Assembly: GCF_020099395.1 (NCBI RefSeq)
Contig: NZ_CP083590.1
Coordinates: 3,906,001 to 3,970,000, forward strand
DNA length: 64,000 bases
From: Streptomyces mobaraensis
Lineage (GTDB): Bacteria > Actinomycetota > Actinomycetes > Streptomycetales > Streptomycetaceae
Direction of reading: 5' to 3'
Below the pieces are notes generated by a model that saw nothing but the letters and a program-made list of their open reading frames with translations, had not been told where the DNA came from and ran no database searches. This document shows, piece by piece, positions 1 through 64,000 of the stretch (positions are counted from its first letter, which is position 1; each line of letters starts with the position of its first letter). A program made the position numbers and the translations under genes.

Positions 1-149
1 GAGGGGCGGTGCGAGGCGGCGGAGGCGCGGGTGAACGGTCATGGGAACGAGTGTTCCTGTCCGGGTGCGGCCGTGTCCTGAGTACGCGTACTCGGAAGAC
101 GGCGGCTATCGAGGCGGTTCCGGAGCAGCCGCCTCCGATCCCACTCCGC
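1..149. other. Left-edge stretch, no confident gene
   Basis: Nothing can be assigned firmly. On the + strand, frame 1 is open from the window edge to a TGA at 79-81, so this could be the last 26 codons of a gene that starts outside the window, but the residues match no family I recognise. Just after that stop lies a perfect 14-bp palindrome at 80-93 (GAGTACGCGTACTC). A hairpin at 111-135 follows and is listed separately. Confidence 0.25.
111..135 (-). terminator. Hairpin downstream of the MarR gene
   Basis: GAGGCGG at 111-117 pairs with CCGCCTC at 129-135 across an 11-base loop. It lies 15 bases beyond the stop of the MarR-type gene on the minus strand. No T-run is present, which is usual for Streptomyces terminators. 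Confidence 0.4.
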
Positions 150-650
150 TCACGCCGCGCCGCGTGCCGCCGCGACGTTGTCGATCATCCGCCGGAGCAC
201 CCGCAGCGCCCCCACGTACTCCTCGTCCGTGACGCCCTCGTGGATCTCCGCCCGCATCCGGTCGACCAGCTCCTTGGCACGGGCCTTGGCGGCCCGCCCG
301 GCGTCCGTCAGCCGGAGCGCACCCTGCTCGTCGGCCGTCAGCCAGCCGCGGGCGAGGAGGCTGTCGGCCGCCCGTGCGATCTCCTCCGGCGCGACGCCGA
401 TCGTGCCGGCGAGCCGTGCCACGAGCTCGTCGCGGGTCCGTCCGGCGGGGCCGGCGCCCGCGACCTGGTTGAGGATCCACCACTGGGGCTGGGTGATGTC
501 GACACCGGCCATCCCGTCGCGGATGTGCCGGATGACGGCGTCGTGGGCCACGCCGCTCCAGTAGCCGATGGGCTGGGCGGCGAGCGCGGCGAAGTCGTCG
601 GGGACGTTCGGGTCGGCGGGGCGCGGGCCGATGGGCTGATGCGTCGTCAT
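150..650 (-). CDS. MarR-family winged-helix transcriptional regulator
   Basis: This 166-residue protein has the length and layout of a MarR repressor: an N-terminal dimerisation helix around the WSG/HIRDGM stretch, a winged-helix region around residues 50-120 (LNQVAGAG, ARGWLTADEQGALRLTDAG is the wing), and a C-terminal helix. MarR proteins bind palindromic operators as dimers and usually repress their own gene or a neighbour until a small ligand binds. The start is supported by a -10 box TAGCGT placed exactly for a leaderless mRNA, and a 16-bp palindrome lies within that promoter, so autoregulation is likely. The ligand and the target genes cannot be read from sequence. The next gene on the same strand, a Uma2 protein, lies 52 bases upstream of this start and could be a separate unit. 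Confidence 0.8.
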   Translation of the reverse strand: MTTHQPIGPRPADPNVPDDFAALAAQPIGYWSGVAHDAVIRHIRDGMAGVDITQPQWWILNQVAGAGPAGRTRDELVARLAGTIGVAPEEIARAADSLLARGWLTADEQGALRLTDAGRAAKARAKELVDRMRAEIHEGVTDEEYVGALRVLRRMIDNVAAARGAA

Positions 651-657
651 GAGCCTG

Positions 658-688
658 ACGCTAGAACCTCGACCGAGGTTGAGATCAA
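658..688 (-). promoter_or_regulatory. Leaderless promoter with embedded MarR-type operator
   Basis: Read on the minus strand, TTGATC (688-683) and TAGCGT (663-658) are separated by 19 bases, and the predicted start of transcription is at 651, one base before the ATG at 650. Between the two boxes lies a perfect inverted repeat, AACCTCG-AC-CGAGGTT at 665-680. A repressor bound there would block RNA polymerase, so it is a good candidate autoregulatory operator. Confidence 0.55.
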
Positions 689-702
689 GGGAGTGGCACG
701 CG

Positions 703-1257
703 TTACGAGTGGTAACGCGGAAACTCGGAGGTGTCGACGGTCCACTCGCCCACGGGAACCTTCTCCCCGAACGCGTACTCGTGACGACCGCGGTAGCACC
801 GCTGCCCGTCGGATCCCGGCCCGGGATCGGACATGACCGTCACGGTGCCCGTCCGCGGGTCGATCAGCAGGTAGAGGGGGATGCCCAGGGCCGGATAGTC
901 GCGCGCCTTCTGCGCGTAGTCGTTCGCATGGTTGGACGGGGAGACGACTTCGGCGGCGAGCTCCAGGTCCCTGGGGCGGAACGGGCCGGGCGTGTCCATG
1001 GCCGGCTCGGGCAGGACGACGAGGTCCGGCCGACGGAGGATGCCGAGCTCCGGGTCCTCCACGTCTCCGCCGGTGTGGGCCACGAGATCGTCCGGAAGCT
1101 GCCGGTCGAGCTGCCGGCGCAGCCGCATGGCCACGAGCTCGTGTGTGCCGGACGGGCTCATCATCATGACGATGGTGCCGTCCGAGATCTCGACCTTGCC
1201 CGCGTCGGGCAGGGCGGACAGCTCGTCGGCGATGGCGCGCATGCGGGCGTAGTCCAT
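703..1257 (-). CDS. Uma2-family (DUF820) putative nuclease-fold protein
   Basis: The 184-residue protein has the Uma2 layout: an N-terminal ISDGTIVMM strand, a conserved PDLVVLPEP segment, the EVVSPSN motif followed by a lysine in DYAQKARDY, and the GIPLYLLID strand. In the family these acidic residues and the lysine form a PD-(D/E)XK-like nuclease core; activity of most members is unproven. The ATG at 1257 is chosen over upstream in-frame starts because AGGAG sits six bases before it. It ends close to the MarR gene. Such proteins are often present in many copies in a genome, and a second, divergent one lies at 11.8-12.4 kb. The biological role is unknown. Confidence 0.75.
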   Translation of the reverse strand: MDYARMRAIADELSALPDAGKVEISDGTIVMMMSPSGTHELVAMRLRRQLDRQLPDDLVAHTGGDVEDPELGILRRPDLVVLPEPAMDTPGPFRPRDLELAAEVVSPSNHANDYAQKARDYPALGIPLYLLIDPRTGTVTVMSDPGPGSDGQRCYRGRHEYAFGEKVPVGEWTVDTSEFPRYHS

Positions 1258-1314
1258 GGCTATCTCCTGCTCGGTCCGGGCGAGCGCTGACGGAGTCATC
1301 GTCCCACGCCCCAC

Positions 1315-1361
1315 TGACGACGGCCGGGCCCCGCGAAGTCCGCGGGGCCCGGCCGTCGTCA
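1315..1361. terminator. Strong 21-bp-stem terminator
   Basis: Bases 1315-1335 pair perfectly with 1341-1361 over a 5-base loop (AAGTC). It lies immediately downstream of the Fe-S oxidoreductase stop (minus strand) and upstream of the Uma2 gene, so it should separate the two transcription units. Confidence 0.8.
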
Positions 1362-1375
1362 CCGTACGACCGGCG

Positions 1376-3646
1376 CTACTTCACCGGCTCCGGGTCCGGT
1401 TCCGGCGCGGCGGCCGTCTCGCCGTCGCCCCCCGGCTCCACCGGCGTCTTCACCGACTCCAGCAGCAGCTGGGCGACGTCCACGACCTGGATGGACTCCT
1501 TGGCCTTGCCGTCGTTCTTCTTGCCGTTGACCGAGTCGGTCAGCATGACGAGGCAGAAGGGGCAGGCGGTGGAGACGATGTCCGGGTTGAGGGACAGCGC
1601 CTCGTCCACGCGCTCGTTGTTGATGCGCTTGCCGATGCGCTCCTCCATCCACATGCGCGCGCCGCCGGCGCCGCAGCAGAAGCCGCGCTCCTTGTGGCGG
1701 TGCATCTCCTCGTTCCGCAGACCCGGCACCTTGGCGATGATCTCGCGCGGCGGCGTGTAGACCTTGTTGTGGCGGCCCAGGTAGCACGGGTCGTGGTAGG
1801 TGATCAGGCCCTCGACCGGGGTGACGGGGACCAGCTTCCCCTCGTCCACGAGGTGCTGGAGCAGCTGCGTGTGGTGGATGACCTCGTACTCGCCGCCCAG
1901 CTGCGGGTACTCGTTGGCGATCGTGTTGAAGCAGTGCGGGCAGGTCGCGACGATCTTCTTCTTGGACTTCTCGACCTTGACGCCCTCCTCCGCGTCCTCA
2001 CCGAAGGCCATGTTGAGCATCTCGACGTTCTGCTGGCCGAGCTGCTGGAAGAGGAACTCGTTGCCCAGTCGGCGCGCGGAGTCACCGGTGCACGCCTCGT
2101 CGCCGCCCATGATGGCGAACTTCACGCCGGCCATGTGCAGCAGCTCCGCGAACGCCTTGGTGGTCTTCTTGGCGCGGTCCTCGAGGGCGCCGGCGCAGCC
2201 GACCCAGTACAGGTAGTCGACCTCGGTCAGGTCCTCGATGTCCTTGCCGACGACCGGGACCTCGAAGTCGACCTCCTTGGTCCACGCCAGGCGCTGCTTC
2301 TTGGCGAGGCCCCAGGGGTTGCCCTTCTTCTCCAGGTTCTTGAGCATCGTGCCCGCCTCGGACGGGAACGAGGACTCGATCATCACCTGGTAGCGGCGCA
2401 TGTCGACGATGTGGTCGACGTGCTCGATGTCCACCGGGCACTGCTCGACGCACGCACCGCAGGTGGTGCAGGACCACAGGACGTCCGGGTCGATGACGCC
2501 GTTCTCCTCCAGCGTCCCGATCAGCGGGCGCTCGGCCTCGGCCAGGGCGGCGGCCGGAACGTCCTTCAGCTGCTCCTCGGTCGCCTTCTCCTCGCCCTCC
2601 ATGCTCTTGCCGCCGCCCGCCAGCAGGTACGGCGCCTTGGCGTGCGCGTGGTCGCGCAGCGACATGATGAGCAGCTTGGGGGAGAGCGGCTTGCCGGTGT
2701 TCCAGGCGGGGCACTGCGACTGGCAGCGGCCGCACTCGGTGCAGGTGGAGAAGTCGAGGATGCCCTTCCAGGAGAACTCCTCGACCTTGGAGACGCCGAA
2801 GACGTCGTCCTCGCCCGGGTCCTCGAAGTCGATCGGCTTGCCGCCGCTGGTCATCGGCTGCAGCGCGCCCAGGGCGACGTCGCCGCTCGCCTCACGCTTG
2901 AACCAGATGTTCGGGAAGGCCAGGAAGCGGTGCCAGGCCACGCCCATGTCCGTCTTCAGGGAGACCGTGATCATCCAGATGAAGGACGTCGCGATCTTCA
3001 GGCCCGCGAAGAAGTAGGTGAGGTTCTGGAGCGTGGAGACGTCCATCCCCTCCAGCCACGAGACGACGGGGTACGAGAGGAAGAACGACGCCTCGTAGCC
3101 GTCCACGTGGTGCTGGGCGCCCTCGAGCGCGTGCAGCATGAAGATGCAGACGCCGACGATGAGGATGACGGACTCGACGAAGTACGCCTGGCCCGTGTTG
3201 GAGCCGGCGAAGCGGGACTTGCGGCCCGGCTTGTCCGGACGGTTCAGCTGCCGGATGACGATGAGCGTCAGGATGCCGAGCGCGGTCATCGTGCCGAGGA
3301 ACTCGACGAAGACGTTGTACGGCGCCCAGTCGCCGATGACCGGCAGGAGCCAGTCGGCCTGGAAGAGCTGGCCGATGGCGTTGACGATCGTCAGCAGCAG
3401 GGAGAAGAAGCCCACTGCCACGAACCAGTGCGCGACGCCGACGACGCCCCACTTGTTCATCCGGGTGTGGCCGAGGAACTCCTTGACCACCGTGACCGTG
3501 CGTCCTGCCGGGTCGTCGGTGCGGGTGCCGGCGGGGACGGGCTGGCCGATCCGTACGAAGCGGTAGATCTGGAGGATGGCACGGCCGAACAGCGCGACAC
3601 CGACCGCGATGAGGACCAGCGACACAATGATCGCGGCGAGTTGCAT
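1376..3646 (-). CDS. Membrane-anchored Fe-S oxidoreductase (HdrD/GlpC-like)
   Basis: This 756-residue protein fuses a membrane domain to a soluble iron-sulphur domain. Residues 1-250 carry about five to six hydrophobic helices resembling the cytochrome-b-like NarI/HdrE anchor. Two 4Fe-4S motifs follow, CTECGRCQSQCP near residue 302 and CTTCGACVEQCP near 394. The C-terminal half has two cysteine-rich CCG modules, ending with DPCYLGRH and CCGAGG near residue 655. The same architecture occurs in proteins that pass electrons between the quinone pool and soluble thiol or hydroxyacid donors; the real partner is not known. GAGGAG six bases before the ATG supports the start. The tail after about residue 725 is acidic and proline-rich. 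It is transcribed divergently from dnaK. Confidence 0.8.
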   Translation of the reverse strand: MQLAAIIVSLVLIAVGVALFGRAILQIYRFVRIGQPVPAGTRTDDPAGRTVTVVKEFLGHTRMNKWGVVGVAHWFVAVGFFSLLLTIVNAIGQLFQADWLLPVIGDWAPYNVFVEFLGTMTALGILTLIVIRQLNRPDKPGRKSRFAGSNTGQAYFVESVILIVGVCIFMLHALEGAQHHVDGYEASFFLSYPVVSWLEGMDVSTLQNLTYFFAGLKIATSFIWMITVSLKTDMGVAWHRFLAFPNIWFKREASGDVALGALQPMTSGGKPIDFEDPGEDDVFGVSKVEEFSWKGILDFSTCTECGRCQSQCPAWNTGKPLSPKLLIMSLRDHAHAKAPYLLAGGGKSMEGEEKATEEQLKDVPAAALAEAERPLIGTLEENGVIDPDVLWSCTTCGACVEQCPVDIEHVDHIVDMRRYQVMIESSFPSEAGTMLKNLEKKGNPWGLAKKQRLAWTKEVDFEVPVVGKDIEDLTEVDYLYWVGCAGALEDRAKKTTKAFAELLHMAGVKFAIMGGDEACTGDSARRLGNEFLFQQLGQQNVEMLNMAFGEDAEEGVKVEKSKKKIVATCPHCFNTIANEYPQLGGEYEVIHHTQLLQHLVDEGKLVPVTPVEGLITYHDPCYLGRHNKVYTPPREIIAKVPGLRNEEMHRHKERGFCCGAGGARMWMEERIGKRINNERVDEALSLNPDIVSTACPFCLVMLTDSVNGKKNDGKAKESIQVVDVAQLLLESVKTPVEPGGDGETAAAPEPDPEPVK

Positions 3647-3829
3647 GGAAGGCTCCTCGGGCCTGCGAGAGCGGGATTACTACTCGGTAACTTATCCAGT
3701 CCGTACGAGACTACTCACTCTCGCGCCCGCGATATACCCGCAGCGCCGGTGATCTGCGTCGCGCGGGCCTGCTCCGGCCTGCGGGACCCCTGCTCCGGGC
3801 ACCGCCTTGCGGATAAGGCCCGCATAAGA

Positions 3830-3902
3830 CTTGAGTCGGCCCGACTCAGCTCCGTTGACAGTCCGCCATCCGTGTTGCACCCTTGAGTCTGTTCCACTCA
3901 AG
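3830..3902 (+). promoter_or_regulatory. dnaK promoter region with two HAIR (HspR) operators
   Basis: A perfect HAIR element, CTTGAGT-N7-ACTCAAG, lies at 3882-3902 just upstream of the dnaK ribosome-binding site. A second, imperfect copy lies at 3830-3850 (CTTGAGT-N7-ACTCAGC, 5 of 7 in the second arm). A TTGACA box at 3855-3860 sits between them. HspR with DnaK as co-repressor binds HAIR in Streptomyces, so this places the operon under HspR autoregulation. Confidence 0.9.
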
Positions 3903-3920
3903 TCAGCTGGAGGAATCGAC

Positions 3921-5782
<1,862 letters not shown>

Positions 5783-5786
<4 letters not shown>

Positions 5787-6418
5787 CGGAGGAGACCCCG
5801 GGCTTCGACGAAAAGCCTGAAGGCACTCCCTCCGACGACTCGGCCGACGAGAAGGGCGCCGGTCCCGCCGACAAGGCGGGCCCGGCCCCGGCCGGGGAGG
5901 AACTGGTCGAGGTAGGCCTCCAGGCGCAGCTGGACCAGGCCCAGGCCGCGCTCAACGAGCGCACCGCGGACCTCCAGCGGCTCCAGGCGGAGTACCAGAA
6001 CTACCGCCGGCGCGTCGAGCGCGACCGGGTGCAGGTCAAGGAGGTCGCCGTCGCGAACCTCCTGTCCGAACTGCTCCCCACGCTCGACGACATCGGCCGC
6101 GCCCGTGACCACGGCGAGCTCGTCGGCGGCTTCAAGTCCGTCGCCGAGTCCCTGGAGACGGTCGTGGCGAAGATGGGCCTCCAGCAGTTCGGCAAGGAGG
6201 GCGAGCCCTTCGACCCGCTGGTCCACGAAGCCCTGATGCACAGCTACGCGCCGGACGTCACCGAGACGACGTGCGTGCAGATCCTGCAGCCGGGGTATCG
6301 CATCGGCGAGCGCACGATCCGCCCCGCGCGGGTCGCCGTCGCCGAGCCGCAGCCGGGCGCCCAGGGCAAGGCCGAGGGCGAGTCGGACGAGGAGAGCGGT
6401 GGCCCGGACGAGGGCTGA
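5783..6418 (+). CDS. grpE: Nucleotide exchange factor GrpE
   Basis: The 211-residue product has a disordered acidic N-terminus of about 40 residues, a long coiled-coil helix (residues about 45-90, with [16 protein letters not shown], a conserved GrpE signature) and the C-terminal beta-wing ([22 protein letters not shown]). GrpE dimers open the nucleotide cleft of DnaK and so release ADP. The GTG start overlaps the dnaK stop. The short spacer of 51 bases to dnaJ contains a good ribosome-binding site and no promoter that I can see. Confidence 0.97.
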
Positions 6419-6469
6419 CGCGATGAAGCACGGCACTGACCGCACGCACCGGGAGGAGGGACGCCGGGG

Positions 6470-7654
6470 ATGAGCACCAAGGACTTCGTGGAGAAGGACT
6501 ACTACAAGGTCCTCGGCGTGCCCAAGGACGCGGCCGAGGCCGACATCAAGAAGGCGTACCGGAAGCTCGCCCGCGAGTACCACCCGGACGCCAACAAGGG
6601 CGACGCCTCGGCCGAGGAGCGGTTCAAGGAGATCTCCGAGGCGTACGACGTCCTCGCCGATCCCAAGCGCCGCAAGGAGTACGACGAGGCGCGGGCGCTG
6701 TTCGGCAACGGCGCCGTCTTCGGTCAGGGGGGCCGGGCCGGCCCGGGTGCCGGCGGCTCCTTCAACTTCGACCTGGGCGACCTCTTCGGGGGCGCCCAGG
6801 GCGGGGCGGGGGCCGGCGGCTTCGGCGGCGGGCTGGGCGACGTCTTCGGCGGCCTCTTCAACCGCGGCGGCGGCACCACGCGCACCCAGCCGCGCCGCGG
6901 CCAGGACATCGAGTCCGAGGTGACGCTCAGCTTCACCGAGGCGGTGGACGGGGCCACGGTCCCGCTGCGGATGTCCTCCTCGGCGGCCTGCAAGGCGTGC
7001 TCCGGCACCGGTGACAAGGCCGGCACCCCGCGGGTCTGCCCGACCTGCGTGGGCACCGGCCAGGTGTCGCGCGGCTCCGGCGGCGGCTTCTCGCTGACCG
7101 ACCCCTGCCCGGACTGCAAGGGCCGCGGGCTGATCCCCGAGAACCCCTGCGACGTCTGCAAGGGCAGCGGCCGGGCCACGTCCTCCCGCACCATGCAGGT
7201 CCGGATCCCGGCGGGCGTCTCCGACGGCCAGCGGATCCGGCTGCGCGGCAAGGGAGCGCCGGGCGAGCGCGGCGGACCCAACGGCGACCTGTACGTCGTG
7301 GTGCACGTCGGCTCCCACCCGGTCTTCGGACGCAAGGGCGACAACCTCACCGTCACCGTGCCCGTCACCTTCCCGGAGGCGGCGCTCGGCGGCGAGGTGA
7401 AGGTGCCCACACTCGGCGGACCGCCGGTCACCCTGCGAATCCCGCCGGGCACGCCCAACGGGCGCACCATGCGGGCCCGCGGCAAGGGCGCGGTGCGCAA
7501 GGACGGCACCCGCGGCGACCTGCTGGTCACCGTGGAGGTCGTGGTTCCCAAGGATCTCGACGACAAGGCCAGGGACGCCCTGGAGACCTTCCGCGACGCC
7601 ACGGCGGGTGAGGACCCGCGCGCGGAGCTGTTCCGGGCGGCGAAGGGAGAGTGA
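6470..7654 (+). CDS. dnaJ: Co-chaperone DnaJ (Hsp40)
   Basis: This 394-residue type I J-protein has the J domain at residues 8-75 with the HPD triad at 38-40, a glycine/phenylalanine-rich linker to about residue 145, and the zinc domain with all four CxxCxGxG repeats (CKACSGTG, CPTCVGTG, CPDCKGRG, CDVCKGSG) between about 173 and 240. Two C-terminal substrate-binding beta domains follow. It delivers clients to DnaK and stimulates its ATPase. GGGAGGAGGG nine bases upstream supports the ATG at 6470. It overlaps hspR by 4 bases (GTGA). Confidence 0.97.
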   Translation: MSTKDFVEKDYYKVLGVPKDAAEADIKKAYRKLAREYHPDANKGDASAEERFKEISEAYDVLADPKRRKEYDEARALFGNGAVFGQGGRAGPGAGGSFNFDLGDLFGGAQGGAGAGGFGGGLGDVFGGLFNRGGGTTRTQPRRGQDIESEVTLSFTEAVDGATVPLRMSSSAACKACSGTGDKAGTPRVCPTCVGTGQVSRGSGGGFSLTDPCPDCKGRGLIPENPCDVCKGSGRATSSRTMQVRIPAGVSDGQRIRLRGKGAPGERGGPNGDLYVVVHVGSHPVFGRKGDNLTVTVPVTFPEAALGGEVKVPTLGGPPVTLRIPPGTPNGRTMRARGKGAVRKDGTRGDLLVTVEVVVPKDLDDKARDALETFRDATAGEDPRAELFRAAKGE

Positions 7655-8130
7655 CCGCGATGAACGGCGACGGCCGCACCCGTCGGCGCTTCGAACCCGC
7701 TCAGCCGTACGAGCTGACCGATGAGTCGCCCGTGTACGTCATCTCGGTCGCGGCTCAGCTCTCGGGCCTGCACCCGCAGACCCTGCGCCAGTACGACCGC
7801 CTCGGCCTGGTCTCGCCCGACCGCACGGCCGGGCGCGGCCGCCGCTACTCGGCCCGCGACATCGAACTGCTCCGCCAGGTGCAGCAGTTGTCGCAGGACG
7901 AGGGCATCAACCTGGCCGGCATCAAGCGCATCATCGAACTGGAGAACCAGGTCGCCGCGCTGTCGGCCCGGGTCGCCGAGCTCCAGGCGGTCGTCGACGG
8001 CGCCGCCGCGGCGATGCAGCAGCGCGAGGCGGCGGTGCACGCGTCGTACCGGCGGGACCTGGTCCCGTACCAGGAGATGCAGCAGACGAGCGCGCTGGTC
8101 GTCTGGCATCCGCCGAAGCGGGATCGCTGA
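7651..8130 (+). CDS. hspR: Heat-shock repressor HspR (MerR family)
   Basis: The 159-residue protein begins with a short basic tail, then a MerR-type helix-turn-helix (YVISVAAQLSGLHPQTLRQYDRLGLVSPDRT, residues about 23-55, wing with GRGRRYSARDIELL), followed by a coiled coil with heptads around residues 95-125. HspR binds HAIR sites and represses the dnaK operon and clpB when DnaK is free. It is the last gene of the operon it controls; HAIR sites occur at 3830-3902 and 12559-12579. A second in-frame ATG at 7660 is an alternative start. Two hairpin terminators follow the stop codon. Confidence 0.96.
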   Translation: MTAMNGDGRTRRRFEPAQPYELTDESPVYVISVAAQLSGLHPQTLRQYDRLGLVSPDRTAGRGRRYSARDIELLRQVQQLSQDEGINLAGIKRIIELENQVAALSARVAELQAVVDGAAAAMQQREAAVHASYRRDLVPYQEMQQTSALVVWHPPKRDR

Positions 8131-8131
8131 T

Positions 8132-8157
8132 CGGTGATCAACTAGTGTTGATCACCG
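8132..8157 (+). terminator. First terminator after hspR
   Basis: An 11-bp perfect stem, 8132-8142 with 8147-8157, closes a TAGT loop one base after the hspR stop. The arms read CGGTGATCAAC and its complement. Confidence 0.7.
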
Positions 8158-8173
8158 GTCCGTTCGTCGTTCG

Positions 8174-8206
8174 AGAGGCCCGCCCCCGATGAGGGGGCGG
8201 GCCTCT
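8174..8206 (+). terminator. Second terminator after hspR
   Basis: A 14-bp perfect GC-rich stem, 8174-8187 with 8193-8206, closes a GATGA loop and is followed by TCTGTT. With the preceding hairpin it forms a tandem terminator for the heat-shock operon. The following 200 bases to 8413 show no gene or recognisable signal. Confidence 0.8.
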
Positions 8207-8413
8207 TCTGTTGAGTGTTCCACCGGCCGGGGTCGCTGGTGCGGACGGTCGGCCGGGTGCTGGAGGGCAGCTCGGTGGGATGGGGGCTCGCCTCGTAGGC
8301 GTACGGCCGTACGGCCGGGCGGCACGGGGAGGTGGGCGGTTCGGCGGGCCGGCCGGTCGAGGACAGGGCCGTCGGCCGGACTGCTCGGCCGGGGTCCTTC
8401 GCCGGCCCCCGGC

Positions 8414-8809
8414 TCAGAACATGGAGTTGTCGTTCGCGGCGGTTTCCGGGATCGCCTGGACGACGTCCCAGTGCTCGACGATCCGGCCGCCCTCGAAGCG
8501 GACGATGTCCATCACGGCACTGCCCCGGTCCTCCGGTGATGTCCGCATGTGGCTGTGCAGGACGACGAGGTCGCCCTCGGCGACCACCCGTTTGAACTCC
8601 ATGGTCAGCTCCGGGAACTGCCCGACGAAGTGGGAGATGGCGCTGACGAACGCCTCCGGTCCGTCAGGGGCGCTGGGGTTGTGCTGGATGTAGAAGGGGC
8701 CGAGGTACCGGGCGGCGGCCTCGTCCGGACGCTTGTCGTTGAAGGCGAGGGAGAAGAACTCCTGGGCGATGCGCTTGGTGAACTCGGGGGTGGTGTCGGG
8801 GGAGGGCAT
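8414..8809 (-). CDS. SnoaL-like / NTF2-fold polyketide-cyclase-type protein
   Basis: The 131-residue protein has the SnoaL-like ester-cyclase pattern: FTKRIAQEFFSLAFNDKRPDEAAARYLG, YIQHNP, a PELTMEFKRVVAEGDLVVLHSHM strand block and IVRFEGGRIVEHWDVVQAIPE near the end. The fold is a small cone with an internal cavity; members include aldol cyclases and many proteins of unknown substrate. The ATG at 8809 is preferred to the one at 8821 because GAGAG lies just before it. It stands alone between hspR and an SDR gene on the same strand, so joint action with the SDR is possible but not shown. Confidence 0.75.
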   Translation of the reverse strand: MPSPDTTPEFTKRIAQEFFSLAFNDKRPDEAAARYLGPFYIQHNPSAPDGPEAFVSAISHFVGQFPELTMEFKRVVAEGDLVVLHSHMRTSPEDRGSAVMDIVRFEGGRIVEHWDVVQAIPETAANDNSMF

Positions 8810-8879
8810 GGGATCTCTCATTTCGGGGGGAGGGCGGGGTGGGGTGGGGGAGGGGGGAGGGGGAGCCCCCCGGGGGGTG

Positions 8880-9638
8880 TCACCAGGGCACGGTGTCCTC
8901 CGCCGACGTGCCGTCGCCGCCGCGGAAGGTGCCGGTCGGGCCGTCGGCGTCCAGCAGTGCCAGGGCCACCGGGACGTCCGCGCCCTGTTCGGGGGTCCGG
9001 TTGCCGCGGTTCCGCGGGGAGTCGCGGTTGAGGTCGGTGGCGACGAGGCCGGGGTTGGCCGCGTTGACGCGGATGCCCGCGGCTCGCAGATGGTTGGCGT
9101 ACAGCAGGGTGACCGCGTTGAGCGCGGCCTTGGACGCGCTGTACCCGACCAGGCCGGCCCCGGCGATGGGATGGTCCGGGTCGCTCAGCGCGGTCAGCGA
9201 ACCCAGCGGGCTGGAGAGGTTCACGATCCGGCCCGTCGAGGAGCGGAGGAGCAGCGGGATGCACGCGTGCGTCACGTTGATCACGCCGAGGACGTTCACC
9301 TCGAAGGTGTCCCGGACGTCGTCGGCGGTGACGTCGTCGACGGCGGCGCCCCAAGTGCCCACGGTTCCGGCGTTGTTGACGAGGACGTCCAGCTTCCCGT
9401 GTTCCTCGTCGATCCGGCGCGCCGCTGCCCGCGCCTGCTCGGCATCGGTCACGTCGAGCTGGACGAAACGGACGTCCGAGTCCCCGGTGTTCAGTGCGGC
9501 CACGGCCAGCGCGCCGCGGTCCGGGTCGCGGGACCCGGCGTACACGGTCATTCCCTCGGCCGCCAGCCGACGGGCGATCTCGCGGCCGATCCCCTTGTTC
9601 GCACCGGTCACCAGCGCGACTTCACCGCGGTGTCGCAT
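8880..9638 (-). CDS. SDR-family NAD(P)-dependent oxidoreductase
   Basis: This 252-residue protein is a classical short-chain dehydrogenase/reductase: the coenzyme motif TGANKGIG at residues about 11-18, NNAG near 90, and the catalytic Ser (LSSPLG) with YSASK further on. The residue pattern after the first beta strand (SRDPDRG) suggests NADP preference, which is an inference. The substrate is unknown. GAAGGAG eight bases before the ATG supports the start. A LysR gene diverges from it across a 163-base gap, the usual arrangement for a LysR regulator and its target. The gap contains a heptamer repeat. Confidence 0.85.
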   Translation of the reverse strand: MRHRGEVALVTGANKGIGREIARRLAAEGMTVYAGSRDPDRGALAVAALNTGDSDVRFVQLDVTDAEQARAAARRIDEEHGKLDVLVNNAGTVGTWGAAVDDVTADDVRDTFEVNVLGVINVTHACIPLLLRSSTGRIVNLSSPLGSLTALSDPDHPIAGAGLVGYSASKAALNAVTLLYANHLRAAGIRVNAANPGLVATDLNRDSPRNRGNRTPEQGADVPVALALLDADGPTGTFRGGDGTSAEDTVPW

Positions 9639-9650
9639 GAGTAGTCTCCT

Positions 9651-9723
9651 TCGACTTTCGGCTTTCCGCCTTCGACCTTCGGCTTCGGGCTTCGGGCTTC
9701 GGGCTTCGTTCTTCGGGCTTCGA
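9651..9723. repeat. Degenerate TTCGGGC heptamer repeat
   Basis: Between the divergent SDR and LysR genes the + strand repeats CTTCGGG-type heptamers about ten times, with regular copies at 9688-9711 and looser ones on both sides. It lies in the 5' leader or promoter of the SDR gene, so length changes could alter SDR expression. Confidence 0.6.
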
Positions 9724-9789
9724 CGCCCGATGCCTCAACTTCACCAGCGCGAGGGGCGTTTGGGGAAAGTCCGGTTCGGCCTCGTGCTA

Positions 9790-9795
9790 TACCGT
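9790..9795 (+). promoter_or_regulatory. -10 box of the LysR gene (leaderless)
   Basis: TACCGT ends 7 bases before the ATG at 9802, so transcription is predicted to begin on the A of the start codon. No convincing -35 box is visible. Confidence 0.5.
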
Positions 9796-9801
9796 GCGGG
9801 T

Positions 9802-10686
9802 ATGGTCGACATCGAGGTGCGGGAGCTGCGGTACTTCCGGGCCGTGGTCCAGGAGCTCAACTTCTCGCGGGCGGCGCGGCGCCTGGGGATGTCACAGCCG
9901 CCACTCTCCCGCGCCATCGCCCAACTCGAACGGCGGCTGGGCGTACGGCTCTTCGAGCGCGGCAATCGGCGGATGGAGCTGACGCCGGCGGGCATCGCCC
10001 TGGCGGAGGAGGCGGTCCGTGCTCTCGACGCGGTCGAGGCCGCCGCCCGTCGGACGCGCCGCGCCGGTGCGGCCGTGCCGTCGCTCGTCCTCACGGCCAA
10101 GGCCGGCGTGGCGACGCACCTGCTGCGCCGCGTGGTCACCGCCTACCGGGCCCTGCCCGGTGCCCCGGACGTACGGGTCACCCTCAGCGGCTACGGCGAG
10201 CAGGCGGCCATGGTCCGGGACGGACGCGCGGACGTGGCGCTGCTCGGGACCCCCTTCGACCGGCACGGGATCGAGTACGAGCCGCTGTTCTCCGAACCCC
10301 GGGTGGCCGTGCTCCCCGCGGGCCATCCGCTGGCCGCCCGCGCCGCGCTGAGCTGTGCCGATCTGGAAGACCTGCCCATGCCGAACTGCCCGGGCCTGAG
10401 CGGTGCGGAACGGGCCTACTGGTCGGAGCCCGGCGTGCCCGGTCCGGTTGTCCGCGACAGCTCGCAGCTCATGGAAGCCGTGGCGCTGGGCCAGGCGGTG
10501 GCCCTGATTCCGGAGTCCTTGGCGGAACTGCACCCCCGGGGCGACGTGGTCCACCGGCCGGTTCCCGACGCGAAGCCGTACGAGACGGCTGTCGCCTGGC
10601 GCGAAGGGATCCGCGAGGGCTGGGTGGGGCGGTTGGTGCGGACGGTGGCGGAGCTGGCAGAGCGGGAGGTGCGACGGGCCGCGTGA
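9802..10686 (+). CDS. LysR-family transcriptional regulator
   Basis: The 294-residue product shows the LysR winged helix-turn-helix at residues 5-65 (LRYFRAVVQELNFSRAARRL, SQPPLSRAIAQLERRLGVRLFER) and the two-lobed periplasmic-binding-like effector domain from about residue 90 (PSLVLTAKAG, DGRADVALLG). Such proteins are usually activators or dual regulators needing a small co-inducer and often control a divergent gene, here the SDR at 8880-9638. No ribosome-binding site precedes the ATG; a -10 box fits a leaderless transcript. The co-inducer is unknown. Confidence 0.9.
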   Translation: MVDIEVRELRYFRAVVQELNFSRAARRLGMSQPPLSRAIAQLERRLGVRLFERGNRRMELTPAGIALAEEAVRALDAVEAAARRTRRAGAAVPSLVLTAKAGVATHLLRRVVTAYRALPGAPDVRVTLSGYGEQAAMVRDGRADVALLGTPFDRHGIEYEPLFSEPRVAVLPAGHPLAARAALSCADLEDLPMPNCPGLSGAERAYWSEPGVPGPVVRDSSQLMEAVALGQAVALIPESLAELHPRGDVVHRPVPDAKPYETAVAWREGIREGWVGRLVRTVAELAEREVRRAA

Positions 10687-10822
10687 GGCGGGTGGACGGG
10701 AGTCTTCCGAGCCGGGGGCGGCGGGGTGGCTTCGTCGCCGAGGGCAGCCGACGCCCGTCCCCTCGCCGTCCATGTCGGGACGGCGGCGGCGGGCTGTTCC
10801 TGGAGGACGGCTTCGTCGGCCG

Positions 10823-11299
10823 TCAGGCGGAGGGCCGGCGGGACGTCGCGTCGTCCGGCGTGAGGTCGCGGGCGAGGACGATCTCGCCGTCGTCCAGGTC
10901 GCCCGTCTCGCCGAAGCCGGCCGCCCGGTAGAGCCGGAAGGCGACGTGGTTGCCCGGTACGACGCTGAGGCGCATCCGGGTGTGCCCCGCCGCGCGGGCG
11001 CGGTCGAGGACGGCGGCCAGACCGGCGTGGCCGAGCCGCTGCCCCTGGAAGCGCTGGTCGATCATGTAACGGGAGAGCGAGACGGTCCCGGGGGTGTCCT
11101 CGGACGGGTGCAGCAGGGCGAACCCGATCAGATCGGAGCCGTGCAGCAGGGCGAGCGGATCGGCCGCCGGGTACGCCCAGGCGTCGGCCAGCGAGCGGAC
11201 GTTGGGGGCGACGAACTCCCGTTGGCCGGACCCCACGTCCAGGGCGATGACCGCCTCGTAGGTGTCCACGGTGACCGGTTCGCAGCGCACGGGGATCAT
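10823..11299 (-). CDS. GNAT-family N-acetyltransferase
   Basis: This 158-residue protein has a GNAT domain: RYMIDQRFQGQRLGHAGLAAVLDRA contains the acetyl-CoA pyrophosphate loop (R/Q-x-x-G-x-G/A), with the conserved NHVAFRLYRAAGFGETGD motif near the C-terminus. GNAT enzymes move an acetyl group from acetyl-CoA to an amine; the substrate here is unknown. I place the start at the ATG at 11299 because a promoter with GTGACG, 17 bases, TAGGAT puts the transcript start one base before it. A GTG at 11335 with GGAGGAG upstream would add 12 residues and is the alternative. Confidence 0.8.
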   Translation of the reverse strand: MIPVRCEPVTVDTYEAVIALDVGSGQREFVAPNVRSLADAWAYPAADPLALLHGSDLIGFALLHPSEDTPGTVSLSRYMIDQRFQGQRLGHAGLAAVLDRARAAGHTRMRLSVVPGNHVAFRLYRAAGFGETGDLDDGEIVLARDLTPDDATSRRPSA

Positions 11300-11306
11300 G
11301 CGCGGC

Positions 11307-11335
11307 ATCCTAGGCAGCGGGGTCCGGGGCGTCAC
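11307..11335 (-). promoter_or_regulatory. Promoter of the GNAT gene (leaderless)
   Basis: On the minus strand GTGACG (11335-11330) and TAGGAT (11312-11307) are spaced by 17 bases, a near-consensus vegetative promoter. The predicted start point is 11300, beside the ATG at 11299. Confidence 0.6.
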
Positions 11336-11405
11336 TCGGGTTCCGCTCCTCCGCGGCTCGCCGCGCCGCTTCCGCGTTCTCCGCGTTCTTTCATACGAGG
11401 TTCTC

Positions 11406-11822
11406 TCATACGAGCCGCACCGAACCCATGGCCCGCGTCACCGTGATCTCGATCAGGACGCGGTCGGGGCTGGGCTCGGGGGTCCGCTCGTAGCGCTCCG
11501 CGTAGCGGGCGACCGCGTCGGCGACGGCGTCCGGCTCCGTGCGGACGACGGCCGTGCCCTCCAGGGTGGCCCACAGCCCGCCCGGAGCGACCTGGCAGAG
11601 CGCGACGCGGAGGCCGTCCGGGCCGGCCGCGAGGACGTTGGAGACCTTGGCGCTCTGCTTGCGGGTGATCACCCGGGCTATGGACGCCTCCGGGTCGAAC
11701 GTGGCACCCACCGGCACGACGTGCGGGCTGCCGTCCCGGCGGAGGGTGGTGAGGGTCGGGAAATGGCGCTCGCGCCAGAACGCGACGTAGGCGTCCGGCA
11801 GGTTGCGGAGGTCGTGGGCCAT
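11406..11822 (-). CDS. PPOX-class (F420-dependent type) oxidoreductase
   Basis: The 138-residue product resembles the split-barrel PPOX/F420 family: an N-terminal helix, TLTTLRRDGSPHVVPVGATFD, VITRKQSAKVSNVLA and a VRTEPDAVADAVARYAERY helix near the C-terminus. Family members bind F420 or FMN in a groove between two subunits and reduce diverse substrates. Streptomyces makes F420, which fits. The ATG at 11822 lacks a ribosome-binding site but has TACCCT placed for a leaderless mRNA. It lies between the GNAT and Uma2 genes on the same strand, with no sign of shared function. Confidence 0.8.
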   Translation of the reverse strand: MAHDLRNLPDAYVAFWRERHFPTLTTLRRDGSPHVVPVGATFDPEASIARVITRKQSAKVSNVLAAGPDGLRVALCQVAPGGLWATLEGTAVVRTEPDAVADAVARYAERYERTPEPSPDRVLIEITVTRAMGSVRLV

Positions 11823-11829
11823 GGCCGCC

Positions 11830-11835
11830 AGGGTA
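11830..11835 (-). promoter_or_regulatory. -10 box of the PPOX gene (leaderless)
   Basis: TACCCT on the minus strand predicts initiation at 11823, one base before the ATG at 11822. Confidence 0.5.
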
Positions 11836-11847
11836 GTGGCCCGGGAG

Positions 11848-12432
11848 TCAGAGGAAGTCGGTGGTGTCGAGATCGAAGTCGAAGGGGGCGGGGAGGGGGA
11901 GGGGCTTGCCGAAGGGGACGCTGTGCACCTCCGTGTAGTCCTCCTTCGCCGGTTCGGCGAAGAGCGTCACCGTGCTCTCGTCGCGGTCCACGAGGAGGTA
12001 GAGGGGGATGCCGGCGCGGGCGTAGCAGTGGCGCTTGGCGACGCGGTCGCGTTCCGGCTTGCTGCTGGTCACCTCGGCGACCATGGCGACGCCTTCCGGG
12101 GGCATCCACGTCGGTGCGCCACGGAAGAGACGTCGTTCCCGCGGGGCGAAGGTGGCGTCCGGAATGGCGTAGTTCTTCGGGCACGACCCGCCTCGGGGCA
12201 GTTTCAGCCCCTTGTTGCCCGAGTACTGCATGCGGACCTTCGCGTGGTCGTACATCTGCGCGACGATCAGCTCGATGGCGTCCTCGTGGTCGCCGTCCGG
12301 CGCCGGTGACACGACGATCTCCCCCTCGATGAATTCCGCCTGGAACCCCTCCGGGGTCTCCAGGGTCAGGAAGTAGTCCAGGAGGGTCTCTTCCGGCGTC
12401 ATAAGCCTTGGCTCTTGTGCCATAGCCGTCAT
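11848..12432 (-). CDS. Uma2-family (DUF820) putative nuclease-fold protein
   Basis: This 194-residue protein has the Uma2 core: EFIEGEIVVSPAP, PDATFAPRE, MVAEVTSSKPERDRVAKRHCYA and GIPLYLLVDRDESTVTLF. Conserved acidic residues and the Lys after the EVTSS motif match the predicted PD-(D/E)XK site, though no activity is established for this family branch. GGGAGG six bases upstream confirms the ATG at 12432. It is only distantly similar to the Uma2 protein at 703-1257, so the two are not a recent duplication. It lies immediately upstream of, and divergent from, clpB. Confidence 0.8.
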   Translation of the reverse strand: MTAMAQEPRLMTPEETLLDYFLTLETPEGFQAEFIEGEIVVSPAPDGDHEDAIELIVAQMYDHAKVRMQYSGNKGLKLPRGGSCPKNYAIPDATFAPRERRLFRGAPTWMPPEGVAMVAEVTSSKPERDRVAKRHCYARAGIPLYLLVDRDESTVTLFAEPAKEDYTEVHSVPFGKPLPLPAPFDFDLDTTDFL

Positions 12433-12558
12433 GCTGCACCTCCCCGTAAGCGAACGCCAGCATGGCGCCCCCGCCCCCGGTGGCGGCCCGTTCGTCGTAC
12501 CGCTTCACTCGCAAGGGGGAGCGCCGGGGGAGTGTCCGGACGGACTACCGTGGCAAGG

Positions 12559-12579
12559 GTTGAGTGGAATAGACTCAAC
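12559..12579 (+). promoter_or_regulatory. HAIR operator of clpB
   Basis: GTTGAGT-N7-ACTCAAC forms a perfect 7+7 inverted repeat 58 bases upstream of the clpB start. It differs from the consensus HAIR (CTTGAGT-N7-ACTCAAG) only in the symmetrical outermost pair. It joins clpB to the HspR regulon seen at dnaK. Confidence 0.85.
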
Positions 12580-12637
12580 TTATCGCACGTTGCCGAAAGC
12601 AGGATGAAGAAGCGAACCCGAGGAGGAGCTCCCCGTC

Positions 12638-15259
<2,622 letters not shown>

Positions 15260-15419
15260 GGCGGCGGCCCGCCGGCCCGGGCGGCCCGTCGGCCCGGACT
15301 CCGGACGGCCCGGAGTGCCCCCCTGGCGCGTGGTCGGTGAGCGACGCATGCGCCAGGGGTTGCGGGGCAGGGGCTGGTGTGGGGGAGGATGGCCGCAACC
15401 GTACGAAGGGAAATCCACG

Positions 15420-15968
15420 GTGAGCATCGACCCGTCCTCGATTCCGAATTTCGGGGGCCAGCCCGAGCCGCAGCCCGAAGAGACGGGCCCGGCCGGTCCC
15501 GTCATCCCCGACCAGGACCTGGTCAAGCAGCTCCTGGAGCAGATGGAGCTGAAGTACCTCGTGGACGACGAGGGTGACCTCGCGGCTCCGTGGGAGCAGT
15601 TCCGTACGTATTTCATGTTCCGCGGTGAGGAGGAGCAGCAGGTCTTCTCCGTGCGGACGTTCTACGACCGGCCGCACGGCATCGACGACAAGGGCAAGCT
15701 GCTCGAGGTCATCGACGACTGGAACCGCCGCACCCTGTGGCCCAAGGTCTACACGCACACCAACGACGACGGCACGGTCCGCCTCATCGGCGAGGCCCAG
15801 ATGCTGATCGGCGTCGGGGTGTCGCTGGAGCACTTCGTGTCCAGCACCGTCAGCTGGGTCCGCGCCTCGGTCGAGTTCGACCGCTGGCTCGTGGAGCAGC
15901 TGGGTCTGGAGGAGGACCTGGAGTCCGGCGACGGCGACGGCGGCGACAAGCCCGACGCCGACGCCTGA
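15420..15968 (+). CDS. YbjN-domain protein (type III secretion chaperone fold)
   Basis: The 182-residue protein has a Pro/Glu-rich leader, then the YbjN-type core from about residue 28: LLEQMELKYLVDDEGDLAAPWEQFRTYFMFRGEE is followed by VIDDWNRRTLWPKVYTHTNDDG and a C-terminal helix ending in an Asp/Gly-rich tail. The fold resembles type III secretion chaperones and is widespread in actinobacteria without an assigned job. GTG at 15420 is chosen because AAGGGA lies eight bases upstream; the open frame extends 35 codons further back without a ribosome-binding site. It follows clpB after a 160-base GC-rich gap that holds no gene. Confidence 0.75.
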   Translation: MSIDPSSIPNFGGQPEPQPEETGPAGPVIPDQDLVKQLLEQMELKYLVDDEGDLAAPWEQFRTYFMFRGEEEQQVFSVRTFYDRPHGIDDKGKLLEVIDDWNRRTLWPKVYTHTNDDGTVRLIGEAQMLIGVGVSLEHFVSSTVSWVRASVEFDRWLVEQLGLEEDLESGDGDGGDKPDADA

Positions 15969-16014
15969 TCCTCCGGACGACGCCGGCCCGGGCCCTGCAT
16001 GGGCAGCCCCGGCC

Positions 16015-17223
16015 CTACATGGGCAGCCGGGCCGCCGTCACCAGGTAGGTCCCGTAGACCAACGAGAGCCCGGCCAGCGCGCCGACCGTCACCGCGACGG
16101 TGCGCGACCGGGCTCTCGTCATGCCCAGGGCCAGCGGGATCAGCAGCGGGAAGGCGGGCAGCAGGAAGCGCGGCTTGGACGCGAAGTAGCTGGAGCCGCC
16201 GAGGGCGATCACGCACAGCACCAGGGTGTAGGCCAGCAGTGGGGCGGGCGGCCGTTCCAGCACGAGGAAGACGAGCGCGACCAGCGCGACGACCAGGACG
16301 CCCAGGGAGCCGTAGTACGCCATCCCGTCGCGGCCGGTGAACAGGTGCCGGACGAACCGGAACGCGTCGGCGCCGAAGTCGAACCGCGACCCCCACCGCC
16401 GTTGCACGGTGAAGTAGCCCAGCGGGCCGAACCCCGAGCGGTGGCCGGCCCACAGCACGTAACCGGCCCACCCCAGCGGGGCGAGCGCGAGGCCGGTCCA
16501 CAGCCGCCAGTCGGCGCGGGAGCGCGGTTCCCGGCGCAGGATGGCCAGCGTGGCGCAGCCGACGGCGGCGGCGACGGCGATGGCGTTGGGCCGGGAGAGC
16601 CCGGCGGCCAGCGCGAGCGCCCCCGCCCAGAGGTGCCGGCGGGTGACGACGGCGTAGAGCGCCCACGCGGCGAGGGCGGTCATCAGGGATTCCGTGTAGC
16701 CCATCGTCTGCACGATGGAGTGGGGCAGCAGCCCCCAGAGGAGCACCAGCCAGGTGGCCGCCCGCCGCCCGTACAGCCGCTCGCCGACGGCGTAGATCCC
16801 CCAGGCCGCGCAGGCCGCGGCGGTCCAGGCGACGACGAGCTGCGCGGAGACGATCGAGAACGGGGTCAGCACGGTCACCGCGTGCACCAGGCCGGGGAAG
16901 AGCGGGAAGAACGCGTAGTCGCTGTAGATCACCGAGTGGCTGGTGGGGGACGGGAGGATCAGTCCGTAGCCGTCCTCGGCGATGCCCGCGTACCAGATCG
17001 CGTCCCAGGAGTGGCCGAGCAGGGTGCGCGGGTGGCGGCCGGTGGACCAGGCCCAGGAGGCCATCGTGGCCACGCCGGCCAGCCGGGCCGCGGCGTAGAG
17101 CACGAGCGCGGGCAGGGCGCGGCGCAGCGCCTCGCGCGCCCGTTCCCGGCGCCGGGCCTGGCCGCCGGCGGGGGCGCGGCGCGGCTCCGGGGCACGGACG
17201 GGCACGGCGGTGTCGGCGGACAC
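16015..17223 (-). CDS. Polytopic membrane glycosyltransferase (PIG-V mannosyltransferase-like)
   Basis: About ten hydrophobic helices fill this 402-residue protein. Early loops carry WDAIWYAGIAEDGY and YSDYAFFPLFPGLVHAV, typical of the GT-C mannosyltransferases of the PIG-V type, where acidic residues outside the first helix bind a polyprenyl-phosphate sugar. The lipid-linked donor and acceptor are inferred, not proven. The GTG at 17223 follows GAGGAGG; the open frame upstream is Arg/Pro-rich noise. It is convergent with the YbjN gene and divergent from the aminotransferase. Confidence 0.75.
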   Translation of the reverse strand: MSADTAVPVRAPEPRRAPAGGQARRRERAREALRRALPALVLYAAARLAGVATMASWAWSTGRHPRTLLGHSWDAIWYAGIAEDGYGLILPSPTSHSVIYSDYAFFPLFPGLVHAVTVLTPFSIVSAQLVVAWTAAACAAWGIYAVGERLYGRRAATWLVLLWGLLPHSIVQTMGYTESLMTALAAWALYAVVTRRHLWAGALALAAGLSRPNAIAVAAAVGCATLAILRREPRSRADWRLWTGLALAPLGWAGYVLWAGHRSGFGPLGYFTVQRRWGSRFDFGADAFRFVRHLFTGRDGMAYYGSLGVLVVALVALVFLVLERPPAPLLAYTLVLCVIALGGSSYFASKPRFLLPAFPLLIPLALGMTRARSRTVAVTVGALAGLSLVYGTYLVTAARLPM

Positions 17224-17479
17224 GGGACCTCCTCGGGGCACCTCCCGGGCCGGCCGGGGAGGGCGCGGCCGGGCCCCGCGGGGACGGGCCGGGCGGCGGG
17301 ACCGGTCGGGGCGCCGGGGACGGCGCCGGTACGGACGGTGCGGAACGTGCGGCATACCGACCATGCGTCCGGGGCCTCGCGCGCGTGGCGCGTCACGCCC
17401 GTAGGGGGCGCGGCTTCCACCCGGCTGGCGCACCGGGACGGCGGCGCCCGGTACCCGGGCACGGGTGTTCGCGTCCGCC

Positions 17480-17485
17480 TAGGGT
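17480..17485 (+). promoter_or_regulatory. -10 box of the aminotransferase gene
   Basis: TAGGGT lies about 45 bases before the ATG at 17531, predicting a leader of about 40 bases with a GGGAGGGG ribosome-binding site. Confidence 0.45.
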
Positions 17486-17530
17486 GGTCCGGGTCACGGA
17501 CAGTCCGGAGGACGACCGGGAGGGGCGCGG

Positions 17531-18811
17531 ATGAGCGCGGAACACGGTGGAGCGCACGGCGGAGCGCCGGGCGGCACGGGGAACGGGACGCGGGGGCCGG
17601 CGGCCCGGCTCACGGGACTCGGCACGTCGGTGTTCACGGAGATGACCGAGCTGGCCCGGAGCACCGGGGCGGTCAACCTGGGGCAGGGCGTGCCGGAGCT
17701 GGGCAGCCCGCGCGCGCTGCTGGAGGACGTCGCGGCGGCGGTGCTGGCCGGGGCCAACCAGTACCCGCCGGCGCACGGCACGCCCGCGCTGCGCGAGGCG
17801 GTCGCCGCGCACCAGCGGCGGCGGTACGGGCTGGAGTACGACCCGCTGGGCGAGGTGCTGGTGACGACGGGCGCCACCGAGGCGCTCGCCGGGGCGCTGC
17901 TGGGGCTGTGCGATCCGGGGGACGAGGTGCTGGCCTTCGACCCCTGCTACGACGCCTACGCGGCGGTGGCCCGCTTCGCGGGCGCGAAGCTCGTGCCCGT
18001 GCCGCTGGTCACGGAGGGGGACGCCTTCGTGCTGGACGCGGACGCGCTGCGGGCCGCCGTCACGCCGCGGACCCGGGTGCTGGTGCTGAACACGCCGCAC
18101 AACCCGACGGGCAAGGTCTTCACATCGGCGGAACTGGAGGCCGTCGCCGCGGTGTGCCGCGAGCACGGGCTGACGGTTGTGACGGACGAGGTGTACGAGC
18201 ACCTGGTGTTTGGCGAGGGCAGCCAAGAAGGGGCAGAAGGAGCAGAAGGGGGAGAGCGGAACGGGCCCGTCCATCGGACGATCGCCGCGCTGCCCGGGAT
18301 GCGGGAGCGGACGTTGACCGTCTCGTCGGCCGGCAAGACGTTCGGGGTGACGGGCTGGAAGGTCGGCTGGGTCTGCGGGCCCGCGCCGCTGGTGGCGGCG
18401 GTGGCGGGAGTGAAGCAGTTTCTCACCTACACCTCGGGCGCGCCCTTCCAGGACGCGCTCGCCCGGGCGCTGGGGGGCGTGGAGGAGTGGGCAGCGGAGC
18501 TGCGGCGGACGCTGGGGCGCAACCGGGATCTGCTGAGCGACGGACTGACGCGCGCCGGGTTGCGCCCCTACCGGGCGGACGCCGGGTATTTCGTCCAGGC
18601 GGACATCCGCGCGTGGGGGCATGGGGACGGCGTGCGATTCTGCCGTGAACTCCCTTTGCGCGCCGGGGTGGTGGCCATTCCGACATCCGCCTTCTTTGTG
18701 CGCCCGGGCGCCCCGTCCCATCTGGTGCGATTCTCGTTCTGCAAGCGCGAGGAAGCCGTTCTCGACGCCGTGGAACGGCTGGAGCGGGCGGCGTCCGCCG
18801 GATCGCGCTGA
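17531..18811 (+). CDS. PLP-dependent class I/II aminotransferase
   Basis: The 426-residue enzyme is a fold-type I aminotransferase. It has VNLGQGVPELGSP at the substrate entry, NTPHNPTGK, DEVYEHLVF and the cofactor lysine in SSAGKTFGVTGWKVGW near residue 269; the final R-x-SF motif (VRFSFCKREE) binds the carboxylate. The sequence is closest to the kynurenine/methionine aminotransferase-like or DapC-like branch rather than to aspartate aminotransferase; the amino donor is uncertain. Oddly, after DEVYEHLVF a Glu/Gly-rich stretch of about 20 residues is inserted, encoded by an imperfect AGAAGGGGC repeat near 18220-18260. The first 25 residues are Gly-rich and probably disordered. Confidence 0.85.
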   Translation: MSAEHGGAHGGAPGGTGNGTRGPAARLTGLGTSVFTEMTELARSTGAVNLGQGVPELGSPRALLEDVAAAVLAGANQYPPAHGTPALREAVAAHQRRRYGLEYDPLGEVLVTTGATEALAGALLGLCDPGDEVLAFDPCYDAYAAVARFAGAKLVPVPLVTEGDAFVLDADALRAAVTPRTRVLVLNTPHNPTGKVFTSAELEAVAAVCREHGLTVVTDEVYEHLVFGEGSQEGAEGAEGGERNGPVHRTIAALPGMRERTLTVSSAGKTFGVTGWKVGWVCGPAPLVAAVAGVKQFLTYTSGAPFQDALARALGGVEEWAAELRRTLGRNRDLLSDGLTRAGLRPYRADAGYFVQADIRAWGHGDGVRFCRELPLRAGVVAIPTSAFFVRPGAPSHLVRFSFCKREEAVLDAVERLERAASAGSR

Positions 18812-18827
18812 GCCCGGAGTGTGCGCC

Positions 18828-18849
18828 CCCGGCGGGTAAACCCGCCGGG
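18828..18849 (+). terminator. Terminator after the aminotransferase gene
   Basis: CCCGGCGGG (18828-18836) pairs with CCCGCCGGG (18841-18849) over a TAAA loop, 16 bases past the stop. Confidence 0.75.
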
Positions 18850-18912
18850 AAACCCCTGGCAAAGGGCGTTTGATCTGGGGATTTGCAAGTGGCCCATGCT
18901 TGACCGCATATG

Positions 18913-18947
18913 CGCCCGGCGGCGACAACTGCCGCCGGGCGTTGTTT
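18913..18947 (+). terminator. Second hairpin with T-rich tail
   Basis: CGCCCGGCGGC (18913-18923) pairs with GCCGCCGGGCG (18931-18941) across GACAACT and is followed by TTGTTT. It is a classical intrinsic terminator and is separate from the one just after the aminotransferase. Confidence 0.75.
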
Positions 18948-19200
18948 CGTTGAACATGTGAGCTGTCCGGCCCACGCGTGGATGGAAAATCGACGATGAT
19001 GGGTAAAAATGCTGTGGGCGCCGTTGGCTTCATGATTTCCTTTCGATCAGAGCCACGTTCAGAGAAAACTCCTGGGATTCTCGGAATCGCCTCCGCCGGA
19101 TCCGGGAGCCTCCAAAGCGGGCATGAGCCGGCGCCTCGAAGATCTGGTCCTCCTCGGGTGGGCCGGCCATCCCCCCACTGTTCGCTCGCGGAGCCGACCC

Positions 19201-19788
19201 ATGCTCACCACCCTCAAGACCGGCTACACCGACACCCGCGCGGCCGACCTGGCCTGGTGCCTGGGCCGGGAACCGCTGCCGGCGCTGGCCGTACTGGATC
19301 TCCAACTCGACGCGTCGTCGGTGCAGTTGCGCCTGCTCGGCGCCTCCCACCAGGTCCTTCTGGAGGAGGACAGCGGCAGCTGTTCGGAGACGGTCGCCTG
19401 CATACCCGGCAGCAGCACCCCACTGCCCCTGGGCGTCGCCAAGCGCGTCGGCAGCTGGGAGTACGAATTCGCGGCCCGCGTCGAGACCTTGACCCGGTGC
19501 TCCTTCGCCGGGCGCGCGCAGGAGCTGCTGGCGCTGGTGGCCGAACACCCCCAGGGGCTCGCCGGAACGTTTCCGGGCGATCCGCACGCCTTCACCGCCC
19601 TGCTCGCCCAGCGCCGGGACGGCCAGGTCAGCTGGCGCACCTGGCACGCGTACCCGCAGGAGGGGCGGCTGGTCGTCACCCGCACCCGGGTGGGCGTGCG
19701 CGCCGACTGCGTCACGCCGGTGGGCGCGCGGGGCGCCGCCCCCCACCCTGGCGCGAGCCCCCTGGCGAACGGCCCGTCCCTCAACTAG
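19201..19788 (+). CDS. DUF2617-family protein
   Basis: The 195-residue protein matches the actinobacterial DUF2617 pattern: LKTGYTDTRAADLAWCLG, LDLQLDASSVQLRLLGASHQVLLE, and an HAYPQEGRLVVTRTRV segment near the C-terminus. No enzymatic motif is visible and the role is unknown. The ATG at 19201 has GGAG eight bases upstream. The last 25 residues are low in complexity. It is followed by the leaderless promoter of a putative aminopropyltransferase 70 bases downstream; in related genomes the two genes are neighbours, to my knowledge, which hints at a shared process. Confidence 0.65.
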   Translation: MLTTLKTGYTDTRAADLAWCLGREPLPALAVLDLQLDASSVQLRLLGASHQVLLEEDSGSCSETVACIPGSSTPLPLGVAKRVGSWEYEFAARVETLTRCSFAGRAQELLALVAEHPQGLAGTFPGDPHAFTALLAQRRDGQVSWRTWHAYPQEGRLVVTRTRVGVRADCVTPVGARGAAPHPGASPLANGPSLN

Positions 19789-19824
19789 CTCGTGCGACAC
19801 CCGCATTGAACTCGTGTGGGTGAC

Positions 19825-19852
19825 GTGACGTGGCCGGATCGTGACGTAGCGT
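19825..19852 (+). promoter_or_regulatory. Promoter of the aminopropyltransferase-like gene (leaderless)
   Basis: GTGACG (19825-19830) and TAGCGT (19847-19852) are spaced by 16 bases. The predicted start point is the A of the ATG at 19859. Confidence 0.55.
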
Positions 19853-19858
19853 TCCGGC

Positions 19859-21400
19859 ATGATCTACCGACCGGTACCCGCACGCTTGCCCGTACCGGCC
19901 GGGCTCGGCCGTCTGCTCGTGCTGATCACGGTCTTCGTCTGCGCCGCCTGCGGCCTGGTGTACGAGCTGGAACTGGTCGCCCTGGCCTCGTACCTCATCG
20001 GCGATTCCGTCACCCAGGCGTCCGTCGTGCTGTCGGTGATGGTCTTCGCCATGGGTGTGGGATCGCTGCTGGCCAAACGGCTGCGGCGGCGCGCCGCGCT
20101 CGGCTTCGCGGCCGTGGAGGCGGTACTGGCCCTGGTCGGCGGGCTGTCGGCGATGGCGCTCTACGCCTGCTTCGCGTGGTACGGCCGCGCGTGGCCCGCT
20201 CTCGTGGTGTTCTCCCTGGTCATCGGGGTGCTCATCGGGGCCGAGGTGCCGCTGCTGATGACCCTCATCCAGCGCGTCCGGCGGCAGGACGCGGGCGGCG
20301 CGGTCGCCGACCTCTTCGCCGCCGACTACGTGGGCGCCCTCGTCGGTGGGCTCGCCTTCCCGTTCCTGCTGCTGCCGATGCTCGGCCAGCTCACCGGGGC
20401 GCTGGTGACCGGTGCGATCAACGCCGTGGCGGGCGGGGCGCTGGTGCTCGCGGTGTTCCGGGGCGACCTCAGCGCCCGCGCCCGCCGGGCCGTGACGGCG
20501 GCGAACGCGCTGGTCCTGGCCCTGCTCGCGGTCTGCTCGGCCCTCACGGGACCGTTCGAACGGGCCGCCCGGCACGCGGTGTACGGCGGGGACGTCCGGG
20601 TCGCCGTCCGCACCGAGCTCCAGGAGATCGTCCTCACCGGGGGCGGCCGCGGCGGCCGTCCGCTCGCCCTTTTCCTCAACGGCCGGCTGCGGTCCGCCGG
20701 TGGTTCCTCCCGCTACCAGGAGGCGCTGGTGCGGCCCGCGACGGCCGGCCCCCACCGGCGCGTCCTGGTGCTCGGCGGCGGCGACGGCCTCGCCCTGCGC
20801 GAGGTGCTGCGGCGGCCCGGGGTGGCGGCGGTGACGGTCGTCGAGCCGGACGCGGCGGTGGTGCGGCTCGCCCGTACCGACCCCGGCCTGCGCCGCCTCA
20901 ACCGGGACGCCTACGCCGACCCCCGGGTCACCGTCGCGCACGCCGACCCCTTCGCCTGGCTGCGGCGCGCCGCGGCCGCCGGGGACCCCTACGACGTGGA
21001 GGTCTGCGATCTGCCGGGGCCGGACGGGCCCGGGGGCGCCAAGCTGTACTCGCAGGAGTTCTACGGGCTGGCCGCGCGGCGCCTCGCGCCCGGCGGGCGC
21101 CTGGTGGTGCACGCCGGGCGTGTGTCGGGGAACGCGCACGACTTCTGGACGGTGGACGCGACCCTGCGGTCGGTCGGCCTGGCCACCGAGGCGTACCGGG
21201 CCGGGGCGGCGGGCGAGGAGTGGGGGTTCCTGCTGGCCGGCCGGGCGGAGGAGGGCGCTCCGGGGCGGGGGCCGGATCGGGGCGAGGGGCTGCCCGCGGG
21301 GCTGCCCGAGGCGTCCGCCGTGGGCGCCCGGCCCGTCGTACGGCCGCCGGGCGCGGCGGAGCCGCCGTCGACGCTGATGCGTCCGCGGTACGAGGAGTGA
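19859..21400 (+). CDS. Membrane-bound polyamine aminopropyltransferase-like protein
   Basis: This 513-residue protein combines about seven transmembrane helices (residues 15-230) with a spermidine-synthase-like domain. The soluble part has the nucleoside-binding [15 protein letters not shown] near 305, [15 protein letters not shown], and CDLPGPDG followed by [21 protein letters not shown]. This is the layout of bacterial SpeE-like membrane proteins whose substrate is often unknown; the D in the LPxP region is kept, so activity is possible. The last 60 residues are low-complexity. No ribosome-binding site is seen, in agreement with the leaderless promoter. Confidence 0.8.
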
Positions 21401-21511
21401 GCGCGGCGCCGCGGTGCCGGCTCGGGGCCGCACGCGCGCTCCGAGCCCCGCCGCCGCGGTCGCTCCCCGGTCCTCCGGGGCCGCGCGCCCGCCGAACTCC
21501 GCCGCCGGCCC

Positions 21512-22432
21512 CTACCGCCCCGACCCGCGGGCCGTCTCGCGGAAGGCTCCCGGGGTCACCCCGGCCCGCTGCTGGAAGAACTTCGAGAAGTTCGCGGCGT
21601 CCTCGAAGCCCAGCCGTTCCCCGACCCGGACGACCGCCAGGTCGCTGTGGGCCAGCAGCCGCTTGGCCTCCAGCACCACCCGCCGGTCGATGAACTCCTT
21701 GGCGCCCACCCCGGCCGCGGCCAGGGTGGCGCGGGAGAGGGTGCGGGGCGCGTAGCCGAGGGCGCGGGCGTAGTCGGCGACCCGGTGGGTCGTGGCGAAG
21801 TCGCGTTCCACGGCGGCGCGGAAGCGGAGGAACGCGTCCGCCGGCGCCGGGACCCGGCTGCCCACCGGCGCGGTGAGATGTGCCAGCCGGAGGACCAGCA
21901 CGGACAGCAGATGGCGCAGGACGTCGGCGTGCACGTCGGCGGGCAGTCCGGCGCCGGTGCGGAAGTCGGCCGCGAGATGGCGTACCGCGCAGGTCACCGC
22001 CTCGCGGTCGGTGCCGACGGGCTGCCACAGCACGGGGTGGAACGGGTCGTCGGCCAGCGCCGCGACGGGCGAGCCGGGCGGCAGGAAGTTCGGCTGGGCG
22101 AGGATCACCGTGCCCTCGATCCGGGCCGCGTCCCCGAAGCTCTGTACCTGGCCGGGGCGCACCCAGAGCACCGAGCCCTCGGTCAGCCAGTAGCCCGTGA
22201 AGTCCACGGTGTGCGAGGTGGCGCCCGAGTCGACGACCACGAGCTGGTGGAAGTCCAGCCGCTGCGGCCGGGGCAGCAGTCCCTCGGGCGCCCGGGCGCG
22301 CAGTTCCGCGACGGTCATCACCTCGATGCCCTGCGGTGTGCCCGGCGGCGGCCGGTAGGTGAGCTCGACGATGCTGTCGGCCTGGCTGGTGCCGCCGACG
22401 GCGTCCGTGCACTCGTGTCGCTTTTTCACCAT
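21512..22432 (-). CDS. AraC-family transcriptional regulator
   Basis: The 306-residue protein has a cupin-like N-terminal ligand domain (residues 25-160) and a C-terminal AraC double helix-turn-helix (VADYARALGYAPRTLSRATLAAAG and VRVGERLGFEDAANFSKFFQQRAGVTPGAFR). The start is uncertain: the ATG at 22432 (lying about five bases from a predicted transcript start) is preferred, but an ATG at 22486 would add 18 residues. It diverges from a DsbA-NmrA pair, which it most likely regulates. The inducer is unknown. Confidence 0.85.
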   Translation of the reverse strand: MVKKRHECTDAVGGTSQADSIVELTYRPPPGTPQGIEVMTVAELRARAPEGLLPRPQRLDFHQLVVVDSGATSHTVDFTGYWLTEGSVLWVRPGQVQSFGDAARIEGTVILAQPNFLPPGSPVAALADDPFHPVLWQPVGTDREAVTCAVRHLAADFRTGAGLPADVHADVLRHLLSVLVLRLAHLTAPVGSRVPAPADAFLRFRAAVERDFATTHRVADYARALGYAPRTLSRATLAAAGVGAKEFIDRRVVLEAKRLLAHSDLAVVRVGERLGFEDAANFSKFFQQRAGVTPGAFRETARGSGR

Positions 22433-22443
22433 GACGGGACCCG

Positions 22444-22480
22444 AGCGTACCTGGTTGTGCCGCTTCCGTCCTCGTAGCGT
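22444..22480. promoter_or_regulatory. Divergent promoters between AraC and DsbA genes
   Basis: TACGCT on the minus strand (22449-22444) serves the AraC gene and TAGCGT on the plus strand (22475-22480) serves the DsbA-type gene. The two -10 boxes are only 25 bases apart, so polymerase binding at one should compete with the other. Confidence 0.45.
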
Positions 22481-22532
22481 TGTCATCAGTCACCACAGTG
22501 ATTTCACAGGCAACTACTCAGAGGAGAACGAG

Positions 22533-23186
22533 GTGAACGCCATGGCACGGCCCCGGCAGACCGTCACCTACGCATTCGACGCCTACTGCGGCTGGTGCTA
22601 CGGCTACGGCCCCACCGTCCGCGAGTTCGCGGCCGTGAACGCCGACCGGCTCGACCTGCGGGTGCTGAGCGGCGGTCTGTTCACCGGCGCCCGGGCCCAG
22701 CCGGTGGGCGCGTACGCCTCGTACATCCCGCAGTCGGACGCCCGGATCGCCGAGCTGACGGGCGCGGTCTTCGGCACGGCGTACTCCCGGGCGGTGGCGG
22801 AGGGCACGACCGTGCTCGACTCCGCCGACGCGGCGACGGCGCTGGTCGCGCTGGCCCGGCAGGCGCCCGAGCGGACGCTCGAACTGGCCGGGGCGCTCCA
22901 GGGCGCCTGGTACCGCGACGGGCGCAGCCTGTCCGACCCCGCGACCCTCAAGGCCGTCGCCGCCGAGGCCGGCCTGGACGCGGACGAGGCGGCCGCCGCC
23001 TACGCCCGTCCCGACGTCCGGCAGGAGGCGCTGGCCGGCTTCCGCGAGGTCCGGCGGCTGGGCGTGGACAGCTTCCCCACCCTGCTGCTGCACACCGCCG
23101 ACGGCGGCGTCCGCCGGCTCGGCGGCCCCGCGACCTCCGCGCAGGCGCTCACCCGTGCTCTCGACGAGCATGGAACCGGCGCGTGA
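22533..23186 (+). CDS. DsbA-family thioredoxin-fold protein
   Basis: The 217-residue protein has a thioredoxin-like strand followed by CGWC (in FDAYCGWCYGYGP, residues about 14-17), a helical insertion, and the cis-proline motif SFPTLLL near residue 185. It belongs to the cytosolic DsbA/FrnE-like oxidoreductases; no signal peptide is present, so it acts inside the cell. GAGGAG six bases before GTG 22533 supports this start over ATG 22542. It is followed after 38 bases by an NAD(P)-binding protein, and the two likely form an operon under the divergent AraC regulator. Confidence 0.85.
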   Translation: MNAMARPRQTVTYAFDAYCGWCYGYGPTVREFAAVNADRLDLRVLSGGLFTGARAQPVGAYASYIPQSDARIAELTGAVFGTAYSRAVAEGTTVLDSADAATALVALARQAPERTLELAGALQGAWYRDGRSLSDPATLKAVAAEAGLDADEAAAAYARPDVRQEALAGFREVRRLGVDSFPTLLLHTADGGVRRLGGPATSAQALTRALDEHGTGA

Positions 23187-23224
23187 TCCCCCTCGAACCC
23201 CACCCCATCCCTCAGGAGAACCCC

Positions 23225-23875
23225 ATGGCGAAGATCGCCCTCTTCGGCGCCAACGGCACGATCGGCAGCCGCGTGCTGCGCGAGGCCCTCGACCGCGGAC
23301 ACCAGGTGACGGCCGTCGTCCGCGACCCCGCCAAGCTCACCGAGCGGCACGCCAACCTCACGGTCACCACCGGTGACGTCCTCGACCCCCAGTCCGTCGC
23401 CGCCGCGGCCCAGGGCCAGGACGTCGTCGTCAGCGCGGTCGGCGGCGGCGACGGCCCGGGCCACGTCGCCACCATCAAGCCCGCCGCGGAGTCCCTGGTC
23501 GCCGGCCTGCGGACGCTCGGCGACGCGGCACCGCGGCTGATCGCGGTCGGCGGCGCCGGCTCGCTGCGCACGCCGGACGGCAAGCAGGTCTGGGACGCGG
23601 AGGGGCTGCCCGAGTTCCTGCTCCAGATCATGCACGCCCACGGTGACGCCCTGGACTTCTACCGCACGGTCACCGACGTGCGCTGGACCAACCTCAGCCC
23701 GGCCGGCCTGATCGAGCCCGGCGAGCGCACCGGCGCCTACCGCACCGGCCTGGACGACCTGGTCGTGGACGAGAACGGCAAGAGCCGCATCTCGGTGGAG
23801 GACTACGCCGTCGCCCTCGTCGACGAGATCGAGAAGCCGCGGCACATCGGCGAGCGCTTCACGGTCGCCGACTGA
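23225..23875 (+). CDS. NAD(P)-binding NmrA/SDR-a family protein
   Basis: At 216 residues this is an atypical short-chain dehydrogenase: GANGTIGSRVLREAL near the N-terminus is the Rossmann dinucleotide loop and VVRDP follows at the end of the second strand. YRTVTDVRWTNLSPAGLI and DYAVALVDEIEKPRHIGERFTV are typical of the family (YwnB/NmrA-like). Some relatives are redox sensors, others reductases. AGGAGAA upstream of the ATG supports the start. Context with a DsbA-type protein suggests a redox stress role, but this is inference. Confidence 0.8.
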   Translation: MAKIALFGANGTIGSRVLREALDRGHQVTAVVRDPAKLTERHANLTVTTGDVLDPQSVAAAAQGQDVVVSAVGGGDGPGHVATIKPAAESLVAGLRTLGDAAPRLIAVGGAGSLRTPDGKQVWDAEGLPEFLLQIMHAHGDALDFYRTVTDVRWTNLSPAGLIEPGERTGAYRTGLDDLVVDENGKSRISVEDYAVALVDEIEKPRHIGERFTVAD

Positions 23876-23948
23876 CCTCACGAAGCCGTGCCCACCGGAA
23901 AGTTCGATCGGATTCGACCGGGGAGTCCCTGGTGAAGGACCCGGTGGG

Positions 23949-23954
23949 TAGGCT
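23949..23954 (+). promoter_or_regulatory. -10 box of the SRPBCC gene (near-leaderless)
   Basis: TAGGCT predicts a transcript start at 23961, two bases before the ATG at 23963. No ribosome-binding site is present. Confidence 0.5.
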
Positions 23955-23962
23955 CGCTTGCC

Positions 23963-24736
23963 ATGGAGCACGAGGTTTTCGTTCCGTTCCCCGTCGGTGA
24001 CGTCCGGCGGGCCCTGGCCGACCCCGCCCGGGTGGTCCGGTGCGTCCCGGGCCTCCAGCAGGACGAGGGCGGGACGGACGACGCGGGCGGCGCGCCGGCG
24101 AACACCGGGATCACGGTGGCCGGCCGGCTGCGGCTGCGCATCGGCGGGTCGACGATCACCTACCGGGGGTCGCTGCGGCTGACCGAGCACGACGGCGCGT
24201 ACGAGCTGTCCGCCGAGGGCACCGAGGCCCGCGGCTCGGCGTCCGTGTCGCTCACCCTGAGCGCCCTGCCCGAGGAGGCCCCCGGCGGCACCCGGGTGGC
24301 CTGCTCCGGAACGGTGTCCCGGGCCGGCCGGCTGGCCGAGTTCGACACCCGGACGGCCGAGGGCACGGCCCGCCGGCTGCTGGACCGCTTCGCCACCGCG
24401 CTCGCCGAGGAACTGGCCCAGGACGTCCGGGACGCGGCGCTCCGCGACGAGCTGCCGCCCCTGGACGACGAGGCGTTCGCTCCCGCCTCCGAGGTGCTGC
24501 CCGCCGAGGTCCTGCCGGACGACGAGCCGCCGGCCGAGGCGGCCCACGCCCGCCGGACGATGATCGGCCGCAGCGCCGAGGAGGTCGACCACGCCCCGCC
24601 GCGCGGCCGGTACGCACCGGTCCCCGCGCCTGAGACCACGTCCGGCCGGGCGGCCCTGCGCTGGGCGGCCCCGGCGGCGGCCGTCGCCCTCGCCTCCGCC
24701 GTGGTCGTCGGCCGGGTGCTGCGCCGCAGGCGGTGA
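23963..24736 (+). CDS. SRPBCC (CoxG-like) protein with C-terminal membrane anchor
   Basis: The first 145 residues form an SRPBCC/CoxG-type lipid- or ligand-binding domain (EVFVPFPVGDVRRALADPARVVRCVPGL, a typical start, and RLLDRFATALAEELAQD as the long C-terminal helix). An acidic linker of about 60 residues is followed by one hydrophobic segment (residues about 228-250) ending in a basic RRR tail, so the domain probably faces the cytoplasm from a tail anchor. CoxG proteins recruit CO dehydrogenase to membranes; no cox genes are near, so the partner here is unknown. Confidence 0.75.
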   Translation: MEHEVFVPFPVGDVRRALADPARVVRCVPGLQQDEGGTDDAGGAPANTGITVAGRLRLRIGGSTITYRGSLRLTEHDGAYELSAEGTEARGSASVSLTLSALPEEAPGGTRVACSGTVSRAGRLAEFDTRTAEGTARRLLDRFATALAEELAQDVRDAALRDELPPLDDEAFAPASEVLPAEVLPDDEPPAEAAHARRTMIGRSAEEVDHAPPRGRYAPVPAPETTSGRAALRWAAPAAAVALASAVVVGRVLRRRR

Positions 24737-24806
24737 CCCCCCCCGGCGGTGACCTGGGGCGGCGTTCCGGCCGGGACGCCGCCGCGTGCCCGCGCCGGAA
24801 CGCGCC

Positions 24807-24812
24807 TATCGT
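24807..24812 (+). promoter_or_regulatory. -10 box of the aldose epimerase gene (leaderless)
   Basis: TATCGT predicts initiation at 24819, one base before GTG 24820. The GGGAGG beside the GTG is too close to act as a ribosome-binding site. Confidence 0.5.
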
Positions 24813-24819
24813 CGGGAGG

Positions 24820-25620
24820 GTGACCAACGCTCAGACGACACTGACCGCAGGCAAGGCCGCGGTGACCGTGGACCAGGAGAACGGCTGCCGCCTCTCCAGC
24901 CTCAGGATCGACGGGACCGAACTCCTCCGCCAGGGACCGAAGTACGGCTCCTTCCCCATGGTCCCGTGGTGCGGGCGGATCGCCCAAGGCCGGTTCCGCA
25001 ACGGCGGCGAGACGCACCAGATGCCCCTGAACCACCTCCCGCACCCGCACGCGCTGCACGGCACCGGCCGCGACACGGCCTGGCGGGTCTCCCGGGCCGA
25101 GGACTCCTTCGCCGCGTTCACCTACGACCTCGCCGCCCCCTGGCCGTACCCCGGCCGCGTCACCCAGTTGGTGGAGCTGGCCGAGGACTCGCTGACGCTC
25201 ACCATGGGCGTCGAGGCGGCCTCGGACTCGTTCCCGGCCCAGGCCGGCTGGCACCCCTGGTTCCTGCGCAACCTCGGCACCGGCGGCGACGCCGAACTGG
25301 ACTTCGCCCCCGCCTGGCAGGAGGAGCGCGGCGACGACCACCTGCCGACCGGCCGGCGGATCGACCCGCTCCCCGGCCCGTGGGACGACTGCTTCGGCAT
25401 GCCGGACGGCGTCGCGGTGACCCTGACCTGGCCCGGGGTCCTGGAGCTCAAGATCACCAGCCGCGCCGAGTGGGTCGTCGTCTACGACGAGCAGGACGAG
25501 GCCGTCTGCGTCGAGCCGCAGTCCGGACCGCCCAACGGGCTGAACACCATGCCCCGTCTGGTCACCCCCATCGACCCGCTGGAGATCTCCACCACGTGGA
25601 GCTGGCGGAGCCTGGCATAG
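24820..25620 (+). CDS. Aldose 1-epimerase (mutarotase-like)
   Basis: This 266-residue beta-sandwich enzyme has the family pattern: a GCRLSSLRIDG start, MVPWCGRIAQGRF (substrate arginine), HALHGTGRDTAWRV with the two catalytic-site histidines, AGWHPWFLR, and YDEQDEAVCVEPQSGPPNGLN with the catalytic glutamate. It interconverts alpha and beta anomers of a hexose or a hexose phosphate; substrate choice cannot be read. Its stop codon is part of the pyrE promoter. An upstream ATG at 24733 exists but gives an atypical Arg-rich extension. Confidence 0.85.
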   Translation: MTNAQTTLTAGKAAVTVDQENGCRLSSLRIDGTELLRQGPKYGSFPMVPWCGRIAQGRFRNGGETHQMPLNHLPHPHALHGTGRDTAWRVSRAEDSFAAFTYDLAAPWPYPGRVTQLVELAEDSLTLTMGVEAASDSFPAQAGWHPWFLRNLGTGGDAELDFAPAWQEERGDDHLPTGRRIDPLPGPWDDCFGMPDGVAVTLTWPGVLELKITSRAEWVVVYDEQDEAVCVEPQSGPPNGLNTMPRLVTPIDPLEISTTWSWRSLA

Positions 25621-25623
25621 GCT
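25618..25623 (+). promoter_or_regulatory. -10 box of pyrE, overlapping the epimerase stop
   Basis: TAGGCT starts with the TAG stop of the epimerase gene and predicts a transcript beginning at 25630, one base before the pyrE ATG at 25631. Confidence 0.5.
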
Positions 25624-25630
25624 CATGCCC

Positions 25631-26167
25631 ATGAACGCGCGTGACGCCCTGCTGCAGCAGATCAAGGACAAGGCCGTGGTCCACGGCAAGGTGACCCTCT
25701 CCTCCGGCAAGGAGGCCGACTACTACATCGACCTGCGCCGGATCACCCTCGACGCCGAGGCCGCCCCGCTGGTCGGCCAGGTGATGCTGGACGCCACCGC
25801 CGACCTGGAGTACGACGCCGTGGGCGGGCTGACCCTGGGCGCCGACCCGGTCGCCACCTCGATGCTGCACGCCGCCGCCGCGCGCGGCCGGAAGCTGGAC
25901 GCCTTCGTCGTCCGCAAGGCGCAGAAGACGCACGGCATGCAGCGCCGCATCGAGGGCCCGGACATCGCGGGCCGCCGGGTGCTCGTCGTCGAGGACACCT
26001 CCACCACCGGTGGTTCGCCGCTGACCGCCGTGGAGGCGGCCCGCGAGGCGGGCGCCGAGGTCGTCGCCGTGGCGACGATCGTCGACCGCGGTGCCGCCCA
26101 GGCCATCGCCGACGCCGGCCTGCGGTACGTCACCGGTTACCAGCTCGGAGACCTCGGTCTGGCCTGA
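25631..26167 (+). CDS. pyrE: Orotate phosphoribosyltransferase
   Basis: The 178-residue enzyme joins orotate to PRPP to give orotidine 5'-phosphate in pyrimidine synthesis. It has KVTLSSGKEADYYIDLRR at the orotate loop, GGLTLGADPVA, the flexible-loop RKAQKTHG and the PRPP motif VLVVEDTSTTGGS near residue 117-129. The ATG at 25631 is preferred to the one at 25625 because of the leaderless promoter; the difference is two residues. It is transcribed alone here; the other pyr genes are elsewhere. A long palindrome follows. Confidence 0.93.
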   Translation: MNARDALLQQIKDKAVVHGKVTLSSGKEADYYIDLRRITLDAEAAPLVGQVMLDATADLEYDAVGGLTLGADPVATSMLHAAAARGRKLDAFVVRKAQKTHGMQRRIEGPDIAGRRVLVVEDTSTTGGSPLTAVEAAREAGAEVVAVATIVDRGAAQAIADAGLRYVTGYQLGDLGLA

Positions 26168-26193
26168 CCTGCGGTTTCCCCAGGGCGTCGAGG

Positions 26194-26229
26194 ACGGGTG
26201 CGTGGTTTCACGTGAAACCACGCACCCGT
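26194..26229. terminator. 36-bp perfect palindrome after pyrE (terminator and parS)
   Basis: Bases 26194-26211 are the exact complement of 26212-26229. As RNA it would fold into a long stem and end pyrE transcription. Its centre contains a parS-type sequence, listed separately. Confidence 0.7.
26205..26218. other. parS-like ParB-binding site
   Basis: GTTTCACGTGAAAC is identical to the 14-bp core of bacterial parS, which ParB binds to load onto the chromosome near the origin. Streptomyces carries about twenty copies spread over several hundred kilobases around oriC, mostly in intergenic positions, and this copy is intergenic. I saw no other copy in the window. Confidence 0.8.
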
Positions 26230-26370
26230 CGGCGTATGCGGCCGCCGTCTGGCCGGGACGCACCGTGTGGAGCAAATCGGGGAGTCTGGGAAGATGGGGA
26301 CGACGATGAACGTCGCCCCTAGGTCAGGGCCCATCCGTAGCTTCACCCGCACATCACAAGGAGCGGACAG

Positions 26371-27393
26371 ATGCCCATCGCAACTCCCGAGGTCTACAAC
26401 GAGATGCTCGACCGGGCGAAGGCAGGCAAGTTCGCCTACCCGGCCATCAACGTGACCTCGACGCAGACGCTGCACGCCGCGCTGCGCGGTTTCGCCGAGG
26501 CGGAGAGCGACGGCATCATCCAGATCTCCACCGGTGGTGCGGAGTTCCTGGGCGGCCAGTACAGCAAGGACATGGTCTCCGGCGCCGTCGCGCTGGCCGA
26601 GTTCGCGCACGCCGTGGCCAAGAAGTACCCGGTCAACATCGCCCTGCACACCGACCACTGCCCCAAGGACAAGCTGGACGGCTACGTCCGCCCGCTGCTG
26701 AAGATCTCCCAGGAGCGCGTGGCCGCCGGGCAGAACCCGCTGTTCCAGTCCCACATGTGGGATGGCTCCGCCGAGAAGCTCGACGAGAACCTGGCCATCG
26801 CCAAGGAGCTGCTCGCCGAGGCCGTCAAGGCGAAGATCATCCTTGAGGTCGAGATCACCCCGACCGGTGGCGAGGAGGACGGCGTCACCCACGAGATCAA
26901 CGACGAGCTCTACACCACCGTCGCCGACGTCGAGAAGACCGCCGAGGCGCTTGGCCTGGGCGAGAAGGGCCGCTACCTGCTGGCCGCCTCCTTCGGCAAC
27001 GTCCACGGCGTCTACAAGCCGGGCAACGTCGTCCTCCGCCCCGAGCTGCTCCGCGAGCTCCAGGACGGCATCGCCGCCAAGCACGGCAAGCAGGACCCGT
27101 TCGACTTCGTCTTCCACGGCGGCTCCGGCTCCACCGAGGAGGAGATCCGCACCGCGCTGGAGAACGGCGTCGTGAAGATGAACCTCGACACCGACACCCA
27201 GTACGCCTTCACCCGCCCGGTGGCGGCGCACATGTTCAAGAACTACGACGGCGTCCTGAAGGTCGACGGCGAGGTCGGCAACAAGAAGACCTACGACCCG
27301 CGCACCTGGGGCAAGCTGGCCGAGGCGAGCATGGCCGAGCGCGTCACCAAGGCGTGCGCCGACCTGCGTTCGACGGGCACCAAGCTCAAGTAG
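26371..27393 (+). CDS. fba: Class II fructose-bisphosphate aldolase
   Basis: The 340-residue enzyme cleaves fructose 1,6-bisphosphate into dihydroxyacetone phosphate and glyceraldehyde 3-phosphate. The zinc site is visible: HTDHCPKDK near residue 94 (His plus the catalytic Asp), the Glu and His of the EVEITPTGGEEDG region and NVHGVYKPG near 211, and FHGGSGS near 250. NLDTDTQYAFTRP is conserved in the long class IIa form. AAGGAG precedes the ATG at 26371. It is a single-gene unit, bounded by the parS palindrome and a terminator. Confidence 0.95.
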   Translation: MPIATPEVYNEMLDRAKAGKFAYPAINVTSTQTLHAALRGFAEAESDGIIQISTGGAEFLGGQYSKDMVSGAVALAEFAHAVAKKYPVNIALHTDHCPKDKLDGYVRPLLKISQERVAAGQNPLFQSHMWDGSAEKLDENLAIAKELLAEAVKAKIILEVEITPTGGEEDGVTHEINDELYTTVADVEKTAEALGLGEKGRYLLAASFGNVHGVYKPGNVVLRPELLRELQDGIAAKHGKQDPFDFVFHGGSGSTEEEIRTALENGVVKMNLDTDTQYAFTRPVAAHMFKNYDGVLKVDGEVGNKKTYDPRTWGKLAEASMAERVTKACADLRSTGTKLK

Positions 27394-27434
27394 GCCTACG
27401 GGCACTGGCTTGAGTAGTCGGCAGGGCATCGCGG

Positions 27435-27464
27435 AAGGGTCTGGCGTTTGGGCGCCGGGCCCTT
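27435..27464 (+). terminator. Terminator of fba
   Basis: A 12-bp stem with two G-U pairs (27435-27446 with 27453-27464) closes a TTTGGG loop and is followed by TCGC. Confidence 0.65.
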
Positions 27465-27504
27465 TCGCATGGCCTCCCCGGGCGCCCCGGGAGACCATCG
27501 GAGC

Positions 27505-29091
27505 ATGAGCGAGTCCGAGCGCCCCCCGACGGAACAGGGAGCGACCACCGCGCCCGGTACGCCGGACGCGGTCACCGGCCCCGGGATCCGGATGGGCACC
27601 GCCACCGGACGGTTCGTGCTGCTCACGGCCGTCCTCGGGTCCGGCATGGCGATGCTGGACAGCACCGTCGTCAACGTCGCCCTGCCGCACATCGGCGCCG
27701 ACCTGGGCGCCGACCTGGCCGTCCTCCAGTGGACGGTGAACGCCTACATGCTCACCCTCGCCGGGCTGATCCTGCTCGGCGGATCGCTCGGCGACCGGTT
27801 CGGGCGGCGCCGCGTGTTCGTCGTCGGCGTGGTGTGGTTCGCGCTCGCCTCCCTGCTCTGCGGGATCGCCCCGAACGCCGGGGTGCTGATCGCCGCCCGC
27901 GCGCTCCAGGGCGTCGGCGGGGCCCTGCTCACCCCCGGCTCCCTCGCCCTCCTCCAGTCCGTGTTCCGGCCCGACGACCGGGCCGCCGCCGTCGGCGCCT
28001 GGTCCGGCCTGGGCGGCGTGGCCTCCGCGATCGGCCCGTTCGTGGGCGGCTGGCTGGTGGACGGGCCCGGCTGGCGCTGGGTCTTCCTGATCAACCTGCC
28101 GGTCGCGGCCGTCTGCGTCCCGGTGGCCCTCCGCCACGTCCCCGAGACCCGGGACCCCACGGCCCGTGGGCGCTTCGACGCGGCCGGGGCCGCCCTCGGC
28201 GCCCTGGCCCTCGCCCTGGTCACCTACGCCCTGATCGCCGCGCCCGACCGGGGAGCGTCCCCCTGGGTCATCGGCCCGGCCGTCGCCGGAGTGCTGCTCG
28301 GCGCCCTCTTCGTGTACGTCGAGGGGCGCCTCGCCGACCCGATGCTGCCGCCGGGCATCTTCGCGATCCGCACCTTCTCGGCGGTCAACGCCGTCACCGT
28401 CTGCGTCTACGCGGCTTTCAGCGGCTTCTTCTTCCTCTCCGTGCTCCAGCTCCAGATCGTCGCCGGCTGGTCCGCGCTGGCCGCCGGCACCGCGCTGCTG
28501 CCCACCACCGTCCTGATGCTGCTGCTCTCCTCTCGCGCGGGGCGGTTCGGGCAGGCCGTCGGCCCCCGGCTGCCGCTCACCGCCGGGCCGCTGCTGTGCG
28601 CGGCGGGCATGCTGCTGATGACGCGGGCCGGAGCGGGCGCCGTCTACTGGCGGGACGTGCTGCCCGCCCTCGTCGTCCTGGGTCTCGGCATGACCCTCCT
28701 CGTCGCCCCGCTCACCGCCACCGTCCTGGCCTCGGTCGACGTCGGCCGGGCCGGCCTGGCCAGCGGCATCAACAACGCCGCCGCCCGGGCCGCCGGCCTC
28801 GTCGCGGTGGCGGCACTGCCGCTGCTCGCCGGGATGGGCCCCGAGGCGTACCGCGACCCCGGCGCCTTCGGGAGCGCCTTCCGGCGGGCGATGGCCTGGT
28901 GCGCCGGGTCGCTGGTGGTGGGCGCGGTGCTGGCCTGGACGACGATCCGGGAGCCGCGGCGCGGGGGCTGCCACCCGGAGTGCGACTTTCACTGCGGGGT
29001 GACCTCGCCTCCGCTGGATCCCGGGGAGAACGGATCCCGCCGGCCGCCGGGGCCGCCGGAGCCGGGGCCAGGGCCGGGACCGGGGGCGTAG
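27505..29091 (+). CDS. MFS drug exporter, DHA2 family (14 helices)
   Basis: This 528-residue transporter has about 14 hydrophobic helices. Family signatures are visible: GSGMAMLDSTVVNVALPHI in helix 1, LGGSLGDRFGRRRVFVVG in the loop between helices 2 and 3, and ARALQGVGGALLTPGSLALLQ. DHA2 pumps use the proton gradient to expel lipophilic drugs or metabolites. The ATG at 27505 has GGGAGA ten bases upstream. The last 40 residues are a Pro/Gly-rich cytoplasmic tail. No regulator is adjacent. The substrate is unknown. Confidence 0.85.
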   Translation: MSESERPPTEQGATTAPGTPDAVTGPGIRMGTATGRFVLLTAVLGSGMAMLDSTVVNVALPHIGADLGADLAVLQWTVNAYMLTLAGLILLGGSLGDRFGRRRVFVVGVVWFALASLLCGIAPNAGVLIAARALQGVGGALLTPGSLALLQSVFRPDDRAAAVGAWSGLGGVASAIGPFVGGWLVDGPGWRWVFLINLPVAAVCVPVALRHVPETRDPTARGRFDAAGAALGALALALVTYALIAAPDRGASPWVIGPAVAGVLLGALFVYVEGRLADPMLPPGIFAIRTFSAVNAVTVCVYAAFSGFFFLSVLQLQIVAGWSALAAGTALLPTTVLMLLLSSRAGRFGQAVGPRLPLTAGPLLCAAGMLLMTRAGAGAVYWRDVLPALVVLGLGMTLLVAPLTATVLASVDVGRAGLASGINNAAARAAGLVAVAALPLLAGMGPEAYRDPGAFGSAFRRAMAWCAGSLVVGAVLAWTTIREPRRGGCHPECDFHCGVTSPPLDPGENGSRRPPGPPEPGPGPGPGA

Positions 29092-29176
29092 TCGCCGCCG
29101 GAGCCCCGGAGCCCCGGAGCCCCGGAGCCGCCGGAGCCGGGGTGACGCCTCTCCTGGCGCCCCCGCGGCGACAGTG

Positions 29177-29182
29177 CAGACT
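29177..29182 (+). promoter_or_regulatory. -10 box of the DUF3151 gene (leaderless)
   Basis: CAGACT predicts initiation at 29189, one base before the ATG at 29190. The match is weaker than at other genes. Confidence 0.35.
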
Positions 29183-29189
29183 GGAGCCC

Positions 29190-29603
29190 ATGGCCATTCA
29201 CCAGAACCTGCTCGGGGGACCGCCCCCGACCCACCTGCCCGACGACCCCGAGCCGCGCGAACTGCTCGCCTCCGGCGCCGCGCCCTCCGAGGTCGCCGCC
29301 AAGTACCCCGCCTCCTCGCTCGCCTGGGCGCAGCTCGCCGACGAGGCGTTCGAGGCCGGCCGGGTCGTCGAGTCGTACGCCTACGCCCGCACCGGCTACC
29401 ACCGCGGCCTTGACGCGCTGCGCCGCAGCGGGTGGAAGGGGCACGGGCCGGTGCCGTTCGAGCACGAGCCGAACCGGGGCTTCCTGCGGGCGCTGCACGC
29501 GCTGGCGCGGGCCGCGCAGGCGATCGGGGAGCAGGAGGAGTACGAGCGGTGCTCGGGGTTCCTGCGGGACAGTTCGCCTACGGCGGCGAACACGCTGGGC
29601 TGA
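29190..29603 (+). CDS. DUF3151-family protein
   Basis: The 137-residue actinobacterial protein has LLGGPPPTHLPDDPEPR at the N-terminus, then a helical, TPR-like segment with YPASSLAWAQLADEAFEAGRVVESYAYARTGYHRGLDALRRSGW and EPNRGFLRALHALARAAQAIGEQEEYERC. Its function is unknown. It commonly lies near fba in actinobacteria, to my knowledge, as here, where only an MFS gene intervenes. The transcript is probably leaderless. Confidence 0.8.
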   Translation: MAIHQNLLGGPPPTHLPDDPEPRELLASGAAPSEVAAKYPASSLAWAQLADEAFEAGRVVESYAYARTGYHRGLDALRRSGWKGHGPVPFEHEPNRGFLRALHALARAAQAIGEQEEYERCSGFLRDSSPTAANTLG

Positions 29604-29720
29604 GGCGCCTGCGGCGGGCTGGTGCCCCGGTCCCGCCCCCAGAGGGGGGACCCCCACCTTCGCCGATTCCTGGAGCTCCGCCCCAGACCCCGAAACCGCG
29701 CTCCGCGCGGTTGTCCTCAA

Positions 29721-29753
29721 GTGCCGGACGGGCTTAATCAGCCCGTCCGGCAC
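29721..29753. repeat. Dispersed palindromic element, copy A
   Basis: GTGCCGGACGGGCT (29721-29734) pairs with 29740-29753 across TAATC. Upstream, 29640-29720 carries the same satellite text (GGGGGACCC, TTCGCCGATTCC, CCGCGCTCCGCGCGG) that flanks copies B-D. It should end transcription of the DUF3151 gene before the kyn operon. Confidence 0.75.
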
Positions 29754-29869
29754 ACCCCTTGCGGGCGCGCCCCAAGGGACGCATGATGCGAACAGGGGAC
29801 CGGGGCTCCACGCGACGGAAAGGGGCGGACCGCTACCCGGAAGCCGCATGCAGTGCCGAGGAGCCCACG

Positions 29870-30691
29870 ATGCCGCAGCCGCCCACGCCCCCCTCCCTCG
29901 AGTTCGAGGCCACGACGCCCTACGAGGACTACGTCCGCGCCGAGGTCCTCTCCACGCTCCAGCACCCGGTCACCGACGATCCGGGGGAGCTCGCGTTCCT
30001 CGTCACCACCCAGGTGATGGAGCTGTGGTTCACGCTCCTCGTCCACGAGTGGGAGACCGCCGCCCGCGCGCTGCGCCGGGACGAGCTGCCCACGGTGCTG
30101 GCCGCGCTGGAGCGGTCGGTGCACGAGCTGGGGTCGCTCAACGCGTCCTGGGAGCCCATCGCCCGGTTGACGCCCGCCCAGTTCAACCGGTTCCGGCCGG
30201 CGCTCGGCGAGGCGTCCGGGTTCCAGTCGGCCATGTACCGCCGGGTGGAGTTCCTGCTCGGCGAGAAGACCACGTCCCTGCTGGTGCCCTACCGCAACGT
30301 GCCGCGCGTCCACGCCCGGCTGGAGAAGGCGCTGCACGAACCGTCGCTGTACGACGAGGCGTTGCGCTGGCTCGCCCGGCACGGCCACCCGGTGCCCCGC
30401 GCGGTGCTCGACCGGGACGTGACGGCGCGCTACGAGCCCGACCCGGGCGTGGAGGAGGTGTGGCGGCGCGTCTACGCCGACGGCCAGGGCGGCGACGCGT
30501 ACCGGCTCGGCGAGCAGCTGACCGAGATCGCCGAGCGGGTGTGGCGCTGGCGCAACGACCACCTGGTCGCCACCCGGCGGGCGATGGGCGCCAAACCGGG
30601 CACCGGCGGCTCGTCGGGCGTCGCCTGGCTGGAGAAGCGGGCCGCGAAGACGGTGTTCCCCGAGCTGTGGACGGCGCGCGGCCGTGTCTGA
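29870..30691 (+). CDS. kynA: Tryptophan 2,3-dioxygenase
   Basis: This 273-residue haem enzyme opens the indole ring of L-tryptophan to give N-formylkynurenine. TDO signatures are visible: DELAF-like ELAFLVTTQVMELWFTLLVHEW, SGFQSAMYRRVEFLLG, and WRWRNDHLVATRRAMGAKPGTGGSSGVAWLEK with the proximal haem histidine. GAGGAG six bases before ATG 29870 fixes the start. It overlaps kynU by 8 bases and leads a three-gene operon. Some Streptomyces keep a second TDO in lipopeptide clusters; this one lies with catabolic partners, so a primary metabolic role is likely. Confidence 0.93.
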   Translation: MPQPPTPPSLEFEATTPYEDYVRAEVLSTLQHPVTDDPGELAFLVTTQVMELWFTLLVHEWETAARALRRDELPTVLAALERSVHELGSLNASWEPIARLTPAQFNRFRPALGEASGFQSAMYRRVEFLLGEKTTSLLVPYRNVPRVHARLEKALHEPSLYDEALRWLARHGHPVPRAVLDRDVTARYEPDPGVEEVWRRVYADGQGGDAYRLGEQLTEIAERVWRWRNDHLVATRRAMGAKPGTGGSSGVAWLEKRAAKTVFPELWTARGRV

Positions 30692-31880
30692 CATCGACGC
30701 GTCCGCCGCCGAGGCCGCCCGCCTGGACGCCGCCGACGAACTCCACGGCAGGCGCGCCGCGTTCGAGCTCGACGACGACACCGTCTACCTCGACGGCAAC
30801 TCGCTCGGCGCCCTGCCGCGTACCGTCGCCCCCCGCCTCGCCGACGTCGTCCGCCGCGAGTGGGGGCGGCTGCGGATCCGCTCCTGGGAGGAGTCCGGCT
30901 GGTGGGCCGCGCCCGAGCGCGTCGGCGACCGGATCGGACGGCTGGTCGGGGCCGCGCCCGGGCAGGTGGTGGTGGGCGACTCGACCAGCGTCAACGTCTT
31001 CAAGGCCGTGGTCGCCGCCGTCCGCCTGGCGGGCGACGGCCGCGACGAGATCCTCGTCGACGCCGCGACGTTCCCGACCGACGGCTACATCGCCACCTCC
31101 GCCGCCCGGCTGACGGGCTGCCGGATCCGCGCCGTCCCGGCGTCGGACCTCGCCTCCGCGGCCGGCCCGCGGACCGCCGCCGCCCTGGTCAACCACGTCG
31201 ACTACCGCACCGGCCGGCTCCACGACCTGCCCGGCACCACCGCCGCCCTGCACGCCGCCGGCGCGCTCGCCGTCTGGGACGTGTGCCACAGCGCGGGCGC
31301 GCTGCCCGTCGGGCTGGACGAGCACGGCGTGGACCTCGCGGTCGGCTGCACGTACAAGTACCTGAACGGCGGCCCCGGTTCGCCCGCGTTCCTCTACGTC
31401 CGCCACGACCACCAGGACCGCTTCGACTCCCCGCTCCCCGGCTGGAACTCGCACGCCGACCCCTTCGGCATGGACCCCGCCTACCGGCCCGCCGACGGCG
31501 CGGCCCGCGGCCGGACCGGGACGCCCGAGATCCTCTCCCTGCTGGCACTGGACGCCGCGCTGGACGTCTGGGACGGCGTCGACCTCGCCGCCGTCCGCGC
31601 CAAGAGCCTCGCGCTCACCGACTTCTTCCTGCGCCGCGTGGCCGCGCTCGTCCCGCCCGGCCGCCTGGAGCCCGTGACTCCCGCCGCGCACGCCGAGCGC
31701 GGCAGCCAGGTGTCGCTGCGCTGCCCGTCGGGAGCGGAGGACGTCATGGCCGCGCTGGTGCGGCGCGGTGTCGTCGGCGACTTCCGCCGCCCGGACGTGC
31801 TCCGGTTCGGCTTCGCGCCGCTGTACACCACCTTCACGGAGACCGAGCGGGCGGCACGGACCCTCGCGGAGGTGCTGTGA
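30684..31880 (+). CDS. kynU: Kynureninase
   Basis: The 398-residue PLP enzyme (fold type I) cleaves L-kynurenine into anthranilate and alanine. It has YLDGNSLGALPRTV near the N-terminus, TSVNVFKA, WDVCHSAGALPV with the ring-stacking aspartate site, and the cofactor lysine in GCTYKYLNGGPG, all typical of kynureninase. The GTG start lies 8 bases inside kynA; its stop overlaps the next gene by 4 bases (GTGA). The three genes should therefore be translated together. Confidence 0.93.
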   Translation: MSDIDASAAEAARLDAADELHGRRAAFELDDDTVYLDGNSLGALPRTVAPRLADVVRREWGRLRIRSWEESGWWAAPERVGDRIGRLVGAAPGQVVVGDSTSVNVFKAVVAAVRLAGDGRDEILVDAATFPTDGYIATSAARLTGCRIRAVPASDLASAAGPRTAAALVNHVDYRTGRLHDLPGTTAALHAAGALAVWDVCHSAGALPVGLDEHGVDLAVGCTYKYLNGGPGSPAFLYVRHDHQDRFDSPLPGWNSHADPFGMDPAYRPADGAARGRTGTPEILSLLALDAALDVWDGVDLAAVRAKSLALTDFFLRRVAALVPPGRLEPVTPAAHAERGSQVSLRCPSGAEDVMAALVRRGVVGDFRRPDVLRFGFAPLYTTFTETERAARTLAEVL

Positions 31881-32662
31881 AGGGCGAGGAAGAGGCGCTG
31901 TTCGGGCTCCCGTACGTCCCGCCCGACGCCACCACCGCCTACGGCCCGCACCCCGACCAGCTCGTCGACCACTACCTGCCCCGCGGCATGCCCAACGGCG
32001 TCCGCGTCACCCTGCTGCACGGCGGCTTCTGGCGCGCCGCGTACGACCGGCGGCACCTCGCCCCGCTCGCGGCCGCGCTGGCCGCGCGCGGGTTCGACAC
32101 CGCCCTCGCCGAGTACCGGCGGGTCGGCGGCGGGGGCGGCTGGCCCGCCACCTTCGACGACGTGCGGTCCGCCCTCGCCGCCGGACCGCCGGGCACCCGG
32201 CCGCACGTCCTCGTCGGCCACTCGGCCGGCGGCCACCTCGCGCTGTGCGCCGCCGCGCGGGTGGACGCGGGGGTGGACGCGGTGGTGGCCGTCGCCGCCG
32301 TCGCCGACCTGGCCCTGGCCCGGCGGCTGGGGACCGGCGGCGGCGCCGTCGACGCGCTGCTCGGCGACCGTCCGGCGGCGGAGGCCGACCCGGCGCTGCT
32401 GCGGCCCCGCGTCCCCGTCGCGCTGCTGCACGGCTCGGCCGACCCCGAGGTGCCGGTGGAGCTGTCCCACCGCTACGCCGTCGCCGCCCGGCTGCTGGGC
32501 ACGGCCGAGCTGCGCGTCCTGCCCGGCGTCGGGCACTACGCGCCGGTCACCCCCGGCACGGCGGCGTGCGAGGCGCTGCTGCGGGTCGTCGCGGAGAGCA
32601 TCGGGCCCGAGCCGGAAGCGGGCCGCGTAGTACTTGAGACGGATGCCGACGGATCCCCATGA
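31877..32662 (+). CDS. kynB: Kynurenine formamidase (alpha/beta hydrolase)
   Basis: This 261-residue protein is an alpha/beta hydrolase with HGGFW at residues about 38-42, the oxyanion motif characteristic of arylformamidases, a nucleophile elbow GHSAGGH, the acid in GSADPEVP and the catalytic histidine in GVGHYAP. Placed last in the kynA-kynU operon with a 4-base overlap it almost certainly hydrolyses N-formylkynurenine to kynurenine. It is not homologous to the cyclase-type KynB of pseudomonads, so the symbol is functional rather than by descent. The operon thus encodes the whole route from tryptophan to anthranilate. Confidence 0.85.
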   Translation: MKGEEEALFGLPYVPPDATTAYGPHPDQLVDHYLPRGMPNGVRVTLLHGGFWRAAYDRRHLAPLAAALAARGFDTALAEYRRVGGGGGWPATFDDVRSALAAGPPGTRPHVLVGHSAGGHLALCAAARVDAGVDAVVAVAAVADLALARRLGTGGGAVDALLGDRPAAEADPALLRPRVPVALLHGSADPEVPVELSHRYAVAARLLGTAELRVLPGVGHYAPVTPGTAACEALLRVVAESIGPEPEAGRVVLETDADGSP

Positions 32663-32691
32663 ACGGGGACGACGTACGCCGTCCGGGTGCT

Positions 32692-32697
32692 TACGGT
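32692..32697 (+). promoter_or_regulatory. -10 box of the NarL-type kinase gene (leaderless)
   Basis: TACGGT predicts transcription from 32704, one base before GTG 32705. It lies 30 bases past the kynB stop, so the two-component genes have their own promoter. Confidence 0.5.
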
Positions 32698-32704
32698 GGA
32701 ACGC

Positions 32705-34000
32705 GTGAACCATTCCTCCGGGACGACCCTCCGCAGTGAGCTGCTCATGCTGAAGAGCGCCCTCGACGGCATCCACCGCGACCTCTTCGCCGACGCCTTC
32801 GCCTTCCGACCGCTGGCGCCGCTCGCGGACCGTAGCCGGCTCCTCGCCGTGGTGCCGCGCGCGACCCGCCGGTACGTCCGGTGGCTGCCGCACACCGCGC
32901 TGGTGACGTTCACCGTGTTCCTGATGTTCCAGGCGCTGGCGCAGGGCGGGACGCCGATGACCTCGCTGCTCGTCGGGGTGCCCATCCTGCTGACCCTGGT
33001 CCGGCCGATCGGCGCGTGGTGGTGCTCGGTCGCCGTGATCTTCCTGTCGAGCGTCGCGGTCATGGGGTCCGGCCTGTCGATGTCGATCCCGTTCGCCGTC
33101 CACGCGCTGGTCATGCTGCTCGTCGCGATGCGCAGCCGGCCGCGCGTGGCCGGCGAGATGTGGCTGGCGACGGCGGGCATCGGGGTCTTCCTGACCGTGA
33201 TCCACCCGGTGATCGCCGGCCCCTCGCTCTTCGAGTACCTCGTCATCTCGGGCGTCCTGCTCTTCGCGGTCCTCGCGTTCCGCGTGCTGCGGGAATCCCG
33301 GGAGCAGGTGGCCGTCCAGGCGGCCGTCACCGAGGTCGAGCGGTCCCGGCGGACCGTCCTGGAGGAGCGCACGACCATCGCCCGCGAGCTGCACGACGTC
33401 GTCGCGCACCACATGTCCGTCGTCGCCATCCAGGCCGAGGCGGCCCCCTACCGCGTCCAGGACACCCCGCCCGAGCTCGCCGCCGCGTTCGCCACCATCC
33501 GGGAGAACGCCGTGGCCGCCCTCACCGAGCTGCGCCGCGTCCTCGGCGTCATCCGCTCCGACAGCTCCGACGTCCTCGACGCCCCGGAGGCCCCGCAGCC
33601 CACCCTGGACGCGCTGGACGGGCTGCTGGCCAACGTCCGGCAGGCCGGGCTCACCGTCGAGCACGTCGTCACGGGCGCGGTGCGGCCGCTGCCGCAGGGC
33701 GTGGAACTCTCCGCGTACCGGATCGTCCAGGAGGCGCTGAGCAACGTCCTGCGGCACGCGCCCGGCTCCACGGCGCGCGTCGAGGTCGCGTACGTCCTCG
33801 GCGGGCTCGGCCTGCGCGTCGTCAACGGGCCGCCCGACCGCACCGCCAAGCCGTCGCCCGGCGCCGGTCACGGCGTCCTCGGCATGCGCGAACGCGTCGG
33901 GATGCTCGGCGGGGAGATGACGGCCGAGCCGACGGCCGACGGCGGCTACGAGGTCAGCGCCTTCCTGCCCGTCGACGTCCGGGCGGAGGCCGCCGCATGA
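32705..34000 (+). CDS. Sensor histidine kinase (HisKA_3 family)
   Basis: The 431-residue kinase has four or five membrane helices between residues 55 and 200, then the HisKA_3 phosphoacceptor box TIARELHDVVAHHMSVVAIQAE (His near residue 230) and a C-terminal ATPase domain (EALSNVLRHAPGSTARVEV, GAGHGVLGMRERVGMLGG). Little of the protein lies outside the membrane, so it may sense envelope or membrane state. It overlaps the response-regulator gene by 4 bases (ATGA). Its target genes are unknown; adjacency to the kyn operon is suggestive only. Confidence 0.9.
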   Translation: MNHSSGTTLRSELLMLKSALDGIHRDLFADAFAFRPLAPLADRSRLLAVVPRATRRYVRWLPHTALVTFTVFLMFQALAQGGTPMTSLLVGVPILLTLVRPIGAWWCSVAVIFLSSVAVMGSGLSMSIPFAVHALVMLLVAMRSRPRVAGEMWLATAGIGVFLTVIHPVIAGPSLFEYLVISGVLLFAVLAFRVLRESREQVAVQAAVTEVERSRRTVLEERTTIARELHDVVAHHMSVVAIQAEAAPYRVQDTPPELAAAFATIRENAVAALTELRRVLGVIRSDSSDVLDAPEAPQPTLDALDGLLANVRQAGLTVEHVVTGAVRPLPQGVELSAYRIVQEALSNVLRHAPGSTARVEVAYVLGGLGLRVVNGPPDRTAKPSPGAGHGVLGMRERVGMLGGEMTAEPTADGGYEVSAFLPVDVRAEAAA

Positions 34001-34656
34001 GCATCAGGGTGCTGATCGTCGACGACCAGATGATGGTCCGCGAAGGCTTCTCCGTCCTGCTCAACGCCCAGACCGACATCGAGGTCGTCGGCGAGGCCGT
34101 GGACGGGCACCAGGCGCTGGAGAAGGTCGCCGAGCTGCGGCCCGACGTCGTCCTCATGGACATCCGGATGCCCGGCCTCAACGGGCTGGACGCCACCCGC
34201 GAGATCGTCGCCGCGGACGCGGACGCGAAGGTGCTCGTCCTCACCACCTTCGACCTGGACGAATACGTCTACCAGGCGCTGCGCGCCGGGGCGAGCGGCT
34301 TCCTGCTCAAGGACGCCTCCGCCCGGCAGCTCGCCGACGGCGTCCGCGTCGTCGCCGCCGGCGAGGCCCTGCTCGCCCCGACCGTCACCAAGCGGCTCAT
34401 CCACGAGTTCTCCCGGCTCGGCACGCCCCGGCAGCCGACGCAGGAGCGGATCGGGGAGCTCACGGAGCGGGAGACGGAGGTGCTGGTACTGGTCGCCCAG
34501 GGGCGGTCGAACGCGGAGATCGCCTCTTATCTGGTGGTGGCGGAGTCGACGGTGAAGACGCATGTGAGCCGGATCCTGGTGAAGCTGGGGTTGCGGGACC
34601 GGACGCAGGCCGCGGTGTTCGCGTACGAGGCGGGGTTGATCACGCCGGGTGGGTAG
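33997..34656 (+). CDS. NarL/LuxR-type response regulator
   Basis: The 219-residue protein has a receiver domain (LIVDDQMMVREGFSVLL, phosphoacceptor Asp in VLMDIRMPGLNG near residue 54, and the Lys of FLLKDAS near 104) and a LuxR helix-turn-helix at the C-terminus (LTERETEVLVLVAQGRSNAEIA, VKTHVSRILVKLGLRDRTQA). It is the partner of the overlapping kinase. A 24-bp-stem palindrome (copy B) follows its stop. Confidence 0.93.
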   Translation: MSIRVLIVDDQMMVREGFSVLLNAQTDIEVVGEAVDGHQALEKVAELRPDVVLMDIRMPGLNGLDATREIVAADADAKVLVLTTFDLDEYVYQALRAGASGFLLKDASARQLADGVRVVAAGEALLAPTVTKRLIHEFSRLGTPRQPTQERIGELTERETEVLVLVAQGRSNAEIASYLVVAESTVKTHVSRILVKLGLRDRTQAAVFAYEAGLITPGG

Positions 34657-34702
34657 GCGCCTGCGGTGGGTGGGTGCCCCGGACCCTCCCCCAGACCCCC
34701 TT

Positions 34703-34754
34703 GTCCTCAAACGCCGGACGGGCTGATTTCTCAGCCCGTCCGGCGTTTGAGGAC
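34703..34754. repeat. Dispersed palindromic element, copy B
   Basis: A perfect 24-bp stem (34703-34726 with 34731-34754) closes a TTTC loop, arms GTCCTCAAACGCCGGACGGG plus CTGA. The flank at 34770-34830 has GGGGTCTGGGGC...GCCCCAGGAA and CGGCGAA as in copies C and D. It lies between convergent genes and probably terminates both. Confidence 0.85.
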
Positions 34755-34827
34755 GAGCGGCGAAGCCGCGATCACGGGGTCTGGGGCGTAGCCCCAGGAA
34801 ACGGCGAAAGGGCGGGACCGGGGCCCC

Positions 34828-35670
34828 TCACCCCGGCAGCGTCAGCCGCCACGCCTCCCCCACCGCCGTCCACGTCCGCTCCCCCACCGGCCCCCGCAAC
34901 CGCTCGTCGGCCCGGTACCGGAAGTCGGGACCGGACAGGGTGACGGACCGCGCGCGGCAGCGCAGCGGCCCGGCAGCTCCCTGCGGCTGCACGGACACCT
35001 CCGCCAAGCCCCCGACCGCCGCGACAGCCACCCGCTCCAGCGGATGGTCCTCGTCGGCCAGCAGCACCCCGTCCGCCTCCACCCGCAGCCGCGGGCCGGT
35101 CACGGGCCGGGCCGCCGGGCGGGAGAGCAGGGCCAGCGCCGTGCGGGCCGTCCGCGCGGCGGGGGACCACCACGGGCGGGCCGCCGGGCGGGCCGTCGCC
35201 GGGTAGCCGGTCCGGGTCCGCGGCCGTTCCGCGGGCGCCCAGAGCCCGCCGAGCACCACGCCGTCGTCCTCGTCGGCCAGCAGTCCCAGCCGCCGTTCGA
35301 CGCCGTCCAGCACCGCCCGGGCCGCCGCCACGGCGCCCAGGGGGACGCCCAGCGCGCGGGCGACCGACAGAGCGGGGAGCGGGCCGACGGGCACCCAGGC
35401 GAGGGACGCGTCCATCAGCTCCCGTTCCCGGTGCAGCAGCCCGACGACCCGCAGTAAGGCGCGGTCGTCGCCGACGACGACCATCCGCCGTCGGCCGCGC
35501 CGGGCGACTGCCCTGGCGACCTCGCCGGGGCCGTCCGGGAGGCAGATTCTGGCCATCGACCCGGCCGTCAGCACGTCCTTGGCGATCCGCACGGATTCAC
35601 CGTCCACGCGCCGCGCGACCGGGTCGACGACGATCAGCAGCTGCTGTCCAGTCGGGTCTGCAGCCGACAC
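34828..35670 (-). CDS. Diacylglycerol-kinase-catalytic-domain-like protein, active motif lost
   Basis: The 280-residue protein follows the lipid-kinase DAGK plan: LLIVVDPVARR at the first strand, then ARAVARRGRRRMVVVGDDRALLRVVGLLHRE, and WVPVGPLPALSVARALGVPL as the FPLGTGNDFAR counterpart. However, the nucleotide-binding GGDGT is replaced by GDDRA and the GTGN signature by GPLPA, so it probably cannot phosphorylate a lipid. It may be a regulatory or structural homologue. GTG 35670 has AAGGA five bases upstream. It diverges from purA. Confidence 0.7.
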   Translation of the reverse strand: MSAADPTGQQLLIVVDPVARRVDGESVRIAKDVLTAGSMARICLPDGPGEVARAVARRGRRRMVVVGDDRALLRVVGLLHRERELMDASLAWVPVGPLPALSVARALGVPLGAVAAARAVLDGVERRLGLLADEDDGVVLGGLWAPAERPRTRTGYPATARPAARPWWSPAARTARTALALLSRPAARPVTGPRLRVEADGVLLADEDHPLERVAVAAVGGLAEVSVQPQGAAGPLRCRARSVTLSGPDFRYRADERLRGPVGERTWTAVGEAWRLTLPG

Positions 35671-35704
35671 GTTCGTCCTTCCTCAGGTAACCTCTCGGTG
35701 CAAG

Positions 35705-35732
35705 AGCCCCTGTCGCTGTTGCGCCAGGGGCT
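35705..35732 (+). promoter_or_regulatory. Hairpin in the DAGK-purA gap
   Basis: AGCCCCTG (35705-35712) pairs with CAGGGGCT (35725-35732), followed by TCGTC, 115 bases before the purA start. It could lie in the purA leader or mark a terminator of a short transcript; no riboswitch that I recognise fits. Confidence 0.35.
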
Positions 35733-35846
35733 TCGTCTATCCGGGGCACCGGTTCGACGGCTCTCGCGGTGGTGGACGCCCTGAAACATGGGCTTACGCC
35801 ACCCGTCGCACGTTGGACATGCCCCGCCCGGAAGGGGTGTACGCCT

Positions 35847-37133
35847 GTGCCCGCACTTGTGCTGCTCGGTGCTCAGTGGGGTGACGAGGGCAAGGGAAAG
35901 GCCACCGACCTGCTCGGTGGCTCCGTGGACTATGTGGTGCGTTACCAAGGCGGCAACAACGCCGGTCACACGGTGGTCGTCGGTGACCAGAAATACGCGC
36001 TGCATCTCCTCCCTTCCGGGATCCTCTCGCCGGGGTGCACCCCGGTCATCGGCAACGGCGTCGTCGTCGACCCGGCGGTCCTGCTCTCCGAGCTGAGCGG
36101 ACTGAACGAGCGCGGCGTCGACACGTCGAAGCTCCTGGTCAGCGGTAACGCGCACCTGATCACGCCGTACCACACCACGGTCGACAAGGTGACGGAACGC
36201 TTCCTCGGGAAGCGGAAGATCGGCACCACCGGCCGCGGCATCGGCCCGACCTACGCCGACAAGATCAACCGCGTGGGCATCCGGGTCCAGGACCTCTACG
36301 ACGAGTCGATCCTGACCCAGAAGGTCGAGGCGGCCCTCGACTTCAAGAACCAGATCCTGGCGAAGCTGTACAACCGCCGCGCGATCGAGCCGGCCCGCAT
36401 CGTCGAGGAGATGCTCGGCTACGCGGACCGGATCAAGCCGTTCGTGGCCGACACCACGCTGATCCTGAACAACGCCATCGACGAGGGCAAGGTCGTCCTC
36501 TTCGAGGGTGGCCAGGGCACCCTGCTGGACGTCGACCACGGCACGTACCCCTTCGTGACCTCCTCGAACCCGACCGCGGGCGGCGCCTGCACGGGTGCGG
36601 GCGTCGGCCCCACGAAGATCAACCGGGTGATCGGCATCCTCAAGGCGTACACCACCCGCGTGGGCGCCGGACCGTTCCCGACCGAGCTGTTCGACGAGGA
36701 CGGCGAGAAGCTCCGCACCATCGGCGGCGAGCGCGGTGTCACCACCGGCCGCGACCGCCGCTGCGGCTGGTTCGACGCGGTGATCGCCCGCTACGCGACC
36801 CGCGTCAACGGCCTCACGGACTTCTTCCTCACCAAGCTCGACGTGCTCACCGGCTGGGAGCAGATCCCGGTCTGCGTCGCGTACGAGATCGACGGCAAGC
36901 GCGTCGAGGAGCTGCCCTACAGCCAGACCGACTTCCACCACGCGAAGCCGGTCTACGAGATGCTGCCGGGCTGGTCCGAGGACATCAGCAAGGCCAAGAC
37001 CTTCTCCGACCTGCCGAAGAACGCGCAGGCGTACGTGAAGGCGCTGGAGGAGATGTCCGGCGCCCCGATCTCCGCGATCGGCGTCGGCCCGGGCCGCACC
37101 GAGACGATCGAGATCAACTCGTTCCTGTCGTAG
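35847..37133 (+). CDS. purA: Adenylosuccinate synthetase
   Basis: The 428-residue enzyme uses GTP to join IMP and aspartate into adenylosuccinate, the first committed step to AMP. It has the GTP loop [11 protein letters not shown] at residues 8-18, the switch-like GGNNAGHT near 36-43, [14 protein letters not shown] with the IMP loop, and [14 protein letters not shown] near 295. GTG 35847 has AAGGGG upstream; the longer frame from 35769 is rejected because the protein would exceed the family N-terminus. A 16-bp terminator separates it from a convergent protein kinase. Confidence 0.97.
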
Positions 37134-37169
37134 GGCGGACGTAGGGCGGACGCAGGCGAAACGCCCGAG

Positions 37170-37204
37170 AGCGCCCCGGTGGTCACCGTGACCACCGGGG
37201 CGCT
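37170..37204. terminator. Bidirectional terminator between purA and the kinase
   Basis: Bases 37170-37185 pair perfectly with 37189-37204 around a CCG loop, a 16-bp stem between two convergent genes. Confidence 0.85.
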
Positions 37205-37210
37205 TCCGTT

Positions 37211-39001
37211 TCACTGCTTGGTGTACACCAGCGACGCGTCCTTCGTCCCCGAGTCGATGAAGTCGCGGCGCATCCGGCCGTCCGGCTGCAGGACCAGCTC
37301 CGAGGAGGAGCCCGGCTGGCAGGCGGACTTGGGCTGGGCTTCCGTGACGGTGGACGGGCCGAGCAGCAGCGGCCCCGGGACGGTGGCGTTGGCGCCGCCG
37401 GTCACGGAGGCCTGCCAGACGCAGTGGTAGCTGGTGCCGTCGTCCAGGACGCCGTCGCCGGTGATCTCGACCCGCGAGCCGGAGACGCCCGGTTGGACGA
37501 AGAGGACGCGCTTGTTGCGGCGTCCGTCGCCGCCGAACTCCGACTGCCAGACGCCCTTGTACCGCGCCACGCCGGTGGCCTCCGGGGTGGAGGACGGGCT
37601 GGTGGACGGTGTCGGCGTGGTGCCGGTGGTCGGGCCCGGCTTGCCGGTGCCGCCCCTGTTCGGGGCGGGCGGGGCCGTCGTCGGGGTGGGCGACGCCTGG
37701 TTCCCGGACTGGTGCTTCACCACGTACACCGTCCCGGCGCCCGCCAGCAGCCCGGCCGCCGCGATGGCGACGAGGGCCAGCGGCTTGCGGGACCGGGACG
37801 CCGGCGGATGCTGGTATCCGGCGGGCGGCGGGCCGTACGGGCCGGGGTGCTGCGGGTAGCCGTAGCCGGGCGGCGGCGGAGGCGGCTGGCCGAAGGGGCC
37901 GGGGGCCGTGTGAGGGGTGTGGGGGGTGTGAGAGCCGGTGGAGGTGGTGACGGCCGTCATCGTCGGCGGGTCCGCCGGCGGCCGGGCGGGCGGGGGCGTG
38001 TTCCCGGGGGTGGGCCGCGGGACGACGTCCGTGGGCCGCTCGGACGCGGGTATGGAGCCGGACGGCGGCTCGGCCTCCACCGGGTCCTCGGCGTCCAGCA
38101 GCCCCACCGCGTGCCGGCCGAGCTGGGCGACGAGTCCGGCCGGCAGCCACGGTTCGGCGGACCGCAGGTCGGCCAGCTCCTCGCGGGCGCCGGTGCGCTC
38201 CAGCACCTGCTCGGTGGTGGGCCGGGCGGCGGGGTCCTTGGCCAGGCAGTCGGTGATCAGCGGCAGCAGCGGCTCCGGAACGCCGGCGAGGTCCGGCTCC
38301 TCCTCCGCGACCCGGAACATCAGGGCGTGGACGCCGCTGTCGGACGTCCCGAAGGGCATCCGCCCGGTCGCCGCGTAGGCGAGGACCGAGCCCATGCAGA
38401 ACACGTCGCTGGCCGGCGTCACCTCGCGGCCGCGCACCTGCTCGGGCGACATGAAGCCGGGGGAGCCCACGGCGGCGCCGGTGCGGGTGAGGCCGTCCCC
38501 GTCGGTGACGGTCTCCAGGGCGCGCGCGATGCCGAAGTCGATGACGCGCGGCCCGTCGAGCGTGATCAGCACGTTGGACGGCTTGAGGTCGCGGTGGACG
38601 ATGCCCGCGGCGTGGACGGCCTGGAGGGCGCGGGCGAGCCCCGCCGCCAGGATCCGGACGGAACGTTCGGGCAGCGGCCCGTAGTCGCGTCCGATCACCT
38701 GTCGCAGGGAGGGCCCGGCGATGTAGCCGGTGGCGACCCAGGGGACCGCCGCCTCGGTGTCGGCGTCCAGGACGGGGGCGGTCCACTCCCCGCCCACCCG
38801 GCGGGCCGCCCGCACCTCGCGCCGGAAGCGGTCGCGGAACTCCTCCTGACCGGCCAGCTCCGGCTGGACGAGTTTGACCGCGACCGTACGGCCGCGGTCC
38901 GAGCGGGCCAGATAGACCCGGCCCATGCCGCCCGCGCCGAGCCGGCGGAGCAGCCGGTAGGCGCCGAGTGTGCGTGGGTCTTCGGGCGACAGGGCATCCA
39001 T
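37211..39001 (-). CDS. Receptor-type Ser/Thr protein kinase (PknB-like)
   Basis: This 596-residue kinase has an N-terminal catalytic domain with the glycine loop LGAGGMGRV at 21-29, VAVKLV (Lys near 43), HRDLKPSN near 130-137, IDFGIA and the SPEQ substrate loop. A Pro-rich linker of about 100 residues leads to one membrane helix near 404-424, and an outer domain of about 170 residues with two cysteines (YHCVW, KSACQ) and a Thr/Pro-rich stalk. The outer part has no PASTA repeat and its ligand is unknown. ATG 39001 follows AAGGAG. In Streptomyces such kinases control growth, envelope or secondary metabolism. Confidence 0.9.
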   Translation of the reverse strand: MDALSPEDPRTLGAYRLLRRLGAGGMGRVYLARSDRGRTVAVKLVQPELAGQEEFRDRFRREVRAARRVGGEWTAPVLDADTEAAVPWVATGYIAGPSLRQVIGRDYGPLPERSVRILAAGLARALQAVHAAGIVHRDLKPSNVLITLDGPRVIDFGIARALETVTDGDGLTRTGAAVGSPGFMSPEQVRGREVTPASDVFCMGSVLAYAATGRMPFGTSDSGVHALMFRVAEEEPDLAGVPEPLLPLITDCLAKDPAARPTTEQVLERTGAREELADLRSAEPWLPAGLVAQLGRHAVGLLDAEDPVEAEPPSGSIPASERPTDVVPRPTPGNTPPPARPPADPPTMTAVTTSTGSHTPHTPHTAPGPFGQPPPPPPGYGYPQHPGPYGPPPAGYQHPPASRSRKPLALVAIAAAGLLAGAGTVYVVKHQSGNQASPTPTTAPPAPNRGGTGKPGPTTGTTPTPSTSPSSTPEATGVARYKGVWQSEFGGDGRRNKRVLFVQPGVSGSRVEITGDGVLDDGTSYHCVWQASVTGGANATVPGPLLLGPSTVTEAQPKSACQPGSSSELVLQPDGRMRRDFIDSGTKDASLVYTKQ

Positions 39002-39068
39002 GCCGTCAGCACTCCTTCCCCCCGTGATTTCCCCCGTTGTTCCAGAGCCGGAGGATAGTCGTACGGCA

Positions 39069-39114
39069 AGAGGGCCGGAGCCCCGCGCGGGAAAGTGCGG
39101 GGCTCCGGCCCTCT
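39069..39114 (-). terminator. Terminator of cspA
   Basis: An 18-bp perfect stem (39069-39086 with 39097-39114) closes a 10-base loop directly downstream of cspA on the minus strand and upstream of the kinase gene. Confidence 0.85.
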
Positions 39115-39132
39115 GTTCCGGGTGCGGCCGGT

Positions 39133-39336
39133 TCAGGCGGGGATGATGTTCTCCGCCTGCGGGCCCTTGTGGCCCTGGGTGATGTCGAAGGTGACCTTCT
39201 GGCCCTCCGTCAGTTCCCGGAAGCCGGTGGTCGAGATGTTGGAGTAGTGCGCGAAGACGTCGGCGCCGCCGCCGTCCTGCTGGATGAAGCCGAAGCCCTT
39301 CTCCGAGTTGAACCATTTCACGATGCCGGTAGCCAA
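39133..39336 (-). CDS. cspA: Cold-shock-domain RNA chaperone
   Basis: The 67-residue product is a single OB-fold cold-shock protein with both RNA-binding motifs ([13 protein letters not shown] as RNP1 and DVFAHYSNI as RNP2) and the ending [14 protein letters not shown]. Such proteins melt mRNA structure. The start is TTG at 39336: GAGGAG lies five bases before it and the length equals that of other Streptomyces cold-shock proteins, whereas no ATG or GTG is suitably placed. Its long leader holds a stable hairpin. Confidence 0.9.
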
Positions 39337-39448
39337 GGTGACTCCTCGATAGGTGGGTGCGCGGGATTTCCGCACGGCGCGGAATTCCGGGGGGACGGGG
39401 GCTGGGAGGGGGTTCCGGAGGGCCGGGGGCCGGGGTCCGGAAAGAGAA

Positions 39449-39480
39449 GTGCGCCCGAGGTCACAGACCGTCGGGCGCAC
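39449..39480 (-). promoter_or_regulatory. Hairpin in the cspA leader region
   Basis: GTGCGCCCGA (39449-39458) pairs with TCGGGCGCAC (39471-39480), and an inner GGTC/GACC pair extends it. It begins about 110 bases before the TTG start, so cspA mRNA would carry a structured 5' leader, as in cold-shock mRNAs elsewhere. Confidence 0.5.
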
Positions 39481-39763
39481 ATGTCATATGGGTACCACCA
39501 CTGCAACTCGCGACGAACGTAGCATGCGAAACCGAGGCGAATCGGGATTTCCGGAGCGGTGATTCGCGGGGCCGCGGCGGGCTCGTACGGGGTGCGCGGG
39601 TCCGGCAGTGTGTCGCCGCGCGTGCCGGGTTCCGGACAGTGTGCCGGTGCCTCCGGGCGTGCCGGGACCGTACGCTGGGCCCGCGTCAGCGCAGGACAGC
39701 CCCATGGCCGGCATCGCATGGGAGCCCCGCCAGTGAACCGCCGAACCGCCGAGGTCGCCGCCC

Positions 39764-41119
39764 GTGAGCACGCAGCCCGATCCGTCCCGAGGTGCCGCCG
39801 TCAAGGCCACCGACCGCGCCCACGTCTTCCACTCCTGGTCCGCCCAGGCCCTCATCGACCCGCTCGCCGTCGCGGGCGCCGAGGGCTCGTACTTCTGGGA
39901 TCACGACGGCAACCGCTATCTCGACTTCTCCTCCCAGCTCGTCAACACCAACATCGGTCACCAGCACCCCAAGGTCGTCGAGGCCGTCCGGGAGCAGGCC
40001 GCGCGGCTGTGCACGATCGCGCCCGGCTTCGCCGTCGACGTCCGCGGGGAGGCGGCCCGGCTGATCGCCGAGCGGACGCCCGGCGACCTCGACAAGATCT
40101 TCTTCACCAACGGCGGCGCGGAGGCCGTCGAGAACGCCGTCCGCATGGCCCGGCTGCACACCGGGCGGACCAAGGTGTTCAGCGCCTACCGCTCGTACCA
40201 CGGCGCGACCGCCGCCGCGATCAACCTCACCGGCGACCCGCGCCGCTGGCCGTCCGACACCGCCTCCGCCGGGGTGGTGCACTTCTGGGCGCCCTTCCTC
40301 TACCGCTCCCCGTTCCACGCGGAGACCGAGGAGCAGGAGTGCGAGCGGGCCCTGCGGCACCTGGAGGACGTGCTGGTCTTCGAGGGGCCGCAGACCGTCG
40401 CGGCGATCGTCCTGGAGACCGTGCCCGGCACGGCGGGGATCATGGTGCCGCCGCCCGGCTATCTGCCCGGGGTGCGGAAGCTGTGCGACAAGTACGGCGT
40501 CGTCATGGTCCTGGACGAGGTGATGGCCGGCTTCGGCCGCACCGGCCGCTGGTTCGCCGCCGACCACTGGGACGTCGTCCCGGACCTGCTGACCTTCGCC
40601 AAGGGCGTCAATTCCGGTTACGTCCCGCTCGGCGGCGTCGCGATCTCCGCCGAGATCGCCGCGACCTTCGACCGGCGCCCCTACCCGGGCGGCCTCACCT
40701 ACTCCGGGCACCCGCTGGCCTGTGCCGCCGCCGTGGCGACGATCGGGGCGATGGCCGAGGAGGGCATCGTCGAGAACGCCGCCCGCATCGGCGAGGAGGT
40801 CCTCGGCCCCGGGCTGCGCGAGCTCGCCGAGCGGCACCCGTCGGTGGGCGAGGTGCGCGGCACCGGCGTCTTCTGGGCGCTGGAGCTGGTCCGCGACCGC
40901 GCCACCCGGGAGCCCCTGGTGCCGTACAACGCCTCCGGCGAGGACAACGCACCGATGGCCGCCTTCACCGCCGCCTGCCGCGCGGCGGGGCTGTGGCCGT
41001 TCGTCAACATGAACCGGACGCACGCCGTCCCGCCGTGCACCGTCACCGAGACGGAGGCCAAGGACGGCCTCGCCCTGCTGGACGAGGCGCTCACCGTGGC
41101 CGACGCGCACACCGGCTGA
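39764..41119 (+). CDS. Class III (omega) aminotransferase
   Basis: The 451-residue PLP enzyme is a subgroup-II omega-transaminase. Signatures: YFWDHDGNRYLDFSSQLVNTNIGHQHP, FTNGGAEAVENAVRMAR, SYHGAT, LDEVMAGFGRTGRWFA with the PLP aspartate, and the Schiff-base lysine in TFAKGVNSGYVPLGG. Relatives act on taurine, beta-alanine or omega-amino acids with pyruvate. The substrate is not determined. GTG 39764 has GAGG nine bases upstream and a TACGCT -10 box at 39671-39676. The downstream GntR gene is probably its regulator or follows by chance. Confidence 0.85.
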   Translation: MSTQPDPSRGAAVKATDRAHVFHSWSAQALIDPLAVAGAEGSYFWDHDGNRYLDFSSQLVNTNIGHQHPKVVEAVREQAARLCTIAPGFAVDVRGEAARLIAERTPGDLDKIFFTNGGAEAVENAVRMARLHTGRTKVFSAYRSYHGATAAAINLTGDPRRWPSDTASAGVVHFWAPFLYRSPFHAETEEQECERALRHLEDVLVFEGPQTVAAIVLETVPGTAGIMVPPPGYLPGVRKLCDKYGVVMVLDEVMAGFGRTGRWFAADHWDVVPDLLTFAKGVNSGYVPLGGVAISAEIAATFDRRPYPGGLTYSGHPLACAAAVATIGAMAEEGIVENAARIGEEVLGPGLRELAERHPSVGEVRGTGVFWALELVRDRATREPLVPYNASGEDNAPMAAFTAACRAAGLWPFVNMNRTHAVPPCTVTETEAKDGLALLDEALTVADAHTG

Positions 41120-41168
41120 CGGGCACCGGGACCCCTCCGGGCACGGACGGGCCGGTACGCTCCCCGGC

Positions 41169-41196
41169 GGCCCTCGCCTATCTTGTTGCGAGGGCC
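41169..41196. promoter_or_regulatory. 9-bp inverted repeat at the GntR promoter
   Basis: GGCCCTCGC (41169-41177) and GCGAGGGCC (41188-41196) flank a 10-base spacer containing TATCTT. It could be a terminator of the aminotransferase gene, or an operator placed on the GntR promoter. The lack of a T-run and a -10-like box in the middle favour the second reading slightly. Confidence 0.45.
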
Positions 41197-41239
41197 GTTC
41201 GCGCGCCGGCGCGCGGTCACGGAAGGGGAGACGGACACC

Positions 41240-41911
41240 ATGCCCGGCAGCGACGCTGTCAAGCGCACGACGCTGCGCTCACAGATCGCCGACGCCCTGC
41301 GCGAGGAGGTCATCGCGGGCCGGCTCCCGGCGGGACGGCAGTTCACCGTCAAGGAGATAGCCGAGAGCTACGGGGTCTCGGCCACCCCCGTCCGCGAGGC
41401 GCTGCTCGACCTGTGCTCCCAGGGCCTGCTCCACGTCGAGCTGCACAAGGGCTACCGGGTGCGGCAGTTCTCGTACGCGGACTTCCTCGCCATGGTCGAG
41501 GCGCGCACGATGATGCTGGAGGGGATGTTCCGGCACGCCACCGAGCAGGCCCTGGGCGCCGCGACCCCGGCCGTGCTGGCCTCTGTCCGGCGGCGTGCCG
41601 AGGAGGCGTCCCGGGCCGCGAACGCCGGGGACCTCGACATCCTCATCGGCTACGACCTCCGCTTCTGGCGGGAGTTCGCGGCCCTCGTCGGCAACCCCTA
41701 CATCTCCGACTTCCTGGACCGGGTGCGGGTGCAGTGCTGGGTCTTCATGGTGCCGCTGCTGCGCCGGGTCGGCGACCTGCGCGGACGGCTGTGGTGCGGG
41801 CACGTCGAGATGGTGGAGGCGCTGGCCCGGCAGGAGGGCCGGGCGGTGCAGCGGATCATCACGGGGTACAACACGCACGCGCTGACGCTGATCAGGTCGT
41901 TGACGGGGTGA
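41240..41911 (+). CDS. GntR-family regulator (FadR/FCD type)
   Basis: The 223-residue protein has a GntR winged helix at residues 8-75 (IADALREEVIAGRLPAGRQFTVKEIAESYGVSATPVREAL) and an all-helical FCD effector domain (MVEARTMMLEG, DLDILIGYDLRFWREFAAL, with the metal-binding Asp/His pattern partly visible and a late H in GHVEMVEAL). FCD regulators respond to small carboxylic acids. AAGGGGAG nine bases before ATG 41240 fixes the start. It follows the omega-transaminase and may control it. Confidence 0.87.
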   Translation: MPGSDAVKRTTLRSQIADALREEVIAGRLPAGRQFTVKEIAESYGVSATPVREALLDLCSQGLLHVELHKGYRVRQFSYADFLAMVEARTMMLEGMFRHATEQALGAATPAVLASVRRRAEEASRAANAGDLDILIGYDLRFWREFAALVGNPYISDFLDRVRVQCWVFMVPLLRRVGDLRGRLWCGHVEMVEALARQEGRAVQRIITGYNTHALTLIRSLTG

Positions 41912-41933
41912 GGGGCGTGGGCGGGATGCGGGG

Positions 41934-41981
41934 CGCGGGCGTCGTGAGGGACGCGGGCGTCGTGAGGAGCGCGGGCGGGGC
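41934..41981. repeat. 18-base tandem repeat
   Basis: CGCGGGCGTCGTGAGGGA and a copy differing at two positions lie in tandem at 41934-41969, followed by a partial third unit. It occupies the gap between the GntR and glycosyltransferase genes. No coding function is apparent. Confidence 0.7.
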
Positions 41982-42122
41982 AGGGGACGCGAGCCGACGT
42001 AGGGGCGAATTTCGGACACTCCCGGGCGAAGCGCCCGGCGTGACGAGTATTTTCGGTCACTTTTCCGGGCCGATCGCATCTGGGTGTGCAACCCAACGAT
42101 CACCCGGACACGTCTGGAAAGC

Positions 42123-44603
42123 ATGACGTCCCAGAACCCTCCGCCGCCGCCCGCCGACGGACCTCCCGCCGCCGGCTCCGTCGGCCTGTCCGTGGTCGTC
42201 CCGGCCTACAACGAGGAGGACCGCCTCGCCCCCAGCCTCAAGGCGATCCGCGCCCACCTCGACGCGGAGGGACCGGACACCTGGGAACTGATCGTCGTCG
42301 ACGACGGGTCGACGGACGGCACGGCCGACGTGGTCCGGGCCGCCGCCGCCGAGGACCCGCGCGTCCGGCTGCTCGGCTCGCCCGCCAACCGCGGGAAGGG
42401 GCACGCCGTCCGCACCGGCGTGCTGGCCTCGCGCGGCCGGCGCGTCCTGGTCACCGACGCCGACCTGGCCGCGCCCATCGCGGAGCTGCCGCTCCTGACC
42501 GCCCGGCTGGACGAGGGCGCCGCCGCCGCCGTCGGCTCCCGGGCGCTGCCGGGCTCGCGCATAGGCATCCGCCAGCACGCCCTGCGCGAGGCCATGGGCC
42601 GGGCGGGCGCCGGCGTCATCCGCGCCCTGGCCGCGCCCGGGGTGCGGGACACCCAGTGCGGGTTCAAGCTCTTCGAGGGCGAGCGGGCGCGGATCGCGTT
42701 CGCCGCGTCCCGGCTGAACGGCTGGGCGTTCGACGTCGAGATCCTGCGCTTCTTCCGCCAGCGCGGCTGGGCGGTCGCCGAGGTGCCCGTCCGCTGGGAC
42801 CACCGGCCCGGCTCCAAGGTGCGCCCGCCGGCGTACGCCGCCGTCCTCGGCGACCTGGTCCGGCTGCGGATCCGGGCGGTGCACCCGGCCGGGCCCGCCA
42901 TCGCCGGCCTCTACCTGCTGCTCGCCCTCTTCCTGTACGGCGGGCTGTGGGCCGCGCCGAACGCCGCGTACCTCGTGGACTCCGCCTCCGACCAGCAGCA
43001 GTGGGAGTGGTTCTTCGCGGTCACCGCGGACAACGTCGCCCACCTGCGCGATCCGCTCTTCACCGACCTCCAGAACCATCCCTACGGCGTCAACCTCATG
43101 GCCAACACGGCCATGCTCGGTGTCTCCGTGCCCCTCGCGCCCCTGACGCTGGCCCTGGGCCCGCACGTCACCTGGGCGGTGGTGCTCACCGGCGGGGTGG
43201 CCGCCACGGCCTGGGCCTGGTACCGGCTGCTGGCGAAACGCTTCGTCCGCGCCCGGTGGGCGGCGGCGCTGGGCGGCGGGTTCTGCGCCTTCGCGCCGCC
43301 GATGGTCTCGCACGGCACCGCGCACCCCAACTTCGCCGTCCTGTTCGTCATCCCGCTGATCATCGAGCGGGCGCTGCGGCTCTGCGCGGGCCGGCGGATC
43401 CGGCGCGACGGGGTGATCCTCGGGCTGCTCCTCGTCTACCAGGTCTTCCTCGGCGAGGAGGTGCTGCTGCTGGCCGTGACCGGGCTGCTGCTGTTCGCCT
43501 TCGGGTACGCCGTCGCCGCGCCCTCGGCGGCGCGGGCGGCCGCCGGGCCGCTGCTGCGCGGGCTGGGCATCGCGGCCGCGGTGGCGGTGCCGCTGCTGGC
43601 CGTGCCGCTGTACCGGCAGTTCTTCGGGGCGCAGAGCTACCACAGCGTGCTCCACGGGTCCGTCGGCAACAACCCGATGGCGCTGCTGGAGTTCGCGACC
43701 CGGTCGCTGGCCGGAGACGAGCACAAGGCGGCGGCCCTGTCCCTCAACCGGACCGAGGAGAACGCGTTCTTCGGCTGGCCGCTGGTGCTGCTCGCGACCG
43801 TCCTCGTCGTCCGGATGCGGCGGCTGCCGCTGGTGCGCGCCCTGGGGTTCACCGCCCTGGCCGCCGCCGTGCTGTCGCTCGGCCGGGACATCCCGCTGCC
43901 GGGCACGGTCCACACGCTGCCCGGACCCTGGCGGGTGGTGGGCGAGCTGCCGCTGTTCGAGTCCGTCATCGAGTCCCGTACCGCCATGGTCTGCGTCCCG
44001 GCCCTCGGCATCCTCCTCGCCCTGGCCTGTGACCGGGCGGCGGCCCGCCGGCCGCGCGGCGAGCGGGAGCGGAGCCGCCGGATGCTGGCCTGGGCGGCGC
44101 TGGCCGCGGCGCTGGTGCCGCTGCTGCCGACGCCGTACCGGACCGTCGAGCGCGCGCCGGTCCCGGCGTTCGTCGCGGACGGGCACTGGCGGGACTACGT
44201 CCGGACCGGCCGGACGCTGGTGCCCGTACCGGTGCCCGACCCGGGGCAGGTCGCGGCGCTGGACTGGCAGGTGCGGGCGGACTTCGGCTTCGCGCTGCCC
44301 GGCGGCTACTTCAACGGGCCCTACGGGCCGGACCGGCGCGGCATCTACGGCCCGGTGCCCACGGTCACGTCCGAGCTGCTGAAGAAGGTCCGTGAGACCG
44401 GCCGGACGGCGGACGTCGACGAGCGGACGCGGCGCGCCTTCGGCCGGGACCTGGCCACCTGGCGGGCCGACGCGATCGTCCTGCCGCCGCAGGAGCAGGG
44501 GGCTCCGCTGCGGGAGACCCTGCACCGGCTGACCGGGCGGGCGCCGGAGCGGGTGGGCGGCGTCTGGGTGTGGGACGTGCGGGACGGGGTGCCGGGGGTG
44601 TGA
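42123..44603 (+). CDS. GT2 glycosyltransferase fused to a large membrane domain
   Basis: This 826-residue protein joins two parts. Residues 20-255 form a GT-A transferase of the dolichyl-phosphate glucose/mannose type: VVPAYNEED near 26, VDDGSTDGT near 58, TDADL near 110 and DTQCGFKLF near 175. From about residue 260 follow around ten membrane helices and a final soluble domain of about 140 residues, resembling polytopic GT-C-like proteins. Fusion would let one chain make a polyprenyl-phosphate sugar and hand it to an acceptor outside; that is inference. The ATG at 42123 has only a weak GGAAAG site. It is a single-gene unit. Confidence 0.8.
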   Translation: MTSQNPPPPPADGPPAAGSVGLSVVVPAYNEEDRLAPSLKAIRAHLDAEGPDTWELIVVDDGSTDGTADVVRAAAAEDPRVRLLGSPANRGKGHAVRTGVLASRGRRVLVTDADLAAPIAELPLLTARLDEGAAAAVGSRALPGSRIGIRQHALREAMGRAGAGVIRALAAPGVRDTQCGFKLFEGERARIAFAASRLNGWAFDVEILRFFRQRGWAVAEVPVRWDHRPGSKVRPPAYAAVLGDLVRLRIRAVHPAGPAIAGLYLLLALFLYGGLWAAPNAAYLVDSASDQQQWEWFFAVTADNVAHLRDPLFTDLQNHPYGVNLMANTAMLGVSVPLAPLTLALGPHVTWAVVLTGGVAATAWAWYRLLAKRFVRARWAAALGGGFCAFAPPMVSHGTAHPNFAVLFVIPLIIERALRLCAGRRIRRDGVILGLLLVYQVFLGEEVLLLAVTGLLLFAFGYAVAAPSAARAAAGPLLRGLGIAAAVAVPLLAVPLYRQFFGAQSYHSVLHGSVGNNPMALLEFATRSLAGDEHKAAALSLNRTEENAFFGWPLVLLATVLVVRMRRLPLVRALGFTALAAAVLSLGRDIPLPGTVHTLPGPWRVVGELPLFESVIESRTAMVCVPALGILLALACDRAAARRPRGERERSRRMLAWAALAAALVPLLPTPYRTVERAPVPAFVADGHWRDYVRTGRTLVPVPVPDPGQVAALDWQVRADFGFALPGGYFNGPYGPDRRGIYGPVPTVTSELLKKVRETGRTADVDERTRRAFGRDLATWRADAIVLPPQEQGAPLRETLHRLTGRAPERVGGVWVWDVRDGVPGV

Positions 44604-44679
44604 ACCCGGTTGTCCCCGAGGGGATCGGGGCGTGCCCGAAACCGGACGGAATCCGCTCCTCCATGTCCGTCGCCCCTGT

Positions 44680-44707
44680 GTGACAACCAGCTGAGCGGCA
44701 CTACCCT
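44680..44707 (+). promoter_or_regulatory. Promoter of the gene at 44750
   Basis: GTGACA (44680-44685) and TACCCT (44702-44707) are spaced by 16 bases and predict a leader of about 36 bases. Confidence 0.55.
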
Positions 44708-44749
44708 GGCCCGACCATCGCACTGAAGGCGAACAGAGAGTGAGCTCAC

Positions 44750-45400
44750 GTGGCATGTGACCTCTGGCTTGTCCCCCTCGTCGACGTGCTGTGCCACAGC
44801 CCCGACAACCCCTTCGCCGAAGAGATCGCCGTCTACGACCGGGCCCTCGGCGCGGCCGGACTGCCCCCCGTCCCCGTCTTCGGCTATATGCCGGGCCTGT
44901 CCGGGGACGTGGCCCCGGTCGCGGGCTTCGACTACGACGCGCTCCACTTCCTGCGCCGCGCCCATCTGCTGAACCTGTGCGGGCTGACCGTCACGCCGGT
45001 CGACGAACTCGGCGGGGACTACGAGCAGTTGCTGGAGATGTTCGAGACCACGGCCCAGCAGTCGCACCTGGTGTGGCACTACGACCACGCGGGCGCCTAC
45101 GTGCCCGTCGATTTCGCGCATCCGCTGACGAGCGACGAACTGCTGGAGGGCGGCGGACCGTTGGGATCCAGCCATGGTCTGCTGCGGGAACTCCTCAGCG
45201 TGGCACCGGTGCTCGGCATCGACCCCGGCAACCCGCCGGCCGCGCCCGCCGCCCCCCGGCAGCCCACGACCCTGGACGAACGGGCCGCGCCGGGGCCGGC
45301 GGACGACAGCCCGTTCGCCCGGGAACGGCACGTCTGGCTGGGGCTGCACGCGGCGGTCACGCGCAGCCTGGGGCAGGGCTCGATGATCGTGTTCAGCTGA
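44750..45400 (+). CDS. Conserved hypothetical protein, no known domain
   Basis: The 216-residue product is not recognised. It is cytosolic, acidic and begins with CDLWLVPLVDVLCHSPDNPF. Aromatic and acidic residues cluster at MFETTAQQSHLVWHYDHAGAYVPVDF, then a Pro/Ala-rich spacer of about 25 residues precedes a short final domain (FARERHVWLGLHAAVTRSLGQGSMIVFS). GTG 44750 is supported by the promoter and codon bias rather than by a strong ribosome-binding site. It is convergent with the SLATT gene, and a terminator separates them. Confidence 0.7.
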   Translation: MACDLWLVPLVDVLCHSPDNPFAEEIAVYDRALGAAGLPPVPVFGYMPGLSGDVAPVAGFDYDALHFLRRAHLLNLCGLTVTPVDELGGDYEQLLEMFETTAQQSHLVWHYDHAGAYVPVDFAHPLTSDELLEGGGPLGSSHGLLRELLSVAPVLGIDPGNPPAAPAAPRQPTTLDERAAPGPADDSPFARERHVWLGLHAAVTRSLGQGSMIVFS

Positions 45401-45423
45401 CCCGCCGGGCCCTGGCGGAAACG

Positions 45424-45455
45424 GTCCGGCCCGGTACTGACGTACCGGGCCGGAC
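45424..45455. terminator. Bidirectional terminator
   Basis: GTCCGGCCCGGTAC (45424-45437) pairs perfectly with 45442-45455 around TGAC, between convergent genes. Confidence 0.85.
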
Positions 45456-45468
45456 GTGTGCCGTCTTC

Positions 45469-46200
45469 TCAGCGCGGTGACTCCGGCGGGCGCTGCCGGG
45501 GCATGTTCGGCCGGGAGCCGGGCGGCAGCGGGAACCGGCCGACGGGCCCGCCGTTCTCCCCGCGCGGCCCCCAGGCGACCAGCGACTGCGTCAGCAGGGG
45601 CGCCGGGCCGGCCCGGAACTCCACCATCCAGTCGGCGGTTTCGGCGCGGACGAGCTCCGAGACGTCCTCGGAGAAGCGGCGCAGCACGGTCAGGCAGCGC
45701 TCGGCCGCCTCGCTCGCCGTCCCCTCGGTCGGGCCCAGCACCTCGCGCACGCACTCCGACGCCCAGTCGAACTGCAGTGCCTCCAGCCGCCGTTGCACCG
45801 CCTGCGCCGTGGACACCGCGCGCATCCAGCCCGTCGTCAGCCCGAAGTAGCGATCGCAGGCGACACACGCGACGGCGCCCAGCAGGGCGAGGAACGCCCA
45901 GGTGGAACCGGTGCGGATGGCCTTTGTCAGCTCCAGCAGCGGCAGCGCGGCGCCGACCACGGCGAAGACCGCGGCGGCCACCCGCAGGGCGCGGGCCCAA
46001 CGGCGTTTCCAGGCGCGGTCGGCGAGATACCAGTCGGCCAGGAGCAGCGCGCCGCTCTCCACCCACCGGTACAGCTCGTCGAGTCGCTGAGCGGGCTCCC
46101 CCCAGTCGCCGAGCGGGAAGGTCCGGCCGCGCAGATCTCCCCGGTGCCTCCCGTCCTGCTCCTTGGGGAGCCCCTCGGGCTGCATCTCAGGCTGGCTCAC
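45469..46200 (-). CDS. SLATT-domain membrane protein
   Basis: This 243-residue protein has a cytosolic N-terminus of about 65 residues, two adjacent membrane helices (about 72-92 and 96-115, separated by TKAIRTGS) and a long helical C-terminal region ending in a Pro/Arg tail. The pattern ESGALLLADWYLADRAWKRRWARALR before the helices matches SLATT proteins, 2TM effectors often paired with nucleotide-signalling conflict systems. Here no SMODS, cGAS-like or SLOG gene is adjacent, so the protein stands alone beside purD. GTG 46200 has GAGGGAG upstream. Confidence 0.65.
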   Translation of the reverse strand: MSQPEMQPEGLPKEQDGRHRGDLRGRTFPLGDWGEPAQRLDELYRWVESGALLLADWYLADRAWKRRWARALRVAAAVFAVVGAALPLLELTKAIRTGSTWAFLALLGAVACVACDRYFGLTTGWMRAVSTAQAVQRRLEALQFDWASECVREVLGPTEGTASEAAERCLTVLRRFSEDVSELVRAETADWMVEFRAGPAPLLTQSLVAWGPRGENGGPVGRFPLPPGSRPNMPRQRPPESPR

Positions 46201-46320
46201 CCCTGCACTCCCTCTACACCGCTGCTGCTCCGTACCCCTGTCACCGCCTCTTTCCTACCGCCGAACGGTTGGCCTTGTGCACCGGATCGCTCCTTTGCCG
46301 CCCGTAAGTGCCAGGGAATC

Positions 46321-46349
46321 GGGTATAGGGGGCGATATCCCCCTCACCC
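46321..46349. promoter_or_regulatory. Nested hairpin in the SLATT-purD gap
   Basis: GGGGG-CGATAT-CCCCC is enclosed by GGGT/ACCC arms within 46321-46349. The 280-base gap has no gene. It could be an operator or structured leader for either gene; I see no known riboswitch. Confidence 0.3.
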
Positions 46350-46467
46350 GAAAGAGTGGGTGGCCTGTGTGGACGTGACGGGGCGGGTGCGGCGAAACGT
46401 TCTGACGAGGCCTGACGGGAGAGGTGGGGGAGCCGGGACGCACGGCGTTGATCGTTCCGGAAGGCAA

Positions 46468-46473
46468 TAGGGT
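46468..46473 (+). promoter_or_regulatory. -10 box of purD (leaderless)
   Basis: TAGGGT predicts a transcript starting at 46480, one base before GTG 46481. Confidence 0.55.
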
Positions 46474-46480
46474 GACACCC

Positions 46481-47722
46481 GTGAAGGTCCTCGTCATCGG
46501 CGGCGGCGCCCGCGAACACGCCCTGTGCCGCTCCCTGTCCCTCGACCCCGACGTCACCGCCCTGCACTGCGCTCCCGGCAACGCCGGCATCGCCGAGACC
46601 GCCCAGGTGCACCCGGTCGACGCCCTCGACGGCTCGGCGGTGGCGGAACTGGCCGCCTCCCTCGAAGCCGACCTCGTCATCGTCGGCCCGGAGGCCCCGC
46701 TGGTCGCCGGGGTCGCCGACGCCGTCCGCGCGCGCGGCATCCCCGCCTTCGGGCCGTCCGCCGAGGCGGCCCGGCTGGAGGGCTCCAAGGCGTTCGCCAA
46801 GTCCGTCATGGCCTCGGCGAACGTGCCCACCGCCCGCAGCTACGTCTGCACCACCCCCGCCGAGATCGACACCGCGCTCGACGCGTTCGGTGCCCCCTAC
46901 GTCGTCAAGGACGACGGCCTCGCGGCCGGCAAGGGCGTCGTCGTCACCCCCGACGTCGACGTGGCCCGCGCCCACGCGCTCGCCTGCGACCAGGTGGTGA
47001 TCGAGGAGTTCCTGGACGGCCCGGAGGTGTCCCTGTTCGCCGTCACCGACGGCGAGACGGTCGTCCCCCTCCAGCCCGCCCAGGACTTCAAGCGCGCCCT
47101 CGACGGCGACCAGGGACCGAACACCGGCGGCATGGGCGCCTACTCCCCGCTCCCCTGGGCCGACCCCGGCCTGGTGGACGAGGTCCTGCGAACCGTCCTC
47201 CAGCCGACCGTCGACGAACTGCGGCGGCGCGGCACGCCGTTCTCCGGCCTGCTCTACGCGGGGCTGGCGATCACCTCGCGCGGGGTGCGGGTGATCGAGT
47301 TCAACGCGCGCTTCGGCGATCCGGAGACGCAGGTGGTGCTCGCGCGGTTGAAGACGCCGCTGGCGGGGCTGCTGCATGCGGCCGCGACCGGGACGCTCGG
47401 CTCGTTCCCGGCGCTGCGGTGGGCGGACGACGCGGCGGTCACGGTCGTCGTCGCGTCGCACAACTACCCCGGTACGCCGCGTACCGGTGACGTCATCGAG
47501 GGGCTGGAGGAGGCGGCGGCTGTCTCCGACGCGTACGTCCTGCACGCGGGGACGTCGCGCGACGCTTCGGGCGCCGTGGTCAGCGCCGGGGGGCGGGTGC
47601 TGTCCGTGACGGCCACGGGGGCCGACATTCCCGCGGCGCGGGAGCGGGTCTACGAAGCGGTGGCGCGGGTGCGGATGCGCGGGGCGCAGTACCGGACGGA
47701 CATCGCGGCGGGTAAGGAGTAG
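46481..47722 (+). CDS. purD: Phosphoribosylamine-glycine ligase
   Basis: The 413-residue ATP-grasp enzyme (GAR synthetase) couples glycine to phosphoribosylamine, step 2 of purine synthesis. It opens with [13 protein letters not shown], followed by [17 protein letters not shown], the ATP-grasp loop [13 protein letters not shown] and [15 protein letters not shown] [12 protein letters not shown]. The final GD-containing domain is intact, so length is normal. GTG 46481 is chosen since the -10 box fits a leaderless mRNA and the protein begins at the canonical KVLVIGGG. A repeat element follows. Confidence 0.97.
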
Positions 47723-47823
47723 TCCCGGCCCCGCCCTTTCTCCCCCAGCTACCGCTGGGAGGTGCCCCCAGTTTCTTGCGGGGGCTCCGCCCCCGCACCC
47801 CCGCAACCGCGCTTCGCGCGGTT

Positions 47824-47893
47824 GTCCTCAAACGCCGGACGGGCTGAGTGGTGCGCCAGGGCGCGCTATTCAGCCCGTCCGGCGTTTGAGGAC
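47824..47893. repeat. Dispersed palindromic element, copy C
   Basis: A perfect 24-bp stem (47824-47847 with 47870-47893) has the same arms as copy B but a 22-base loop. The flanks from 47755 to 48010 carry more hairpins (GCGGGGGC/GCCCCCGC, CCGCGC/GCGCGG, CTGGGGC/GCCCCAG) like those around copies B and D. It ends purD transcription. Confidence 0.85.
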
Positions 47894-48085
47894 GAGCGGC
47901 GGAGCCGCGAAAAAGGGGGTCTGGGGCGCAGCCCCAGGAATCGGCGAAGTGGGGGTCCCCCCTCTGGGGGAGGGACCGGGGCGCCGCCCGTCGCAGGCGC
48001 CCCGCCCCCTGCCCCAACCCTTGGGCAAAGCCATTCCATCGAGTGACCGATCCGCCAACCGGCTGACGAACGCCCCACGCCCCAC

Positions 48086-48091
48086 TAGGGT
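48086..48091 (+). promoter_or_regulatory. Possible -10 box of the M48-like gene
   Basis: TAGGGT predicts a transcript from about 48098, 46 bases before ATG 48144. Confidence 0.35.
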
Positions 48092-48143
48092 GCCGCGCAG
48101 GCCACCCGCCGCGACGTCCGGCAACTGGCCCACCGGCATTGCG

Positions 48144-49907
48144 ATGTCAGAGGCCGGTGCCACAGTGGGGGGTGGTAACTGGCGGCCGGAGCACTACAGG
48201 CGACTGGGGGTGATCGGTCTCGTGGCAGGTACGGAAGCCGGCGCGCACACCGCGCGCCTCAGGGCCCTGGCGGTCCTGCGCGTCCGCAGCACCGCGCTGG
48301 CCGTCGCCCTGCTGCCCGCGGCAGCAGCGGTGGTGCTGCTGGCCGGCACGCTCATGGGCCGGATCCCGGACGGCAGCGTCGGGGACGCGGCCCGTCCCGC
48401 CGTCGTCGCCGCGGCCCTCGCCGCGCTGGCCGTCGCCGGCATCGTGGCCGCCGTGGTGGCCCGGGCCCGGCCCGCGCTCAGCCCCACCGTGCCGATCCCC
48501 GAGGAGACCGCCCCGGACCTCTACCGCCTGGTGCGCGACCTCGCGGACCGGATGGACGTCCCGGCCCCCTCGGCCATAGCGCTCACCCCGGACTGCGACA
48601 GCTGGCTGGAGGACCGCACCCACCCGGCGCACCGCGCCGCCGTGCCCGGGGCCGGACGCACCGGCGCGCTGCCGCGCCGCCGGACGGCCGCCGCGCCGGT
48701 CCTGGTGATCGGCTCGCCGTTCCTGTGGTGGATGCGCGTCGCCGAGCTGCGCGCCCTGCTGGCCCCGGTGGTGGCGGGCACGGGCCCGGCCGCCCACCCG
48801 GACATAGCGGCCGCCCGCCGCTTCGTGCGCGGCCTCGACGCGGCCGTCGCGGTCGCCGCGGGCCGCCCGCTGCTGGCCTTCGTGGGCTGGACGGCCCGCC
48901 TCCTGCTGCGGTCCTGCCGCGAGCACGCCGCCGAGATGGAGCGCGGCGTCGCGGCGGCGGCGTCCGAGCGCGCCCAGACCGTCGACTACGGGCTGCGGGT
49001 CGTCGCCCAGGAGCAGGTCGGCCTGGCCTACGCGGGCTGGGACCGGCTGCTCAACCGGGTCGCCCTGCCCGCCTGGCGGATGGGCCGCTGGCCGTCCCGG
49101 CTGGACGCGGGCGTCGTCTCGGCGCTCACCGAGCTGTCCCGCCGGGACCGGCTCGCGGAGGGCTTCGCCTCCCGCCTCGGCGAGCGGCCCGCCTGCGACC
49201 TCCTGGAGGAACCGGGCGTCATCGACGAGGCCGCCTCCCTGCTGGCCGCCCGGCTGTTCCACGGCGGGCCCCCGGAGCCGGGCCCCGACTGGTCCCCGGT
49301 GAGCTGGAGCCAGTACCCGGAGGAGGTCGTGGACCGCAAATGGCGGGTGGAGGCGGCCCGGCTGCACCGCGTCCTGGAGGACGTCCTCGACGACGTCACG
49401 GCCCCCGGCACCGCGCCCGCCCTCCCGCCCGCCCAGGAAGGGCCCGCCACTCCCATCCCACCCGTTCCACCCGTCCCGCCCACGGTGGACCGCGTCCTCG
49501 ACCGCCTCACCGGCCCGGCGGGCCCGGGCGTGGGGGAGCGGCTGGGCCACCGGCTCAGCGCCGAGCTCGCCCGGGAGGCCGGCGCCGGCCCCGAGACCCC
49601 GCCGGCCAGCTGCGAACCGGGCCTGGACGGCCTCGCCCCGCTGTTCCCGCTCCAGCCCCCGCGCAGCGGCCGCGAGCTGCTCACCGACCACGTGACGGCG
49701 ATGATCTGCTGCGCCGCCGTCGACACCGCGGGCGCCACCCCCGGCCTGGACTGGCTCGACGGCCCCGCCCTCCTCGTCGGCGGCACCCGCCGCGCCGACC
49801 TGGCCCGCACCGTCCTCTCCCTGGTCGAGGACGGCGACGGTGAACCCCTGCGCGCCTGGCTGGGCGAGGTCGGGGTCCGCCCGGAAAAACCCGTACGGCT
49901 GGGCTGA
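48144..49907 (+). CDS. M48-like membrane protein lacking the zinc motif
   Basis: About 587 residues. Two membrane helices (about residues 48-70 and 84-105) precede a domain built like M48 metallopeptidases: VLVIGSPFLWWMRVAELRALLAPVVAGTG stands where families have DELxAVLAHELxH, and AAEMERGVAAAASERAQTVDYG where the third zinc ligand would lie. The HExxH residues are absent, so it is likely catalytically dead. A Pro-rich spacer and a final domain of about 150 residues follow. The start is uncertain: no ribosome-binding site precedes ATG 48144, and GTG codons at 48165, 48210 and 48222 are alternatives. Located between purD and purC. Confidence 0.6.
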   Translation: MSEAGATVGGGNWRPEHYRRLGVIGLVAGTEAGAHTARLRALAVLRVRSTALAVALLPAAAAVVLLAGTLMGRIPDGSVGDAARPAVVAAALAALAVAGIVAAVVARARPALSPTVPIPEETAPDLYRLVRDLADRMDVPAPSAIALTPDCDSWLEDRTHPAHRAAVPGAGRTGALPRRRTAAAPVLVIGSPFLWWMRVAELRALLAPVVAGTGPAAHPDIAAARRFVRGLDAAVAVAAGRPLLAFVGWTARLLLRSCREHAAEMERGVAAAASERAQTVDYGLRVVAQEQVGLAYAGWDRLLNRVALPAWRMGRWPSRLDAGVVSALTELSRRDRLAEGFASRLGERPACDLLEEPGVIDEAASLLAARLFHGGPPEPGPDWSPVSWSQYPEEVVDRKWRVEAARLHRVLEDVLDDVTAPGTAPALPPAQEGPATPIPPVPPVPPTVDRVLDRLTGPAGPGVGERLGHRLSAELAREAGAGPETPPASCEPGLDGLAPLFPLQPPRSGRELLTDHVTAMICCAAVDTAGATPGLDWLDGPALLVGGTRRADLARTVLSLVEDGDGEPLRAWLGEVGVRPEKPVRLG

Positions 49908-49925
49908 GGACGCGAGGGGGACGGC

Positions 49926-51809
49926 GTGAACCAGGGGGGCCCGAACGGCCCGGACGACCGGGAAGACCACCGGGGCCGCGCCGCACGGAAGACCGACGAG
50001 TCCCGCAGGCCCCCCCGGAACCGAGCCCCCGACGCCACCCCCGGCCGAACCGCCCAAGAACCACGCCCGCCCCACCTGTCCGACGGCACCTCCGGCCGAA
50101 CGGCCCGGGAACCACGCCCGCCCCACCTGTCCGACTCCGGCCCGGCCCGCGACGCCGCGGAGCCCCCACCGCCGGACGGCAGCCGGCCCGGCGCGGACCG
50201 CGTCCCGCCGGGCGAGGCGGCCCGGCCGGCCCGGCGGCTTCCCGGGCGCGCCACGCCCGCCACGCCCGCCCGCACCCGGCGCCGCCCGCGCGTCCCGGAC
50301 GCCCGGAGGCCGGACACCGGAGTCCCGGACGCCCGAGTCGCGGACACCCGCGAGCCGGCCGCGCCCGGCCCGAACGGCCCGAACGGCCCCACCGGCCCGG
50401 CCGGCGCGGCCCGCGGCCCCCGCCGCGCCTGGGAATCCGCCGCCCTGGCCCGCGCCGCCGCCGATCCCTTCCCCGAGCCCCCGCTCACCTGGCTGGCGGC
50501 CGGCTCCCCGGCGGCGGACTCCCGGCCCTGGTACGCCGCCGCCGACGACGTCCACCGCCCCATCCGCGGCTTCACCTCCGACGCCGCCGTCGCCCCCGGC
50601 GAGTCCGTGGCGTTCCGGGTCACCGTGGAGCCGCCGCGCCCGTTCACCGTCGAGGTGTACCGCGTCGGCCACTACGCGGGCCACGGCGCCGCGCGGATGG
50701 CCGTCAGCCCGCCGCTGGACGGGCTGACCCAGCCGCCGCCGCTGGTGGCGGGGCGGGCCGTGGCCTGTCACCACTGGTGGCTGTCCTGGCGGCTGGACGT
50801 GCCGCCGCACTGGCCGCCGGGCGCGTACGTCGCCGTCCTCGCCGCGGCGGACGGGGAGCGGGCGCACGTCCCGTTCACCGTCCGCGACGGCACCGCCGCC
50901 GACCTGCTGCTCGTCCTCCCCGACCTCACCTGGCAGGCGCACAACGTCTACCCCGAGGACGGCCGCACCGGCGCCGGGCTGCGGCACGCCTGGGACGAGC
51001 GCGGGCGGCTGCTCGGGGAGGCGGACGCGGCCGTCACGGTCAGCGCCGACCGCCCGTACGCGGGCACCGGGCTGCCGCCCGACGCCGGGCCCGTCTACGA
51101 CGTCATCCGCTGGGCCGAGCGCTACGGCTACGACCTCGGCTACGCCCACGCCACCGACCTGCACGCCGGCCGCGTCGACCCCACCCGCTACCGCGGCCTG
51201 GTCTTCCCCGGCCCGGACCGGTACTGGACCGCCCCGCTCCGCCGAGCCGTCGAGGCCGCCCGCGACGCCGGCACCTCGCTCGTCTTCCTCGGCGCCGGCG
51301 CCCTGGCCCGGCAGGTCGTGACCGCGCCCTCGCCGGCCGGCCCCGACCGGCTGCTGACCTGCCGCAGACAGCGCTCCGGGAGCCGCGCCGCGCCCTGGCG
51401 CGACATCGCCCCCGAGCAGCAGCTGCTCGGCATCCAGCACGCCGGCCGCGTCCCCCGGCCCGCCCCCCTCGTCGTCCGCAACACCGACCACTGGCTGTGG
51501 GAGGGCACCGGCGCCGCCGAGGGCGACGAGCTGCCCGGCCTGGTCGCGGGCGACGCCGACCGCTACCACCCGCGCACCGCCCTCCCCCCGCACACCGAGC
51601 GCATCCTGCTCGCCCACTCCCCGTACCGCGACGCCGACGGGGTCCGCCGCCACCAGGAGACCTCCCTGTACCGGGCCCCAGGCGGCGCCCTGGTCTTCGC
51701 CTCCGGCACCTCCGGCTGGGCTCCCGCCCTGGACCGTCCCGGCCATGCCGACCCACGTGTCCAGCGCGCCACCGCCAACCTCCTGGACCACATCTGCAAA
51801 CGGGCCTGA
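49926..51809 (+). CDS. DMFA2-like protein (N,N-dimethylformamidase large-subunit C-terminal domain)
   Basis: The 627-residue protein has a disordered, Arg/Pro-rich head of about 190 residues with a duplicated 17-residue unit, then a beta domain (FTSDAAVAPGESVAFRVTV, VEVYRVGHYAGHGARRM-like) and a Rossmann-like region (ADLLLVLPDLTWQAHNVY, YDLGYAHATDLHAG, GLVFPGPDRYWT, LVFLGAGAL). This matches the DMFA2_C family; whether any formamide is hydrolysed is unknown. It starts 19 bases after the M48-like gene, so the two are likely one operon. GTG 49926 follows GAGGGGG. Its stop lies 68 bases before purC. Confidence 0.65.
   Translation: MNQGGPNGPDDREDHRGRAARKTDESRRPPRNRAPDATPGRTAQEPRPPHLSDGTSGRTAREPRPPHLSDSGPARDAAEPPPPDGSRPGADRVPPGEAARPARRLPGRATPATPARTRRRPRVPDARRPDTGVPDARVADTREPAAPGPNGPNGPTGPAGAARGPRRAWESAALARAAADPFPEPPLTWLAAGSPAADSRPWYAAADDVHRPIRGFTSDAAVAPGESVAFRVTVEPPRPFTVEVYRVGHYAGHGAARMAVSPPLDGLTQPPPLVAGRAVACHHWWLSWRLDVPPHWPPGAYVAVLAAADGERAHVPFTVRDGTAADLLLVLPDLTWQAHNVYPEDGRTGAGLRHAWDERGRLLGEADAAVTVSADRPYAGTGLPPDAGPVYDVIRWAERYGYDLGYAHATDLHAGRVDPTRYRGLVFPGPDRYWTAPLRRAVEAARDAGTSLVFLGAGALARQVVTAPSPAGPDRLLTCRRQRSGSRAAPWRDIAPEQQLLGIQHAGRVPRPAPLVVRNTDHWLWEGTGAAEGDELPGLVAGDADRYHPRTALPPHTERILLAHSPYRDADGVRRHQETSLYRAPGGALVFASGTSGWAPALDRPGHADPRVQRATANLLDHICKRA
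50041..50135 (+). repeat. In-gene direct repeat, period 51 bases
   Basis: A 44-base unit at 50041-50084 recurs at 50092-50135 with three changes. It encodes two copies of a Gly-Arg-Thr-Ala-x-Glu-Pro-Arg-Pro-Pro-His-Leu-Ser-Asp unit in the disordered head of the DMFA2-like protein. Confidence 0.85.
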
Positions 51810-51877
51810 CCCCCGCTCCGGCCGGGCAGGCGTATACGGCAGAATCGAGGCGTTTGGACAAACCACCAGGAGGACGC

Positions 51878-52780
51878 GTGTCCGGATTCGTCGAGAAGCC
51901 CGAACCCGTAGAGGTGCCGGGCCTTGTGCATCTGCACACCGGCAAGGTGCGCGACCTCTACCGCGACGCGGAAGGCCGGCTGGTGATGGTCGCCAGCGAC
52001 CGCATGTCCGCCTACGACTGGGTGCTGCCCACCGAGATCCCCGACAAGGGCCGCATCCTCACCCAGCTCTCCCTCTGGTGGTTCGACCGCCTCACCGACC
52101 TCGTCCCGCACCACGTCCTCTCCACCGAGCTGCCGCCCGGCGCCCCCGCCGACTGGGCGGGCCGCACCCTCGTCTGCCGCTCCCTCGACATGCTCCCCGT
52201 CGAGTGCGTGGCCCGCGGCCACCTCGCCGGCTCCGGGCTGCGCGAGTACGAGGAGACCCGCACCGTCTGCGGCCTCGCCCTCCCCGAGGGCCTGACCGAC
52301 GGCGCCGAACTCCCCTCGCCGATCTTCACCCCCGCCACCAAGGCGGAGGTCGGCGAGCACGACGAGAACGTGTCCTACGAGGAGGTGGCCCGGCGCGTCG
52401 GCGCCGAGACGGCCGCCGAGCTCCGCCAGATCACCCTCGCCGTCTACGACCGCGCCCGCGGCATCGCCCGCGACCGCGGCATCGTCCTGGCGGACACCAA
52501 GTTCGAGTTCGGCCGGGCCGAGGACGGCGAGCTGGTCCTCGCCGACGAGGTCCTGACCCCCGACTCCTCCCGCTTCTGGCCGGCCGACCAGTGGCAGCCG
52601 GGCCGCCCGCAGCCGTCCTTCGACAAGCAGTACATCCGCGACTGGCTGACCTCGCCCGCCGCCGGCTGGGACCGGCACGGCCAACTGCCGCCGCCCCCGC
52701 TGCCGGAGGACGTCGTCGAGCAGACGCGCTCCCGCTACGTGGAGGCGTACGAGCGGCTGACGCTCACCCGCTGGGCGTGA
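51878..52780 (+). CDS. purC: Phosphoribosylaminoimidazole-succinocarboxamide synthase
   Basis: The 300-residue SAICAR synthetase joins aspartate to CAIR. It has GKVRDLYRDAEGRLVMVASDRMSAYDWVLP at the ATP site, VECVARGHLAGSG, and the C-terminal LADEVLTPDSSRFWP with KQYIRDWL. GTG 51878 has AGGAGG four bases upstream. A terminator lies 22 bases after the stop. It lies 4.2 kb from purD, with the M48-like and DMFA2-like genes between. Confidence 0.96.
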   Translation: MSGFVEKPEPVEVPGLVHLHTGKVRDLYRDAEGRLVMVASDRMSAYDWVLPTEIPDKGRILTQLSLWWFDRLTDLVPHHVLSTELPPGAPADWAGRTLVCRSLDMLPVECVARGHLAGSGLREYEETRTVCGLALPEGLTDGAELPSPIFTPATKAEVGEHDENVSYEEVARRVGAETAAELRQITLAVYDRARGIARDRGIVLADTKFEFGRAEDGELVLADEVLTPDSSRFWPADQWQPGRPQPSFDKQYIRDWLTSPAAGWDRHGQLPPPPLPEDVVEQTRSRYVEAYERLTLTRWA

Positions 52781-52802
52781 CGGGCTGACGGGCTGACGGA
52801 CG

Positions 52803-52828
52803 CGGGCGGGCTCATCCGGGCCCGCCCG
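52803..52828 (+). terminator. Terminator of purC
   Basis: An 11-bp stem with one G-U pair (52803-52813 with 52818-52828) closes an ATCC loop. Confidence 0.75.
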
Positions 52829-52850
52829 GACCGGCCACTACAGCAGAGTC

Positions 52851-52866
52851 CTAAGAGGTCTCTCAG
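52851..52866. promoter_or_regulatory. Candidate operator of the OmpR-type system
   Basis: CTAAGAG-GT-CTCTCAG is an inverted repeat (6 of 7 pairs) 26 bases before the response-regulator start. A CACAGT -10-like box at 52878-52883 would give a near-leaderless mRNA. Response regulators of this class often bind their own promoter. Confidence 0.4.
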
Positions 52867-52891
52867 ACTCCCTCTGCCACAGTGGGACACC

Positions 52892-53638
52892 ATGGCCGCT
52901 CCTGTCCCTCCCGTCAGTCCTGCCGGTCCCGTCGGCCCCGCCGTGCTCGTCGTCGACGACGACCCCGACGTCCGCGCCGCCGTCGTCGACGGCCTCGCCG
53001 TCGAGGGCTACGACGTCCGCGACGCCGCCGACGGGCTCGCGGCCCTGTCCGCCGTGGCCGCCGCCCCGCCCGCCGCGATCGTCCTCGACCTCGCCATGCC
53101 CGTCCTCGACGGCCTCGCCGTCTGCCGCCGGCTGCGCGAACTCGGCGACCGCACGCCCATCCTCGTCCTCACCGCCCGCGACGCCGTCTCCGACCGGGTC
53201 GCGGGCCTGGACGCCGGAGCGGACGACTACCTCGTCAAACCGTTCGCCCTCGACGAGCTGCTGGCCCGGCTGCGCGCCCTGCTGCGCCGCGCCGCCCCCG
53301 GCCCGTCCGGCGCGGCCGACGGACCCGGGGACGCGCCCGGCCGGCTCGGGTACGCCGACCTCACCGTCGACCCCGCCACCCGCTCCGGCGAGCGCGGCGG
53401 AACGCCCCTGGAGTTCACCCGCACCGAGTTCACCCTGCTGGAACTGTTCCTCCGTCACCCCGGCCAGGTGCTGCCCCGCGACACCATCCAGCAGCACGTC
53501 TGGGGCGCCGACTTCGGCCCGGAGTCCAACTCCCTCTCCGTCTACATCGGTTACCTGCGCCGCAAGCTGGAGGCGGGCGGCGCCCCCCGCCTGCTGCACA
53601 CCGTGCACGGCATCGGCTACCGGCTGGCCGACCGGTGA
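52892..53638 (+). CDS. OmpR/PhoB-type response regulator
   Basis: The 248-residue regulator has a receiver domain (VLVVDDDPDVRAAV, phosphoacceptor in IVLDLAMPVLDG near residue 67, KPF near 117) and a winged-helix output domain (RTEFTLLELFLRHPGQVLPRDTIQQHVWG, VYIGYLRRKLEAGGAPRLLHTVHGIGYRL). The receiver resembles the MprA group of actinobacteria. It overlaps its kinase gene by 4 bases. The first 16 residues are a Pro/Val leader, so a later start is possible, but none has a better site. Confidence 0.93.
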   Translation: MAAPVPPVSPAGPVGPAVLVVDDDPDVRAAVVDGLAVEGYDVRDAADGLAALSAVAAAPPAAIVLDLAMPVLDGLAVCRRLRELGDRTPILVLTARDAVSDRVAGLDAGADDYLVKPFALDELLARLRALLRRAAPGPSGAADGPGDAPGRLGYADLTVDPATRSGERGGTPLEFTRTEFTLLELFLRHPGQVLPRDTIQQHVWGADFGPESNSLSVYIGYLRRKLEAGGAPRLLHTVHGIGYRLADR

Positions 53639-55026
53639 TCCCCCGAGCGTTCCGCCGCCGCCCGCTCCGCACCCGCCTGGCCGTCGTCACCTCCGCCGCC
53701 GTGGCCCTCGTCGCGCTGGGCGTGCTCGCCGCCGCGTACGTGGTGATCCGCTACGAGATCAGGAACCAGCTCGACCTCCAGCTCAAGCAGCAGTCCGGCA
53801 CCCTCGCCCAGCAGGCGCGCGGCAGCGGAACCGGCGTGCTCTACGCCGAGTGCGCCTGGCTGGCCGCCCCCGCCTGCGCCCAGGTCGTCCCCGCAGACCC
53901 GGGCGCGCCCGGACAGCGCGGCCTGGTGCTGCCGGTCACCGGCGCCACCCGCCGCGTCGCCGCGGGCACCCTCGGCGCCTACTACAGCGACATCGTCCGC
54001 GACGGCCGTTCGCTGCGGATGCTCACCTCCCCGCTCGGCCACGGCCGCGCCCTGCAGGTGGCGGTCCGCTCGGACACCGTCGACAAGGGCGTGGAACAGG
54101 CCGGGCTGCTGCTCGGCGCGGTCGGCGGCGCCGGGGTGCTGCTGGCGGCCGGCCTCGGCTACGCCGCGTCCCGGACCGCCCTGCGCCCGGTCTCCCGGCT
54201 CACCGCCACCGCCGAACGCATCGCCGCCACCCGCGACCCGGCCCACCGGATCGCCCTGCCGCCGGACGAGGTGCTGCCCCAGGACTCGCGGGACGAGATC
54301 ACCCGGCTCGCCACCAGCTTCAACACCATGCTGGCCGAACTGGAGGACGCGGTCGCCGCCCAGCGCCGCCTCGTCGCCGACGCCTCGCACGAACTGCGCA
54401 CCCCGCTCACCGCCCTCCGCACCAACGCCGAACTCCTCGCCCGCGCCGAACGGCTCACCCCCGCCCAGCGCGACCGCGCGGCCGGCGCCCTGGGCCGCCA
54501 GCTCCGCGAGGTGACCGGGCTCGTCAACGACCTGATCGAGCTGGCCCGCGACGAGGAGCCGCGCCAACTCGTCGAGCGGGTACGGCTCGACCTGCTCACG
54601 GAGAGCTGCGTGACCGCCGCGCGCGGTCACTGGCCGGCCACACCCTTCACCCTGCACACCGGGAACGTGACGGACGTCACCGTGCCGGGCGTCCCCGCCC
54701 GGCTCGCCCGGCTGCTGGCCAACCTGCTGGACAACGCCGCCAAGTTCAGCCCGCCCGGCGCCACCGTCGAGGTCCGCCTGGACCGGCGCCCGGACGCGGT
54801 CGACCTCACCGTCCGCGACCACGGACCGGGCATCTCCGACGAGGACCGGCCGCACGTCTTCGACCGCTTCTACCGCTCCCGGCAGGCCCGCGCGCTGCCC
54901 GGCTCCGGGCTCGGCCTGGCCATGGCCCGGCAGATCGCCCGCGCCCACGGCGCCGAACTCACGGCGGAACGGCCGGAGAGCGGCCCGGGCGCGCTCTTCC
55001 GCCTCCGCTTCCCGGCCGCGGAGTGA
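53635..55026 (+). CDS. Sensor histidine kinase (HisKA type)
   Basis: The 463-residue kinase has a helix at about 13-35, an extracellular loop of about 110 residues with two cysteines (ECAWLAAPACAQ), a second helix near 150-172, a HAMP region (ASRTALRPVSRLTATAERIA), the phosphoacceptor box ADASHELRTPLTALRTNAE (His near residue 256) and an ATPase domain with NLLDNAAKFSP, DHGPGISDED and GSGLGLAMARQI. It resembles MprB-type kinases that sense the cell envelope. A strong terminator shared with a tRNA gene follows. Confidence 0.93.
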   Translation: MIPRAFRRRPLRTRLAVVTSAAVALVALGVLAAAYVVIRYEIRNQLDLQLKQQSGTLAQQARGSGTGVLYAECAWLAAPACAQVVPADPGAPGQRGLVLPVTGATRRVAAGTLGAYYSDIVRDGRSLRMLTSPLGHGRALQVAVRSDTVDKGVEQAGLLLGAVGGAGVLLAAGLGYAASRTALRPVSRLTATAERIAATRDPAHRIALPPDEVLPQDSRDEITRLATSFNTMLAELEDAVAAQRRLVADASHELRTPLTALRTNAELLARAERLTPAQRDRAAGALGRQLREVTGLVNDLIELARDEEPRQLVERVRLDLLTESCVTAARGHWPATPFTLHTGNVTDVTVPGVPARLARLLANLLDNAAKFSPPGATVEVRLDRRPDAVDLTVRDHGPGISDEDRPHVFDRFYRSRQARALPGSGLGLAMARQIARAHGAELTAERPESGPGALFRLRFPAAE

Positions 55027-55042
55027 ACCACGGACACACGAC

Positions 55043-55073
55043 GAAGGCCCCGGTCACCAGGACCGGGGCCTTC
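55043..55073. terminator. Shared terminator, kinase (+) and tRNA-Gly (-)
   Basis: A 13-bp perfect stem (55043-55055 with 55061-55073) closes ACCAG between the kinase stop and the 3' end of the oppositely oriented tRNA gene. Confidence 0.85.
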
Positions 55074-55079
55074 ACTCTG

Positions 55080-55152
55080 AGCGGACGACGAGGCTCGAAC
55101 TCGCGACCTCAACCTTGGCAAGGTTGCGCTCTACCAACTGAGCTACGTCCGC
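55080..55152 (-). tRNA. tRNA-Gly (GCC), copy 1
   Basis: A 73-base cloverleaf with acceptor stem GCGGACG/CGTCCGC, D-loop AGTTGGTA with G18 G19, anticodon loop TTGCCAA (anticodon GCC), T-arm GCGAG-TTCGAGC-CTCGT and discriminator U. CCA is not encoded. It reads GGC and GGU codons. It is identical in sequence to the tRNA at 57376-57448. Confidence 0.95.
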
Positions 55153-55185
55153 ATGCCCCGCGCGTTTCCGTGCGGTGCGGGTACC

Positions 55186-55191
55186 ACTATA
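55186..55191 (-). promoter_or_regulatory. -10 box of tRNA-Gly copy 1, overlapping a stop codon
   Basis: TATAGT on the minus strand is a near-consensus -10 box. Its TAG is the stop codon of the upstream DesR-type gene. The related sequence TAGAGT stands at the same place before copy 2. Confidence 0.55.
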
Positions 55192-55792
55192 GCCAACCCT
55201 GAGACCGCGCGATGCGCGCCGCCGCGTGCCGGTTCTCGGCACCCAGCTTCGCCGCCGCCGCCGAGAGGTAGTTCCGGACCGTCCCCGGCGTCAGCCGGGC
55301 CCGCTCCGCGATCTCCGCGATCGGCGCCCCGTCCTCCGCCAGCTCCAGCAGCTCGGCCTCCCGCGCGGTCAGCGGCGAATCACCCGCGCTGATCGCGTCG
55401 GCCGCCAACTCCGGGTCGACATAACGGCTTCCCGCGTGCACGGTACGGATGATCTCGGCGAGCCGCCGGGCCGAGACGGTCTTCGGGACGAACCCCCGGA
55501 CCCCCGCCTCCAGGGCCCGCTTCAGATGCCCGGGCCGGCCGTGCCCCGTCACGATCATGCTGCGGCAGCCGGGGACTTCGGCCCGCAGGGCTGTGGCCAC
55601 TGTCACACCGTCCGCCCCCGGCATCTGGAGATCCAGCACCGCCACGTCGGGCCGGTGCGCCCGCGCCATGGCGATCGCCTCCGTTCCCGAGGCGGCCTCC
55701 GCGACCACCCGGAGGTCGTCCTCCAGGCCCAGCAGGGCGGCGAGCGCCCCCCGGATGAGGTGTTCGTCGTCGGCAAGCAGCAGGGTGATCAC
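55187..55792 (-). CDS. NarL/DesR-type response regulator
   Basis: The 201-residue regulator has a receiver domain (LLLADDEHLIRGALAALL, Asp in VAVLDLQMPGADG near residue 54, and PKTVS near 105) and a LuxR helix-turn-helix (LTAREAELLELAEDGAPIAEIAERARLTPGTVRNYLSAAAAKLGA). It is closest to DesR-like regulators. GTG 55792 overlaps the kinase stop by 4 bases. A tRNA-Gly gene starts 34 bases beyond its stop, with its -10 box over the stop codon. Confidence 0.92.
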   Translation of the reverse strand: MITLLLADDEHLIRGALAALLGLEDDLRVVAEAASGTEAIAMARAHRPDVAVLDLQMPGADGVTVATALRAEVPGCRSMIVTGHGRPGHLKRALEAGVRGFVPKTVSARRLAEIIRTVHAGSRYVDPELAADAISAGDSPLTAREAELLELAEDGAPIAEIAERARLTPGTVRNYLSAAAAKLGAENRHAAARIARSQGWL

Positions 55793-57312
55793 GCGTTTCC
55801 TCCTCGGTCCCGGCTGAGGGCGGCGGGCTCGGGCGGCCCTTCTCCGTCGGGTGCCCCGACGGCCGGCGCGTCCGGCCCACCGTCGACGGCCGCCGGGGCG
55901 ACGGCCGTCGGTACGGCCACACCGGTCGTCGTGGCACCGGCCACCGTCGCAACGTCCGGTCCGGCAACGTCCGGACCCGCGACGTCCACTCCCGCGATGT
56001 CCGCTCCCGCGACGCCCCCCGCAGGCCCCTCCTCCACCACCGGCGGCCCCTCCACCGCCGCCAGCGGCACCTCCACCGTCAGCCGGAACGTCCCCCGACC
56101 CCGTGGCCCGGCCTCCAACGTGCCCCCGAGAGCCGTCACCCGCTCCCGCAGCCCGGCCAGCCCTGAACCACCTGAACCACCCGTGCCACCCGAGTCGCAC
56201 CGGTCACCCGAGGAGGCCCCGTCGTTCTCCATCACCAGCACCGCCGAGGCCCCGCCGACCCGCAGCCGTACCGCGCAGCGCCGCGCCTCCGCGTGCCGCA
56301 GCACGTTCGTCGTGCCCTCGCGCACCACCCACGCCAGGACGGACTGCACCGCGTCCGGCAGCGCGTCCCCCGAGGCGTCCTCGATGCGGCAGGCGATCCC
56401 CGCCGCGCCCAGTACGCCGCGCGCGCCGACGAGTTCCGTGTGCAGGTCCGCCTGCCGGTAGCCGCGCACCAGCTCGCGCATGTCGCGCTGCGCGTCCCGC
56501 GCGATGCGCTGCACCTCGGCCATCTGCTCCAGCGCGGCCGGCGAGCCGCGGTGGGCCAGCTCGGCCGCGAGCTCGCTCTTGAGGGCGATCACCGTGAGGT
56601 TGCGGCCGAGGACGTCGTGCATGTCCCGGCCGAAGCGCAGCCGTTCCTCCGCGACGGCCAGCCGCGCCTGGACGGTCCGGGCGTTCTCCGCCTCCCACAT
56701 CACCGCCAGCATCCAGCCCGTACTGCGCACGGTGGCCAGTGCCCACAGGGCGGCGAACCAGACCATCACCATGGTGATCGCCGCGCCGGCGGCCCGGCCG
56801 CCGAACGGCAGGATGGCGACGGCCGCCGCGACACCGCCCAGCAGGCACCACCACAGGTACGTCCGCACCCGGGGCGCCACCAGGCTGAGCGCGCCGAAGA
56901 AGACCAGCGCCCCGCCCATCAGCACCATCGGCCGCGACGTGAGGTGCTCCGGCCCGTCCGCCCGCACCAGGGCGACCAGCTGCACCACGGAGAGGAAGAG
57001 AAGCGCGCCGGAGAGGGCGAGCCACCGCCAGGGCGCGGGGTGCCGCGTCCGGTAGTGCTCCAGCGCCCGCCGGAACAGGACCGCGCCCACACCGCACTGC
57101 GCCCAGCCGAGGAACAGGAGGACGAGGTCACCGGCCCGGAAGCCGCCGGAGCCGCCGAAGAGGGCCAGGGTGGGGGTGAGCGGGAAGAGGCCCGGCAGCA
57201 GGTACAGCGTCCAGCGCATATAGCTGTCGACCTGGGCGATCCTGCTCCGCCCCCGCCAGCCGCCGACGCGCGTCCGTACCCCTGTGACGCCCCTGGCCCC
57301 CGCGGCCCCCAT
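55789..57312 (-). CDS. DesK-type sensor histidine kinase with repeat-rich tail
   Basis: The 507-residue kinase has about six membrane helices (residues 35-205), the HisKA_3 box FGRDMHDVLGRNLTVIALKSELA (His near 246) and an ATPase domain (REGTTNVLRHAEARRCAVRL, GSGLAGLRERVTALGG). DesK-like proteins sense membrane or cell-wall state. Unusually, about 95 residues follow the ATPase domain, low in complexity and with repeated VAGPD/VAG units; most relatives end near 400. The ATG at 57312 has AGGGGG six bases upstream; an earlier ATG at 57336 lies in a tRNA terminator and is disfavoured. Confidence 0.88.
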   Translation of the reverse strand: MGAAGARGVTGVRTRVGGWRGRSRIAQVDSYMRWTLYLLPGLFPLTPTLALFGGSGGFRAGDLVLLFLGWAQCGVGAVLFRRALEHYRTRHPAPWRWLALSGALLFLSVVQLVALVRADGPEHLTSRPMVLMGGALVFFGALSLVAPRVRTYLWWCLLGGVAAAVAILPFGGRAAGAAITMVMVWFAALWALATVRSTGWMLAVMWEAENARTVQARLAVAEERLRFGRDMHDVLGRNLTVIALKSELAAELAHRGSPAALEQMAEVQRIARDAQRDMRELVRGYRQADLHTELVGARGVLGAAGIACRIEDASGDALPDAVQSVLAWVVREGTTNVLRHAEARRCAVRLRVGGASAVLVMENDGASSGDRCDSGGTGGSGGSGLAGLRERVTALGGTLEAGPRGRGTFRLTVEVPLAAVEGPPVVEEGPAGGVAGADIAGVDVAGPDVAGPDVATVAGATTTGVAVPTAVAPAAVDGGPDAPAVGAPDGEGPPEPAALSRDRGGNA

Positions 57313-57337
57313 GATCGACCCCCTGTCGTCGGGCATG

Positions 57338-57365
57338 AAAAAACCCCGGCCACGGGGACCGGGGT
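57338..57365 (-). terminator. Terminator of tRNA-Gly copy 2
   Basis: On the minus strand ACCCCGG pairs with CCGGGGT and is followed by six T residues (57343-57338), a classic intrinsic terminator. It separates the tRNA from the DesK-type gene. Confidence 0.8.
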
Positions 57366-57375
57366 CTTTCTCTGG

Positions 57376-57448
57376 AGCGGACGACGAGGCTCGAACTCGC
57401 GACCTCAACCTTGGCAAGGTTGCGCTCTACCAACTGAGCTACGTCCGC
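57376..57448 (-). tRNA. tRNA-Gly (GCC), copy 2
   Basis: Same 73 bases as the tRNA at 55080-55152, with anticodon GCC. Its leader (TAGAGTGGT at the -10 position and GCACCGC) resembles that of copy 1, so the duplication included the promoter. The two copies flank a DesK/DesR-type pair. Confidence 0.95.
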
Positions 57449-57526
57449 ATGCTCCCGACCGGCTTCACCGGGCGGTGCGAACACCACTCTACCTGATCCA
57501 CCGGGGTGGTCGGGACGAGTGATGAG

Positions 57527-57598
57527 AGCGGGTGACAGGGATCGCACACTGCGCCTCCCCCTTGGAAAGGGGGCGCTCTACTACTGAGCTACACCCGC
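57527..57598 (-). tRNA. tRNA-Gly (UCC), tandem copy 3, altered elbow
   Basis: A 72-base cloverleaf: acceptor GCGGGTG/CACCCGC, D-arm GCTC-AGTAGTA-GAGC, anticodon arm CCCCC-TTTCCAA-GGGGG with anticodon UCC, discriminator U, no encoded CCA. The D-loop lacks the G18 of normal tRNAs (A instead) and the T-loop reads TGCGATC with G at 55 instead of U. The T-stem pairs poorly (four pairs at best). It should read GGA and GGG if charged and used. It is identical to the copy at 57759-57830. Confidence 0.8.
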
Positions 57599-57642
57599 GA
57601 GACCATCCTCCGGACCACGAACGTGGGCCGGTGAACGGCTGG

Positions 57643-57714
57643 AGCGGGTGACAGGAATCGCACACTGCGCCTCCCTCTTGGAAAGAGGGCGCTCTACTAC
57701 TGAGCTACACCCGC
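57643..57714 (-). tRNA. tRNA-Gly (UCC), tandem copy 2, altered elbow
   Basis: Same fold and same D- and T-loop departures as its neighbours. The anticodon stem is CCCTC/GAGGG in place of CCCCC/GGGGG, a paired change that keeps the stem, and the T-loop ends in T instead of C. The compensatory change argues that the gene is under selection as a structured RNA. Confidence 0.8.
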
Positions 57715-57758
57715 GCGTCCACCCATCGAGCCGCCGAAGCGGACCGATGAACGGCGAG

Positions 57759-57830
57759 AGCGGGTGACAGGGATCGCACACTGCGCCTCCCCCTTGGAAA
57801 GGGGGCGCTCTACTACTGAGCTACACCCGC
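57759..57830 (-). tRNA. tRNA-Gly (UCC), tandem copy 1, altered elbow
   Basis: First of the three in the direction of transcription; identical to the copy at 57527-57598. The three genes repeat every 116 bases with 44-base spacers. Its promoter is predicted at 57880-57910. Confidence 0.8.
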
Positions 57831-57879
57831 GCGTCTCGTGGGGTTCGGCCTTTCGGCCTCGCCCCTCGGCGTGTTCCAG

Positions 57880-57910
57880 ACTCTAGCGGATCATGCGGGG
57901 GGGAATGCAA
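57880..57910 (-). promoter_or_regulatory. Promoter of the tRNA-Gly array
   Basis: On the minus strand TTGCAT (57910-57905) and TAGAGT (57885-57880) are spaced by 19 bases and point to the tRNA genes, giving a 5' leader of about 45 bases before the first one. TAGAGT is also the -10 box of tRNA-Gly copy 2. The rest of 57831-58076 is GC-rich and holds no gene. Confidence 0.5.
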
Positions 57911-58076
57911 ATCCGGTGCGGGGGCCGGAATCTGAGGGGTGGCCGGATCCGGACGCCCGGCCCGGGGGGCGGGGGCGCGGTTCACCCCTGCGGGGGGTAC
58001 CCGGCAGGGGACGGCGCCGGCCGCGCCGCCCCGGACGCCGGCCGCGCCATCCCCCGAACGCCGAGCGCCCCGCTCG

Positions 58077-58394
58077 TCAGTTCGCGGCCTCGAACGCCTC
58101 GTAGACCTTCTTCGGGATCCGGCCCCGCGGCGGCACGTCCATGCCGTGCGAGCGGGCCCAGGCCCGGACGGCCGCCGGGTCCGGCTCGACGGAGGTGCGG
58201 CGGTACGCCTTCCCGGAGCGGGAGCGCTTCCGTCCTGCGTCCAGGTAAGGCTCCAGCGCGTGCCGGAGTTTCTTCGCATTGGCGGTGCTGAGGTCGATCT
58301 CGTACGACTTGCCGTCGATGCCGAAGGTGACGGTCTCCGCGGCCTCGCCCCCGTCGATGTCATCAAAGAGCGTCACTACCACACGCTGCGCCAC
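58077..58394 (-). CDS. lsrL: Lsr2-family nucleoid protein (H-NS-like)
   Basis: The 105-residue protein has the N-terminal dimerisation domain (VVVTLFDDIDGGEAAETVTFGIDGKSYEIDL) and the C-terminal DNA-binding domain with the minor-groove loop RGRIP (PPRGRIPKKVYEAFEAAN). It binds AT-rich DNA and silences foreign genes. Its position beside purS matches the second Lsr2 paralogue of Streptomyces, LsrL, not the main Lsr2; assignment rests on gene order as I remember it. GTG 58394 has AAAGGA eight bases upstream. The 317-base gap to purS contains two inverted repeats. Confidence 0.85.
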   Translation of the reverse strand: MAQRVVVTLFDDIDGGEAAETVTFGIDGKSYEIDLSTANAKKLRHALEPYLDAGRKRSRSGKAYRRTSVEPDPAAVRAWARSHGMDVPPRGRIPKKVYEAFEAAN

Positions 58395-58462
58395 GGAATG
58401 GGTCCTTTCAGCCTGTACCGCCGCGCTGACCTGCGGCGATGCATGGGTTTAGGTGGTTCTCG

Positions 58463-58500
58463 GGCAATGCCTTTTCCGAGGTTCCGCAAAGGGTATTGCC
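58463..58500. promoter_or_regulatory. Inverted repeat in the lsrL-purS gap
   Basis: GGCAATGCC (58463-58471) and GGTATTGCC (58492-58500) form an inverted repeat with one mismatch and a 20-base spacer, upstream of lsrL. It could serve autoregulation or silencing. The region 58400-58660 is less GC-rich than its surroundings. Confidence 0.35.
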
Positions 58501-58633
58501 TGACGGGGCCCAGTTAATTCCGTCCGCCCGCCCGGGTGCAATGGGAACCGTGTGGTCTTCCGGGGTTTTTCCCGGATTTTTTCGGTGGGACCCGGGGGAG
58601 AGGGTGCGGTAAAGCGCTCGGACCGCCCGTGAT

Positions 58634-58667
58634 ATCTACCCGCGTAGATTTTTCGGGCGGGTACGCT
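58634..58667 (+). promoter_or_regulatory. purS promoter with 16-bp palindromic operator
   Basis: ATCTAC-CCGC-GTAGAT at 58634-58649 is a perfect inverted repeat. A TACGCT -10 box at 58662-58667 follows, predicting a transcript from about 58674. The palindrome covers the region where the -35 box should be, which suits a repressor or activator of purSQL. No similar site was noticed upstream of purA, purC or purD. Confidence 0.5.
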
Positions 58668-58711
58668 GGCTTCACCGCTTCAGCTCACGCACCACACCAC
58701 CGGGAGTGCCA

Positions 58712-58966
58712 GTGGCACGCGTCGTAGTCGACGTCATGCTCAAGCCGGAGATCCTCGACCCGCAGGGGCAGGCGGTGCAGCGCGCGCTGCCACGCCTGGG
58801 CTTCGAGGGGATCGCCGACGTCCGTCAGGGCAAGCGCTTTGAACTCGAGGTGGAGGGCCCGGTCGACGACGCCGCCCTCGCCCGGATCCACGAGATGGCG
58901 GAAACGTTTCTCGCCAACACCGTGATCGAGGACTTCACCGTTCGAGTCGAGCAGGCCGGCTCGTGA
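58712..58966 (+). CDS. purS: Phosphoribosylformylglycinamidine synthase, PurS subunit
   Basis: This 84-residue protein ([44 protein letters not shown] and a final amphipathic helix) is the small bridging subunit that couples PurQ and PurL. GTG 58712 is preferred to GTG 58706 because GGGAG ends five bases before it. It overlaps purQ by 4 bases (GTGA). Confidence 0.95.
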
Positions 58967-59642
58967 CGGCACGCGTAGGGGTCGTCACCTTCCCCGGCAC
59001 CCTCGACGACCGCGACACCCAGCGCGCCGTCCGCATCGCCGGCCTGGAGCCCGTACCCCTCTGGCACCGCGACAAGGACCTCCACCAGGTCGACGCGGTC
59101 GTCCTGCCCGGCGGCTTCTCCTACGGTGACTACCTGCGGGCCGGCGCCATCTCCCGCTTCTCTCCGGTGATGGAGACCGTCATCGAGCAGGCGAAGGGCG
59201 GCCTGCCCGTCCTCGGCATCTGCAACGGCTTCCAGGTCCTCACCGAGACCCACCTGCTGCCCGGCGCGATGCTCCGCAACAACCACCTGCACTTCATCTG
59301 CCGCGACCAGAAGCTCCGCGTCGAGAACGCGGACACCGCCTGGACGGCCGACTACGAAGCGGGCCAGGAGATCTCCGTCCCGCTCAAGAACATCGACGGC
59401 CGCTACGTGGCCGACGAGCGGACCCTGGACGAGCTGGAGGCCGAGGGCCGGGTGGTCTTCCGCTACCTGGACGGCAACCCCAACGGCTCGCTCCGCGACA
59501 TCGCCGGCATCACCAACGCCGCCGGCAACGTCGTCGGCCTGATGCCGCACCCCGAGCACGCGGTCGAGCCGCTGATCGGCACGGGCCGCACCGACGGCCT
59601 CGGTTTCTTCACGTCGATCCTCAAGAAGCTGGTCAACGCCTG

Positions 59643-59643
<1 letters not shown>
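58963..59643 (+). CDS. purQ: Phosphoribosylformylglycinamidine synthase, glutaminase subunit
   Basis: The 226-residue class I glutaminase supplies ammonia to PurL. The catalytic cysteine lies in [10 protein letters not shown] near residue 88, and His and Glu are in [23 protein letters not shown] precedes them. It overlaps purS by 4 bases and shares one base with the purL start (TGATG), so the three genes are translationally coupled. Confidence 0.96.
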
Positions 59644-61892
<2,249 letters not shown>

Positions 61893-61970
61893 GGGGTCCC
61901 CAACCCCGCCCCTTCACCGTTTCTTGCGGGGGCAAGCCCCCGCACCCCCGGAACCGCGCTCCGCGCGGTT

Positions 61971-62040
61971 GTCCTCAAACGCCGGACGGGCTTGATTTCG
62001 CGCCCGGGCGCGCCACTCAGCCCGTCCGGCGTTTGAGGAC
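61971..62040. repeat. Dispersed palindromic element, copy D
   Basis: A perfect 22-bp stem (61971-61992 with 62019-62040) carries the GTCCTCAAACGCCGGACGGG arm of copies B and C. The usual flanks follow: GGGGTCCGGGG, GCCCCAGGAATCGGCGAA at 62070-62100. It lies between convergent purL and MFS genes and supplies the MFS stop codon region. Confidence 0.85.
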
Positions 62041-63566
62041 TAACGCGGCGCAGCCGCGTTGCTGCGGGGTCCGGGGTGTGCCCCAGGAATCGGCGAAGGG
62101 GAGGGACCGGGGCTCGCCTCCTCGACGGCCGCACCCCGCGGCAGCCGCGACGCCAGGACCAGAGCGAGCACCATCGCCCCCGCCGCGCAAAGGAACACCA
62201 CGTCCACCGCGGACGTGAACGCCTCGACCGCATCGGCGCGTTGGGCCCCGCGAAGGGCCGCGATCCCGCTAGCCGACCCACCCGGCCCCTCCGCCGCGTA
62301 CACCCGAGCGAGCACCGTCCCGAACAGAGCGGTCCCCAGCGCGCTGCCCAGCGTCTGGAAGAAACGGATGCCGGTGGTGGCGACCCCGAGCCGCCGCACC
62401 GGCACGGCCTGCTGCACCATGACGATGAGCTGCCCGAGAAGCTGCCCGAACCCGACACCCAGCAGCAGCATCTCGCCGCGCACGGCCCACAGGTCCGTAC
62501 CCGTGCCGGACAGCGCCAGCAGTCCCATGGCGGCGCCGGCGCAGGCCGTCCCGGAGAGCACGGTCGTCCGCGGCGACCGGTCGAGCCGGGCGGTCAGCAG
62601 GCCGACGCCGGTCATGCCGAGGGCCAGGGGAAGCATGAAGAGGCTGGCGTCGGTCGGTGCGACGCCCCGGGCGATCTGCAGGTAGAGCATCACGTAGACG
62701 ATCGAGCCCATGAAGGCCACCCCCGCGAGGGCCTGCACCGCGAACGCGAGACGTACCGTCCGGATCCGGAACAGCCCGAGCGGCAGCACCGGTTCGGCGG
62801 CCGTGGCCTGTCGCCACAGGAACAGCGCCAGCAGCACCGCCGCCCCGCCGATCAGCCCGAGGATGACCGGCGAACCCCAGGCGTGCTCCCGGCCGCCCCA
62901 CTCGGTGACCAGCAGCAGCGCGGTGGAGAAGGCGGCGGCCAGCGCGGCCCCGGGGTAGTCGATGCGGTGCCGGGCGCCGGGCGCGGGGAGGCGGAGGACC
63001 ACCGTGGCGACGGCCAGTACGGCGACCCCCAGAGGCAGGTTGACGTAGAAGATCCAGCGCCAGTCGGCGTGGTCGGCGAGGTACGCGCCGAGCAGCGGGC
63101 CCAGGGCCATGCCGGCGCCGGCGACGAGGCCGCCGACGGCGGAGCCCTTGCCGGCGCCCTTCTTCGCGGGGTCCTTCAGCTGGGCGATGACGACCATGGT
63201 GACGCTCATCAGCCCGCCGCCGCCGATGCCCTGCACGGCCCGGAAGACGATGAGCTGCTCCATCGAGCCGGCCGTGCCGCAGAGCGCCGACCCGACGAGG
63301 AAGACCGCCACCGCGCCCAGGAAGACGCGTTTGGCCCCCAGGCTGTCGCAGAGCTTTCCGTAGAGCGGCAGGGCGGCGGTGGCGGCGAGGGCGAACGCCG
63401 TGATCAGCCAGGGGATGCGGTCGATGCCGTGGGCCGGGTCGAGCTCCTCGGCGATCGGGACGGTGACGGCCGAGACGATGTTCTGGTCCAGTACGGCCAG
63501 CAGCATCGTCACGAGGCAGACGACGAAGCCGGTACGCCGCCGGGCGGCGGACATGGGTGCGGTCAT
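62040..63566 (-). CDS. MFS drug exporter, DHA2 family (14 helices)
   Basis: The 508-residue transporter has about 14 membrane helices, with LLAVLDQNIVSAVTVPIAEEL in helix 1, PLYGKLCDSLGAKRVFLGAVAVF after helix 2 and FRAVQGIGGGGLMSVTMVVIAQL, the DHA2 hallmarks. It should expel a toxic compound with protons. The last 20-30 residues (Pro/Ser-rich) are encoded by the flank of repeat copy D, so the tail may have been added by that element. A TetR gene diverges from it, 79 bases away, the typical repressor-pump arrangement. The ATG at 63566 lacks a strong ribosome-binding site; one at 63554 is an alternative. Confidence 0.88.
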   Translation of the reverse strand: MTAPMSAARRRTGFVVCLVTMLLAVLDQNIVSAVTVPIAEELDPAHGIDRIPWLITAFALAATAALPLYGKLCDSLGAKRVFLGAVAVFLVGSALCGTAGSMEQLIVFRAVQGIGGGGLMSVTMVVIAQLKDPAKKGAGKGSAVGGLVAGAGMALGPLLGAYLADHADWRWIFYVNLPLGVAVLAVATVVLRLPAPGARHRIDYPGAALAAAFSTALLLVTEWGGREHAWGSPVILGLIGGAAVLLALFLWRQATAAEPVLPLGLFRIRTVRLAFAVQALAGVAFMGSIVYVMLYLQIARGVAPTDASLFMLPLALGMTGVGLLTARLDRSPRTTVLSGTACAGAAMGLLALSGTGTDLWAVRGEMLLLGVGFGQLLGQLIVMVQQAVPVRRLGVATTGIRFFQTLGSALGTALFGTVLARVYAAEGPGGSASGIAALRGAQRADAVEAFTSAVDVVFLCAAGAMVLALVLASRLPRGAAVEEASPGPSPSPIPGAHPGPRSNAAAPR

Positions 63567-63633
63567 GGGGGACAGCCTGAGACATGAACGTGTACTCGGT
63601 CAATTCTTTTTCCCGGCTCAAAATTCATCCTGG

Positions 63634-63639
63634 TACAGT
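63634..63639 (+). promoter_or_regulatory. -10 box of the TetR gene (leaderless)
   Basis: TACAGT predicts initiation at 63646, the A of the ATG. The short gap 63567-63645 must hold the operator for both genes. Confidence 0.55.
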
Positions 63640-63645
63640 TCCGTT

Positions 63646-64000
63646 ATGACGCAAGGGCAGCCGGGGCTGCGGGAACGCAAAAAGCTCCAGACCCGCCAGA
63701 AGCTGATGCGGGTCGCCGTCGAGCTCTTCGAGGAACGCGGCTACGACAAGGTCTCCGTCGCTGAGATCGCCGCCGCCGCGGAGGTCTCGAAGATGACGGT
63801 CTTCAACTACTGCGGCAGCAAAGAGGACATCCTCGTCGGCGCCCTGGAGGACCACGTCGACGACGTCGCCCGCGCGGTCCGCGAACGCGCCCCCGGCGAG
63901 TCCGTGGTGCACGCGGTCCGCCGGCAGTTCCTCGCCGCCGTCGACGCCTCCGACCCGGCGGTCGGCATGTCCGACGCCCCCTTCGCCCTCCGGCTGCGCC
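63646..64000 (+). CDS. TetR-family regulator (5' part; runs off the window)
   Basis: The visible 118 residues begin with a TetR helix-turn-helix: RQKLMRVAVELFEERGYDKVSVAEIAAAAEVSKMTVFNYCGSKEDILVGALED (residues about 19-68), followed by helices of the ligand domain. It is divergent from a DHA2 exporter and should repress that pump until a ligand binds. The C-terminal half lies beyond the right edge. Confidence 0.88.
   Translation, partial: MTQGQPGLRERKKLQTRQKLMRVAVELFEERGYDKVSVAEIAAAAEVSKMTVFNYCGSKEDILVGALEDHVDDVARAVRERAPGESVVHAVRRQFLAAVDASDPAVGMSDAPFALRLR

What the first reader, a model, noticed from the sequence alone, without database searches (positions are those of the whole stretch)
57527..57830. 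Three tandem tRNA-Gly(UCC) genes with a non-standard elbow (A18, G55)
All three genes fold into a cloverleaf, yet their D-loop AGTAGTA has A where almost every tRNA has G18, and their T-loop TGCGATC has G where U55 (pseudouridine) is universal. These two positions pair with each other, so both partners changed. The T-stem is also weak. The middle copy has a paired change in the anticodon stem, which argues for selection. A UCC tRNA-Gly with a changed T-loop (TG instead of TT) is known from staphylococci, where such tRNAs feed glycine to the cell-wall bridge and avoid EF-Tu. Streptomyces peptidoglycan also has a glycine bridge added by Fem-type enzymes. These genes may be dedicated cell-wall tRNAs rather than translation tRNAs.
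Basis: partly seen in the sequence, partly recalled or inferred. Interest (0 to 1): 0.75.

Follow-up and report, generated by a model that had tools for sequence, protein, structure and literature searches.

The report
Streptomyces tRNAs probably reserved for cell walls
Three tandem glycine tRNA genes in this chromosome belong to an oddly built tRNA found in every Streptomyces genome examined; its damaged T-stem and altered elbow make it look like a tRNA set aside to deliver glycine to the cell wall rather than to the ribosome, but nothing here tests this at the bench.

Summary
The other 68 of 71 tRNA hits in the genome have U55 and an intact T-stem. This is not decay: the gene occurs in 103 of 103 Streptomyces genomes searched, and all 73 copies read (61 genomes) keep A18, G55 and the insertion. 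All 61 loci share a promoter-like site. A canonical UCC tRNA exists elsewhere. G55 relatives beside a canonical UCC occur in Staphylococcus-group, Intrasporangium and Propionibacteriaceae genomes. Best reading: a non-translational Gly-tRNA feeding FemX. The elbow alone proves nothing: A18+G55 is the only UCC tRNA found in eight small genomes, occurs on viral contigs, and is G18+U55 in two sister genera that keep the T-stem lesion. Four Streptomycetaceae genomes have FemAB but no second UCC tRNA was found. Charging, EF-Tu binding and FemX use are untested. The paper searches listed no such tRNA in actinobacteria.

The parts
57759..57830 (-). atypical tRNA-Gly(UCC), copy 1 (promoter-proximal): A18, G55, U inserted in T-stem
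   Evidence: Infernal 54.9 bits; ARAGORN tcc; compared with the other Streptomyces copies
57643..57714 (-). atypical tRNA-Gly(UCC), copy 2: same, with a compensated C-G to U-A pair in the anticodon stem; missed by ARAGORN
   Evidence: Infernal 54.6 bits; absent; pair changes counted
57527..57598 (-). atypical tRNA-Gly(UCC), copy 3, identical to copy 1
   Evidence: Infernal 54.9 bits; ARAGORN tcc; sequences
57880..57910 (-). promoter-like site TTGCAT (57905-57910), 19 bp, TAGAGT (57880-57885), 49 nt upstream of copy 1
   Evidence: TTGCNN-N19-TANNGT upstream of the first atypical copy in 61 of 61 Streptomyces loci; the same strict pattern in only 1 of 19 loci of other genera
57376..57448 (-). 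ordinary tRNA-Gly(GCC) downstream of the array, likely on the same transcript
   Evidence: 70.2 bits; a tRNA-Gly(GCC) follows in 60 of 61 Streptomyces loci, the exception being near a contig end (read)
57338..57364 (-). intrinsic-terminator-like hairpin plus T-run after tRNA-Gly(GCC)
   Evidence: read directly from the sequence; no terminator scan was run

Best explanation
These are genes for a dedicated, largely non-translational tRNA-Gly that works like the staphylococcal cell-wall tRNA-Gly. Proposed mechanism: the array is transcribed from its own conserved promoter together with tRNA-Gly(GCC). Glycyl-tRNA synthetase charges the tRNA because the known bacterial glycine identity elements are kept (G1-C72, C2-G71, U73, C35, C36, and also G10, U16, C50-G64). 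The inserted U and the A51-U63 pair in the T-stem, where EF-Tu binds, together with the altered elbow, keep the Gly-tRNA out of the EF-Tu/ribosome cycle. The FemAB-family enzyme FemX (and VanK where present) then uses it as glycine donor for the single-glycine branch of the peptidoglycan precursor. Shown here: sequence, conservation, promoter-like site, redundancy with a canonical UCC tRNA, FemAB gene. Inferred: transcription, charging, poor EF-Tu binding, use by FemX.
For: Present in 103 of 103 Streptomyces genomes (61 of 61 by DNA match, a copy read in each; 42 more of 42 by covariance model at 97 bits or more) and in 34 of 41 Streptomycetaceae genomes (5 of the 41 are Streptomyces). In the 73 copies read, A18, G55 and the presence of the inserted base never vary, nor do the glycine identity positions. 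Stems stay paired in 99.8% of cells with 20 doubly changed cells, 0 of 500 shuffles as high. Promoter-like site in 61 of 61. A canonical UCC tRNA exists in this genome and in all 15 Streptomycetaceae genomes. Demand: in three window genes (purQ, purL, lsr2-like; my assignment from translations) Gly codons are GGC 103, GGG 9, GGT 5, GGA 2, yet there are 4 UCC, 1 CCC and 3 GCC genes. The same GUGCR T-loop beside a canonical UCC gene occurs in the 3 Staphylococcus-group genomes tested (of 33 such stretches), in 2 Intrasporangium (I. calvum has a triglycine bridge; passage in PMC3035309) and in one Propionibacteriaceae genome, and these 6 all have FemAB. Where the gene is missing, the 3 genomes of genus g11 have another second UCC tRNA, with C33 in place of U33 in the 2 read in full. 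S. coelicolor FemX adds one glycine (passage in PMC4790382).
Against: Genus g14 (3 genomes) and G086 have FemAB but no second UCC tRNA was found. None of 15 order-mates outside the family has the gene by model; seven f77 genomes showed only canonical UCC tRNAs, although f77 is probably Catenulisporaceae (genome-size match of G491 only), whose type species has an LL-Dpm-Gly wall (PMC3035231). FemAB occurs in 40 of 41 family members, so co-occurrence inside the family carries no information; G081 has the tRNA and no FemAB hit. In one search two stricter measures do not beat shuffles: pairs with a double change 4 (62 of 500 shuffles as high) and further pair types 7 (490 of 500). The strict promoter pattern matched in 1 of 19 loci of other genera. 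The elbow is G18+U55 in g2 and g5. A18+G55 looks compatible with translation in Patescibacteria and on viral contigs. In Streptomyces only one of the two staphylococcal EF-Tu-weakening pairs, A51-U63, is present, and A51-U63 occurs in 12 of 68 ordinary tRNAs here. The tRNA shares a likely transcript with a translational tRNA. No functional data.
Confidence: 0.55

Rival explanations
1. A translation tRNA with a tolerated odd build: it reads GGA/GGG codons, perhaps slowly or in a regulated way. The inserted U is absorbed in the T-arm and A18-G55 simply replaces G18-Psi55.
For: A18+G55 UCC tRNAs are the only UCC tRNAs found in 8 small genomes and occur in 13 non-staphylococcal genes on viral contigs, so this elbow is probably ribosome-compatible. 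U33, A37, G19-C56 and G15-C48 partners and glycine identity positions are kept. It shares a locus with tRNA-Gly(GCC).
Against: The Patescibacteria-type, delta and Polyangiaceae genes have an intact T-stem, unlike Streptomyces (my reading). A canonical UCC tRNA already exists and GGA plus GGG are 11 of 119 Gly codons in three genes. The lesion is kept over the genus instead of being repaired.
Confidence: 0.25
2. A glycine donor for another Gly-tRNA-dependent enzyme (a FemABX-like natural-product enzyme or a cyclodipeptide synthase), or a regulatory tRNA-like RNA, not the cell wall.
For: FemABX-like enzymes DhpK and Orf11 of natural-product pathways use Gly-tRNA-Gly (passages in PMC12945691). 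A pseudo-tRNA of Bacillus cereus affects the cell wall without acting in translation (start of abstract of PMC3399842 in search listings).
Against: Presence in 103 of 103 Streptomyces fits a core function better than strain-specific metabolites. No Rfam family other than tRNA reached its gathering score in the window.
Confidence: 0.13
3. Decaying pseudogenes left by tandem duplication.
For: ARAGORN calls only 17 of 73 copies; lower bit scores than the GCC tRNA beside them (54.6-54.9 against 70.2); 7 of 41 family members lack the gene.
Against: Invariant lesions, paired stems and a shared promoter-like site across the genus.
Confidence: 0.03

Closest known systems
Non-proteinogenic tRNA-Gly(UCC) isoacceptors of Staphylococcus aureus (Giannouli et al. 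2009, seen only through passages of reviews PMC4052509, PMC8007984, PMC4810233, PMC9976931)
   Same: Extra UCC tRNA-Gly beside a canonical one; G55 in a GUGCR T-loop; changed D-loop at 18; A51-U63; more than one copy in 15 of the 33 Staphylococcus-group stretches; FemAB in the genomes tested. In g3 (G062, G095) and g10 (G069) relatives A49-U65 is present too (my reading)
   Different: Staphylococcal genes change 18 and 19 (UU or CU by the review), the Streptomyces genes keep G19 and have A18; the Streptomyces copies keep G49-U65; Streptomyces adds a U in the T-stem, which the Staphylococcus-group genes lack (the pattern would not have returned a one-base insertion there). No function has been measured in Streptomyces
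G55 tRNA-Gly(UCC) of Intrasporangium (L254, L270) and Propionibacteriaceae UBA4569 (L243)
   Same: A18+G55 beside a canonical UCC and a FemAB gene; the first 44 bases of both Intrasporangium genes equal those of the Streptomyces gene in L087
   Different: No inserted U; the T-stem is weak by G-U pairs (Intrasporangium) or a U-C mismatch (Propionibacteriaceae), by my reading
Pseudo-tRNA tRNA-Other of Bacillus cereus (PMC3399842, start of abstract in search listings only)
   Same: A tRNA-like gene linked to the cell wall rather than translation
   Different: Compared through the abstract alone; no sequence compared here

Membership tests
Non-proteinogenic cell-wall tRNA-Gly (staphylococcal type) | tRNA-Gly(UCC) cloverleaf with glycine identity elements | tested here: met
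   RF00005 54.6-54.9 bits; G1-C72, C2-G71, U73, C35, C36, G10, U16, C50-G64 invariant in the 73 copies; identity list from passages of PMC9976931
Non-proteinogenic cell-wall tRNA-Gly (staphylococcal type) | Extra to a canonical UCC tRNA in the same genome | tested here: met
   Canonical UCC at G000:C1:5014719-5014789
Non-proteinogenic cell-wall tRNA-Gly (staphylococcal type) | Both G18 and G19 replaced in the D-loop | tested here: not met
   A18 present, G19 kept in all 73 copies. So it is not filed as a member, only as working like one
Non-proteinogenic cell-wall tRNA-Gly (staphylococcal type) | G55 in the T-loop | tested here: met
   All 73 copies; the same GUGCR in the Staphylococcus-group genes, whose search pattern required it
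Non-proteinogenic cell-wall tRNA-Gly (staphylococcal type) | EF-Tu-weakening pairs A49-U65 and A51-U63 | tested here: inconclusive
   A51-U63 present, G49-U65 kept in Streptomyces; an inserted U instead; both A-U pairs in 3 of 20 read genomes of other genera (my reading)
Non-proteinogenic cell-wall tRNA-Gly (staphylococcal type) | FemABX transferase in the genome | tested here: met
   PF02388 158.6 bits; best solved match 6snr, Lipid II:glycine glycyltransferase. NCBIfam equivalog NF047883 only 95.1 bits against a cut-off of 500, so the exact enzyme name is not confirmed
Non-proteinogenic cell-wall tRNA-Gly (staphylococcal type) | Charged by GlyRS, poorly bound by EF-Tu, used by Fem enzymes | not testable with these tools
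   needs biochemistry
Ordinary elongator tRNA | G18-U55 elbow and unbroken T-stem | tested here: not met
tRNA pseudogene | Relaxed constraint: random changes, unpaired stems, lost promoter | tested here: not met

The most novel reading that the evidence does not exclude
Bacteria use a second, interchangeable elbow pair, A18-G55, in place of the supposedly universal G18-Psi55 in tRNA-Gly(UCC). The two positions switch together: among the 20 non-Streptomyces Streptomycetaceae genomes read only A18+G55 (16) or G18+U55 (4) were seen, and A18 accompanies G55 in 20 of 21 non-staphylococcal genome stretches (4 of them Streptomyces) and in 13 of 13 non-staphylococcal viral-contig genes. These scans started from G55, so they test one direction only. 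Patescibacteria and phages may use such tRNAs in translation, whereas Streptomyces, Intrasporangium and Propionibacteriaceae combine the elbow with differently damaged T-stems to make a cell-wall tRNA. EF-Tu escape would then lie mainly in the T-stem.
Probability: 0.4. Interest if true: 0.8.

Novelty: new variant of a known kind. Interest (0 to 1): 0.7.

Why it matters
Streptomyces must divide glycyl-tRNA between proteins, a glycine-bridged wall and, in some strains, antibiotics; how aminoacyl-tRNAs are diverted from translation is called unclear in most instances by PMC4052509 (passage). A genus-wide dedicated tRNA would make the question testable in a tractable producer, show convergent or shared use of the staphylococcal solution in another phylum, and mean that a standard tRNA finder misses a core gene (ARAGORN of 73 copies). 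The 18/55 exchange also challenges the rule that Psi55 is universal in bacterial elongator tRNAs.

Tried and rejected
Pseudogene: rejected by invariant lesions, paired stems and promoter-like site. Plasmid origin: only one record matched, at 77.8%. Phage origin: two records matched at 76-78%, both annotated tRNA-Gly; viral contigs do carry A18+G55 UCC tRNAs, with different stems. FemAB co-occurrence inside Streptomycetaceae: uninformative, 40 of 41 have it. Minimum-energy folding: a rod, not the cloverleaf, for the two atypical copies folded, and no full cloverleaf for the canonical UCC either; not used as evidence, though it gives the cloverleaf no support. The four Streptomyces hits show a base loss in the anticodon stem, perhaps assembly error, and still have the T-stem insertion (my reading). 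I judged as chance, because not tRNA-like: the four non-Streptomyces hits, G114 and the second G276 hit, and several rows. G55 genes in a Polyangiaceae and a delta genome sit in tRNA arrays and lack FemAB, so they do not support the cell-wall reading.

Limits: names of G genomes are hidden, so that g1 is Streptomyces is inferred, and f76, f77 and g2-g17 are not identified. Patterns required GCGGG..TA and CCGCT or CGCT ends, so other forms are missed (g2, g3 and the g5 gene read start GCAGG). The claim that a G55 gene is the only UCC rests on one pattern and on small or incomplete genomes, reading TTCCCAAG rows as CCC tRNAs. Of 29 non-Streptomyces genomes with the model hit, 9 were not read as sequence, so their elbow states are unknown. 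FemAB base rates outside Streptomycetaceae were not measured beyond the 14 control genomes.

Full report
WHAT IS THERE. The window lies at G000:C1:3906001-3970000 of a 7.67-Mb genome. I take its genus (g1) to be Streptomyces because near-identical genes sit in named Streptomyces records; no tool names it. On the minus strand, three 72-nt tRNA-Gly(UCC) genes lie in 116-nt tandem units, followed after 78 nt by an ordinary tRNA-Gly(GCC) (57376-57448) and a terminator-like hairpin (read). A promoter-like TTGCAT-19-TAGAGT ends 49 nt upstream of the first copy. In standard tRNA numbering, assigned by me from the Infernal alignment: A18, G55, and one U inserted between pairs 52-62 and 53-61 of the T-stem. 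U54, C56, A58, G19 and the G15-C48 partners are kept.

IS IT MORE THAN CHANCE. Of 71 tRNA hits in the genome (sequences), 68 have U54-U55 and an intact ungapped T-stem and exactly these three do not; 67 have GG in the D-loop stretch, the exceptions being these three and tRNA-Leu(UAA). A DNA search found the gene in 61 of 61 Streptomyces genomes; I read 73 copies from the 61 loci, 25 distinct sequences. A covariance model built from 20 of the 25 found it in 45 of 45 Streptomyces genomes at 97 bits or more, 42 of them new, so 103 of 103 in all. In the 73 copies A18 and G55 never vary and the inserted base is always there (T, in one copy C); the acceptor stem is invariant, and the T-arm varies only at that base and at positions 57 and 60. 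The D-stem and anticodon stem vary mostly by compensation: 99.8% of cells paired and 20 doubly changed cells against a shuffle mean of 5.7, 0 of 500 as high. Two stricter measures do not exceed shuffles (pairs with a double change 4, 62 of 500 as high; further pair types 7, 490 of 500), so covariation alone is moderate evidence. The pattern TTGCNN-N19-TANNGT lies upstream in 61 of 61, at 49 or 50 nt in 43 of them; in other genera the strict pattern matched 1 of 19 loci. The tRNA-Gly(GCC) follows in 60 of 61, the other lying near a contig end. ARAGORN of 73, so annotation built on it would mostly miss the gene.

DISTRIBUTION. In 41 Streptomycetaceae genomes, 34 have the gene (86 bits or more; all other hits at 73 or less). 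Of the 29 non-Streptomyces genomes among these I read 20: 16 have A18+G55, 4 (three g2, one g5) have G18+U55, none is mixed, and all 20 keep the one-base T-stem insertion, shifted by one pair in g10. In G062, G095 and G069 both A49-U65 and A51-U63, the pair changes reported for S. aureus, are present. The seven lacking the gene are g11 (3), g14 (3) and G086. All three g11 genomes have a different second UCC tRNA; the two read in full have C33. G490 of the same order has a second UCC tRNA with the T-stem insertion on the 3' side and an ordinary elbow. None of 15 order-mates outside the family has the gene by model. A G55 pattern found nothing tRNA-like in 354 non-Streptomyces genomes of the class sample (40 of 40 Streptomyces positive) nor in 384 of the phylum sample (12 of 12 Streptomyces positive). 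A scan of named species for a G55 UCC tRNA with 14-15 bases between anticodon and T-loop gave 54 stretches: 33 Staphylococcus, Mammaliicoccus or Macrococcus; 4 Streptomyces with a loss in the anticodon stem; 3 Ruminococcus; 2 Intrasporangium; 1 Propionibacteriaceae; 11 others, 7 of them named as Patescibacteria-type lineages.

ELBOW. A18 accompanies G55 in 20 of the 21 non-staphylococcal stretches (exception: Omnitrophota L255, G18) and in 13 of 13 non-staphylococcal genes on IMG/VR contigs (two of the 13 are identical). This is my reading of the D-loops; for the 8-base Ruminococcus loops the numbering is less certain, and the scans started from G55. The review PMC4810234 (passages) calls Psi55 universally conserved and describes a single hydrogen bond from G18. 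The joint switch suggests that A18 and G55 contact each other. In 9 small or uncultured genomes (8 with A18+G55, plus L255) no other UCC tRNA was found, so the elbow as such probably works in translation.

HOW IT MOST LIKELY WORKS. EF-Tu binding depends on the T-arm (passage in PMC6097841), and in S. aureus dedicated tRNA-Gly are said to escape through changed pairs at 49-65 and 51-63 and changes at 18-19 (passages in PMC4052509 and PMC9976931). In the T-arm and D-loop the Streptomyces tRNA differs from the canonical UCC of the same genome chiefly by A51-U63 for G51-C63, the inserted U, and the elbow. Glycine identity elements are intact. The FemAB-family gene (G000:C1:3732513-3733628; PF02388 158.6 bits; best solved match 6snr, Lipid II:glycine glycyltransferase, which I recall to be S. 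aureus FemX; no NCBIfam equivalog cut-off reached) is the natural user, since S. coelicolor FemX adds the single glycine branch (passage in PMC4790382). Codon demand does not explain four UCC genes (11 GGA+GGG of 119 Gly codons in three genes, a small sample).

TESTS THAT COULD HAVE FAILED. FemAB was sought in 24 genomes, found in 19: 2 of 2 Intrasporangium, 1 of 1 Propionibacteriaceae, 3 of 3 Ruminococcus, 3 of 3 Staphylococcus-group, 3 of 3 order-mates, 7 of 8 small genomes in which the A18+G55 gene is the sole UCC found; absent in Polyangiaceae, the delta genome, Omnitrophota and G081. The 14 control genomes have it in 3. Base rates in those phyla were not measured, so this is suggestive only. 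Against: g14 and G086 have FemAB without a second UCC tRNA found, and seven f77 genomes, probably Catenulisporaceae with glycine-bridged walls, show only canonical UCC. A dedicated tRNA is therefore not obligatory for a glycine branch.

LITERATURE. Searches (open-licence PMC papers only) listed no paper whose title, shown abstract or read passages describe such a tRNA in actinobacteria; most listed papers were not opened and no paper was read whole. Giannouli 2009 was not looked up and is known here only through reviews. Passages of PMC4398421 report DasR binding near a tRNA-Gly gene upstream of SCO3679 and at glyS in S. coelicolor; whether that gene is related was not established. Passages of PMC8388888 mention an antisense RNA to tRNA-Gly(CCC), not UCC.

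VERDICT. Observation confirmed; interpretation plausible and strengthened by conservation, but its key argument (the elbow) is weaker than thought and the T-stem lesion is stronger. It works like the staphylococcal cell-wall tRNAs on present evidence but is not filed as a member, because G19 is kept. A new variant of a known kind, functionally untested.

Noticed in passing
L322 and L328 (genomes G083, G070, genus g11), also G092:C293:1361-1400: A second tRNA-Gly(UCC), looking like a GCC-type body, with C33 instead of U33 in the two copies read in full, in the genus that lacks the T-stem-inserted gene: possibly an independent replacement.
   Followed up: partly
L331 (G490:C19:709191-709262): Order-mate with a second UCC tRNA whose T-stem insertion lies on the 3' strand and whose anticodon loop reads CUUCCCG as in many Staphylococcus-group genes.
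   Followed up: partly
window 55048-55159 and 57344-57455: Two 112-nt copies (90% identical) each holding tRNA-Gly(GCC) flank a minus-strand gene pair whose ORFs look to me like a sensor kinase and response regulator.
   Followed up: no
G000:C1:5695606-5695680 and 4768203-4768275: tRNA-Leu(CAA) and tRNA-Leu(UAG) hits of 75 and 73 nt, without the long variable arm usual for tRNA-Leu.
   Followed up: no
G000:C1:4545295-4545377: tRNA-Leu(UAA), the anticodon of bldA by recall, is the only other tRNA hit of the genome without GG in the D-loop stretch.
   Followed up: no
G000:C1:5607119-5607191: Low-scoring tRNA-Ala(GGC)-like gene (35.6 bits), divergent from the two ordinary copies.
   Followed up: no
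L262 (Polyangiaceae) and L290 (delta proteobacterium): Dense tRNA arrays (30 genes in 6 kb in L262) that include G55 tRNA-Gly(UCC) and, in L262, a tRNA-Ala with a UGC T-loop; perhaps mobile arrays.
   Followed up: no
L240, L252, L282 (Ruminococcus): Second UCC tRNA-Gly with G55 and a D-loop that seems to lack G19, plus FemAB: a possible further dedicated tRNA outside staphylococci.
   Followed up: partly
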